DNA of 39,236 bases from Lachnospiraceae bacterium (GTDB taxonomy: Bacteria > Bacillota > Clostridia > Lachnospirales > Lachnospiraceae), in NCBI GenBank assembly GCA_017525525.1, contig JAFXSQ010000027.1, forward strand, positions 1-39,236, read 5' to 3'. Under the pieces are notes generated by a model. That model was given only the letters and a program-made list of their open reading frames with translations. It did no database searches and had not been told where the DNA came from. Shown here piece by piece: positions 1 through 39,236 of this stretch; position 1 is the first letter of the stretch, and each line of letters opens with the position of its first letter. A program made the translations under genes and the position numbers.

Positions 1-99
1 ACTTCTCATATTTTTGACGGAAAGGGGCTTAATCGCATCGCATCGCATGGGCTGACTGTGCCTTTTTTGAACAAAACAACATATATTCGTGATGGATAA
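1..99 (+). CDS. possible C-terminal end of an upstream gene (partial)
   Basis: Frame 1 is open from the window edge to a TAA at 97-99, giving 32 residues ending in TTYIRDG. The stop abuts a strong terminator that begins at 100, as expected for the last gene of a transcript. I do not recognise the peptide. An open frame of this length can arise by chance, and the stretch includes a tandem ATCGC repeat (about 35-49), so confidence is low. Confidence 0.25.
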   Translation, partial: TSHIFDGKGLNRIASHGLTVPFLNKTTYIRDG

Positions 100-147
100 C
101 CGCCTTACTTGACGGGGTATTATGCCCTGTCATGTAAGGCGGTTTTT
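100..147 (+). terminator. rho-independent terminator
   Basis: CCGCCTTAC (100-108) pairs with GTAAGGCGG (134-142), extended inward by TGACgGGG with CCCtGTCA, and is followed by TTTTTA. It terminates whatever is transcribed from the left edge and insulates the surface-protein gene at 357. Confidence 0.85.
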
Positions 148-164
148 ATTTGCGCGTATAAGCT

Positions 165-225
165 CTTGCCAAGCGGCCGTATGCCCGTTGTGCTCGCATA
201 TAAGGGCATACGGACATTTGGCAAG
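165..225 (+). other. long two-part stem-loop in the surface-protein leader
   Basis: CTTGCCAA (165-172) pairs with TTGGCAAG (218-225), and CCGTATGCCC (177-186) pairs perfectly with GGGCATACGG (204-213). A further weaker hairpin (GAATT ... AATTC) spans about 276-307. The 1-356 stretch has no other convincing gene. The stems lie between the upstream terminator and the AGGAGG ribosome site at 343-348. They could be a structured mRNA leader or an extracted palindromic element; no known riboswitch class was recognised. Confidence 0.5.
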
Positions 226-356
226 GCAACGGACATGAGCATGTAGCACGATAGTGCGGAATGCGAATGCCCGTAGAATTGCAAAAGCGCGAAGCGCGGA
301 GTAATTCGTAGCTTATAAGCGATGATATCAAAAAATAATTTTTAGGAGGATTTCAC

Positions 357-3300
357 ATGAAGAAAAAACGAAAATTAGGAAGGAAGCTGCTGAGTTTTTT
401 GCTCACGCTGGCGATGGTTGTCGGGCTGATGCCGGGGATGGGGTTGACGGCACTGGCGGCAGATAACTCGCCCATCACCGTAACATGGAGTAGTACAGGC
501 TTTGTTGATGCTGACTTTGATGGAGAGGGTAAATGTTATGGTAAAGATGGAGTTTCTTTATCGGGTACGAATATTTCTAATGATTCTGGATATGAAATGT
601 CAATTTCTGCAGACGAATCAAGCTTCACGACAACTATCGGAAACTTTACCAAGATTGAGGTGAGCGGAGAGGAACTTCTAGAAGGTTTTACTGGTACGGG
701 CTGGAGTGGCGACGGCAGAACATGGACAGGCAACACTTCAAGTGTAGCGTTCAATGGTTATCTGACTGACAGCTCTCATGATAATCCTTGGACAATAACC
801 TTTACCATTGATCCTGTTTATAAAAGTGTGACGATCCATCCGGGCAACAACATGACAAAGACCACGAGTTCCGGAGCGGCATCACAGACTGACCTTGCTG
901 TCGCTATGACAGATGTAGTCTATACCGCGAATAATGGTTATTACTTCCCAAAAGATTACAGCGTTGCAGCGGTTAACGGGATAACTGTGACCCGCAACAG
1001 CTACACGCAGATAACAGTTTCTGGTATGCCGACCGCCAATGCTGAGATAACGTTGACAGCGCCGATGCCTGCACCAGCACCGGCTGCGCCTACGAAAGCT
1101 ACAGAAACATTAGCACCAACAATAACAGACGGTAAGATAACAGCCACACAGGTATTGCATTACGCAGGTAAAGAGTGGTATGTAATCGCAAGTGGTGACA
1201 AAGGAGTGCAGATAGCTTCCGATGCTGTCACAAGGCAAGAGGGAGAAACCACGATTGTATTATTGGCGAGAGAGCTATGGGGTTCTGGTGTTTATGGTTC
1301 CTATGGTGATTACAATAATTCTACTCTAAAGACTACCATAGAAGGATTTGTAACAAGTGAAAAGATTGGAAGTTATTATACAGGTGATAATGCATGGCAG
1401 AATGATTTGATAGCTAAAAGGACGCTGGCAGGCGGTGGGACTTTTGGGAACAGTGGCAATTATACTAAAGACAACATAATGGGCGATCCTATAACGGATG
1501 CTACCCTATGGCTTCTCTCGGGTGCAGAAGCTCTGCAGATGTTTAACTTCTCGACCTCGAGAGACACATACACTGATGCATTTGGCAATGTATTTGGTTG
1601 GTTTCTTCGTAACCCTGGACAAGATAGTTTAAATTTTCCGTGCACAGTTGTTTTGAATAATGTCGAAAGTTGGACAAGTGATTGGTTCCTTGGTGCTAAA
1701 ATGCCATACGATACTTCTGGCGTCCGTCCCGCTTTATGCCTCAATCTGACAGATAACATCCTTGCATCTGAAACATTCGGTGGGTCAGGCGAGTATACGC
1801 TGATGCTTTCGCCACATCAACACGCTTTTACTTACACGACCGATGGTGCGACCATCACGGCGACGTGCAGTGCGGACGGCTGCCTGTTGCCTTCAAGCAG
1901 TGAAGGAGGCACTGACCACGTCGCAACGCTGACACTCACCGCACCCACACTGACCACCGTCGGCGGCACGGGCAGCGCGTCGGCGTCGCTGGACGGATTG
2001 ACTGTCTTCAACACCGCCACCGGGCTGTCAGTTTCTGCGGAGAATATCAATTACGTTGGCAGAGACGGCACGAGTTATGACGAGAGCACGACTGCACCCA
2101 CTGTCGCAGGTAAATACACCGCGAAGATCACCCTGTCCGGCGTGAAGACCAGCGAGGGCGAAAACAAGAGTGTAACCGCCAGCGTGGATTATGAGATTGC
2201 AGCGCCGTATGAAAGTCCTTATACCACTCTTGTAAATACCACAACGGAAATAACTTTTGATGGCAAGCTTTGGTATCTGATCGAGGATACCTCGACGGCG
2301 GCAAATGACGGGACAGTCACCCTGCTTTCAAAGGAATGTGTTGCTACGTCGAAGTATAATTCTTCCGGAAGCTATGTTGAATATGCTTCTTCGACAGTAA
2401 AAACAGCAGTAGATAATTGGTATAATAACCATATTACAGGTAATGCAAAAACGGCAGTAGTCGACAACAAAATGTTTCTTCTGACAAAAGATCAGGCAGA
2501 TGCAATGACAGAGGATACCAGAAAATGTTCCAAGTATAATGGAGAAGACAAGTGGTGGCTCTGCTCGCCCGGTGATTCTGATTATGTGGCGGGCGTGAAC
2601 GGCTATTTCGGTGAAGTGATCAGCGACTTCAATGCGGGAAGCGTGTATTGTGTCCGTCCCGCTTTGCAGCTTGATTTGAGCAAGGTGACATTTGATTCTG
2701 AAAGCAAGACATTTTCTCTGGCAGAGGGCGAAGCAACTGCGACAGCGGCAGAGACATTAGCACCGACCGTAGATGTAGATAATGATAACAAAGTAACAGA
2801 GGCAAAGATTCTGGAGTATGCCGGTAAGCAATGGTATGTGATTGCAAGTGACACCACGGGAGTACAGATAGCAAATGATGCTGTTACCCCACAAACAGGA
2901 AAGACCACGCTTGTATTACTGGCGAAGGACATACTAGCTAATCAAATACAGTTCAATAGTAGTTATAGTAATGTTTACAAGGATTCCGCGCTTTACAGCA
3001 AAATAACGGAGCTTGAAGCGCAAATTACTGCCTATACCTATGGCAATGATTGGGAGAAAAACTTGATTGCCAAAAGAAAATTGGCTGGAGAAGCTACTTC
3101 AGGTGAGAACTATCAATCAATAGATAATATATCTGGAGGGACAGTAGACGAGGCAAACCTATGGCCACTTTCAGCGTATGAAGCGGGTCAACTTAGCCCA
3201 ACTATATTAGGTACCGACATCTGGTGGCTCCGCTCGCCCGGCGACAGTGATGGTAGTGCGGCGTGCGTGAGCAGCGGCGACGTGACCCTCGGCGATGTGG

Positions 3301-6300
3301 TCTACGAGCTCGGAGTTCGTCCCGCTTTATGCCTCAATCTGACATCTGACATCTTCGCATCTGAAAAATCAGGCGAGAGTGGTGTATATGAACTGACGAA
3401 GGCTGAACCTGCAATTGAGTACCCCCTCTGGGTCGGCGGTACGCAGGTGACGAGTGAAAATGTGAGTAATATAGACGGAGACAATAAGGCGAGCTACGAT
3501 GACTCCACACATACCCTGACGTTGAATGGGTACAATCTCACCGTTTCAAATGAAGATCCTGTGATTGAATATGGAATCAAATACACTGGTTCAGACCCTC
3601 TAACAATTAATCTGGAGGGCGAAAATGCTATAGAAGGATTCTTGAATTATAATAAATATAGGGGAATCAATTACGGAATATATATCACAAGAGACACAGA
3701 CGATATAGCGGCTGATGTGACTTTTACCGGGGAAGGTTCGTTATCAGTAAAGGCAAAGCGCGGTATTGTTTCTTACACGAAGACAAATTCCGATGATTCG
3801 GTGGGCAATATAACATTTTCCGGAACGGGAGAGATTGATGTGGCTAGTAGCGTGGATGTAGACGGAGCCATATGTACAAATTATGGTACCGTCAATATTT
3901 CTGGCGGGACATTAACGGCTGCAGGTTATACCGGTATTGAAGCACAGAAGGGCATCAATATATCCGGTGGGACTGTCAGTGTTACCGGAACTTCTGACTC
4001 CGGTATGTCTTCGTACAATCCGGTTAGTATAACCGGTGGTACGGTTACAGCTATAGGAGAAACTAAGGGTATTTCTGCAAGTTGGTCTGGCGAAGGCGAT
4101 ACGGTTACAATAGGCGCAAATGTAAAAACCGTAGTAATAAGCGGTGAAGAAAAAGCTGTAGACGGAAAGGTAATGAATGCTATAGCGGGCAGCGCCTGGG
4201 TAAACAAAGATGGTACGGGTAATAAAAGCGAAATAGAAGCCAGTAGCGTGCCGCGGGAATTGTCAGAGTATAAAAAAATGGTTTTTTCTTCCTACATACC
4301 GCTTGATACTACAGAAACCAACTTGACTCCCATAAATATATCCATCCCCAATAGTCATACTGTACCTGCGGTAGGAGATGTGCTTGAGGCATCCTGTGCT
4401 GCGACAGATATCGTTTATCAGTGGTACAGAGGGACAACATTGCTCATCGGCGAAACTAACTCAAGCTATACAGCGACGATATCCGATATCGGTAAAACGC
4501 TTAAAGTTGTTGTTAAGCAAACGAAACAAGCCAATGGCACAGAGTATTCATCAGGAAGTGAACCGACACTCGCTTCGGAAGAAACAGGCGCTGTTGTGAA
4601 GAAAACGCCTGCGACGCTTAGCGTGGATGATGCAAAAACTAATGCCGGTATCTCTTACATGACCGAAACCGTTACGCCGGATACCGGCTATGAGGTTTCA
4701 TCCTCCGGCACAGCTAACATTGCTATTACATCGCTGACAGATATTCTCAATAGTGAAGGTGTCCCGGTAATCTATGTCCGTACAGCGGAGACCAGCGATA
4801 CTGCGGCAGGTGACTGGGTTGCAGTAACACTTACGGCCCGTCCTATCGCACCCACGGGACTTACCACAGAGAAAGCCACCAACGGAAGTACGGCAAATGG
4901 AAAGATTTCAGGCGTTGATACCACCATGGAATACTCCGCCGATGGCACTAGCTGGACAGATGTAACCGGCGGGACAACAATAGAGGGACTTACCCCCGGC
5001 ACCTATCAGGTACGCGTTAAGGCAACGGCAAATGTACCCCACGGCAGGGCGACGGAGGTGACGGTTGGCAGCAAACAGATCATCCTTACGGACAGCCAGA
5101 AACCGACAGCTAAAACCGGCCTTACATATACCGGATCGGAACAGGCGCTTATAAATGCACCTACTGTGGCTCTGCCGGAGGGTGCGACGGAGATGCGTTA
5201 TGCCATTGGCACGGATGCAACCACTGCCCCGACCGACGGCTGGAGCACATCCATCCCCACTGGCACAGAAGCAAAAACCTACTATGTTTGGTACAAGGTA
5301 GTTGGTGATGAAAACCATAGTGATACAACTCCTGCTTGTGTGACAGTGAATATCTCTCAGTACATACCTCCGCACTATCATTCCTACACAAGCACCGTAA
5401 CAAAGGAAGCAACCTGCACGGAAGCAGGGGAGCGTACTTACAGATGCTCATGCGGAAGCAGTTATAAGGAGACTATAAAAGCGACAGGTCATACCATAGT
5501 AGCTCACGAGGCAAAGGAAGCAAGTTGTGGTGAAGATGGAAACAAGGCATACTGGGAGTGCTCGGTATGTGAGAAGATATTTGCAGACAAGGACGCAAAG
5601 ACTGAGACAGCTCTTGATGAAGTGACCATTAAGGCAACAGGTGAGCATACACTGACGTCTCATAAAGCTGTTGATGTTACCTGCACAGAGGACGGAAGCA
5701 AGGCATATTGGGAGTGCTCCGTATGTAAGAAGCTTTACTCTGACGCGGAAGCTAAGACAGAGACAACTCTTGATGAGACTGTGATCAAGGCCAAAGGACA
5801 CAAGCTTACAGCACACGAAGCAAAAGATGTAACATGTACTGAGGACGGAAATAAGGCATATTGGGAGTGTTCAGAGTGCAAGAAGCTCTTTGCAGATGCT
5901 GAAGGCAAGAAGGAAATTACAGAGACAGAAATAGTTATCAAGGCAGAAGGCCATAAGCTGACTCGTGTTGAAGCAGTAGAGGCAACGACTGAAAAGGAAG
6001 GCAACATAGAGTACTGGACATGCTCTAAGTGTGGCAAGTACTTCGCAGATGCAGAGGGTAAGACCGAGATAACCAAGGAGCAGACAGTGCTTCCGAAGTC
6101 AGAGCATAAGCTTACACTCGTTCCGGAGAAGAAGGCTACATGTACTGAGGACGGAAACAAGGCATACTATACATGCTCGCACTGCGACAAGCTCTTCGAG
6201 GATGCAACAGGAACCAAGGAGATTAAGCTTGAGGATACTGTTATCAAGGCAGAGGGTCATAAGCTTACTCATGTTGAAGCCAAGGAGGCCACAGTCGAGG

Positions 6301-7133
6301 AAGAGGGCAACATAGAGTACTGGGTATGCTCAGAGTGCGGCAAGCTCTTCTCGGACGCAGAGGGTAAGTCTGAAATCACTGAGGATGAGACTAAGGTAGA
6401 GAAGCTTATAGATATCTCTAAGGCAACAGTTACGGGACTTGGCATAAAGGCGTGGACTGGCTCGGCAGTAAAGCCTGTTGTAACAGTAAAGCTTGACGGA
6501 AAGACTCTTAAGAAGGGCACGGACTATACCGTATCCTACAGCAACAATAAGAATGCCGGGAAGGCAACTGTAACCATAGAGGGTATGGGAACTTATGCAG
6601 GAACTCTTAAGAAGACATTTGTTATAAAGAAGCCGGTTCTGAAGTACAGGGCTTATGTGCAGAAGAAGGGCTGGATGAACCCGTGGACGGTAGCCGGTAT
6701 CGGAACAAAGGTTGACGAAAGGAGCTTTGCAGGTACAACAGACAATCTCCGCATGGAGACTATCCAGATGCAGCTTTCGGGAATCGGCGGACAGGTTCAG
6801 TACAGAGCATACTGCAGACTTAAGGGCTGGACCCAGTGGGCGACCACGGCAGATACCAAAACTTACGCCGGAACCAAGGGAGAGGCAAGACGTGTGGAGA
6901 TGATACAGCTTAAAGCCTCCGGTCAGATAGCAAATCTTTATGACATGTATTACCGCACCTACTGCGAGAAGTTCGGCTGGCTCGGCTGGACAGGCAATAA
7001 CGGAAAGTCCGGCTCGGCAGGCTACGCAAGGAAGCTTGAAGCCTTCCAGATTCAGTTCGTACCGAAGGGAACGGACTTTGACACTGGAGACATGAAATCC
7101 TTCTACGATAAGACAAAGGACGGAGAACAGTAA
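357..7133 (+). CDS. giant secreted mosaic surface protein (DUF6273-like modules, beta-helix, Cys repeats, ChW repeats)
   Basis: This 2258-residue exported protein starts with a clear signal peptide: a KKKRKLGRK basic region, a hydrophobic core, and likely cleavage near ALA-A at residue 35. Three modules follow (about 245-480, 620-785 and 800-1010), each with an N-terminal KxWYxI core and a WWLRSPG ... GVRPALxL end, typical of DUF6273. Residues about 1020-1290 have repeated ISGGT strands suggesting a right-handed beta-helix. An Ig-like YQWYRG domain (about 1320-1405) and FN/Ig-like domains reach about 1665. Seven roughly 50-residue repeats with WECSxCxKLF occupy about 1672-2015, followed by one Ig-like domain. 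Three W-rich ChW-type repeats (RAYVQKKGW, RAYCRLKGW, RTYCEKFGW) end the protein. There is no LPXTG motif, so attachment is probably through the ChW repeats. The AGGAGG site fixes the start. A role in adhesion or ligand binding is inferred. Confidence 0.85.
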   Translation: MKKKRKLGRKLLSFLLTLAMVVGLMPGMGLTALAADNSPITVTWSSTGFVDADFDGEGKCYGKDGVSLSGTNISNDSGYEMSISADESSFTTTIGNFTKIEVSGEELLEGFTGTGWSGDGRTWTGNTSSVAFNGYLTDSSHDNPWTITFTIDPVYKSVTIHPGNNMTKTTSSGAASQTDLAVAMTDVVYTANNGYYFPKDYSVAAVNGITVTRNSYTQITVSGMPTANAEITLTAPMPAPAPAAPTKATETLAPTITDGKITATQVLHYAGKEWYVIASGDKGVQIASDAVTRQEGETTIVLLARELWGSGVYGSYGDYNNSTLKTTIEGFVTSEKIGSYYTGDNAWQNDLIAKRTLAGGGTFGNSGNYTKDNIMGDPITDATLWLLSGAEALQMFNFSTSRDTYTDAFGNVFGWFLRNPGQDSLNFPCTVVLNNVESWTSDWFLGAKMPYDTSGVRPALCLNLTDNILASETFGGSGEYTLMLSPHQHAFTYTTDGATITATCSADGCLLPSSSEGGTDHVATLTLTAPTLTTVGGTGSASASLDGLTVFNTATGLSVSAENINYVGRDGTSYDESTTAPTVAGKYTAKITLSGVKTSEGENKSVTASVDYEIAAPYESPYTTLVNTTTEITFDGKLWYLIEDTSTAANDGTVTLLSKECVATSKYNSSGSYVEYASSTVKTAVDNWYNNHITGNAKTAVVDNKMFLLTKDQADAMTEDTRKCSKYNGEDKWWLCSPGDSDYVAGVNGYFGEVISDFNAGSVYCVRPALQLDLSKVTFDSESKTFSLAEGEATATAAETLAPTVDVDNDNKVTEAKILEYAGKQWYVIASDTTGVQIANDAVTPQTGKTTLVLLAKDILANQIQFNSSYSNVYKDSALYSKITELEAQITAYTYGNDWEKNLIAKRKLAGEATSGENYQSIDNISGGTVDEANLWPLSAYEAGQLSPTILGTDIWWLRSPGDSDGSAACVSSGDVTLGDVVYELGVRPALCLNLTSDIFASEKSGESGVYELTKAEPAIEYPLWVGGTQVTSENVSNIDGDNKASYDDSTHTLTLNGYNLTVSNEDPVIEYGIKYTGSDPLTINLEGENAIEGFLNYNKYRGINYGIYITRDTDDIAADVTFTGEGSLSVKAKRGIVSYTKTNSDDSVGNITFSGTGEIDVASSVDVDGAICTNYGTVNISGGTLTAAGYTGIEAQKGINISGGTVSVTGTSDSGMSSYNPVSITGGTVTAIGETKGISASWSGEGDTVTIGANVKTVVISGEEKAVDGKVMNAIAGSAWVNKDGTGNKSEIEASSVPRELSEYKKMVFSSYIPLDTTETNLTPINISIPNSHTVPAVGDVLEASCAATDIVYQWYRGTTLLIGETNSSYTATISDIGKTLKVVVKQTKQANGTEYSSGSEPTLASEETGAVVKKTPATLSVDDAKTNAGISYMTETVTPDTGYEVSSSGTANIAITSLTDILNSEGVPVIYVRTAETSDTAAGDWVAVTLTARPIAPTGLTTEKATNGSTANGKISGVDTTMEYSADGTSWTDVTGGTTIEGLTPGTYQVRVKATANVPHGRATEVTVGSKQIILTDSQKPTAKTGLTYTGSEQALINAPTVALPEGATEMRYAIGTDATTAPTDGWSTSIPTGTEAKTYYVWYKVVGDENHSDTTPACVTVNISQYIPPHYHSYTSTVTKEATCTEAGERTYRCSCGSSYKETIKATGHTIVAHEAKEASCGEDGNKAYWECSVCEKIFADKDAKTETALDEVTIKATGEHTLTSHKAVDVTCTEDGSKAYWECSVCKKLYSDAEAKTETTLDETVIKAKGHKLTAHEAKDVTCTEDGNKAYWECSECKKLFADAEGKKEITETEIVIKAEGHKLTRVEAVEATTEKEGNIEYWTCSKCGKYFADAEGKTEITKEQTVLPKSEHKLTLVPEKKATCTEDGNKAYYTCSHCDKLFEDATGTKEIKLEDTVIKAEGHKLTHVEAKEATVEEEGNIEYWVCSECGKLFSDAEGKSEITEDETKVEKLIDISKATVTGLGIKAWTGSAVKPVVTVKLDGKTLKKGTDYTVSYSNNKNAGKATVTIEGMGTYAGTLKKTFVIKKPVLKYRAYVQKKGWMNPWTVAGIGTKVDERSFAGTTDNLRMETIQMQLSGIGGQVQYRAYCRLKGWTQWATTADTKTYAGTKGEARRVEMIQLKASGQIANLYDMYYRTYCEKFGWLGWTGNNGKSGSAGYARKLEAFQIQFVPKGTDFDTGDMKSFYDKTKDGEQ
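2553..2675 (+). other. DUF6273 copy 2 variable segment (DGR-like codon pattern)
   Basis: Between the conserved WWLCSPG and VRPAL flanks, the residues that differ from the sister copy are encoded almost only by codons ending in C or T: gat, tat, ggc, aac, ggc, tat, ttc, atc, agc, gac, ttc, aat, agc, tat, tgt. The framework codons gtg, gcg and gga lie between them. Adenine-directed mutagenesis of AAC/AAT template codons gives this pattern. The 3' flank gtccgtcccgcttt is shared with copy 1. Interpretation as a diversified region is inference. Confidence 0.5.
3222..3344 (+). other. DUF6273 copy 3 variable segment (DGR-like codon pattern)
   Basis: Between WWLRSPG and GVRPAL the variable codons are agt, ggt, agt, tgc, agc, agc, gac, acc, ctc, gat, gtc, tac, gag, ctc, so 13 of 14 end in C or T. 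Framework codons are gcg, gtg and ggc. The segment is visibly more GC-rich than the surrounding coding sequence. Copy 1 (1599-1745) has many variable codons ending in A or G (caa, tta, ccg, aca, ttg, gaa, tgg, aaa, atg, cca), so the bias is not simply gene codon use. Confidence 0.5.
5370..6402 (+). repeat. seven in-frame Cys-x2-Cys repeats of about 150 bp
   Basis: The coding sequence holds seven tandem units of about 50 residues with the core GHKLTxHEAKxxTCTEDGNK and then AYWECSxCxKLF. The first unit is divergent (RCSCGSSYKE), and units 5 and 7 replace the first Cys (EATTEKEG, EATVEEEG). Nucleotide similarity between units is high enough for copy-number change by recombination. The paired cysteines could bind metal or form disulfides. 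Confidence 0.8.
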
Positions 7134-7170
7134 AAAGCAACTAAAAAACTGCATGACATAAGGAAATACA

Positions 7171-7210
7171 CAAGCCCCCCGGAAGAAAAACTTGTTCTCC
7201 GGGAGGCTTG
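7171..7210 (+). terminator. stem-loop after the surface-protein gene
   Basis: CAAGCC-CCCGGA (from 7171) pairs with TCCGGG-AGGCTTG (to 7210) around a 14-base loop, 37 bases after the stop codon. The downstream U tract is poor (CTCACTTTTA), so termination may be partial. Confidence 0.55.
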
Positions 7211-7243
7211 CTCACTTTTAGGGAACAGTGAGTTGCGGCTTTC

Positions 7244-7272
7244 TTTACATTTCGGGAGAAAAGCGTTATAAT
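7244..7272 (+). promoter_or_regulatory. sigma-A type promoter of glmM
   Basis: TTTACA (7244-7249), a 17-base spacer and a perfect TATAAT (7267-7272). Transcription would start near 7279, so the upstream ATG at 7283 would lie almost at the 5' end. This supports the ATG at 7307 as the glmM start. Confidence 0.85.
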
Positions 7273-7306
7273 GTAGCTAATCATGTCTATCAATAAGGAG
7301 GGCACC

Positions 7307-8662
7307 ATGGGCAAGTATTTCGGTACAGACGGTTTCAGAGGAGAAGCAAACATTGACCTTACCGTAGAGCATGCGTATAAGGTTGGAAGATATCTGGGGT
7401 ATTACTTCGGAAAGAACAAAACCGGTGGGGAAAGAGCCAGAATAGTTATAGGCAAGGATACCAGAAGATCAAGCTATATGTTTGAGTATTCTCTGGTTTC
7501 GGGGTTGACTGCAAGCGGAGCGGATGTGTATCTGATGCATGTTACGCCTACACCGAGCGTATCTTATATAGCAAGGACGGATGAGTTCGACTGTGGCATC
7601 ATGATTTCGGCAAGCCACAACCCCTTTTATGATAACGGAATTAAGCTCATCAACAACCACGGCGCCAAAATGGATGCGGCTGTCGAGGAGGAGATTGAGC
7701 GCTATATAGACGGCGAGTTAGGCGAGATACCGCTTGCAACCAGGGAGAGTATCGGAAGGACGACGGATTACTCCATGGGAAGAAACAGGTATATCGCTTA
7801 TCTGATGACGCTCCCGACCCGGGCGTTCAAGAATTACAAGATTGGTCTTGACTGCGCGAACGGAGCATCATTTACGGTGGCTAAGCCGGTGTTTGACGCG
7901 CTTGGCGCGAAGACCTTTGTTATGGGCGACAAGCCCGACGGCACGAACATCAACCTTGACTGCGGTTCCACACACATTGAGGCTCTGCGGAAGTTCGTGG
8001 TTGAGAACGGCCTTGACGCGGGCTTTGCCTACGACGGAGATGCCGACAGATGCCTGGCGGTGGACGAGAAGGGCGAGCTTGTGGACGGAGATGCGATTAT
8101 CTACATCTGCGGCAAGTATATGAAGCAGCAGGGACAGCTTGCCGGAAACAAGGTGGTTACGACTGTTATGTCGAACCTGGGGCTTTATAAGGCGCTTGAT
8201 GCGGCAGGTATAGGTTACGAGCAGACTACAGTTGGTGACAAGTATGTATATGAGAACATGATGGAGAACGGATACGTCCTTGGCGGCGAGCAGAGCGGGC
8301 ATATCATATTCTCGAAGAATTCGCAGACCGGAGACGGAGTGCTCACATCCTTAAAGCTTATGGAGGTTATGGTTGAGGGCAAGACCACTCTCTCGGAGCT
8401 TACCAGAGAGCTTACCATATATCCACAGGTTCTGGTAAATGTAAAGGTTAAGGACAAGGAAGCGGCGCTTTCGGACACGGATGTGTTAAAGGCAAAGGAA
8501 GAGACTGAGGCAAAGCTTGCAGGCAACGGAAGGATACTGCTCAGAAAGAGCGGTACCGAGCCTTTGGTGCGTGTTATGGTCGAGGCTGAGACCGAAGAAC
8601 TCTGCAGGGAATATGCGGAGTCTGTTGCAAATGTGATTAGAGAAAAGGGATATGAAGCGTAG
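7307..8662 (+). CDS. glmM: phosphoglucosamine mutase
   Basis: GlmM interconverts glucosamine-6-phosphate and glucosamine-1-phosphate, the step before UDP-GlcNAc, and so feeds peptidoglycan and surface glycans. The 451-residue length matches the family. The phosphoserine loop is SASHNPF with the catalytic Ser at residue 103, the metal loop is DGDADRC, sugar binding is by GEQSGH, and the phosphate-binding end is RKSGTEPLVRVMVE. I start at 7307 (MGKYFGTDGFRG) because AAGGAGGG (7295-7302) is correctly placed for it; an in-frame ATG at 7283 has no ribosome site and lies at the predicted transcript start. The gene overlaps the next one by 11 bases, indicating an operon with a sugar transferase and consistent with supply of precursors for envelope polysaccharide. 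Confidence 0.95.
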   Translation: MGKYFGTDGFRGEANIDLTVEHAYKVGRYLGYYFGKNKTGGERARIVIGKDTRRSSYMFEYSLVSGLTASGADVYLMHVTPTPSVSYIARTDEFDCGIMISASHNPFYDNGIKLINNHGAKMDAAVEEEIERYIDGELGEIPLATRESIGRTTDYSMGRNRYIAYLMTLPTRAFKNYKIGLDCANGASFTVAKPVFDALGAKTFVMGDKPDGTNINLDCGSTHIEALRKFVVENGLDAGFAYDGDADRCLAVDEKGELVDGDAIIYICGKYMKQQGQLAGNKVVTTVMSNLGLYKALDAAGIGYEQTTVGDKYVYENMMENGYVLGGEQSGHIIFSKNSQTGDGVLTSLKLMEVMVEGKTTLSELTRELTIYPQVLVNVKVKDKEAALSDTDVLKAKEETEAKLAGNGRILLRKSGTEPLVRVMVEAETEELCREYAESVANVIREKGYEA

Positions 8663-10274
8663 GTTAAGAAAGCTTGAAACTTCAATATTGTTCGTGTTAA
8701 GGGTATTGCTCTACGGTTCGCTTTTTTTGGTGTTCTATCTGCCGTACGGGTACTACAATTTCCAGCTCTACAATGTTTCAAGAACCACGGCGGTCGTTAT
8801 CGCGACCTACGTGACCATAGCGTATATGTTCTCGAATATTTATGGTCGTTATGATGTGGGTAAGAGGAAGAGCAAACCGATAGTGCATTCGCTGGTGCTG
8901 ACCATGCTGTTCACGGATGCTTTTGCGATACTGGCCCTCTCGATAATGAACACCAACGATAAGAAAAACGATCATTTCGTGATAGAGCAGCCGCAGCTGA
9001 TACTTCCTATATTTTTGGCACAGCTGCTTATCATACTTATTTTTGTGTACGGCGGAAATAAGCTTTATTTCACGATATACGATCCGGAGGACTGCATAAT
9101 CGTAACATCCTCTCAGCACAGCTTAAACGAGATTGCAAGGGGAGTGTCAAAGTACAGATTGCAGTATAATGTAACACAGGTTGCGGACTATAGGGATAAG
9201 TCTCTGAAGGATTATATCATGCAGCATGACACCGTGTTCGTGTATGATGTGCCCATAGCGGAGAGGACGGATATAGTAGAGTTCTGTTATCAGAACATGA
9301 AGAGCATATATTTCAATCCGGACATGCATGATGTGGTGGAGAAGAGCGCAAAACACTTTATTCTAGATGATGTGTCCATGTACGGAAATTATTCCAAGGG
9401 CCTGACCTTAGAGCAGCGCGCGGTTAAGCGCGTGATGGATGTTATCATCTCGATAATCGCCATTATCATTACTTCGCCGATTATGCTCATCTGCGCAATC
9501 GCGATAAAGGCGGAGGATCACGGCAAGGTTATCTTCAAACAGAACAGGGTTACGAGAAACGGCAAGATCTTCTCGGTGTTTAAGTTCCGTACCATGAAGG
9601 AGGATGTGGAGAACTATGCCTACGTGGAGAATGACGATCGAGTAACGAAGTGCGGAAGGGTTTTGAGAAAGTACAGGATAGATGAGCTTCCGCAGTTCTT
9701 AAATGTGCTTAAAGGCGATATGAGCGTTGTCGGGCCACGTCCCGAGATGCTCACGAACATCTTCCACTATACAAATGAGCTTCCGGAATTTGAGTACAGA
9801 CTCAGGGTTAAGGCCGGTATTACGGGTTATGCCCAGATTGCCGGAAAGTACAATACTTCGCCCAAGGACAAGCTTATTTTAGACCTTATCTACATAGAGG
9901 AGTACAGCTTCTGGCAGGATATCAAGCTTTTGTTCCAGACGCTTATTGTGCTCCTAAAGCGTGACAGCACGGAGGGCTTCCACACAGGGCAAGAGCTCAA
10001 CTTTATGGAGTACAAAGAAGCTGAGGCGGAGGCTCCGGTGGAAACCTCGATAAAAGCTGAGGCAGAGGTTCCGATGGAAACCTCGATAAAAGCTGAGGCA
10101 GAGGCTCCGATGGAAACCTCGATAAAAGCTGAGGCGGAAACTACGGCGGATACTTCGGTTGAAACTTCGATAAAAGATTCGGTAAAAGCTGCGGAGAAAG
10201 ATGTGGATGGAGCACGGGAGGATGGCAATGGAGACACTGAAGACAGAAAAAATGAAAATAGAAGCAACGGTTGA
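8652..10274 (+). CDS. undecaprenyl-phosphate sugar phosphotransferase (exopolysaccharide initiation)
   Basis: This membrane enzyme transfers a sugar-1-phosphate to a polyprenyl phosphate and starts a surface glycan. Four hydrophobic segments lie in residues about 10-140, followed by a cytoplasmic domain with a degenerate Rossmann-like part. A further hydrophobic segment (VIISIIAIIITSPIML) precedes the catalytic domain, whose hallmarks are KVIFKQNRVTRNGK, FKFRTMKEDVE, YRIDELPQFLNVLKGDMS and VGPRPE. The family normally ends near TGQELNF. Here about 85 further residues form an Ala/Glu-rich tail with 12-residue repeats and a charged end. The sugar substrate cannot be told from sequence. It overlaps glmM upstream and the RsbW-like gene downstream. 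Confidence 0.9.
   Translation: MKRRLRKLETSILFVLRVLLYGSLFLVFYLPYGYYNFQLYNVSRTTAVVIATYVTIAYMFSNIYGRYDVGKRKSKPIVHSLVLTMLFTDAFAILALSIMNTNDKKNDHFVIEQPQLILPIFLAQLLIILIFVYGGNKLYFTIYDPEDCIIVTSSQHSLNEIARGVSKYRLQYNVTQVADYRDKSLKDYIMQHDTVFVYDVPIAERTDIVEFCYQNMKSIYFNPDMHDVVEKSAKHFILDDVSMYGNYSKGLTLEQRAVKRVMDVIISIIAIIITSPIMLICAIAIKAEDHGKVIFKQNRVTRNGKIFSVFKFRTMKEDVENYAYVENDDRVTKCGRVLRKYRIDELPQFLNVLKGDMSVVGPRPEMLTNIFHYTNELPEFEYRLRVKAGITGYAQIAGKYNTSPKDKLILDLIYIEEYSFWQDIKLLFQTLIVLLKRDSTEGFHTGQELNFMEYKEAEAEAPVETSIKAEAEVPMETSIKAEAEAPMETSIKAEAETTADTSVETSIKDSVKAAEKDVDGAREDGNGDTEDRKNENRSNG
10017..10157 (+). repeat. 36-bp tandem repeats in the sugar transferase tail
   Basis: About four units of 36 bp encode IKAEAEVPMETS-like 12-mers, at 10017-10049 (33 bases), 10050-10085, 10086-10121 and 10122-10157. 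The two middle units are nearly identical. Shorter TS-IKDS relics follow to about 10181. The units keep frame, so copy-number change would only lengthen or shorten the tail. Confidence 0.85.
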
Positions 10275-10647
10275 TAATTTACATGAGGTGCTTGCCTTTG
10301 TTGATGAGCGTCTTGAGGCGGCCGAGTGTTCCATGAAGGCTCAGATGCAGCTTGATCTGTGCGTGGAGGAGCTCTTCGTAAATATTGCGCATTATGCATA
10401 TACTCCCAATAAGGGTATGGCAGAGATTTCGATGGAAATAGACGGGGACAGGATGGCTTCCGTTACATTTGAGGATAGCGGAGTTCCGTATGATCCTCTT
10501 GCCAAAGTAGATCCGGATATCACGCTTTCAGCGGACGAAAGGCCTATCGGCGGACTCGGTATTTTTATGGTCAAGAAGAATGTGGATGATATTTTCTATG
10601 AGCACAAAGATGGGAAGAACATCCTGACGATAAAAAAGAAGATTTGA
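10228..10647 (+). CDS. RsbW/SpoIIAB-like serine kinase or anti-sigma ATPase
   Basis: This 139-residue protein has a GHKL/HATPase_c_2 fold. The N box is DLCVEELFVNIAHYAY with the Glu and Asn in place, the G1 box is EDSGVPYDPL, and the G2 box is GGLGIFMVKKNVDD. Proteins of this family bind a sigma factor or phosphorylate a STAS partner. The start at 10228 is six bases after GGGAGG (10216-10221); in-frame starts at 10222 and 10201 have worse spacing. The gene overlaps the end of the sugar transferase by 47 bases, so it belongs to the glmM transcript. A STAS protein that could be its partner lies at 15002, beyond the hydrogenase genes. No sigma factor gene is in the window. Confidence 0.8.
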   Translation: METLKTEKMKIEATVDNLHEVLAFVDERLEAAECSMKAQMQLDLCVEELFVNIAHYAYTPNKGMAEISMEIDGDRMASVTFEDSGVPYDPLAKVDPDITLSADERPIGGLGIFMVKKNVDDIFYEHKDGKNILTIKKKI

Positions 10648-10670
10648 GAATTCTTAAAGGTCTTTTGTTT

Positions 10671-10685
10671 TGATAAACTTTATCA
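10671..10685. promoter_or_regulatory. 15-bp perfect palindrome upstream of the hydrogenase promoter
   Basis: TGATAAA-C-TTTATCA is perfectly symmetric, with its centre about 50 bases before the predicted transcript start and just upstream of the -35 hexamer. That is a plausible site for an activator. The half-site is reminiscent of the TTGAT...ATCAA class of Crp/Fnr-family sites but is not an exact match. Confidence 0.5.
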
Positions 10686-10692
10686 TTATTTC

Positions 10693-10721
10693 TTGTTTTC
10701 TAAGCATTTTTTTGGTATTAT
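10693..10721 (+). promoter_or_regulatory. promoter of the hydCBA operon
   Basis: TTGTTT (10693-10698), a 17-base spacer and TATTAT (10716-10721), about 40 bases before the ATG of hydC. The -35 hexamer is weak, which fits activation through the adjacent palindrome. Confidence 0.65.
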
Positions 10722-10760
10722 ATAGGGTAGTTTTGCAAAAAAATATCAGGAGGAAGGTAT

Positions 10761-11240
10761 ATGGGCAATATAAGCGCAACGGCTGCAGCGAAGATAACCG
10801 AGATCTGCAACCGTTACAAGGACGAGAAGACACCGCTTATGATGATTCTCTCGGACATCCAGAACGAGTATGGTTACATACCGCTGGAGGTTCAGGAGGT
10901 AGTGTCAAAGGAGACAGGCATTTCTGTTGCCGAGATTTACGGGGTTGTTACATTCTATTCTTTCTTTTCACTTGAACCAAAAGGAAAATATGTTATCGGC
11001 TGTTGCTTAGGCACAGCCTGTTATGTAAAAGGAGCCCAGCAGGTGATCGATAAGTTCTCCGAGCTTTTAGGCATCGGGCCCGGTCAGACCACCGAGGACG
11101 GACTTTTCACGATCGATGCGCTTCGCTGCATAGGAGCATGCGGTATTGCGCCGGCTGTTTCGATCAACGGCAAGGTGTACCCGAAGGTTTCCGTGTCACA
11201 GGTGCATGATATAGTAGCTTCCTATCAGGATGCAAAGTAA
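10761..11240 (+). CDS. hydC: NuoE-like [2Fe-2S] subunit of bifurcating hydrogenase
   Basis: This 159-residue thioredoxin-fold ferredoxin subunit passes electrons within a cytoplasmic HydABC-type complex. The four cluster ligands are in CLGTAC and CIGACG. The N-terminal helical part (RYKDEKTPLMMILSDIQNEY) and GVVTFYSFF are typical of NuoE. An AGGAGGAAGG site sits before the ATG. It is followed directly by hydB, whose ribosome site AGGAGG begins at 11241, the base after this stop codon, so translation is closely linked. Confidence 0.93.
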   Translation: MGNISATAAAKITEICNRYKDEKTPLMMILSDIQNEYGYIPLEVQEVVSKETGISVAEIYGVVTFYSFFSLEPKGKYVIGCCLGTACYVKGAQQVIDKFSELLGIGPGQTTEDGLFTIDALRCIGACGIAPAVSINGKVYPKVSVSQVHDIVASYQDAK

Positions 11241-11253
11241 AGGAGGCGAGCGC

Positions 11254-13137
11254 ATGATCAAAACAATGGAAGAATTAAATAAGAAAACCTGTGCCTGTAC
11301 AAAGGCGCTTTCGGATAAATTCAGCGGCGCGGACGGAAAGAGACACATAGTTCTCTGCGGCGGTACCGGCTGTCTTTCCAACAATTCAAAGGAGATAAAG
11401 GAGCGTTTCGAGGAGCGCCTTGAGGCTAAGGGCCTTTCGGATAAGGTTACGGTCAACATAGTAGGCTGCTTCGGCTTCTGCTCACAGGGTCCCTTTGTAA
11501 AGATTTATCCCGAGGATACTCTGTACAGACTTGTCAAGATAGAGGATGTGGACGAGATTATCCAGACTGATATCATCAACAATACGGTGGTTTACCGTCT
11601 TCTCTATGTGGACACTGCCACAGGTGAAAGAGTGACCAGGCAGGAGGATATCAATTTCTACAAGAAGCAGCGTCGTGTAGCTTTAAAGAGCTGCGGTGAG
11701 ATCAACCCCGAGGAGATAGATGAGGCGCTCGGCGCCGGAGCCTTCAAGGGTCTTTCACGCGCGCTTTCCATGTCTCCACAGGAGGTTATAGACGAGGTTC
11801 TCGCATCGGGCATCCGTGGACGTGGGGGCGCGGGCTTCCCATCGGGAAGAAAGTGGCAGTTTGCGAGAAATGTAGAGAGCGACGAGAAGTATGTAGTGTG
11901 CAACGGTGACGAGGGTGACCCGGGCGCATTTATGGATAGAAGCATCCTAGAGGGAAATCCTCTGGCGGTTATCGAGGGTATGATGATAGCCGGTTACGCT
12001 ATAGGCGCTAAGGAGGGTTACTTCTATGTTCGCGCCGAGTACCCGATAGCTGTAAACCGTCTTAAGAATGCGATAAAGCAGGCGAGAGAAGCAGGCATCT
12101 TAGGCAAGAATATCCTCGGCACGGATTTCTCCTTTGACTGTCACTTAAGACTGGGCGCAGGCGCATTTGTCTGCGGTGAGGAAACAGCGCTCCTTAATTC
12201 GATAGAAGGAAAAAGAGGCATGCCCCGTCCGCGTCCGCCTTTCCCGGCGGTCAAGGGTCTTTGGGAGAAGCCTACCATCATAAATAACGTTGAAACACTG
12301 GCATGTATTCCATTCATTCTCCGCGAGGGCGCTTCGGAATTCGCAAAGGTTGGAACCGAAGGCTCAAAGGGTACCAAGGTGTTCGCTCTCGGCGGTAAGG
12401 TCAACAATGTAGGCCTTGTGGAGGTTCCGATGGGAACTACGCTTCGAGAGCTCATTTACGACATCGGCGGCGGTATACCGAACGGAAAGAAGTTCAAGGC
12501 TATTCAGACAGGAGGTCCTTCGGGTGGCTGTCTCACAGAGGAATTCTTAGACGAGCCTATCGACTTTGACAACTTAGTTGCGAAGGGTTCGATGATGGGC
12601 TCCGGTGGCGCAATCGTCATGGACGAGGACAACTGTATGGTGGATGTAGCGAAGTTCTACATGGAGTTCATCTGTGATGAGTCCTGCGGAAAGTGTTCGC
12701 CCTGCCGTATCGGTACAAAGCGCATGCTCGAGATACTGACCCGTATCACCGAGGGCCGCGGCACCATGAAGGATTTGGAGCAGCTTGAGGAGCTCGCGAA
12801 GACGGTCAAGACCAACTCCCTCTGCGCGCTCGGACAGACGGCTGCCAATCCGGTTACTTCAACACTGACACATTTCAGAGACGAATATATAGCACACATA
12901 GTCCATAAGAAATGTCCGGCTCATGTGTGCAAGAACCTTATGGAGTATGTTATCGACAAGAACAAGTGCGTCGGCTGCGGACTCTGCTCAAAGGGCTGTC
13001 CGGTGGGCGCAATCCACAAAACGGATTATACTCCCGAGGGCCACAAGCTTCCCTCTTACGCAATCGACACTTCAAAATGTATCAAGTGCGGCGCCTGCAT
13101 CAGCACCTGCCGTATGTGCGCGATTTCAAAACAGTAA
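11254..13137 (+). CDS. hydB: NuoF-like NADH/FMN subunit of bifurcating hydrogenase
   Basis: This 627-residue flavoprotein subunit binds FMN and NAD(H) and is the likely site of electron bifurcation between NADH and ferredoxin. An N-terminal thioredoxin-like [2Fe-2S] domain has CGGTGC and CFGFC. The NuoF core shows GIRGRGGAGFPSGRKW, CNGDEGDPGAFMDR and an SLBB region. The N3-type cluster motif is CGKCSPCRIGTKRM. Two C-terminal [4Fe-4S] ferredoxin motifs follow (CVGCGLCSKGCPVGA and CIKCGACISTCRMCA). This order matches HydB of trimeric group A3 hydrogenases. The start at 11254 follows AGGAGG (11241-11246); a possible ATG at 11230 would overlap hydC and has no ribosome site. The gene is 15 bases from hydA. 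Confidence 0.95.
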   Translation: MIKTMEELNKKTCACTKALSDKFSGADGKRHIVLCGGTGCLSNNSKEIKERFEERLEAKGLSDKVTVNIVGCFGFCSQGPFVKIYPEDTLYRLVKIEDVDEIIQTDIINNTVVYRLLYVDTATGERVTRQEDINFYKKQRRVALKSCGEINPEEIDEALGAGAFKGLSRALSMSPQEVIDEVLASGIRGRGGAGFPSGRKWQFARNVESDEKYVVCNGDEGDPGAFMDRSILEGNPLAVIEGMMIAGYAIGAKEGYFYVRAEYPIAVNRLKNAIKQAREAGILGKNILGTDFSFDCHLRLGAGAFVCGEETALLNSIEGKRGMPRPRPPFPAVKGLWEKPTIINNVETLACIPFILREGASEFAKVGTEGSKGTKVFALGGKVNNVGLVEVPMGTTLRELIYDIGGGIPNGKKFKAIQTGGPSGGCLTEEFLDEPIDFDNLVAKGSMMGSGGAIVMDEDNCMVDVAKFYMEFICDESCGKCSPCRIGTKRMLEILTRITEGRGTMKDLEQLEELAKTVKTNSLCALGQTAANPVTSTLTHFRDEYIAHIVHKKCPAHVCKNLMEYVIDKNKCVGCGLCSKGCPVGAIHKTDYTPEGHKLPSYAIDTSKCIKCGACISTCRMCAISKQ

Positions 13138-13152
13138 GGGAGGGAGACGACT

Positions 13153-14919
13153 ATGGCAAAGATCAATATCAAAATCGAGGGCGTGTCCTACAAGGTTGAG
13201 GAAGGCCTTACAATATTAGAAGCTGCCAAGGCGTGCGGTTACGAGATTCCGTCCCTTTGTACCTTCAATCACGGCGAGTGCAACTTAGGATCCTGCCGCG
13301 TGTGTTTGGTTGAGGCAACCGGCGCAAGAGGCTTAGTGGCAAGCTGCGTATATCCGGTATCGGAGGGCATGGAGATAAGGATATCCTCTCCGGCAGCAGT
13401 TGAGGCAAGAAGAGAGAGTGTAGAGCTTCTTCTCTCAAATCATAACAAGAACTGTCAGCAGTGCGAGAAGAACGAGTACTGTGAGCTTCTCCATGTGGCT
13501 AAGCTTACGGGCGCGAGGGACGACGCATTTGCCGGCACACATTCAAAGACATATCTTGACACGCTTGCTCCGGGTCTTGTAAGGGATACCTCCAAATGTA
13601 TCCTCTGCGGACGCTGCGTGGCGCGCTGCCAGAATGCTCACGGTCTCGGCATCTTAGGCTTTGAGAACCGAGGATTTAATACAGTAGTTTCACCGGCTGA
13701 GAACAGAAGCTTCGCAGACTCTCCCTGTATTCAGTGCGGACAGTGTGTAAATGTATGTCCCACCGGCGCTCTGATGGAGCACTCGGAGATAGGCCTTGTG
13801 GACGAGGCCTTCAAGGCAGGCAAGCATGTGATAGTACAGGCGGCTCCTGCGGTGCGCGCGGCTCTCGGCGAGGAGTTCGGCTATCCCGTGGGCACACCTG
13901 TTACGGGCAAGATGATCGCAGCTTTGAGAAGATTAGGCTTCGAGAAAGTATATGATGTTAACTTCGGCGCCGACCTCACAATCATGGAGGAAGGCAACGA
14001 GCTCTTAGAGAGAATACAGAACAAGGGTGTGCTTCCGATGATCACCTCCTGTTCACCGGGCTGGGTAAATTATGCGGAATACAACTACGCCGACCTTTTA
14101 CCTCATCTTTCATCCTGCAAATCTCCTCATGAGATGCAGGGCGCGATGATCAAGAATTACTGGGCAGAGCAGAAGGGTATCGCAAAGGAGGATATCTTCG
14201 TGGTATCTGTTATGCCTTGTACGGCCAAGAAGTTCGAGAACAAGCGTCCGCAGCTTGCAAAAGACGGAATAATGGATGTTGATGCTGTTATCACGACACG
14301 TGAGCTTGCAAGGATGATTAAGAGAAGCGGTATCATCTTCAACAGACTTCCGGATGAGGAGTGGGATGCGGATATCATGGGCGATTACTCGGGCGCAGCC
14401 GTAATCTTCGGTGTGACCGGAGGCGTTATGGAGGCTGCCTTAAGAACAGTATACTTCAAGCTTACGGGCGAGGAACATGAGAAGATTGCATTTGAGGAGG
14501 TTCGCGGACATGAAGCAGGTATCCGCGAGGCTTCGATAGACATAAACGGAACCAAGGTCAATGTTGCTATTGCTTCAGGCATGCGTTCCGCCAAGATTCT
14601 GCTCGATGAGATAAAAGAGGGCAAGTCAAAGTATCAGTTTATCGAGATCATGGGATGTCCGGGAGGATGCATCAACGGTGGAGGACAGCCATATGTGAGA
14701 AGCTGCTTCTTACCGAATGAGGCAGACGATATCGTCGACACCTACAAGGAAAAGAGAGCGAAGGCTCTTTACAGTGAGGATGAGAGACAGGAGGTGCGCC
14801 AGTCGCACAACAATCCTCAGATTAAGGAGCTTTATGAAAAGTATCTCGGTAAGCCGGGATCACACAAGGCGCATAAGCTGTTGCATACTACCTACGAAGG
14901 ACGAGTAGGTTTTAATTAA
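13153..14919 (+). CDS. hydA: [FeFe] hydrogenase catalytic subunit
   Basis: This 588-residue subunit reduces protons or oxidises H2 at the H-cluster. The N-terminal [2Fe-2S] ligands are C36, C48, C51 and C65. A His-ligated [4Fe-4S] motif follows (HNKNCQQCEKNEYC), then two ferredoxin clusters (CILCGRCVARCQNAHG and CIQCGQCVNVCPTGA). H-cluster loops are TSCSPGW, MPCTAKKFE and MGCPGGCINGGGQP. With the NuoE and NuoF subunits upstream this is an M3-type enzyme of the electron-bifurcating (group A3) kind, able to couple NADH plus reduced ferredoxin to H2. A GGGAGGGAG site precedes the ATG. The maturases HydE, HydF and HydG are not in the window and must be encoded elsewhere. Confidence 0.96.
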   Translation: MAKINIKIEGVSYKVEEGLTILEAAKACGYEIPSLCTFNHGECNLGSCRVCLVEATGARGLVASCVYPVSEGMEIRISSPAAVEARRESVELLLSNHNKNCQQCEKNEYCELLHVAKLTGARDDAFAGTHSKTYLDTLAPGLVRDTSKCILCGRCVARCQNAHGLGILGFENRGFNTVVSPAENRSFADSPCIQCGQCVNVCPTGALMEHSEIGLVDEAFKAGKHVIVQAAPAVRAALGEEFGYPVGTPVTGKMIAALRRLGFEKVYDVNFGADLTIMEEGNELLERIQNKGVLPMITSCSPGWVNYAEYNYADLLPHLSSCKSPHEMQGAMIKNYWAEQKGIAKEDIFVVSVMPCTAKKFENKRPQLAKDGIMDVDAVITTRELARMIKRSGIIFNRLPDEEWDADIMGDYSGAAVIFGVTGGVMEAALRTVYFKLTGEEHEKIAFEEVRGHEAGIREASIDINGTKVNVAIASGMRSAKILLDEIKEGKSKYQFIEIMGCPGGCINGGGQPYVRSCFLPNEADDIVDTYKEKRAKALYSEDERQEVRQSHNNPQIKELYEKYLGKPGSHKAHKLLHTTYEGRVGFN

Positions 14920-14925
14920 ATGCAT

Positions 14926-14965
14926 AACCGCCCGAAAGCTTGCTTTAATTGGCTTCGGGCGGTTA
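14926..14965 (+). terminator. stem-loop after hydA
   Basis: AACCGCCCGAA (14926-14936) pairs with TTCGGGCGGTT (14954-14964), seven bases after the hydA stop. There is no U tract, so read-through to the STAS gene at 15002 is possible. Confidence 0.6.
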
Positions 14966-15001
14966 TCGTCAATAATGACATTTGCGGAGGATAATGTGAT
15001 T

Positions 15002-15298
15002 ATGACCATAAATAAGAAACTTGACGGAACAATTCTTGAAATTGCTATCGAGGGCAGACTTGAGACAACAACCGCGCCTGAGCTTGAGGCAGTCATTAAG
15101 GAAAGTTTGGACGGAGTAACAGAGCTGATAGTCAACATGGAAAAGCTGCAATATATCTCTTCGGCCGGACTTCGCGTGCTTCTTATAGCGCAGAAGACCA
15201 TGATGAAGCAGGGCAGGATGGTTATCAGAAATGCTAATGACGACATTCAGGAAGTATTCGAAGTTACGGGCTTCGCGGATATTCTGAATATCGAATAA
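15002..15298 (+). CDS. STAS-domain anti-anti-sigma factor (RsbV/SpoIIAA-like)
   Basis: This 98-residue single STAS domain carries the conserved phosphorylation loop YISSAGLRVLL and the typical edge strand ILEIAIEGRLE. Such proteins are phosphorylated by an RsbW-type kinase and, when unphosphorylated, release the kinase's sigma factor or other target. The only RsbW-like gene nearby is at 10228. The ribosome site GGAGG (14986-14990) serves either an ATG at 15002 or an in-frame GTG at 14996; I prefer 15002, and the two choices differ by only two residues. It is the last reading frame before a repeat-rich intergenic stretch. Confidence 0.85.
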   Translation: MTINKKLDGTILEIAIEGRLETTTAPELEAVIKESLDGVTELIVNMEKLQYISSAGLRVLLIAQKTMMKQGRMVIRNANDDIQEVFEVTGFADILNIE

Positions 15299-15360
15299 TA
15301 GTATAGCTGGTAGTGTAAAGTGGACTTCAAAAAAGATTCTTCGGACTAAAGTGGATGTAT

Positions 15361-15431
15361 TGACACGACTATGCTTTGCATAAGTTCGACTAGCGAAATC
15401 AAAGATTTCGAGTCTCACTTACGTCGTGTCA
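15361..15431. repeat. 71-bp inverted repeat between STAS and alarmone synthetase genes
   Basis: TGACACGAC (15361-15369) and GTCGTGTCA (15423-15431) form the outer arms, and GAAATC-aaa-GATTTC with flanking GACT/AGTC forms an inner hairpin. Just upstream, at about 15329-15347, is a fragment (AAGATTCTTCGGACT) of the dispersed repeat family also seen at 24837, 27035 and 31432. Confidence 0.7.
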
Positions 15432-15467
15432 TGTCGTCGAAACGCATTAATAAAATGACTGTGTCAT

Positions 15468-15540
15468 GTCTTAAAGAAGAGTCTTAAAGAAGAGTCTTAA
15501 AGAAGAGTCTTAAAGAAGAGTCTTAAAGAAGAGTCTTAAA
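15468..15540 (+). repeat. 13-bp tandem array upstream of the alarmone synthetase
   Basis: Five perfect copies of GTCTTAAAGAAGA, plus 8 bases of a sixth, end 24 bases before the start codon. Each unit contains the small palindrome TCTT-A-AAGA. The unit resembles the GAAGAATCTTAATC end of the dispersed repeat family, so the array probably arose by local expansion of that end. Confidence 0.9.
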
Positions 15541-15564
15541 TCGGAAGTTTTGGGAATTTAACTT

Positions 15565-16629
15565 ATGGAAAAGGATAATCTGGTTTTAGAGGAATACGAG
15601 CGTCTGAAGCCTTTATACAGAATACTTGAAAGAGTTGTAAATCAGCAGCTCACGGAAGCCACAGCTAAGGCCGGGGTTGGCGTGATGCAGATAGCGCACA
15701 GGCTTAAGGAGCGTGATTCAGTCTCGGAGAAAATGCGCCGCAAGGCCAATAAATACACATCCATTACGGATATGACCGATATAATCGGCTTTCGTATAAT
15801 CTGTTATTTTTCGGATCAGGTCAATGAAGCAGCAAAGATAATCGAAGAGCTTTTTAATGTGGATAGGGAGAATTCCATAGACAAAAGGAAGATGCTTTCT
15901 CCAAACACCTTCGGGTACCTGTCGCTGCATTATACATGCAGGCTTTTCCCGGATGCGTCTTACGATGAGGAGCTTTGCAACCTGCCCTTTGAAATACAGA
16001 TTCGTTCGGTTTTGCAGCACACCTGGGCCGAGATAGAGCATGACCTCGGGTATAAAAGCGAGTTTGGCGTGCCCTATCATATACGGCGTGAATTTTCAAG
16101 GATAGCAGGGCTTCTTGAGATTGCGGACGAAGCATTTATCAATATCAGAAATAATATAGTGAATTATGTGGATGACGTGCGTGAGAGAATTCATCACGAT
16201 AAGGCTGATGAATTGCTGGTGGACATCAACACACTTCGGGAGTTTACAAAGCACAGCGCTGTATGGCAGGAGCTTATGGACAGGATAATCTCTCTTTCGG
16301 GAGCCGAAAGGATTGAAGCTTCGCCGGAGGATTTTCTAAAGCAGCTAAAGCAGCTGGGCATCACTACTCTCGGAGACCTCAAAAGCGTGGTTTTGCGGGA
16401 GCGGGAGCATGTGCTGCTGCTTGTGGGCGACGCGCTTGAGTATTTCGAGATGGATGAGATCTCGTCGAATACGGTGCTTTATTACCTGTGTCAGGCCTGT
16501 CTTGTCTGGGGAGATTATACCGAGGAGCAGGCGGAAGCCTTCTACAAGGCTTCGGAGAAGAACGAAGCCCGGAGAAGAAGCAGGGTAAAGAAGATCAGAA
16601 AGCTTAAAGATAAATATTTGAATCAATAA
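15565..16629 (+). CDS. RelA/SpoT-domain (p)ppGpp synthetase, hydrolase-less
   Basis: This 354-residue protein has a RelA/SpoT nucleotidyltransferase domain in residues about 20-190. Its motifs include a Lys/Arg-rich substrate loop, DIIGFRIICYF, GYLSLHYTCRLF and FEIQIRSVLQHTWAEIEHDLGYK. There is no HD hydrolase domain in front and no TGS/ACT tail, so it is a synthetase only. It is longer than the usual 210-260-residue small alarmone synthetase, with a helical C-terminal extension of about 150 residues ending in a very basic RRRSRVKKIRKLKDK. The product would be an alarmone made from ATP and GTP or GDP. The 5' leader carries the 13-bp array; the ribosome site is weak (CGGAAG, 15542-15547, about 17 bases from the ATG), so translation may be low or controlled. 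Confidence 0.88.
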   Translation: MEKDNLVLEEYERLKPLYRILERVVNQQLTEATAKAGVGVMQIAHRLKERDSVSEKMRRKANKYTSITDMTDIIGFRIICYFSDQVNEAAKIIEELFNVDRENSIDKRKMLSPNTFGYLSLHYTCRLFPDASYDEELCNLPFEIQIRSVLQHTWAEIEHDLGYKSEFGVPYHIRREFSRIAGLLEIADEAFINIRNNIVNYVDDVRERIHHDKADELLVDINTLREFTKHSAVWQELMDRIISLSGAERIEASPEDFLKQLKQLGITTLGDLKSVVLREREHVLLLVGDALEYFEMDEISSNTVLYYLCQACLVWGDYTEEQAEAFYKASEKNEARRRSRVKKIRKLKDKYLNQ

Positions 16630-16726
16630 ATATATGAATCAATAAGTATTTGTATTAAGAATACTTGAATAAAAGCATATAAAGACTGACGAAACAACAG
16701 ACAATAAATAATACAGGAGAAAGACT

Positions 16727-18568
16727 ATGGAGAGAAAGCTTGCCAAAAGAGGCAATATGACAGATCGTATGGATATTGCCCTGAACAAATTCAGATCCAG
16801 GATGACTTCTTATCCGCCGGGGATGTGTCCGCTTGTTATGTACCGTTCCATCCTGCAGATGTCCATGAACCAGACCTGTGGAAAATGTGTTCCGTGCAGG
16901 GACGGTCTGGTTGAGGCGGAGCGCATGCTCAGGGACATCCTCAACGGCGATGCCACCGAGGAGACGCTTACAAGGCTCAAAAACCTGTGTGTGATGATAT
17001 CGGAGACTGCTGACTGCGCCGTGGGTGTGGTAGCGGCCAACACAGTTCTTGACAGCTTAAACGAATTTGCGGATGAGTACGAGAGCCATATTAAGAAACG
17101 CCGCTGCGTGGAGAATGTGATTCAGACCGTACCATGTATGACACTTTGCCCCGCACATGTGGATGTACCGGGTTATGTGGCACTCATAAAGCAGGGAGAT
17201 TACGCGGGGGCTATAAATGTGATCCGCGACAGAAATCCTTTCCCGACGGCATGTGCCATGGTATGCGAACACCCATGTGAGAGAAAGTGTCGCAGATCCA
17301 TAATAGATCAGCCAATCAACATAAGAGGCTTAAAGAAATATGCTGTGGATCAGGTGGCAGCGGACCAGGTGAAAACTCCTCAGGCAAATGTCAAGACAGG
17401 CAAGACTATCGCTGTAGTCGGCGGCGGTCCTTCGGGTATGACCGCGGCTTATTTCCTTGCACTTATGGGACACAAGGTTGTGTTATACGATGAGCACGAG
17501 AAGCTTGGCGGCATGCTCAGATACGGTATCCCGGAGTATCGTCTTCCGAAGGCCAGACTTGATGAGGATATCAATGCTATATTAAAGACAGGGGATATAG
17601 AGGTACATACCAACACCAAGATTGGCCGTGACATAACGGTGGATGAACTGAGAGAAAAGTATGATGCGGTTTACTTAGGCCTCGGTGCACAGCTGGGCAA
17701 CCGTATGCCGGTAGATAACGTGAACTGCAAGAATGTTATTCCTGCTGCGGACTTCCTTCAGGCCGTTGCAAGAGGCGACACGATTGATCTCGAGGGTAAG
17801 AAGGTTGCACTTATCGGTGGCGGAAATGTGGCTATGGACGCGGCAAGAACCGCGGTGCGTCTTAAAGCACAGTCTGTCCATGTATTTACAAGAAAGAGGG
17901 ATGACTATACAGCATTGGCGACCGAGATAGAGAGTGCTATGCAGGAGGGAGTTCATTTCAAGACTCTGCTTTCCTTCCTCCACCTTGAGGCGGACGAGAG
18001 TGATCCCGAGAAGATATCTGCAGTGTGGCTTCAGCCCGAGATCGTGGCTGAGTTCGACGAGTTCGGATTTGTGAAGACCGAGCATTCCTCACGATATCCC
18101 TACAGATTTACCTGTGATTACCTGATCCTCGGAGTCGGTCAGCGCTGTGATGTAGCTGATTTTGAGGCTGCGGGAATACCGGTGAATCGTGGGCGCATAC
18201 TTGCGGATGAAAGCTGTGCCATAGAGGGCGCGGACGGAGTGTTCTCCGGAGGAGACTGCGTGACCGGACCATCGACTGCAATAAATGCCATAGCGGCAGG
18301 GCAGGTTGCTGCCCATAATATAGATGAATACCTCGGCTATCATCATAAGATAGAATGTGAGGCAGTGGTTCCCCAGGCAAAGCCGAACAAGTGCATTCCT
18401 ACCGGGCGTGCCGAGATAGAGGAGAGGGATCCCTTCGAGAGAAAACAGGATTTTGTACATGTGGAGATACCCATGACGGAAGAAGAGGCTGCGCGCGAGG
18501 CCGGAAGATGTCTGCGCTGCGATCACTTCGGCTGCGGTGCTATGGAAGGGGGTAGATGCGCATGGTAG
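16727..18568 (+). CDS. NuoF C-terminal / GltD-like NAD(P)H oxidoreductase fusion, formate dehydrogenase partner
   Basis: This 613-residue iron-sulfur flavoprotein links an NAD(P)H site to the formate dehydrogenase encoded next. Residues about 40-115 are the NuoF [4Fe-4S] domain alone (C51, C54, C57 and C97 in CGKCVPCRDG and DCAVG), without the FMN/NADH domain. Residues about 130-210 are the Fer4_20 domain (CPAHVDVPGYV, NPFPTACAMVC, CERKCRR). The rest is the GltD-like pyridine nucleotide-disulfide fold, with an FAD motif (VVGGGPSGMTAAY) and a nucleotide motif (ALIGGGNVAMDAART). An AGGAGAAAG site precedes the ATG, and the stop overlaps the fdhF start region. The 97-base upstream gap holds an AAGTATT ... 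AATACTT hairpin and a duplicated TGAATCAATAA, but no clear promoter. NADPH preference is inferred from family members. Confidence 0.88.
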   Translation: MERKLAKRGNMTDRMDIALNKFRSRMTSYPPGMCPLVMYRSILQMSMNQTCGKCVPCRDGLVEAERMLRDILNGDATEETLTRLKNLCVMISETADCAVGVVAANTVLDSLNEFADEYESHIKKRRCVENVIQTVPCMTLCPAHVDVPGYVALIKQGDYAGAINVIRDRNPFPTACAMVCEHPCERKCRRSIIDQPINIRGLKKYAVDQVAADQVKTPQANVKTGKTIAVVGGGPSGMTAAYFLALMGHKVVLYDEHEKLGGMLRYGIPEYRLPKARLDEDINAILKTGDIEVHTNTKIGRDITVDELREKYDAVYLGLGAQLGNRMPVDNVNCKNVIPAADFLQAVARGDTIDLEGKKVALIGGGNVAMDAARTAVRLKAQSVHVFTRKRDDYTALATEIESAMQEGVHFKTLLSFLHLEADESDPEKISAVWLQPEIVAEFDEFGFVKTEHSSRYPYRFTCDYLILGVGQRCDVADFEAAGIPVNRGRILADESCAIEGADGVFSGGDCVTGPSTAINAIAAGQVAAHNIDEYLGYHHKIECEAVVPQAKPNKCIPTGRAEIEERDPFERKQDFVHVEIPMTEEEAAREAGRCLRCDHFGCGAMEGGRCAW

Positions 18569-21309
18569 AGAATATGACAGGCAATAATACCGATAAGGCT
18601 GTTGAGAATAAGATACACATTACGATAAACGGCAGGGAATACGAAACAGAGGCCGGAAAGAAGATAATTAATATCTGTAAGGAAAACGGGATAGAGATAC
18701 CGTCTCTGTGCCACCTTAAGGATTACAGTGACATAGGCTCCTGCCGTCTGTGTATGGTTGATATAGAAGGCTATGATACCATGTTTGCCGCCTGCCGTAC
18801 CAAGGCTGAGGACGGTATGGTCATCAATACGACTTCCGAGAAGCTTGAGGCTTACAGGAAGGAGATGCTTAAGTTACTTTTGTCAAACCATACGGTGGAC
18901 TGCATGAACTGTCCGCAGAACGGCAGCTGTACACTTCAGGAGCTTTGCAACAGATATGAGATCAAGGATACCCCCTATGCGGGCTCCAGAAGAAAGATAG
19001 AGAAGAAGCTTCCGAAACTTTCGGACAATCCATACATTGTCTACGATCCTTCGAAGTGCGTGCATTGTCAGAGATGTATAAGCGCCTGCCACCGTGCTGC
19101 GGGCAACGGGGCTTTAAACAGCGGAAGAACAGGCGTGTTCCATACCGTGGAGGCACCCTTCGGTGAGGACTGGAAGACCACGGGATGCGAGACCTGCGGT
19201 AACTGCGCGGCTGCCTGCCCGACAGGAGCGCTCTCGCTCAAACGACAGGAGAAGTACAGAAGCTGGGAGACAAAGAAGGTGCTTACCACCTGCCCGCACT
19301 GTGCGACAGGCTGTCAGTATTACCTGGTTGTCAAGGGCAATGAGATAGTGGATGTGGAGGCCGCAGACGGACCTTCAAACCACGGCCTGCTCTGTGTAAA
19401 GGGCCGTTCGGGAAGCTTTGATTTTGTAAATGCGCCGGACAGACTTAAAACTCCTCTTATCAAGAATAAGGAAACGGGCGAGTTTGAGCCTGTGACTTGG
19501 GAGGAGGCAATCTCCTATACCGCAAAGCGCTTTATGGAGATAAAGGAGAAGTACGGTCCGGATTCGCTGGCAGGCTTTGCCTGCTCGCGTTCCGCCAATG
19601 AAGACATATACATGGTTCAGAAGATGGTCAGAACCTGCTTCGGAACAAATAATACTGATAACTGCGCGCGCGTATGCCACTCGGCAACCGTTGCCGGCTT
19701 AGCGAAGACTCTGGGCTCGGGCGCCATGACCAATCCAATCTACGACATAACACATGATGTGGATTGCATACTTTTGGTCGGCTCCAATCCCGAGGAGGCT
19801 CACCCTGTTGTGGGCATGCAGATAAGACAGGCCGTTCAGAGGGGCACAAGGCTTATTGTTGTCGATCCGAGATCCATAGGGCTTTCAAAGGATGCCGACA
19901 TCCACCTGAAGCTTCGTCCCGGAACGAATGTAGCCTTTGCCAACGGCATGATGCATGTGATGATAAAGGAAGACCTTATCGATCATGATTACGTGGATAA
20001 GTTCACCGAGGACTTTGACAAGATAAAGGAGCTTGTGGAGGAGTACACTCCAGAGAAGGTGGGAGAGATCTGCCACATTGATCCGGATATGCTTATTGAG
20101 GCAGCGCGTATGTATGCAACCGCTAAAAAAGCGCCGATTATATACTGTCTCGGTGTTACAGAGCATTCGACCGGTACCGAGGGCGTAATGAGCATGTCAA
20201 ATATGGCCCTTCTCTGCGGCAAGGTCGGAAGAAGCGGCTGCGGCGTAAATCCTTTAAGAGGACAGAACAATGTACAGGGCGCCTGCGACATGGGCGCGCA
20301 GCCGACCGATTACCCGGGCTACCAGAAGGTTGACAAGCCTGAGGTCAGGGAGAAGTTCGAGAAGGCCTGGGGCGTTAAGCTCAATCCCAATCCGGGACTT
20401 AAGGCTACGGAGGTATTTCCTGCGGCTATAGAAGGCAAGATCAAGGGACTTTATATCTGCGGTGAGGATCCGATTGTTACGGATCCCGACACGGAGCACA
20501 TAAAGCATGCGTTGGAGAGCTTAGAGTTCTTCGTAATGCAGGAGCTCTTTATGACAGAGACCGCAAAGTATGCGGATGTCATCCTTCCCGGAAGAAGCTA
20601 TGCTGAGAAGGAGGGTACATTTACCAATACCGAGCGGCGTGTACAGAGGATAAGGACTGCCGTTACGGTTGAGGGAGATATGCGCCTTGATACGGACATA
20701 TTGACAGATCTGATGAATGCCATGGGATATCCCCAGAAGCGCCTTACGGCTTCAGAGATAATGGACGAGATAGCTTCGGTTACGCCGAGCTTTGCAGGTA
20801 TCAGCTTTGCAAGGCTCGATGCGGGAGAGTCTCTCCAGTGGCCGTGTAAGGATACGACTACCCAGGGTACGCCGATCATGCATGTGGGCGGTCCCGTAAG
20901 GGGAAGAGCTCTTCTTTACCCGGCGGTTTACAAGCCTTCACAGGAGCTTCCGGACGAGGAATTCCCGTTTGTGCTTACGACCGGACGAATACTCTATCAG
21001 TACAATGCGGCTGCCATGACGGCGCGCGCTCCCGGTCTTATGGAGATTGCCGGAGAGGGCTTTATAGAGGTTAACTTTAAGGATGCGGACAGGCTTGGTA
21101 TAAAGAACGGCGAGAGGATAAAGGTAAGTAGCAGAAGAGGCGAGATTACCGCTACCGCAAGAGTTGGAAGGAAGGTTTCCGAGGGCGAGACCTGGATGCC
21201 CTTCCACTTCCCGGATTCTCCGGTAAACAAGCTGACGAACGCTGCGCTTGATGACTTCGCCCGCATACCGGAGTACAAGGTATGTGCGGTAAATATAGGT
21301 AAACTGTAA
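18562..21309 (+). CDS. fdhF: formate dehydrogenase catalytic subunit, Cys type
   Basis: This 915-residue molybdopterin (bis-MGD) enzyme interconverts formate and CO2. N-terminal electron-transfer domains are a [2Fe-2S] ferredoxin (CHLKDYSDIGSCRLC), a His-ligated [4Fe-4S] (HTVDCMNCPQNGSC) and two [4Fe-4S] motifs (CVHCQRCISACH and CETCGNCAAACPTGA). The catalytic part begins with its own [4Fe-4S] motif (CPHCATGC). The metal ligand is Cys372 in NCARVCHSATVAGL, encoded by TGC at 19675-19677, where many homologues have selenocysteine. The C-terminal MGD-binding domain ends in IPEYKVCAVNIG. I start at 18562, nine bases after AAGGGGG; the ATG at 18556 is only three bases from it. The gene overlaps the end of the flavoprotein gene, a sign of a tight complex. 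Family assignment rests on the ferredoxin N-terminus and the conserved VCHSATVAGL. Confidence 0.93.
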   Translation: MVENMTGNNTDKAVENKIHITINGREYETEAGKKIINICKENGIEIPSLCHLKDYSDIGSCRLCMVDIEGYDTMFAACRTKAEDGMVINTTSEKLEAYRKEMLKLLLSNHTVDCMNCPQNGSCTLQELCNRYEIKDTPYAGSRRKIEKKLPKLSDNPYIVYDPSKCVHCQRCISACHRAAGNGALNSGRTGVFHTVEAPFGEDWKTTGCETCGNCAAACPTGALSLKRQEKYRSWETKKVLTTCPHCATGCQYYLVVKGNEIVDVEAADGPSNHGLLCVKGRSGSFDFVNAPDRLKTPLIKNKETGEFEPVTWEEAISYTAKRFMEIKEKYGPDSLAGFACSRSANEDIYMVQKMVRTCFGTNNTDNCARVCHSATVAGLAKTLGSGAMTNPIYDITHDVDCILLVGSNPEEAHPVVGMQIRQAVQRGTRLIVVDPRSIGLSKDADIHLKLRPGTNVAFANGMMHVMIKEDLIDHDYVDKFTEDFDKIKELVEEYTPEKVGEICHIDPDMLIEAARMYATAKKAPIIYCLGVTEHSTGTEGVMSMSNMALLCGKVGRSGCGVNPLRGQNNVQGACDMGAQPTDYPGYQKVDKPEVREKFEKAWGVKLNPNPGLKATEVFPAAIEGKIKGLYICGEDPIVTDPDTEHIKHALESLEFFVMQELFMTETAKYADVILPGRSYAEKEGTFTNTERRVQRIRTAVTVEGDMRLDTDILTDLMNAMGYPQKRLTASEIMDEIASVTPSFAGISFARLDAGESLQWPCKDTTTQGTPIMHVGGPVRGRALLYPAVYKPSQELPDEEFPFVLTTGRILYQYNAAAMTARAPGLMEIAGEGFIEVNFKDADRLGIKNGERIKVSSRRGEITATARVGRKVSEGETWMPFHFPDSPVNKLTNAALDDFARIPEYKVCAVNIGKL

Positions 21310-21311
21310 AT

Positions 21312-22607
21312 ATGGAAATAGAACAGGCATTAAGCGCGCTGCTTGATGAGGTGGCGCCTGTAAATGAAATAGAGACTGTTCCTCTTCACGAGGCAACAGG
21401 GCGTGTTCTTGCAGAGGGGGTTACGGCCCCCTTTGCCGTTCCGCACTTTCCTAAAGCTGCGATGGATGGCTATGCAGTAAAGGCGGAGACTGTAAAGGCA
21501 GCGACGAAGGAGAACCCGGTCAGGTTAAAGGTGGTCGGAGAGATGCTTGCGGGAGATGCGGGTTATGTAAATGTGCCTAATGAGATAGACACTGTGGACG
21601 GCGAAGGAGTGTCCGCCGGGTCAGACAATTCGGATGGTGGTTTGACTAAGGCGTTAGACAATTGCGCAGTCCGCATTATGACCGGCGCCTGTGTGCCCGA
21701 GGACTTTGACGCAGTGGTTAAGCAGGAGGATACGGACTATGGTGAGACCGAGGCGCTCATATACAAGGGCGTGGAGCCTTATATGAATTACTGTAAGGTC
21801 GGTGAGGATATCCAAGAGGGAAGTCCGGTGCTTGCCAAGGGAAGAAGAGTCGGCAGGACGGAAGCGGGAGTTTTAGCCAGCCTCGGGATAACAAGGGTAG
21901 AGGTTGTAAGAAGGTTAAAAGTATCTGTAATCTCAACGGGCAGTGAGCTTGTGAATCTTGAAGAGGATTCCGGGATTTCCGGCGCAGCTCCCGAGAAGGG
22001 AAAGATATACAACAGCATTGCTTATACGCTTTCGGCCAGTCTTTACAATATGGGCTTTGAGGCGGATTGCAGTATATGCGCAGACGATGAACAAAGGATA
22101 GAAGAAAGCATAAGACAGGCGCTTGACAAATCTGATGTGGTTATAACCACCGGAGGCGTGTCTGTCGGAAAGAAGGATCTGCTTCCCGAGGTTTTAGACA
22201 GGATCGGCGCAAAGAGGGTGTTCTCGAGGGTGAATATCCAGCCGGGCACGCCGACTATCGGAAGTGTGCTGAACGGTAAGGCAATCTTAAGCTTGTCGGG
22301 CAATCCATACGCGGCTTTAGTAAATTACGACTTATACTTTATGCCGCTTGCGGCTAAACTCACCGGCTGTGCTGCATACCTTCCCGTGAGGGAAAGGGCG
22401 GTTTTACAAAGCGAGTACAACAAGGCAAACTCTCACCGAAGGTTCCTTCGCGCGAAGGTTGAGGATGGCAGGGTGTACCTTACGGCGAAAGCACATGCTT
22501 CATCGGTGCTTTCAAATCTGCTTGACTGTAATTGCTACATAGATCTTAAGGAAGAAACAGCGCTTAAACCCGGAGATGAAGTGACGATAATCAGACTACC
22601 GGATTAG
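21312..22607 (+). CDS. moeA: molybdopterin molybdenumtransferase
   Basis: MoeA inserts molybdate into adenylylated molybdopterin. Key segments are the N-terminal PHFPKAAMDGYAVKAE, STGSELVNLEE, TTGGVSVGKKDLLPEVL, and the QPGTPTIGSVLNG plus LSGNPYAALVNY loops. At 431 residues it is slightly longer than usual. An acidic insertion (residues about 90-117, NEIDTVDGEGVSAG and so on) lies before the conserved AVRIMTGACVPEDFDAVV. The start is two bases after the fdhF stop with no good ribosome site, so translation probably depends on termination of fdhF. Confidence 0.93.
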   Translation: MEIEQALSALLDEVAPVNEIETVPLHEATGRVLAEGVTAPFAVPHFPKAAMDGYAVKAETVKAATKENPVRLKVVGEMLAGDAGYVNVPNEIDTVDGEGVSAGSDNSDGGLTKALDNCAVRIMTGACVPEDFDAVVKQEDTDYGETEALIYKGVEPYMNYCKVGEDIQEGSPVLAKGRRVGRTEAGVLASLGITRVEVVRRLKVSVISTGSELVNLEEDSGISGAAPEKGKIYNSIAYTLSASLYNMGFEADCSICADDEQRIEESIRQALDKSDVVITTGGVSVGKKDLLPEVLDRIGAKRVFSRVNIQPGTPTIGSVLNGKAILSLSGNPYAALVNYDLYFMPLAAKLTGCAAYLPVRERAVLQSEYNKANSHRRFLRAKVEDGRVYLTAKAHASSVLSNLLDCNCYIDLKEETALKPGDEVTIIRLPD

Positions 22608-22634
22608 ACAAATATAAATGGTAGAATAAAAGAA

Positions 22635-22655
22635 AAGATTCCTCAGAATGACACC
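22635..22655 (-). repeat. shortened copy of the dispersed intergenic repeat, reverse orientation
   Basis: AAGATTCCTCAGAATGACACC is the reverse complement of the GTGTCATTCTGAGG...AATCTT family, lacking the middle part. It lies in the 65-base gap between moeA and the mobAB fusion and is the only copy in this opposite, truncated form. Confidence 0.6.
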
Positions 22656-22672
22656 GGGGTGCAAGGCCTTAA

Positions 22673-23773
22673 GTGAAGAAAATAAAAAATACTATGCTTA
22701 ATATGAATAAAACTGTTTCCTTCTCCGTGGGCATTCTTGCCGGAGGAAAGAGCAGTCGGATGGGGCAGAATAAGGCCCTGATGGAATTCAATAACGATAC
22801 CATGATTGGGAGGATCTCAAAGCAGTTTAAGGGCTTTGGAGAGGTCCTTGTTTCCGCGTCTCAAAGAGGATTATATGAGGCGGAGGGAATAAAGGTAGTA
22901 TATGATGAGAATGACAGCATAGGCCCTGTCGAAGGCATCAGACAGGTTTTGATGAATGCGGATACGGAGTATGTGTTTGTATGCGCCGCGGACATGCCCT
23001 TCGTGAACCGAGAGATTGCGGAGTATATCGCGGAATTCATATCATCCGATTATGACTGTTATGTGGTGACGGACGGGGAGAAGATACATCCTCTCTGCGC
23101 CATTTATTCAAAGCGGGTTCTGCCCGTGATAGAGGAATTGATAAGGGAAAAGAAGTTCAGATTGTTGGAGCTTCTTAACCGCGTGCGCACGAAATATATA
23201 AGTCTTGAGCATACGAGCTTTGATAAAAAGGTTGTAAGGAATGTCAACACTAAGGACGAGTTTCTTGCTTTAAGCCTCCCGGTCGTATTTACCGTGTCGG
23301 GCTTTCATAACAGCGGTAAGACCGGACTTATCGAGAAGCTTATAAACGAGTTTATAGCCGAAGGTCGTACGGTCGGTGTTATAAAGCATGACGGGCATGA
23401 CCATATCAGAGTGGCTGAAGGTACGGACACCGCAAGGGCAAGGCAGGCCGGAGCGGTATGCACGGCGGTTTTCTCGGACACAGGGTATGTGTTTGAGGCG
23501 CAGGGCAGTGCCGGACCTAAGAGGCTGATTGAGCTTATGAAGGCTGCGGAGGCCCCGCCTGATATAATTATCCTCGAAGGCTTTAAGAATTCGGCTTACC
23601 CGAAGATTGAGGTGGTCCGAAAAGAGGTGTGTCCCGAAAGTGTTGCGGATACGAAAAGCCTAATATGCATAGCAACCGACTGTATATCTCCTGATGAAAC
23701 AAGCTGCCCGGTGTACGGGCTTGATGATGTTCGGGGGATTTTTTCGTGTTTGAAAAAGTATTTCGGAATATGA
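22673..23773 (+). CDS. mobAB: MobA-MobB fusion (molybdopterin guanine dinucleotide synthesis)
   Basis: The N-terminal half (to about residue 204) is MobA, which attaches GMP to molybdopterin. Its nucleotide-binding loop is GILAGGKSSRMGQNKALME, followed by CAADMPFVN. The C-terminal half is MobB, a GTP-binding protein thought to assist MobA, with the P-loop SGFHNSGKTGLIEKL and the KHDGHDH motif. The bis-MGD form of the cofactor is what FdhF needs, so the gene fits its place. The start is uncertain: a GTG at 22673 has only a weak AAGG upstream, and ATGs at 22694 and 22703 lack a clear site. The MobA fold begins at about residue 15, so any of the three is possible. Confidence 0.9.
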   Translation: MKKIKNTMLNMNKTVSFSVGILAGGKSSRMGQNKALMEFNNDTMIGRISKQFKGFGEVLVSASQRGLYEAEGIKVVYDENDSIGPVEGIRQVLMNADTEYVFVCAADMPFVNREIAEYIAEFISSDYDCYVVTDGEKIHPLCAIYSKRVLPVIEELIREKKFRLLELLNRVRTKYISLEHTSFDKKVVRNVNTKDEFLALSLPVVFTVSGFHNSGKTGLIEKLINEFIAEGRTVGVIKHDGHDHIRVAEGTDTARARQAGAVCTAVFSDTGYVFEAQGSAGPKRLIELMKAAEAPPDIIILEGFKNSAYPKIEVVRKEVCPESVADTKSLICIATDCISPDETSCPVYGLDDVRGIFSCLKKYFGI

Positions 23774-23784
23774 GGTTATAGATT

Positions 23785-24819
23785 ATGAAACTTATAAATA
23801 CAGAGGAAGCGGTGGGGCATGTGCTCTGCCACGACATAACTCAGATAATCCCGGGCGAAAAGAAAGGTCCTGTATTCAAGAAAGGGCATATAGTGACCGA
23901 GGAGGATATCCCCGTGCTTCTGTCCGTAGGAAAGGAGCACCTGTATGTGTGGGAGAAGACCGAAGGGATACTCCACGAGGATGAGGCTGCGGAGATACTA
24001 CGCGGGATATGTATGTGCGAGGACGAAGCATTTACGGCATCCCAACCGAGCGAAGGAAAGATAGAGCTTAAGGCGGCAATCCCGGGCCTGCTCAAGATAA
24101 ACCGTGAGAGGCTTAACGCCGTTAACGGATTGGGCGAGATGATGATAGCGACCGTAAAGGGCGATCGGCCTGTAAAGGCGGGAGACAAGATAGCGGCTAC
24201 GCGCATAATTCCTCTTGTCATAGAGGAGGAGAAGATGAAGCGCGCAAAGGAGGCTGCGGGCGAAGAACCTATACTATCAATCCTGCCGTTTAAGAAGCTT
24301 AGGTACGGCCTTGTGACCACGGGAAATGAGGTTGCGACTAAGCGAATCAAGGACGCCTTTGGTCCGGTGCTTAAAGAGAAAATGTCGGAGTATGACGGCG
24401 AATGTATGGGGCAGGTGGTGCTGCCGGATGATTTAACGCTGATCAAAAGCGCGATTACTAATTTTGCGGCATCCGGAGCTGATATGGTTCTTGTAAGCGG
24501 AGGAATGAGTGTCGATCCGGACGATAAAACTCCGGGGGCGATAAAAGCTACGGGCGCGGATATAATAAGCTACGGAGCGCCTGTGCTTCCGGGAGCGATG
24601 TTCCTGTTATCATACTTAAAATGCGGTGAAAGGGAGATACCGGTACTCGGACTTCCGGGCTGCGTGATGTACGCAAAACGGACCGTGTTCGACCTGGTGC
24701 TGCCAAGGATAATCGCGGGAGAAAGACTGGAGCCGGAGGATTTGGTACAGTACGGCGAAGGAGGGCTTTGCCTTTCTTGCGAGGTGTGCCACTTCCCTAA
24801 TTGTTCGTTCGGAAGATAG
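23785..24819 (+). CDS. MoeA/MogA-fold molybdopterin-binding protein with Cys-rich tail
   Basis: This 344-residue protein has a MoCF-biosynthesis (molybdopterin-binding) domain in its second half: YGLVTTGNEV, DMVLVSGGMSVDPDDKTPGAI, YGAPVLPGAMF and LGLPGCVMYAKRT. The N-terminal half (VGHVLCHDITQIIPGEKKGP, then KKGHIVTEEDI) resembles a SAF-like linker region. It is not the standard MoeA, which is encoded at 21312. The last 18 residues have four Cys and one His (LSCEVCHFPNC plus the preceding C), a possible metal- or sulfur-binding tail. The gene follows mobAB by 11 bases in the same operon. Related proteins are often found with molybdenum enzymes in Clostridia; the exact reaction is unknown. A role in cofactor modification or delivery to FdhF is inference. 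Confidence 0.75.
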   Translation: MKLINTEEAVGHVLCHDITQIIPGEKKGPVFKKGHIVTEEDIPVLLSVGKEHLYVWEKTEGILHEDEAAEILRGICMCEDEAFTASQPSEGKIELKAAIPGLLKINRERLNAVNGLGEMMIATVKGDRPVKAGDKIAATRIIPLVIEEEKMKRAKEAAGEEPILSILPFKKLRYGLVTTGNEVATKRIKDAFGPVLKEKMSEYDGECMGQVVLPDDLTLIKSAITNFAASGADMVLVSGGMSVDPDDKTPGAIKATGADIISYGAPVLPGAMFLLSYLKCGEREIPVLGLPGCVMYAKRTVFDLVLPRIIAGERLEPEDLVQYGEGGLCLSCEVCHFPNCSFGR

Positions 24820-24836
24820 TGTCATAATAAAAGACA

Positions 24837-24921
24837 GTGTCATCCTGAGGGCGAAGCCCGAAGAAGCTTAATCAAAAAAGTGTCATTCTGAGGACGAAGT
24901 CCGAAGAATCTTAATCGGAGG
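24837..24921 (+). repeat. two tandem copies of the dispersed intergenic repeat before moaC
   Basis: Copy one (24837-24873) reads GTGTCATCCTGAGGGCGA then AGCCCGAAGAAGCTTAATC. Copy two (24880-24917) reads GTGTCATTCTGAGGACGA then AGTCCGAAGAATCTTAATC. Each has an internal hairpin (GGGCgaaGCCC or GGACgaaGTCC). Copy two runs directly into GGAGG (24917-24921), the ribosome site of moaC. Confidence 0.88.
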
Positions 24922-24928
24922 TTTATTA

Positions 24929-25402
24929 ATGGACGGTTTTACACATATAGACGAGAACGGAAAAGCAAATATGGTGGATGTCGGCGACAAGTCCGAGACA
25001 AAGCGCTATGCGAAGGCGACGGGCAGGATACGTGTGAACGAAGAGGTGTACAGCGCCGTGGCTAAAGGAAGTGTTGCAAAGGGCGATGTTCTCGGCGCCG
25101 CGCGGATAGCCGGAATTATGGCAGCAAAGAAAACTCCGGAGCTTATCCCTCTGTGCCACACCCTGCTTTTGTCTAAGGTATCGGTTGAGTTTGTATTTGA
25201 TGACAAGGCAAGGGAGATAATATGCACCTGTGAGGTAAAGCTTACAGGCAGGACGGGCGCGGAGATGGAGGCTTTGACAGGTGTGTCGGTGGCGTTGCTT
25301 ACCGTATACGATATGTGTAAGGCCATAGATAAAAGGATGGAGATACACGGTGTCAGACTTGTAGAAAAGGACGGAGGAAAGTCAGGACACTTTGTATCTT
25401 AA
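24929..25402 (+). CDS. moaC: cyclic pyranopterin monophosphate synthase
   Basis: MoaC converts the MoaA product into cyclic pyranopterin monophosphate, the second step of molybdopterin synthesis. The 157-residue length and the conserved segments MVDVGDKSETKRYAKATG, PLCHTLLLSKV, GRTGAEMEALTGVSVA, LTVYDMCKAIDK and the closing LVEKDGGKSGHF are typical. The ribosome site GGAGG (24917-24921) is joined to the end of a dispersed repeat copy. moaA, encoding the preceding step, lies 3 kb downstream beyond modABC. Confidence 0.96.
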   Translation: MDGFTHIDENGKANMVDVGDKSETKRYAKATGRIRVNEEVYSAVAKGSVAKGDVLGAARIAGIMAAKKTPELIPLCHTLLLSKVSVEFVFDDKAREIICTCEVKLTGRTGAEMEALTGVSVALLTVYDMCKAIDKRMEIHGVRLVEKDGGKSGHFVS

Positions 25403-25421
25403 ATACGGAGGTTTTGATAAA

Positions 25422-26318
25422 ATGAAAAAGAATACAAAAAGAATTATAGCGGCAGGCTTAACCCTTGCGGGGGTGCTTGCGCTTTGTGCATGCGGAAGCA
25501 AGAAGGAAGAGACAACAGAGAAGGCAAAGGAGACTGAAGCTGTGAAAGAAACAACAGCTGATACAGAAGCAAAGGAAACTGAAGCGGCCAAGGATACCGA
25601 GACGGCGGGTTCATCGGGAGAGAGTAAGGAAATAGTGGTTCTTGCGGCGGCTTCATTAAAGGATGTGTGCGGTGAGCTTGAGACTATGTACGAGGCAAAG
25701 GTTCCGGGCATTGACCTTGTGTTCTCGTTTGCGGGCTCGGGCGCTTTGCAGACCCAGATTGAGGAGGGCGCACCGGCCGACCTGTTCATCTCAGCGGGCA
25801 AGAAGCAGGTTAATGCGTTGAAGGACGAGAACCTTATGAAGGAGGATACTATATGCGATCTTCTTGAGAATAAGGTTGTGCTTATAGTACCTTCCGACAG
25901 CGCTCTGGGATTAACCTCCTTTGAGGATGTAAAGAAGGATGAGGTGAAGATGATAGGAATAGGCGAGCTTGAGAGCGTGCCGGCAGGACAGTATGCACAG
26001 AAGGTTTTCACAAGCTTAGGCTTCTGGGATGATGTGGACAAGAAGGCCAACTACGGTACCGATGTAAGGACAGTGCTCTCGTGGGTTGAAGCGGGCGAGG
26101 TTGACTGCGGCGTGGTTTACGCTACCGATGCTTATACCAGTGACAAGGTGAAGATAGTTGCTGAAGCTCCGGAGGGCTCCTGTGACAGGGTTATATACCC
26201 GGCAGGCGTTGTGGCCGCAAGCAAGAATCCGGATGAGGCTACAGCTTTTCTTGATTACTTAAAGAGTGATGAAGCCGTTAAGGTATTTGAAAAGTACGGA
26301 TTTTTGATGGGAGAGTAA
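25422..26318 (+). CDS. modA: molybdate ABC transporter substrate-binding lipoprotein
   Basis: ModA captures molybdate (or tungstate) outside the membrane. The 298-residue precursor has a lipoprotein signal with lipobox LCAC (Cys at about residue 21), a 50-residue linker rich in Glu, Thr and Lys, then the periplasmic-binding fold starting at IVVLAAASLKDV. Oxyanion-binding regions include FAGSGALQTQIEEGAPADLF and the later VDCGVVYATDAYT. The start is set by CGGAGG (25406-25411) before the ATG at 25422. It is followed two bases later by modB. Confidence 0.94.
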   Translation: MKKNTKRIIAAGLTLAGVLALCACGSKKEETTEKAKETEAVKETTADTEAKETEAAKDTETAGSSGESKEIVVLAAASLKDVCGELETMYEAKVPGIDLVFSFAGSGALQTQIEEGAPADLFISAGKKQVNALKDENLMKEDTICDLLENKVVLIVPSDSALGLTSFEDVKKDEVKMIGIGELESVPAGQYAQKVFTSLGFWDDVDKKANYGTDVRTVLSWVEAGEVDCGVVYATDAYTSDKVKIVAEAPEGSCDRVIYPAGVVAASKNPDEATAFLDYLKSDEAVKVFEKYGFLMGE

Positions 26319-26319
26319 G

Positions 26320-26982
26320 ATGGATTTTTCGCCGCTTTGGATATCGTTAAAGATAGCGCTTGTTGCCACGGCATTTACCTTTATGCTGGGGCTTTTTGCG
26401 GCGTGGGGCGTGACTTACCTTAAGAGGGCAAAGCATATAGCGGATGGAATTCTTTCCATACCGCTTGTGCTTCCGCCCACTGTGGTAGGTTTTCTTTTGA
26501 TGATCATGTTCGGACAGAGCTCTGCCTTAGGCCGGTTTCTTAATTCGATAGGCTTGAGGATGATATTTACCTGGCAGGGCGCGGTTATTGCCTCGGTGGT
26601 CATTTCCTTCCCGGTAATGTACCGCGGTGCGAGAGGCGCGATAGAGCAGGTGGACGAGAACCTTATATTCGCAGCGAGAACCCTCGGGATGAGGGAATTC
26701 ACTATCCTGAGAAGAGTGCTGCTTCCTGCGGCCTGGCCGGGAGTCGCTGCGGCAACGGTGCTTTCCTTTGCGCGCGCTTTGGGAGAGTTCGGCGCAACGC
26801 TTATGATAGCGGGCAATCTTCCGGGTAAGACAAGGACCATGTCAATCGCGGTTTACACAGCCATGCAGGGCGGAGACCGTGAACTTGCCTTCAAATGGGT
26901 TCTGATCATAGTGAGCTTTTCGCTGGTGATATTGATCACGATGAATGTGCTGACAGACAGAGGGTTTAAGAGGAGACATTAA
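26320..26982 (+). CDS. modB: molybdate ABC transporter permease
   Basis: This 220-residue permease has five or so hydrophobic segments. The cytoplasmic EAA loop is ENLIFAARTLGMREFTILRRVLLP, where the ATPase ModC docks, and the segment ARALGEFGATLMIAGNLPGKT is characteristic of ModB. The start codon lies one base after the modA stop, showing translational coupling. It pairs with modA and modC. Confidence 0.94.
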   Translation: MDFSPLWISLKIALVATAFTFMLGLFAAWGVTYLKRAKHIADGILSIPLVLPPTVVGFLLMIMFGQSSALGRFLNSIGLRMIFTWQGAVIASVVISFPVMYRGARGAIEQVDENLIFAARTLGMREFTILRRVLLPAAWPGVAAATVLSFARALGEFGATLMIAGNLPGKTRTMSIAVYTAMQGGDRELAFKWVLIIVSFSLVILITMNVLTDRGFKRRH

Positions 26983-27034
26983 AATCTTATTCGCAGACCT
27001 TTACACCTTTCTTAAGCTCTGCAAGAGTATCAAC

Positions 27035-27070
27035 GTGTCACTCTAAGCGCAGCGAAGAGTCTTAATTCGG
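27035..27070 (+). repeat. dispersed intergenic repeat copy before modC
   Basis: GTGTCACTCTAAGCGCAGCG then AAGAGTCTTAATTCGG is a diverged copy of the family seen before moaC. It ends in CGGAG, which serves as the modC ribosome site, ten bases before the ATG at 27081. The rest of the 98-base modB-modC gap (26983-27034) shows nothing else certain. Confidence 0.75.
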
Positions 27071-27080
27071 AGAGATATAT

Positions 27081-28139
27081 ATGAAGCTACATGTAGACAT
27101 AGAAAAAAAATACGGTAATTTTATCCTTAAGAGCAGCTTTACTACGGACGGTGAGCGCCTTGCACTGCTTGGCGCATCGGGGTGCGGGAAGAGCCTTACA
27201 TTAAAATGCATCGCGGGTATCGAGAAGCCGGACAGAGGAAAGATAGTGCTCGGAGACAGGGTTCTCTTTGACCATGAAAAAAAGATAAACCTTCCCGCAA
27301 GGGAGCGGTGCGTGGGATATCTGTTCCAGGATTATGCCCTCTTTCCGAATATGACGGTTGAGAAGAATATATGCTGTGCGGCTTCGGATAAGGAATATGC
27401 CCGTGAACTGATCAAGAGGTTCGGTTTATTGGGCCTTGAGAAGCAATACCCGGCGGAGCTTTCCGGAGGACAGAGCCAGAGAACCGCGCTTGCGCGGATG
27501 CTTGCGGCCAAGCCCGAGGTCATCCTACTTGACGAGCCCTTCTCTGCCTTGGATAATTATATGAGGACAAGGATGGAGCATGAAATTCTTGATCTGTTTG
27601 AGGAGTTTGAAGGTCCTTCGGTGCTCGTCACACACGACAGGAATGAGGCATACCGTCTTGCGGACAGGATAGGAGTCATGGAAGCAGGCAGGGTGGTTGA
27701 GCTTCAGGGAAGACAGGAGTTCTTTGACAACCCCAAGACCGTGGCAGCGGCAAGGCTTACGGGTTGTAAGAATATTTCAAGAATCAAAAGCGAGAAGACG
27801 GATACAATTCTTACGGAGGACTGGGGAGTGTCTATTGCGTTAGACAATATCAATGTTCCGTCCGGCGCAACTCATGTGGGATACAGGGCTCATTATTTTT
27901 CGTATGTAAAGGATGACCGGGATATGATTAATACCTTCAGGTGCAGGCTCTGCCGTGTGATTGAGGATACATTTTCGGTTGTGGTCTGCTTTAATATAGA
28001 GGGAAATACGAATGATAATAGCGATGCACTGCTTACATGGATAGTAGGGAAGGAGGATTGGGATAATGTCAAGATTGATGTGTTGTCGGGGACTTTCGCA
28101 TTAAAGGTTAATCCCGGCAGATTGATGTTCTTAAATTAG
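27081..28139 (+). CDS. modC: molybdate ABC transporter ATPase
   Basis: ModC powers molybdate import. Walker A is GASGCGKSLTLK, the Q loop is LFQDYALFPNMTV, the ABC signature is LSGGQSQRTALARML, Walker B is VILLDEPFSALD, and the switch His is in LVTHDRNEAY. The C-terminal 120 residues form a regulatory domain that differs from the classical molbindin/TOBE pair, with only modest similarity visible. Length is 352 residues. It is separated from modB by 98 bases containing a dispersed repeat, so it may be translated from a remodelled leader within the same transcript. Confidence 0.93.
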   Translation: MKLHVDIEKKYGNFILKSSFTTDGERLALLGASGCGKSLTLKCIAGIEKPDRGKIVLGDRVLFDHEKKINLPARERCVGYLFQDYALFPNMTVEKNICCAASDKEYARELIKRFGLLGLEKQYPAELSGGQSQRTALARMLAAKPEVILLDEPFSALDNYMRTRMEHEILDLFEEFEGPSVLVTHDRNEAYRLADRIGVMEAGRVVELQGRQEFFDNPKTVAAARLTGCKNISRIKSEKTDTILTEDWGVSIALDNINVPSGATHVGYRAHYFSYVKDDRDMINTFRCRLCRVIEDTFSVVVCFNIEGNTNDNSDALLTWIVGKEDWDNVKIDVLSGTFALKVNPGRLMFLN

Positions 28140-28202
28140 TATGCTTGGTTGGTTTTTTAATAGATTTTTTAATTGATATTATTTAATGAAAGACAGTTGA
28201 TT

Positions 28203-29195
28203 ATGGATTTAACGGATGCTTACGGAAGAAAAATAGAATACCTGCGCATATCGCTGACGGACAAGTGTAATCTAAGATGCAGCTACTGCATGCCGAGTGA
28301 GGGGGTTAAAAGACTTTCCCACACGGATGTGCTTACACTCGAGGAGATACTTCGTGTTTCGAGGGTTATGACGGATATGGGAGTATGCAGGATAAGACTT
28401 ACCGGCGGAGAGCCCCTTGTGAGAAAGGGAATCGAGACTCTGGTGCAGTCACTGGGAGAGCTTGACAAAAAGCCCGAGCTAGCGCTTACGACAAACGGCG
28501 TGCTTCTGGCGGATAAGCTGGAAGCCTTTTATGGGGCAGGGCTCAGAAGTGTGAATATAAGTCTGGACACTCTAAACCGTGAGACCTACGCGAGCCTTAC
28601 CGGAACGGATGCCTTAACCGAAGTTTTAAGCGCCATAGAACAAGCCTTAAGTATGGGCTTTAAGGTAAAGCTTAACGCGGTGTCCATACAGGGGGTAAAC
28701 GATAAAGAGCTGCCAGCCCTTGCGGCATTTGCAAGAGACAGGGCGATAGATGTGCGCTTTATAGAGCTGATGCCCATAGGGTGCGGAGCGAGGCATAAAG
28801 GTATTCCGCAGGACGTGGTCATGGATATGCTCGAAGACAAATTCGGCAAGGCAGATAAAGCACCTGATGCGGAAGCGCCGATTGCCGGATTGCGTGGGCC
28901 GGCAGAGTATGTAAGCTTTAAGGACTTTAAAGGAAATGTCGGATTTATAAGTCCCATGTCCCACAGCTTCTGTGAAAGCTGTAACCGCGTAAGGCTTACG
29001 GTGGACGGAATGTTAAAGCTGTGCCTTTACTACCCGGACGGACTTGATGTAAAAAAGCTTATCAGAGAGGGCGCAAGCGATAAGGAGCTTGCAGAGGCAA
29101 TCCGCGAAGGCATATTAAAGAAACCGGAAAAACACTGCTTTTCAGAGACAAATGATTCTGAGGAAAAGCGGAGCATGTACGAAATTGGAGGATGA
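28203..29195 (+). CDS. moaA: GTP 3',8-cyclase (radical SAM)
   Basis: MoaA carries out the first committed step of molybdopterin synthesis from GTP. The radical-SAM cluster motif is CNLRCSYC, substrate-side features are RLTGGEPLVRKG and TTNGVLL, and the second [4Fe-4S] cluster is held by FCESCNRVRLTVDGMLKLC. The C-terminal Gly-Gly (MYEIGG) required for activity in the family is present. I start at the ATG at 28203 (MDLTDAYGRKIEYLRIS, 330 residues); an upstream TTG at 28173 adds unrelated residues. A possible promoter TTGGTT (28145-28150), 17 bases, TTTAAT (28168-28173) lies just upstream, so moaA may have extra expression. Confidence 0.95.
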   Translation: MDLTDAYGRKIEYLRISLTDKCNLRCSYCMPSEGVKRLSHTDVLTLEEILRVSRVMTDMGVCRIRLTGGEPLVRKGIETLVQSLGELDKKPELALTTNGVLLADKLEAFYGAGLRSVNISLDTLNRETYASLTGTDALTEVLSAIEQALSMGFKVKLNAVSIQGVNDKELPALAAFARDRAIDVRFIELMPIGCGARHKGIPQDVVMDMLEDKFGKADKAPDAEAPIAGLRGPAEYVSFKDFKGNVGFISPMSHSFCESCNRVRLTVDGMLKLCLYYPDGLDVKKLIREGASDKELAEAIREGILKKPEKHCFSETNDSEEKRSMYEIGG

Positions 29196-29205
29196 GACAA
29201 GCAGG

Positions 29206-30126
29206 ATGGGAAAGATAGAAGCTGTATGCATAAGTGAAAATAAGGGAACGGTCAAGAAGGATATAGGAAGCTGCAAATTGATAGAAAACTACGGTCTTGA
29301 AGGCGATGCGCATGCGGGAAGCGGCCGTCAGGTAAGCCTGCTTTCGGCTGAGCAGGTTGAGGCTTTTAGGGCAAGGAGTAAGGGCGCAGTAGAGCTTCCT
29401 CCCGGAGTGTTCGGAGAGAACCTGCTGGTCTCGGGTTATGACTTAAAGAGTTATCCGATAGGTACGAGGTTTCTTATAGGTTCGGGGGAAGGAGAGGTTC
29501 TTCTTGAGCTGACGCAGATAGGCAAGCAGTGTCACACGGGCTGCGAGATCATGAAGACGACGGGGGAGTGCATCATGCCTCATGAGGGCGTGTTCGCCAA
29601 GGTAATAAAGGGCGGAACGGTGAGCGTAGGAGATGAGATTAAAATTCCGTTCAGAGCTGCCGTGATTACCGCAAGCGACCGCTCGTTTCGAGGAGAGCGT
29701 GAGGATAAGAGCGGCCCGAAGATGGCGGAGCTGCTTGTGCAGGCGGGCTACCAGATAAGCTCCATGACTCTGCTTCCGGATGATGAGGACGGTCTTTATG
29801 AGGCGATGATTAAAATTGTCGATGAGGAAAAGCCGGATGTTATCTTCACCACGGGAGGCACGGGCTTTTCGGAGAGAGATCGCATGCCCGAGGCTACAAA
29901 GAGGGTAATAGAGAGAGAAACACCCGGGATAAGCGAAGGAATTCGCGCTTACAGCATGAAGATTACAAGTAAGGCCATGCTTTCGCGCGCGGCCAGCGGT
30001 ATCAGGAAAAAGACTCTTATAGTCAACCTCCCCGGAAGTCCGAAGGCGGTTGCCGAGTGCCTTGAATTCCTTCTTCCGCCACTTGAACACGGCCTTATGA
30101 TCTTAAGGGGCGAGGGCGATGATTAG
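29206..30126 (+). CDS. MOSC domain - MogA (molybdopterin adenylyltransferase) fusion
   Basis: The N-terminal part (residues about 1-148) is a MOSC domain with YGLEGDAHAG, RQVSLLS, FGENLLVSG and the Cys-containing GKQCHTGCEI; MOSC domains bind molybdenum cofactor or sulfur carriers. The C-terminal part (about 149-306) is MogA, which adenylates molybdopterin before metal insertion by MoeA, with AVITASDRSFRGEREDKSGP, DVIFTTGGTGFSERD, and LIVNLPGSPKAVAECL. The start at 29206 follows moaA by ten bases; the nearest GGAGG overlaps the moaA stop. The fusion suggests the two activities act together in this operon. Confidence 0.93.
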   Translation: MGKIEAVCISENKGTVKKDIGSCKLIENYGLEGDAHAGSGRQVSLLSAEQVEAFRARSKGAVELPPGVFGENLLVSGYDLKSYPIGTRFLIGSGEGEVLLELTQIGKQCHTGCEIMKTTGECIMPHEGVFAKVIKGGTVSVGDEIKIPFRAAVITASDRSFRGEREDKSGPKMAELLVQAGYQISSMTLLPDDEDGLYEAMIKIVDEEKPDVIFTTGGTGFSERDRMPEATKRVIERETPGISEGIRAYSMKITSKAMLSRAASGIRKKTLIVNLPGSPKAVAECLEFLLPPLEHGLMILRGEGDD

Positions 30127-30178
30127 GAAAGCTGTTATTACACTGTCAGCAGAAGAAATGTATTTTGTACTTAGATAA
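30119..30178 (+). pseudogene. truncated start of a further operon gene (possible MogA/MoaB-like N-terminus)
   Basis: An ATG at 30119 overlaps the end of the MOSC-MogA gene in the usual coupled arrangement and encodes MIRKAVITLSAEEMYFVLR before a TAA at 30176-30178. The first ten residues look like the beginning of a MogA/MoaB-type protein, and the rest is unlike it. I read this as the cut-off start of a lost gene, with decayed island DNA downstream. The call rests on very little sequence. Confidence 0.3.
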
Positions 30179-30283
30179 ATGGAGGAAAAAAGGCTGAATC
30201 ATAAAAAATCTCCAATTATCCATATGATTATAAAAAAAGATGGATATAAAGTTATTATTACAAAAAACAGCAAAGGAGATTAA
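30179..30283 (+). CDS. small ORF of unknown function or relic
   Basis: A 34-residue frame (MEEKRLNHKKSPIIHMII and so on) begins right after the TAA at 30176 and ends at 30283, just before the ATPase relic. There is no ribosome site, and the base composition is more AT-rich than the Moco operon. It may be a fragment of a mobile or toxin-antitoxin gene. I do not recognise it. Confidence 0.2.
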   Translation: MEEKRLNHKKSPIIHMIIKKDGYKVIITKNSKGD

Positions 30284-30286
30284 CCT

Positions 30287-30529
30287 ATGAGAGTGATTGG
30301 GCGTAAAAACGAGATTCGTGAGCTTGAGCGCTGTGAAAAGACGAAAAAATCCGAATTGGTGTGTGTATATGGAAGACGACGTGTAAGTAAGACATACCTT
30401 GTTGAACAGACATATGCGAACATATTTCACTATAAATTCTTATCGAAGAATGCGCCTAAACAAGTAAAAAGCTTTGATGATTATAAGGCTGAAAAAATAG
30501 AATTGAAAAAAACTGAAGATATGATATAA
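30287..30529 (+). pseudogene. truncated AAA ATPase (DUF234-linked archaeal-type ATPase family)
   Basis: The 80-residue frame begins MRVIGRKNEIRELERCEKTK and has YGRRRVSKTYLVEQTYAN, matching the N-terminus of a family of roughly 450-residue ATPases. The P-loop Gly before Lys is changed to Ser (RRRVSKT in place of RRRVGKT). The frame then stops after an unrelated Lys/Glu-rich end. A good ribosome site (AAAGGAGA) is kept. It is a remnant with no expected ATPase activity. Confidence 0.75.
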
Positions 30530-30530
30530 T
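30503..30530 (+). promoter_or_regulatory. promoter of the AbrB/MazE-type antitoxin gene
   Basis: TTGAAA (30503-30508), 16 bases, TATAAT (30525-30530). It lies inside the end of the ATPase relic and would start transcription near 30537, within the palindrome at 30534-30548. Confidence 0.75.
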
Positions 30531-30533
30531 ACA

Positions 30534-30548
30534 GTAAGAAAATCTTAC
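30534..30548. promoter_or_regulatory. operator-like palindrome at the antitoxin promoter
   Basis: GTAAGA-AAA-TCTTAC is a perfect inverted repeat, three bases after the -10 hexamer and over the predicted transcript start. This is where an antitoxin that represses its own operon usually binds. Confidence 0.6.
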
Positions 30549-30566
30549 CAACAAGGAGGCTAGCTT

Positions 30567-30845
30567 ATGGATACTATTGCAGAGGTAACATCATTATCTT
30601 CGAAGGGGCAAATGGTTTTGCCTAAGGAAATTAGGGAAGCGATGTCTTTACAGGTAGGTTCAAAACTTCTGGTGATGAGTGATGGAAAGAGTATTCTTAT
30701 AAAACCGGTTCGCATGCCGGATGAAGCAGAGTTTTCGGAACTTATGGATAAGGCGGAGCTTTGGGCCCAAAAAGTCGGTATGACCGAAGAAGACATAGAT
30801 GATGCTGTAAAGGATGTCAGGATGAGACGGAGGGCGCAGGCTTGA
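30567..30845 (+). CDS. AbrB/MazE-type antitoxin
   Basis: This 92-residue protein has an N-terminal swapped-hairpin DNA-binding domain (VTSLSSKGQMVLPKEIREAMSLQVGSKLLV) of the SpoVT-AbrB type. A helical C-terminal half (DEAEFSELMDKAELWAQKVGMTEEDIDDAVKDVR) would wrap the toxin. AAGGAGG precedes the ATG. The next frame, a PIN toxin, begins in overlap with this stop codon but is broken, so the antitoxin survives alone. The frame is intact with all core residues present. Confidence 0.85.
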   Translation: MDTIAEVTSLSSKGQMVLPKEIREAMSLQVGSKLLVMSDGKSILIKPVRMPDEAEFSELMDKAELWAQKVGMTEEDIDDAVKDVRMRRRAQA

Positions 30846-31110
30846 GGATTGTAATAGATACCTTCTTAAGAAATTTGGTGGGGATAAAATGTCACTCCCG
30901 CTTGAGCTTATAGTTCGGAAGATGAAATTGATAGATGCTGAGACAAAGGTAGAGATTTGCCGTGATCCGGATGATGACAAGTTTATAAACTGTGCTATTG
31001 ATGCAAAATGCTATTACATTGTAAGTGGTGATAAGGATCTTTTGGATATAAAACAGTATAAAGATGTTCAGATTCTGAAGGTTGCTGATTTCTTGGAAAT
31101 GATGGAATAG
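30842..31110 (+). pseudogene. broken PIN-domain toxin
   Basis: A TTG at 30842 overlapping the antitoxin stop begins LRIVIDT, the usual start of PIN-domain nucleases with the first catalytic Asp. The sequence then departs from the family and the frame ends within about 24 codons. The C-terminal half resumes in another frame (from about 30889): EICRDPDDDKFINCAIDA, YYIVSGDKDLL and ILKVADFLEMM, typical of the COG1569-type PIN family. About 60-70 middle residues are missing. The toxin should be inactive unless the C-terminal 73-residue fragment is made and keeps some function. Confidence 0.8.
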
Positions 31111-31202
31111 GAAGGTTATGCAAATCGGTGGATTATAAGCTCTTGAAGAATACTTTTTTGGAAACGATAATAAGTCAAAGAATTGCATAAAGATGGTTTT
31201 TT

Positions 31203-31236
31203 GGGCCCCGGTCGTTTAGCTTGCCGGAGGCCTTTT
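31203..31236 (+). terminator. terminator after the toxin-antitoxin relic
   Basis: GGGCCCCGG pairs with CCGGAGGCC around tcgtttagcttg and is followed by TTTTTT (31233-31238). It closes the island. It lies in the 465-base gene-free stretch 31111-31575, which otherwise contains the kinase promoter and a repeat element. Confidence 0.8.
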
Positions 31237-31358
31237 TTGATTTGTTCGAAGCAGCTTATAGAATGTATTAAATAAATAATATGAGATAATAGCCTGCCAA
31301 ACCAAAGTGAGTTTTTGTCAGACTATTGAGGGGGCTATTTGCCTGTAATCTTTTTTTG

Positions 31359-31387
31359 TTGTCAAAAGATGGCAACGGTAGTATAAT
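31359..31387 (+). promoter_or_regulatory. promoter of the hybrid histidine kinase gene, with overlapping palindrome
   Basis: TTGTCA (31359-31364), 17 bases, TATAAT (31382-31387). An imperfect inverted repeat GTTGTCA-aaaga-TGGCAAC (31358-31376, with one mismatched pair) overlaps the -35 hexamer and could be a regulator site. Confidence 0.8.
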
Positions 31388-31431
31388 TTTCTCCGTGTGT
31401 ACACTGATATATCGATTGAACTTGGCGGTGA

Positions 31432-31563
31432 AAAAGATTCTTCGGGCTACGCCCTCAGAATGACACTGCGCTGTCATCCTGAACGACGCTGATCATACCG
31501 CGAAGCGGTATGATGCCGGCCCGGCGAGGGCTTGCGAAGCAACAGAAAGCGAAGGATCTTTAA
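31432..31563 (+). repeat. long palindromic copy of the dispersed repeat in the kinase leader
   Basis: AAGATTCTTCGGGC-TACGCCCTCAGAATGACAC is followed by a reverse arm GTCATCCTGA ... GCGAGGGC ... GAAGGATCTTT. Between the arms, ATCATACCGC-gaa-GCGGTATGAT (31492-31514) forms a perfect inner hairpin. The element ends 13 bases before the start codon and lies within the transcribed leader. Confidence 0.8.
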
Positions 31564-31575
31564 TAAAGGGGATAT

Positions 31576-34500
31576 ATGAAAAAGGGGACGCGTGCGGGCG
31601 CAATCGTAATTATAGCTCTTTTGCTTATGGCTGTGACCTTTATGGATACATGGCTTGTTTTTCGCATGACTTCGCGCCAGACAAAGGATTCGGGAAGCTA
31701 CCGGCTTGAGAATATAAGCGGTGAGCTCGAGAACATGATAAGCAAGGCCGAAAGCCTTACTTTAAGACTCGGTATGCTTGTGGAGAAGCATATCGGAGAT
31801 TATGATGCAGTTTCTGATTTTATCTATGGTCAGATCGACGAACTAACCAAGGAAGAAATAGGAGTATTCAATGTGTATATTGCCGGTTCGGACTGGAAGA
31901 TACTTCCGGGACTTGCCGATCCGGAGCATTTTGTGCCTGCCGAAAGGGACTGGTATAAGGGCGCGGCAAAGAATCCGGGGAAAACCTATGTAACAGATCC
32001 TTATGTGGATGTGGTGACCGGAGATGTGTGCTATACGGTTTCGGTTATGCTTGCCGACGGAGATTCGGTTATAGCCGTAGATTATACCATGAGTACCATA
32101 CAGAATTACATAAAGCGTATGTACACAGAGGGCTCAAGCGATGCGATTATATCCACCGGCGAAGGTATAATAGTAGGTTGTTCGGATGAGACTTTGATTG
32201 GAGAACGGATATCAAATGTGATCCCCGAATACGTCGGTGTATTTTCGCTTGCAAAAAACAATGAGGGTGTTGTGACCGGCAAGGTGAAAAAGGACGGAAT
32301 GTCGGTGAACCTTTTTGCCACGAGGTCAGGCAACGGCTGGTATATGATGGTCGGAGAGAGCGACTGGAAGCTTTACAGAGATTCCTATATCCAGCTTATT
32401 GTTACCTTAGGTCTGTCACTTGCGCTGTTCGGTGTGATAATCGCTCTTTATCTCGTTGCGGTTAAAAACCAGAAGCACGCAGAGGTTGCACTTAATGCAA
32501 AGGAGGAATTCTTAAACGGTATCACGGTTGAGCTTCAAGAGCCCTTGAGCAGGATACTTGACAATTCCTCGGCTGCCAAGCTTCAGACGATAGAGGATTA
32601 CGGCGAAACCTTTATGCGTATTCATTCGGCGGGTGAGCGTCTGTCGGATATGATAAAGCAGCTGACCTCGTACTCGAGCATAGTTAAGACCGAGAAGAAG
32701 GAGCATGAGGAGGCTAAGAAAAAGGGCGGTGTGAATAAGCACTTCAGGGCTGCCATCATTTTAGTCATGGCGTTGGTTATGCTTGTCAGCCTTTATACCA
32801 ATATTTCTGCCACTTATCGCTGGGGCAATGAGCTTATGCAGAGTGAGGCGGATGACTATGAGTATCGGGTTGCGGAATGGGTTACCACGCAGAAGAGTAT
32901 GCTTGACATGTTCTGCAGCGACATCTCGGCAAGACCCGGGATTTTGAAGGATTATGACGGAACCATTGAGTACCTGAGTAAGGTTACGGCACAGTATCCG
33001 GAGATTTCAGCCTCTTACATAGCTAACCCCGAGCTTAATCCGACCGTGTATATGAACACCGGATGGACGCCCGAGCCGGGATGGGTTCTGGAGGAAAGAC
33101 CGTGGTACAAGGATACGCTTGCTTCCGAGACCGGATGGAGTATATCAGCGCCTTATTATGACAGCCAGACGGGAGGCTATTGCATCACATTTTCTCAAAA
33201 GGTTTACGATGCGGAAAGCGGTGAATTCCTCGGTATCTTCGGTATAGATTTCTTTATGGAGAAGTTAATTGACATTCTTGGAGACAGCTATACCAACACC
33301 GGTTATGCATTCCTTGTGGATCTTGACGGCGATATAATCAACCATCCCTACGGAAGCTACCAGATGTCTCAGGATGTGACCAAAAATGTTGCGGACAGTC
33401 CTTATTCAACGGCTATTGTAGATGAGAGTAAGACGCTTTTGATAAAGGACTACGACGGAAGCTTCAAGATACTTGCGGCGACCGAAAATGAGGCCTCGAG
33501 ATTCAAGGTTTATGTGGTTGCAAGCGTGTGGAAGATATACGGAAGGGTTATCATCTACGGTTCGATATGCTTCGTGGCCTTCCTTCTGTGCATAATAATG
33601 GTTTACCGTCTGCTTACCAATCTCATACGCTGGCAGGACGAGACAAACCGTCGCATGAAGGAGTCTGCGGATGCTGCCATAGCTGCGGGACAGTCCAAGA
33701 GCAGGTTCCTTGCGCAGATGTCGCACGAGATAAGAACTCCTATCAATGCGGTGCTCGGAATGAATGAAATGATCCTTCGCGAGTCAAAGAACCCTGACAT
33801 CCTTGACTATGCCGAGAACATAAAATCTGCGGGCAGGACGCTTTTATCGATAATCAACAGTATACTGGATTTCTCGAAGATTGAGGACGGAAAGATGGAG
33901 ATAATTCCGGTCAAATACGATCTGTCCGAGCTGATCAACAATCTGCAGAATTCCATACTCGAGAGGGCCAAGACCAAGAAGCTTTATTTCAAGGTGGATG
34001 TGGATGAGTCCATTCCCAATACACTTATGGGAGATGATGTCAGGATAACTCAGATCATCATGAACCTGCTCACAAACGCCGTGAAGTATACCGAGAAGGG
34101 CGGCGTGGAGCTCAAAGTTAAAAATGCAGTGCAGAATCTTAATGATGTTGAGCTGGAGATTGAAGTAAAAGACACAGGCATAGGTATAAGACAGGAGGAT
34201 ATGGGTAAGCTCTTTGAGTCATTTGAGAGGATAGATGAGAAGAGAAACCGTAACATAGAGGGTACGGGACTTGGTATGTCCATAGTTACCAAGCTGCTTG
34301 CCATGATGGACAGCAGTCTTGCGGTTGACAGTGTGTACGGTGAGGGCTCGACCTTCTCCTTCAGGATAGTGCAGGGGATTGTGGATGCGGAACCTATCGG
34401 AGACTACGAAAAGAGACTTGAAAGTCACGAGAGGACTACGCAGGACAGTGAGATTTTCTACGCACCCGAGGCTCGTATCCTTGTTGTGGATGACAATGAA

Positions 34501-35541
34501 ATGAACCTTAAGGTAATCAAGAGCCTTATGAAGCAGAACGGTATCGTTCCTGATACCTGTATGTCAGGGGAGCAGTGCATCGAGCAGCTTAAGAAAGACA
34601 GCTACGATATCCTCTTCCTGGATCATATGATGCCTAAACTTGACGGAATAGAGACGCTTCACAGGCTTAAGAGAGAAGGTCTTGTCAAAAAAGAGATGCA
34701 CGTGATAGCTCTTACGGCAAATGCCATAAACGGAGCCAAGGAGATGTACCTTAAGGAGGGCTTCGAGGATTATCTGTCCAAGCCCATAGAGGTAGGACAG
34801 CTTGAGGGTATGCTGAAAAAATATCTGCCCGAGAGTAAGATAAGCGATGCATGGGAGCATGATTTTGAAGATGATGACGAGAGGGGAATGGGAGTGAATA
34901 CCTCTGCAAGGACGGCGCAGAATGTTGTCTCTCAGGTTATGGATATCTCCAAGCTGCCTCCGGTGGACGGTTTGGATTGGAGATACGCCGCGGATCATCT
35001 TCCTACGGTCGAGATTATGCTCGAGACAGCTGCGGATTTTGCGCAGGTATTGATGAGTCAGGCAGGCAAGCTTAACGGATTCTATTCTTCTCTTGCCGAT
35101 GAGGACGGTGTAAGTTCATATCGCATCCAGGTACACGCCATGAAAAGCGCTGCGGCTACGGTGGGCATAGTTCCCCTTGCGGGTATGGCGAAGGTTTTAG
35201 AGGATGCTGCGTGTCAGGGAGATACGGAGAAGATACGAAGGCTTCACGGAGACTTTGTCGAAGAGTGGCTTAAGTACAGTGATAAGCTTAAATGTGTGAT
35301 GCCGGAGGATGCTTCAAATGAGACCTCGGAAGCATATGATAAGGATAAGGTAAAAGAGATATTATCAAGGCTTAAGACCGCCATGGAGGATTTCGATGTG
35401 GATGCAGCCGATGAGTGTGTGAAGGAGCTTAAAGCTTATTCGTATCCGGATGATATCGGTAAAAAGATTGATGAGATTGCCGTTGCCGTGAAGCAGGTGG
35501 AAGACGATGTGGTAATCAGGATAATAGAAGAGATAATGTGA
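31576..35541 (+). CDS. hybrid histidine kinase with two sensor modules, receiver and HPt
   Basis: This is a 1321-residue membrane sensor. TM helix 1 (about 8-30) and helix 2 (about 272-296) bracket an extracellular dCache-like sensor containing ERDWYKGAAKNPGK and YVDVVTGDVCYTVS. A cytoplasmic segment (about 305-370) resembles a HisKA dimerisation domain but has VELQEPLSRIL where the phospho-His motif should be. Helix 3 (about 389-412) and helix 4 (about 658-680) bracket a second dCache-like sensor (EERPWYKDTLASETGW, SAPYYDSQTGGYCITFSQ). Then come HisKA (QMSHEIRTPINAV, H717), HATPase (NLLTNAVKYTEKGG, DTGIGI, GTGLGM), a receiver (D1016 in LFLDHMMPKLDG) and an HPt domain (H1187 in QVHAMKSAAATVG). 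No separate response regulator is adjacent, so the final target is unknown. Confidence 0.92.
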   Translation: MKKGTRAGAIVIIALLLMAVTFMDTWLVFRMTSRQTKDSGSYRLENISGELENMISKAESLTLRLGMLVEKHIGDYDAVSDFIYGQIDELTKEEIGVFNVYIAGSDWKILPGLADPEHFVPAERDWYKGAAKNPGKTYVTDPYVDVVTGDVCYTVSVMLADGDSVIAVDYTMSTIQNYIKRMYTEGSSDAIISTGEGIIVGCSDETLIGERISNVIPEYVGVFSLAKNNEGVVTGKVKKDGMSVNLFATRSGNGWYMMVGESDWKLYRDSYIQLIVTLGLSLALFGVIIALYLVAVKNQKHAEVALNAKEEFLNGITVELQEPLSRILDNSSAAKLQTIEDYGETFMRIHSAGERLSDMIKQLTSYSSIVKTEKKEHEEAKKKGGVNKHFRAAIILVMALVMLVSLYTNISATYRWGNELMQSEADDYEYRVAEWVTTQKSMLDMFCSDISARPGILKDYDGTIEYLSKVTAQYPEISASYIANPELNPTVYMNTGWTPEPGWVLEERPWYKDTLASETGWSISAPYYDSQTGGYCITFSQKVYDAESGEFLGIFGIDFFMEKLIDILGDSYTNTGYAFLVDLDGDIINHPYGSYQMSQDVTKNVADSPYSTAIVDESKTLLIKDYDGSFKILAATENEASRFKVYVVASVWKIYGRVIIYGSICFVAFLLCIIMVYRLLTNLIRWQDETNRRMKESADAAIAAGQSKSRFLAQMSHEIRTPINAVLGMNEMILRESKNPDILDYAENIKSAGRTLLSIINSILDFSKIEDGKMEIIPVKYDLSELINNLQNSILERAKTKKLYFKVDVDESIPNTLMGDDVRITQIIMNLLTNAVKYTEKGGVELKVKNAVQNLNDVELEIEVKDTGIGIRQEDMGKLFESFERIDEKRNRNIEGTGLGMSIVTKLLAMMDSSLAVDSVYGEGSTFSFRIVQGIVDAEPIGDYEKRLESHERTTQDSEIFYAPEARILVVDDNEMNLKVIKSLMKQNGIVPDTCMSGEQCIEQLKKDSYDILFLDHMMPKLDGIETLHRLKREGLVKKEMHVIALTANAINGAKEMYLKEGFEDYLSKPIEVGQLEGMLKKYLPESKISDAWEHDFEDDDERGMGVNTSARTAQNVVSQVMDISKLPPVDGLDWRYAADHLPTVEIMLETAADFAQVLMSQAGKLNGFYSSLADEDGVSSYRIQVHAMKSAAATVGIVPLAGMAKVLEDAACQGDTEKIRRLHGDFVEEWLKYSDKLKCVMPEDASNETSEAYDKDKVKEILSRLKTAMEDFDVDAADECVKELKAYSYPDDIGKKIDEIAVAVKQVEDDVVIRIIEEIM

Positions 35542-35544
35542 CAC

Positions 35545-35579
35545 GCAAAAAGGAGGGATGGATGTTCCCTCCTTTTTGC
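35545..35579. terminator. terminator after the histidine kinase gene
   Basis: GCAAAAAGGAGGG pairs with CCCTCCTTTTTGC around atggatgtt, starting four bases after the stop. The A and T tracts in the stem make it useful in both directions, so it may also end the leftward PilZ transcript. Confidence 0.85.
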
Positions 35580-35589
35580 ATTATCGCAG

Positions 35590-35632
35590 AGCCGTCGTAT
35601 GGAAGAATGTCGGCTAAAGCCGACCGACGGCT
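35590..35632. other. stem-loop at the kinase/PilZ convergence
   Basis: AGCCGTCG (35590-35597) pairs with CGACGGCT (35625-35632) and encloses GTCGGCT-aa-AGCCGAC. It has no T tract on the plus strand. It lies just past the 3' end of the leftward PilZ gene. Confidence 0.6.
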
Positions 35633-35667
35633 CGCGGGCGAGCAAGGATGCCTGCTCGATTTAATTA

Positions 35668-36030
35668 TTACTCGTCGCCTTCGTGTACGGCTTCGCCGTA
35701 CTCCTCAAATATATGATCGTACATGGACGGAAGTCCTACAAACTCGCATCCATATCTGTAGCCCGCCGATGCGATGGGAGCGCGGTACAGAATCTTGACA
35801 ACCGAAAGAATTATCTCCTCAGTGGTTTCAAACTCGAGTGTCGCGTTAAAATAATAGCCTATGGGGAGTTCGACATCCGACATGAAGCCGATACCGGCTT
35901 TGGATATGTCGAAGACCTCTATCTCGGTGTCCTCATCTACATGAAGCGGTGGTGAGTCCTGCTTAAAGAGGTTGGATACCTCGAGCTTAAGCTTTATAGG
36001 CAGCCTTTCGTAGCGTCTTTTTTCTTCCAT
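35668..36030 (-). CDS. PilZ-domain protein (c-di-GMP receptor)
   Basis: This 120-residue protein begins MEEKRRYERLPIKLKLEVSN, containing the RxxxR motif that grips c-di-GMP. A short loop leads to DISKAGIGFMSDVELPIG, which fits the second PilZ motif (D/N-x-S-x-x-G). The remaining strands (GYYFNATLEFE, YRYGCEFVGL) complete the barrel. I start at 36030, after GGAGGG on the minus strand; an upstream in-frame ATG adds an unlikely MILYLYLCRQNGG. It has its own promoter and is oriented opposite to its neighbours. With no enzyme domain it would act by binding a partner; the partner is unknown. No diguanylate cyclase is in the window. Confidence 0.85.
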   Translation of the reverse strand: MEEKRRYERLPIKLKLEVSNLFKQDSPPLHVDEDTEIEVFDISKAGIGFMSDVELPIGYYFNATLEFETTEEIILSVVKILYRAPIASAGYRYGCEFVGLPSMYDHIFEEYGEAVHEGDE

Positions 36031-36065
36031 GTGTAACCCTCCGTTTTGTCTACAAAGATATAAAT

Positions 36066-36094
36066 ATAGTATCATTTTTTTCTGAAATATGCAA
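36066..36094 (-). promoter_or_regulatory. promoter of the PilZ gene
   Basis: On the minus strand, TTGCAT (36094-36089), 17 bases, TACTAT (36071-36066), about 36 bases before the start codon at 36030. Confidence 0.7.
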
Positions 36095-36172
36095 GAATAA
36101 ACTTGAATTGGGGCCGGTGTATTTTTGGGATTTATGACATTTCCGGGAGGCTATTATTGTCTATTCTCCTTG

Positions 36173-36201
36173 CTGACAAAAATGCGCGGGAGTGGTAGAA
36201 T
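36173..36201 (+). promoter_or_regulatory. promoter of the 36288 gene
   Basis: CTGACA (36173-36178), 17 bases, TAGAAT (36196-36201). It leaves a leader of about 80 bases before the ATG at 36288. It is divergent from the PilZ promoter. Confidence 0.5.
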
Positions 36202-36287
36202 AATCATCGGGACGAGCGTATCGTACAGTGTGGGAAGTATGCGGACAAAGGCTTCTTAGATGAATGAAAGAGTATAGGAGTACAGAA

Positions 36288-36674
36288 ATGAAATATACAC
36301 CGATTAAAGTCAATAATATAATCATAGCGAGGGGCCATATCATCCTATGGCTGGAAAAAAGAGCGCTTGGTGAGGATGCTACGGCGGAGAACTTAAAAGA
36401 AGCTTTAATAGAATCCTTGATGAGCGAGTCAATAATTGAAAAGGCAAATCCGGGATTTGTGTTTCTTCCGGGAGAGCTGACAATGAACGGTAAGTTCTAT
36501 GTGGATCTTCACAGAGCCTGGAGCTGGATCAAAAAGCCGGAGGATGCGGTGTACTTCATGGATGATACGACGGTCCTCGGAATGGTAACGGATGAAGAGA
36601 AGGAATACATCATAGATGCCGTAAATGAACGGAACAAGGAAAGTCAAGAGAACCTGCAGATTTTTTTCGACTGA
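36288..36674 (+). CDS. small protein of unknown function
   Basis: I do not recognise this 128-residue, soluble-looking protein. It begins MKYTPIKVNNIIIARGHI, with a hydrophobic strand followed by a helix (LWLEKRALGEDATAENLKEALIESL), then FVFLPGELTMNGKFYVDLHRAWSW and an acidic C-terminal helix (DEEKEYIIDAVNERNKESQE). There is no signal peptide or membrane segment. The ATG at 36288 is seven bases after AGGAG (36276-36280); the ATG at 36264 lies too far upstream of that site. It stands alone between its own promoter and a terminator, and codon use matches its neighbours. It is likely a genuine lineage-specific gene. Confidence 0.75.
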   Translation: MKYTPIKVNNIIIARGHIILWLEKRALGEDATAENLKEALIESLMSESIIEKANPGFVFLPGELTMNGKFYVDLHRAWSWIKKPEDAVYFMDDTTVLGMVTDEEKEYIIDAVNERNKESQENLQIFFD

Positions 36675-36704
36675 GCAGGGTAGGACAGGATTATATAAAC
36701 AAAA

Positions 36705-36742
36705 AAACGAGTAGGGAGCGACTGCGTATTCCCTACTCGTTT
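36705..36742. terminator. bidirectional terminator between convergent genes
   Basis: AAACGAGTAGGGA (36705-36717) pairs with TCCCTACTCGTTT (36730-36742). On the minus strand it is followed by a run of T (TTTTGTTT), so it is strongest for the leftward lipoprotein gene. It also follows the rightward 36288 gene. Confidence 0.88.
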
Positions 36743-36768
36743 GCATGATATTCCTGATTACAATAATA

Positions 36769-37485
36769 TTAGTATGTGTATTCGAAGTCCATATCGGCAC
36801 CGGCGTTCTCGGTAACATCGTACCATACGAAGGTCGGTCTTCCTTCATCTGTATCTGCGAATGAAATCATTCCCTCGCCGTCCTGGTACTCAGTTACTCT
36901 GTCGGGCTCGCCCTCCTCGGGATCTAAGTTATTAACGATTTTGATACAGTTTTGGTAGCTTACGCTGCGAGTGTCAGGATCCATCTTTCCTGACATAGAC
37001 CACTCATTTACAACGCCTGCGTTATATGGCATTGAGATTCGAATGCTGACTTCTCCGTCGTATAAGCTTACCTCGGCTGTTGCCTTTCCGCAGGCGTAGT
37101 TGCCTATGTAATTCATAGCTACATGACCTGCCTCGTCACCTGATACAGGCTCATCCGCATCCTCAGCGGTTGTCGGGCCTTCCTCTGTCTGAAACTCTTC
37201 GGAAGTCTCATCCTTCTTGGCTTCGGTTGTTTCTTCTTTCTTAGCTTCTGTAGTTTCTTCTTTTTTCTCTTCGGTCTTCTTTTCCTCAGTCTTCTCTTCA
37301 GACTTTTTCTCGTCTTTCTTCTCTTCGATTTTCTTTTCCTCTTTGGCATCCTTTGATTTTTCTGTGGTTACGGCAGCGGTAGTGTCCGATGCCTTCTTAT
37401 CATCGCCACAGGCGAAAAGAGAGCAGGCCATAAGCGAAGCGCCGACAACAACTAAGATTCTTTTCTTTAATTCCTTTTTGAACAT
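36769..37485 (-). CDS. putative lipoprotein with Lys/Glu-rich linker
   Basis: This 238-residue secreted lipoprotein starts MFKKELKKRILVVVGASLMA with lipobox LFAC (Cys near residue 26). A linker of about 75 residues rich in Lys, Glu and Thr (EEKKxEEKKxE repeats, then TTEAKKEE) spans the wall. A C-terminal domain of about 110 residues follows (HVAMNYIGNYACGKATAEVS, then VSIRISMPYN, ending in DMDFEYTY). The C-terminal domain looks like a small beta-rich ligand-binding fold but I cannot name the family. The start at 37485 follows a GAGGTGA ribosome site; an upstream ATG at 37524 adds a non-signal-like leader. It has a strong promoter and its own terminator. Confidence 0.82.
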   Translation of the reverse strand: MFKKELKKRILVVVGASLMACSLFACGDDKKASDTTAAVTTEKSKDAKEEKKIEEKKDEKKSEEKTEEKKTEEKKEETTEAKKEETTEAKKDETSEEFQTEEGPTTAEDADEPVSGDEAGHVAMNYIGNYACGKATAEVSLYDGEVSIRISMPYNAGVVNEWSMSGKMDPDTRSVSYQNCIKIVNNLDPEEGEPDRVTEYQDGEGMISFADTDEGRPTFVWYDVTENAGADMDFEYTY

Positions 37486-37530
37486 GTCTTTCACCTCGTT
37501 AAAAATTATGTCAACTTGTATCAAACCCGC

Positions 37531-37559
37531 ATTATAGGAGCGGTATAAGAGAATGTCAA
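37531..37559 (-). promoter_or_regulatory. consensus promoter of the lipoprotein gene
   Basis: On the minus strand, TTGACA (37559-37554), exactly 17 bases, then TATAAT (37536-37531): a full consensus sigma-A promoter. The insertion element's left end begins only about 27 bases upstream of the -35 hexamer. Confidence 0.88.
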
Positions 37560-37624
37560 GGGGTATTTTGCCGGTGATTGATGTTGGAGTAAAGAAATTG
37601 TCAGTTGAATAGAAAATAATAAAT

Positions 37625-37690
37625 GAGAGTATCGTCCGAATAAGGTATAATGGATTCGACTAAAAAACACTTACCAAGGAGGATACTCTC
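37625..37690 (+). other. inverted repeat that could cover the transposase start
   Basis: GAGAGTATC (37625-37633) pairs with GATACTCTC (37682-37690), which ends on the base before the ATG and overlaps the end of the ribosome site. The left arm lies upstream of the internal -10 (37646-37651). The hairpin would form only in transcripts entering from outside. Confidence 0.55.
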
Positions 37691-39127
37691 ATGGACATTG
37701 TAGCACTTTTAAATGAGTTTGTCAGCGATTTATTTCAGGCAGAGGAGAAGTTTATTGATAACCCGGATCATATGGGGGAGTTTGAACAGCGCGTAGTGGA
37801 TGCAAGTCACAAGACTGCAGCCGGTTTTATGGCGATGGTTCTTGAAGAGATGGATGAACTGATCCGTAACAGTCGCGCTCGTAAAGACAGCTATAACATT
37901 CATCGTAAGGACAAAAGAACACTGATAACAACGGCCGGTGATGTGACGTATAAAAGGACCCTTTTTCAGAATCGTGATACAGGAAAGTACAGATATCTGC
38001 TGGATGATATGATACGCCTTCCTAAGCATGAGCGTTTCAGTGTTAATGCAGAAACCAAAGCACTTAGTGAAGCAGAGGTTCATTCGTATCAGCATGCGGC
38101 TGCCAGTCTGTGTCTTGGAAACCAGACCGTTTCCAAGACGGCAGTTATGGAGAAGATACACGCGATAACCGAAGATCTTCCTGAAGAGGCTCCTCTCCCG
38201 CAGGACAAGAAGTGCTGTGAATACCTGTATATTGAGGCTGATGAAGATCATATCCACCGTCAGAAATGCGGCGAGGAATGTGGCTGCATGATTGGTAAGC
38301 TTATATATGTATTCGAAGGCAAAGAAGAAGTATGTGAAGGGCGCAGAAAGCTTATAGGAGCGCATTTTCATGGTGGAGTATATCCGGGAACTGATGAGAA
38401 CCGGAAACTTTGGGAAGGCGTACAGGAGTACATAGAAGCGCACTACAATACTGATTTTCTGAAAGCTGTTTATATTTCAGGAGACGGAGGTGGCTGGATC
38501 AGAGCCGGAAAGGATTATGTAGATCGCAGTATTCTTGTCGCTGATAAGTTCCACCTAATGAAGTATATCAATAGCGTGGCAAACCTTACAGGCTCTGAGT
38601 TGAATGCGACAAAGGGCAGATTCTACAAGTATATCTATCAAAACAAGCTGCTTGCGGAGAATAAGATGCTGACCAGGATCAAGAACAAGACGGGGAAAGA
38701 AACGACGGTTGAAAATGCGAGAGCGTATCTGGTAAACAACTGGGATGCGATACAGAGGGCGTTTCACGATAAGAATGTACTCGGGTGCAGTGCGGAAGGT
38801 CATGTGAGCAATGTTTACTCAGAGCGCATGAGCAGCCGGCCAATGGGCTGGAGTGAGGTGGGCGGAGACAGAATGTGTCGCTTAAGATGTTTCGTGAAAA
38901 ATAACGGCAGAGATAAAATCGTGGATCTCGTGGAGTACAGAAGAGCCAAGCAGTACCAGCCTCTGGAGGCGACAGGAACAGATGGGATGCTGGTGCCGCT
39001 GCCAAAGAAATACTATAGTCAGGCACAGCGAGATGTAATGAAATATGCGGAGCGCATGTATGCGCCGTTGACAGGAACATCAGTAAAGAAAACACTTGCA
39101 ATCCGTGAAAGAATAAGCAATATATAG
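37691..39127 (+). CDS. ISLre2-family transposase
   Basis: This full-length 478-residue transposase matches the ISLre2/UPF0236 family in its layout. The N-terminal part has RKDSYNIHRKDKRTLITTAGD and YKRTLFQNRDTGKYRYLLDD. The core has EADEDHIHRQ (acidic residues), HFHGGVYPGTDENRKLWEG, VYISGDGGGWIRAG and DKFHLMKYIN, and the C-terminal part has GCSAEGHVSNVYSERMSSRP. Acidic residues likely to serve in catalysis are in the EADEDH and SGDGGGW segments. The reading frame is intact, so the element may be active. AGGAGG (37677-37682) precedes the ATG, and the hairpin at 37625-37690 touches this region. A -10-like TATAAT at 37646-37651 would start transcription near 37658, with a weak -35. Confidence 0.9.
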   Translation: MDIVALLNEFVSDLFQAEEKFIDNPDHMGEFEQRVVDASHKTAAGFMAMVLEEMDELIRNSRARKDSYNIHRKDKRTLITTAGDVTYKRTLFQNRDTGKYRYLLDDMIRLPKHERFSVNAETKALSEAEVHSYQHAAASLCLGNQTVSKTAVMEKIHAITEDLPEEAPLPQDKKCCEYLYIEADEDHIHRQKCGEECGCMIGKLIYVFEGKEEVCEGRRKLIGAHFHGGVYPGTDENRKLWEGVQEYIEAHYNTDFLKAVYISGDGGGWIRAGKDYVDRSILVADKFHLMKYINSVANLTGSELNATKGRFYKYIYQNKLLAENKMLTRIKNKTGKETTVENARAYLVNNWDAIQRAFHDKNVLGCSAEGHVSNVYSERMSSRPMGWSEVGGDRMCRLRCFVKNNGRDKIVDLVEYRRAKQYQPLEATGTDGMLVPLPKKYYSQAQRDVMKYAERMYAPLTGTSVKKTLAIRERISNI

Positions 39128-39132
39128 TAAAG

Positions 39133-39161
39133 TTGACAGAAAAGAGAAGACGGGATAAAAT
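39133..39161 (+). promoter_or_regulatory. outward-facing promoter in the right end of the element
   Basis: TTGACA (39133-39138), exactly 17 bases, then TAAAAT (39156-39161) pointing out through the right inverted repeat. It could transcribe whatever lies beyond the window's right edge. Confidence 0.7.
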
Positions 39162-39236
39162 GCGGTCATCTTGAATTCGTTTTTTCTTATCAGGGATACT
39201 CTGTCCTCTGTCAACTGACAGTAAGTTTACTTCGTC

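Follow-up and report, generated by a model that had tools for sequence, protein, structure and literature searches.

DUF6273 loops of a giant Lachnospiraceae protein form a DGR-type target site, with no DGR detected

The DNA analysed here (the window, 39,236 nucleotides) is one entire contig of a draft Lachnospiraceae genome, which is 99.7% complete and lies in 75 contigs. It encodes a giant secreted or surface-type protein, two loops of which were originally predicted to carry the codon signature of retroelement (DGR) mutagenesis, with a DGR that acts in trans or has been lost. The locus raises the question of whether these loops are written by a DGR, were once written by one, or owe their variability to something else. 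We find that they occupy a DGR-type target site in a genome where no DGR could be detected, and we keep the possession of such a site apart from the operation of a DGR.

A giant protein with three DUF6273 modules

The features concerned are all on the plus strand:

81..147, plus strand: conserved leader, common to the giant DUF6273 genes of genomes G030 and G148 (sequence match)
157..317, plus strand: Clostridiales-1 RNA (RF01699), between the leader and the start codon (110 bits)
357..7133, plus strand: giant secreted/surface-type protein, 2258 aa (ORF and domain matches)
1125..1802, plus strand: DUF6273 module 1, holding loop copy 1 (1599-1745) (18.6 bits, below the cut-off)
2253..2690, plus strand: DUF6273 module 2, holding loop copy 2 (profile match)
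2553..2675, plus strand: copy 2 loop, WWLCSPG...VRPAL, at the variable-repeat position (in frame, at the module end)
2763..3401, plus strand: DUF6273 module 3, predicted to be C-type-lectin-like (structure model, pLDDT 87.7)
3222..3344, plus strand: copy 3 loop, WWLRSPG...GVRPAL, at the variable-repeat position and GC3-rich (in frame, at the module end)
6960..7061, plus strand: strongest ChW (clostridial hydrophobic W) segment, close to the C-terminus (domain match)

By eye, the protein begins with a signal-peptide-like segment and contains repeats; it also has three DUF6273 modules and a ChW match at the C-terminus. DUF6273 (PF19789) scores 53.1 bits for the entire protein, above the family cut-off of 23.5; individually, copy 3 reaches 27 bits, copy 2 21.4 (24.3 with its neighbours) and copy 1 the subthreshold value listed above. 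Modules 1 and 3 share 47% identity. Module 3 is predicted to adopt a C-type-lectin-like fold, and copies 2 and 3 are presumably the ligand-binding loops of such modules in a large secreted adhesin. Both copies are real and in frame at DUF6273 ends, as originally described, but the flanks are common to them only in part: copies 1 and 2 carry the right flank gtccgtcccgcttt without a mismatch, whereas copy 3 has gttcgtcccgcttt.

The loops lie at a site mutated by live DGRs

Excerpts of published work describe the loop of DUF6273 domains as a DGR variable-repeat site and these domains as C-type-lectin-like. Template/variable-repeat (TR/VR) pairs show that the WWL(R/C)SPG...VRPAL loop of copies 2 and 3 is the site mutated by live DGRs in Faecalibacterium phages and in genome G421. 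The DGR targets of the phages (the nd4/nd12 tentaclins; Lelie, Roos and Brigit) contain DUF6273, as does the window protein, and it is again the WWLRSP loop that forms the hypervariable stretch in Brigit, Lelie and Roos. In the phages, a reverse transcriptase (RT) and a TR adjoin the target, and the mismatches in the best-matching segment all fall at TR adenines, whereas neither element was found for the window. The G421 DGR (locus L146) has avd, TR and RT, and all 24 mismatches of its TR/VR pair lie at template A, 24 at codon positions 1 and 2 and none at position 3. Its target, although unlike the window protein, also contains DUF6273, and its template is of the NNSNNAANV type; copy 3 follows a similar AA.V..G.V plan and is three codons shorter. 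The phage and G421 pairs, together with the excerpted literature, thus bear out the predicted DGR-type target site.

Searches of the host genome for an RT and for a template matching the loop flanks recovered neither. The RVT_1 profile gave no match in the genome at E<=0.001, although it matched both DGR RTs tried (2/2), and a DGR-RT profile that does detect DGR RTs in the genomes of relatives gave none at E<=10. No template repeat was found by a DNA search of the genome with the copy 3 stretch alone, nor with the left-flank pattern of copies 2 and 3 at up to two mismatches, for which 30 of the 40 sites were inspected (a control pattern has 67 sites). For Avd, PF05635 had no match, but neither did its control, and tblastn of the window with three Avd proteins found nothing. 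An RT can escape a draft assembly of 75 contigs.

Variation between copies and relative to the nearest homolog

On the original prediction, variation left by adenine mutagenesis would be limited to the first two positions of NNY codons (those ending in C or T). Contrary to this, copies 2 and 3 differ at 19 first and second positions and at 13 third positions, and their loops measure 25 and 23 codons, respectively. The third-position differences and the unequal length exclude a single template common to both copies; differences between the copies, for which no template was found, are accordingly not confined to template adenines.

The nearest homolog is the giant gene of G030 (RUG14549; L083:5483-9169), which shares with the window the leader, the Clostridiales-1 RNA, the signal-peptide region and the inter-module linkers, but has two modules instead of three and, unlike the window, a C-terminal DUF5648 domain. 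Conservation is lowest in the loops: between copy 3 and its positional homolog, 7 of 23 loop residues are identical, compared to 51/100 in the module body and 81/88 and 60/63 in the flanks, and in the 25-codon loop pair only 2/25 are. As the module body itself retains only about half of its residues, divergence extends beyond the loop. Loop length, in turn, is conserved at each position (23 and 23 codons; 25 and 25). Differences at codon positions 1, 2 and 3 number 13, 14 and 7 for the copy 3 loop and 17, 20 and 12 for the copy 2 loop, so that 7/34 and 12/49 fall at third positions. For copy 3, changes at positions 1-2 outnumber those at position 3 by 27:7 in the loop, against 65:55 for the body of the module (p=0.0097), and the third base is kept in 12 and 11 of the 17 NNY codons per window loop. 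Within the 5' half, copy 3 departs from loop 1 of G030 at seven sites, all of them first or second codon positions.

Some loops resemble each other more closely than the modules that carry them. Copy 3 shares 18 of 21 framework codons with G030 loop 1, which is not its positional equivalent, but the module bodies of the two agree at 17/48 (p=0.00017); for loops L178 and G365 the corresponding values are 14/16 and 10/32 (p=0.0005). This comparison gave p<0.05 in 5 of 19 pairs, uncorrected. Cassette codons might also be alike without exchange.

Because no DGR was found and the third-position changes do not fit a common adenine template, we ascribe the present variation to ordinary substitution under selection plus exchange of modules or loop cassettes, with no DGR operating, a reading that we favour with some reserve. 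Loop diversity would then arise from substitutions favoured for the new binding faces they create, and modules or short loop cassettes would be swapped between modules. Constant length per position and the 27:7 bias would be expected from a DGR history, and selection would give likewise.

A decayed DGR beside a related giant gene

The giant gene of G148 (L216:10453-3482, minus strand) is of the secreted type like that of the window, has a similar leader (with matches in G196 and G365 too) and a loop that can be aligned with those of the window; its protein has a single Pfam DUF6273 match and LRR towards the C-terminus, with no ChW in its domain listing. It differs from the window in that a broken DGR is present directly upstream, between leader and gene. 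This relic consists of the start of an Avd fused to an RT C-terminus, which over 95 aa is 55% identical to the RT of G421 (E=2.6e-26), followed by a template-like repeat in which 10 of 40 codons encode Asn. Relative to the G148 loop, 14 of 31 mismatches fall at template A (p=0.0023), and the bias is absent when the loop is taken as template (p=0.9); seven of the ten Asn codons are changed at positions 1/2 and one at position 3. A strict self-comparison requiring 85% of mismatches at A leaves this locus unflagged, as only 14/31 are at A.

The relic template also matches both window loops, copy 2 at 74% and copy 3 at 75% over 56 nt (E=7e-5), and copy 3 differs from it at 7 of 12 A sites but at 8 of 45 others (p=0.009). 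These observations would fit a history in which an ancestral DGR (avd, TR and RT), beside the gene or elsewhere, wrote the loops and was lost, after which they drifted and recombined. The constant loop length and the preference for positions 1-2 between the window and G030 are in line with such a history, which concerns origin and is compatible with our explanation of present variation. Against it, A sites are also variable surface residues, so that selection alone could place changes there; four of the eight cassettes compared (g30_2, L178, G365 and G115a) have no significant A bias (p 0.06-0.39); and third bases often differ, including 17 in copy 3 relative to the live G421 template. Moreover, no RT or Avd fragments were detected by tblastn (E<=0.01) near the giant genes of the window, G030, L178, G115, G325, G196 and G365, and G148 alone among five leader-bearing giant genes has DGR remains, which makes gain there as simple as loss elsewhere. 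We rate this history at somewhat below even chances. DGR ancestry of the loops is unproven but plausible, since the cassette DNA resembles DGR variable and template repeats, including the decayed one of G148.

More tentatively still, a DGR may once have diversified the modules of giant lectin adhesins in this family and been lost in several lineages, its orphaned, length-constant cassettes being reshuffled between modules and genera, with G148 in mid-decay. Literature searches that covered titles and abstract openings of open-licence papers showed none on orphaned DUF6273 cassettes or on DGR relics beside such genes. The relic offers a route to the fate of DGR-diversified loops after the retroelement dies, be it freezing, decay or recruitment into module shuffling.

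A modest codon signature

A DGR may also never have been present in this lineage, the NNY pattern following from the D/S/N/G/Y-rich composition of DUF6273 loops under positive selection only. As predicted, nearly all codons of the variable segments are NNY once framework codons are left out (17/18 in copy 3, the exception being GAG; 16/18 in copy 2, the exceptions being GAA and GGA), but the excess is modest once amino-acid content and the codon usage of the host are allowed for. With this post hoc choice of codons, 12.3-12.6 NNY codons are expected in copy 3 (p=0.002-0.003) and 13.7-14.2 in copy 2 (p=0.09-0.17, not significant); over the full 41-codon stretches, p is 0.06-0.07 and 0.16-0.22, respectively. 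Copy 1, said to lack the pattern, has 34 NNY codons out of 48 (p=0.018-0.019). Among 21 loops collected by regular expression, the NNY fractions of copies 2 and 3 (0.68 and 0.74) are not separable from those of six loops in G005 (0.62-0.74), an 82% complete genome in which the RVT_1 search found nothing, whereas live TR and VR reach up to 0.96. Thus, richness of lectin loops in NNY codons is on its own insufficient proof of retroelement mutagenesis.

Raw GC3 is likewise raised in several G005 loops, for example 0.43 compared to 0.17 upstream. In copy 3, however, a GC3 peak, absent from the original description, persists after amino-acid correction (28 of 35 codons, where the codon usage of the gene itself predicts 15.9; p=1.7e-5; rank 2 among the 35-codon windows of the gene). 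This peak, the G148 relic and the resemblance of the window loops to its template-like repeat at the DNA level speak against a lineage that never had a DGR, which we consider possible but rather doubtful.

RTs and DGRs in other relatives

Of 37 genomes in the genus, 14 carry RTs, at 18 loci in total. By eye, three are group II-like, eight of a 'PIS(P/G)F' type, two of a 'GSFLANYTL' type and two others, and for three no RT frame was displayed. The G.xTSQ motif was found in 0/18, but the regular expression was strict and likewise passed over 16 of 30 loci of the family, some of them with TR/VR pairs. A TR/VR screen of the 18 loci identified one DGR, in G016, whose 15 mismatches over 86 nt all lie at A and whose RT contains TAG stops. 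The RT of G027, located 4 kb from a DUF6273 gene, was rejected as a DGR, being of the PISGF type and having no TR/VR pair. G432, the genome of L178, has a DGR-profile match (E=1.2e-81), but the 9.3-kb contig of that match has no TR-like pair, no L178 match and no stretch with at least 11 Asn codons in 30.

The G016 DGR lies on a small contig, and the assemblies of the window and G196 end near the leader, leaving flanking sequence unseen; a DGR on a mobile element that acts in trans on the loops in some strains is nevertheless very improbable, as the template of G016 has no match in the window, IMG/VR holds no exact match to two loop-framework patterns, a plasmid search with module 3 gave none, and copies 2 and 3 differ in length and at third positions. 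Of the two fates originally proposed, present action in trans is without support, and loss is the one that may still apply. A search of IMG/VR with the Brigit RT returned two loci, among them L097 with a DUF6273-type TR/VR pair.

DUF6273 loops as DGR variable sites

DUF6273 has been reported as a target of diversity-generating retroelements (DGRs) in PMC10743442 and PMC11792537, one of which describes a C-type-lectin-like fold and one a variable region at the domain's C-terminus. Pairs of template repeats (TRs) and variable repeats (VRs) directly confirm that the DUF6273 loop is a DGR variable site. For example, phage FP_Brigit encodes a reverse transcriptase (RT), a TR (L095:6287-6414) and a Hoc-like target whose VR reads WWLRSPYCGS...GIRPAL, with 13/13 mismatches at template A in the best 90-nt window. 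Seven of eight further phage/IMG-VR loci scanned contain a TR/VR pair free of non-A mismatches in the best 80-nt window, three of them with WWLRSP loops (L097, L098, L101). DGR-RT profile matches at E<=1e-10 occur in 190 of 397 family genomes, although group II introns probably account for many of the weaker matches, this being the type of all three that we checked (L211-L213). We retrieved the best 40 DGR-RT places together with their flanking sequence, and in 33 a TR/VR pair places at least 85% of its mismatches at A; the templates of three such pairs (L137, L146, L151) start with TGGTGGCTGCG, and the G421 pair (L146) has 24/24 mismatches at A. Copy 3, the third-module loop of the window, follows a similar AA.V..G.V plan to the G421 template, but with 3 codons fewer and with 17 third-position differences from it.

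Two further RT observations come from the genus of the window. Contig C177 of G016 (L221/L076; 3981 bp) carries a DGR with 15/15 mismatches at A over 86 nt and an RT match with three TAG stops, and may represent a phage that recodes TAG. A recurrent RT of the 'PISPFFAN...YSDD' type (L068, L071, L078, L081) lies within a few kb of what we take to be a glycyl-tRNA synthetase gene in the first three loci; in L081, the gene presumed to be the same adjoins a partial RT match.

The giant gene and the search for a working DGR

The genome carrying the window as its contig C51 (3.19 Mb, 75 contigs, 99.74% complete) encodes a 2258-aa DUF6273 member with repeats and a signal-peptide-like N-terminus, both judged by eye.

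Features of the window
81-147, plus strand: leader sequence upstream of the giant gene, with sequence matches in relatives
157-317, plus strand: Clostridiales-1 RNA (RF01699), directly upstream of the giant gene
357-7133, plus strand: giant ORF, 2258 aa, three DUF6273 modules and a ChW match

The loops of this gene are not an active DGR target, none of the three defining features tested having been found. The genome yields neither an RVT_1 match at E<=0.001 nor a DGR-RT profile match at E<=10; as a control, two DGR RTs tested both match RVT_1. Neither a similarity search with copy 3 nor a scan for the left flank common to copies 2 and 3 at <=2 mismatches (30/40 sites inspected) uncovered a template repeat in it. 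Between copy 2 (25-codon loop) and copy 3 (23-codon loop), codon positions 1+2 account for 19 differences and position 3 for 13, whereas a live DGR pair shows 24 and 0. In mode of action, the loops would resemble a DGR-type lectin display. Elsewhere in this genome, an almost full-length DUF6273 match near a contig start (L001, G000:C47:592-1119) has an in-frame TGA and looks like a decaying gene.

Codon composition of the loops

The original prediction read the codons ending in C or T (NNY) of copies 2 and 3 as a DGR signature. Both copies exist as described and are in frame, and with framework codons excluded, the variable codons are NNY in 17/18 (copy 3) and 16/18 (copy 2) cases, the variable set being our post hoc choice. 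Once the amino acids and the codon usage of the genome or gene are taken into account, the excess is significant for copy 3 only (p=0.002-0.003, vs 0.09-0.17 for copy 2); over the entire 41-codon stretches, p=0.06-0.07 and 0.16-0.22, respectively. Copy 1, supposedly without the pattern, turned out to have it (34/48 codons, p=0.018-0.019). Among 21 distinct loops gathered by regex, NNY codons make up 25/26 in the live TR and its VR, 17/23 and 17/25 in the window copies, and 0.62-0.74 in six loops of G005, a genome (82% complete) with no RVT_1 match. Since the window copies resemble the loops of this RVT_1-less genome, NNY alone does not identify a DGR target.

GC3 peaks around copy 3 after amino-acid correction (p=1.7e-5 by gene usage). 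Raw GC3 is also higher in cassettes of G030 (same genus), L178 and other genera (0.56-0.82 vs 0.31-0.55 upstream), but is weak evidence because several G005 loops show a rise too (up to 0.43 vs 0.17). One G005 locus (L084, G005:C74) has 11 tandem DUF6273 matches in two AT-rich open frames.

Loop variation between the window and G030

Divergence from G030 peaks in the loop. Around module 3, residue identity is 81/88 ahead of the module, 51/100 across its body, only 7/23 within the loop and again 60/63 beyond it; the copy 2 loop retains 2/25. A DGR history is favoured by equal loop lengths at both positions (23/23 and 25/25), by a bias of copy 3 changes to positions 1-2 over 3 (27:7 in the loop, 65:55 in the body; p=0.0097), and by unchanged third bases in 12/17 and 11/17 NNY codons of the two window loops. 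However, strong selection on the loop would give the same pattern, and the divergent module body counts against a DGR alone, which rewrites only the repeat. We place DGR ancestry of the loops somewhat short of an even chance.

In some pairs of non-equivalent modules, the framework codons match more closely than the module bodies do (18/21 vs 17/48, p=0.00017; in a second pair, 14/16 vs 10/32, p=0.0005), with p<0.05, uncorrected, in 5/19 module pairs. We read this likeness as suggesting cassette exchange between modules; alternatively, conserved codon choice would produce it without exchange.

A DGR relic beside a giant DUF6273 gene

G148, from another genus of the family, has its own giant DUF6273 gene.

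Features of the G148 locus
L216:11270-10755: relic open frame preceding the giant gene, start of the accessory protein Avd fused to an RT C-terminus
L216:10777-10658: template-like repeat directly behind the relic frame, 120 nt, 10 Asn codons
L216:10453-3482, minus strand: giant DUF6273 gene
L216:9895-9776, minus strand: loop of the giant gene, aligned to the repeat without gaps

The RT portion is well supported (55% over 95 aa, E=2.6e-26; profile E=3.9e-23) and the Avd portion weakly (15 residues, 73% to G421 Avd, E=0.005). Mismatches between repeat and loop fall at template A in 14/31 cases (p=0.0023), a bias absent with the roles reversed (p=0.9). Asn codons are changed at positions 1/2 in 7/10 and at position 3 in 1/10, and the other 30 codons in 7 and 12, respectively. 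We read the relic as a DGR that once acted on the adjoining gene but has since broken down and begun to drift.

Used as a query, the relic template matches copy 3 at 75% over 56 nt (E=7e-5) and copy 2 at 74%. Copy 3 differs from it at 7/12 A sites and 8/45 others (p=0.009); across eight cassettes, the uncorrected A-site p spans 0.001-0.39, and the fact that the same residues are exposed confounds it.

The leader ahead of the relic is 78% identical to that of the window, 81% and 78% (two pieces) to G030, 86% over 57 nt to G196 and 71% to G365; none of these four has a relic between its leader and its gene. In G148, the relic takes up this space, and L216 has no Rfam family at threshold. Clostridiales-1 RNA (RF01699) also directly precedes the G030 giant gene (L083:5286-5443). 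The window contig (position 1) and the G196 contig C9 (L219, at its end) both stop in or near the leader, perhaps because it is repeated in these genomes.
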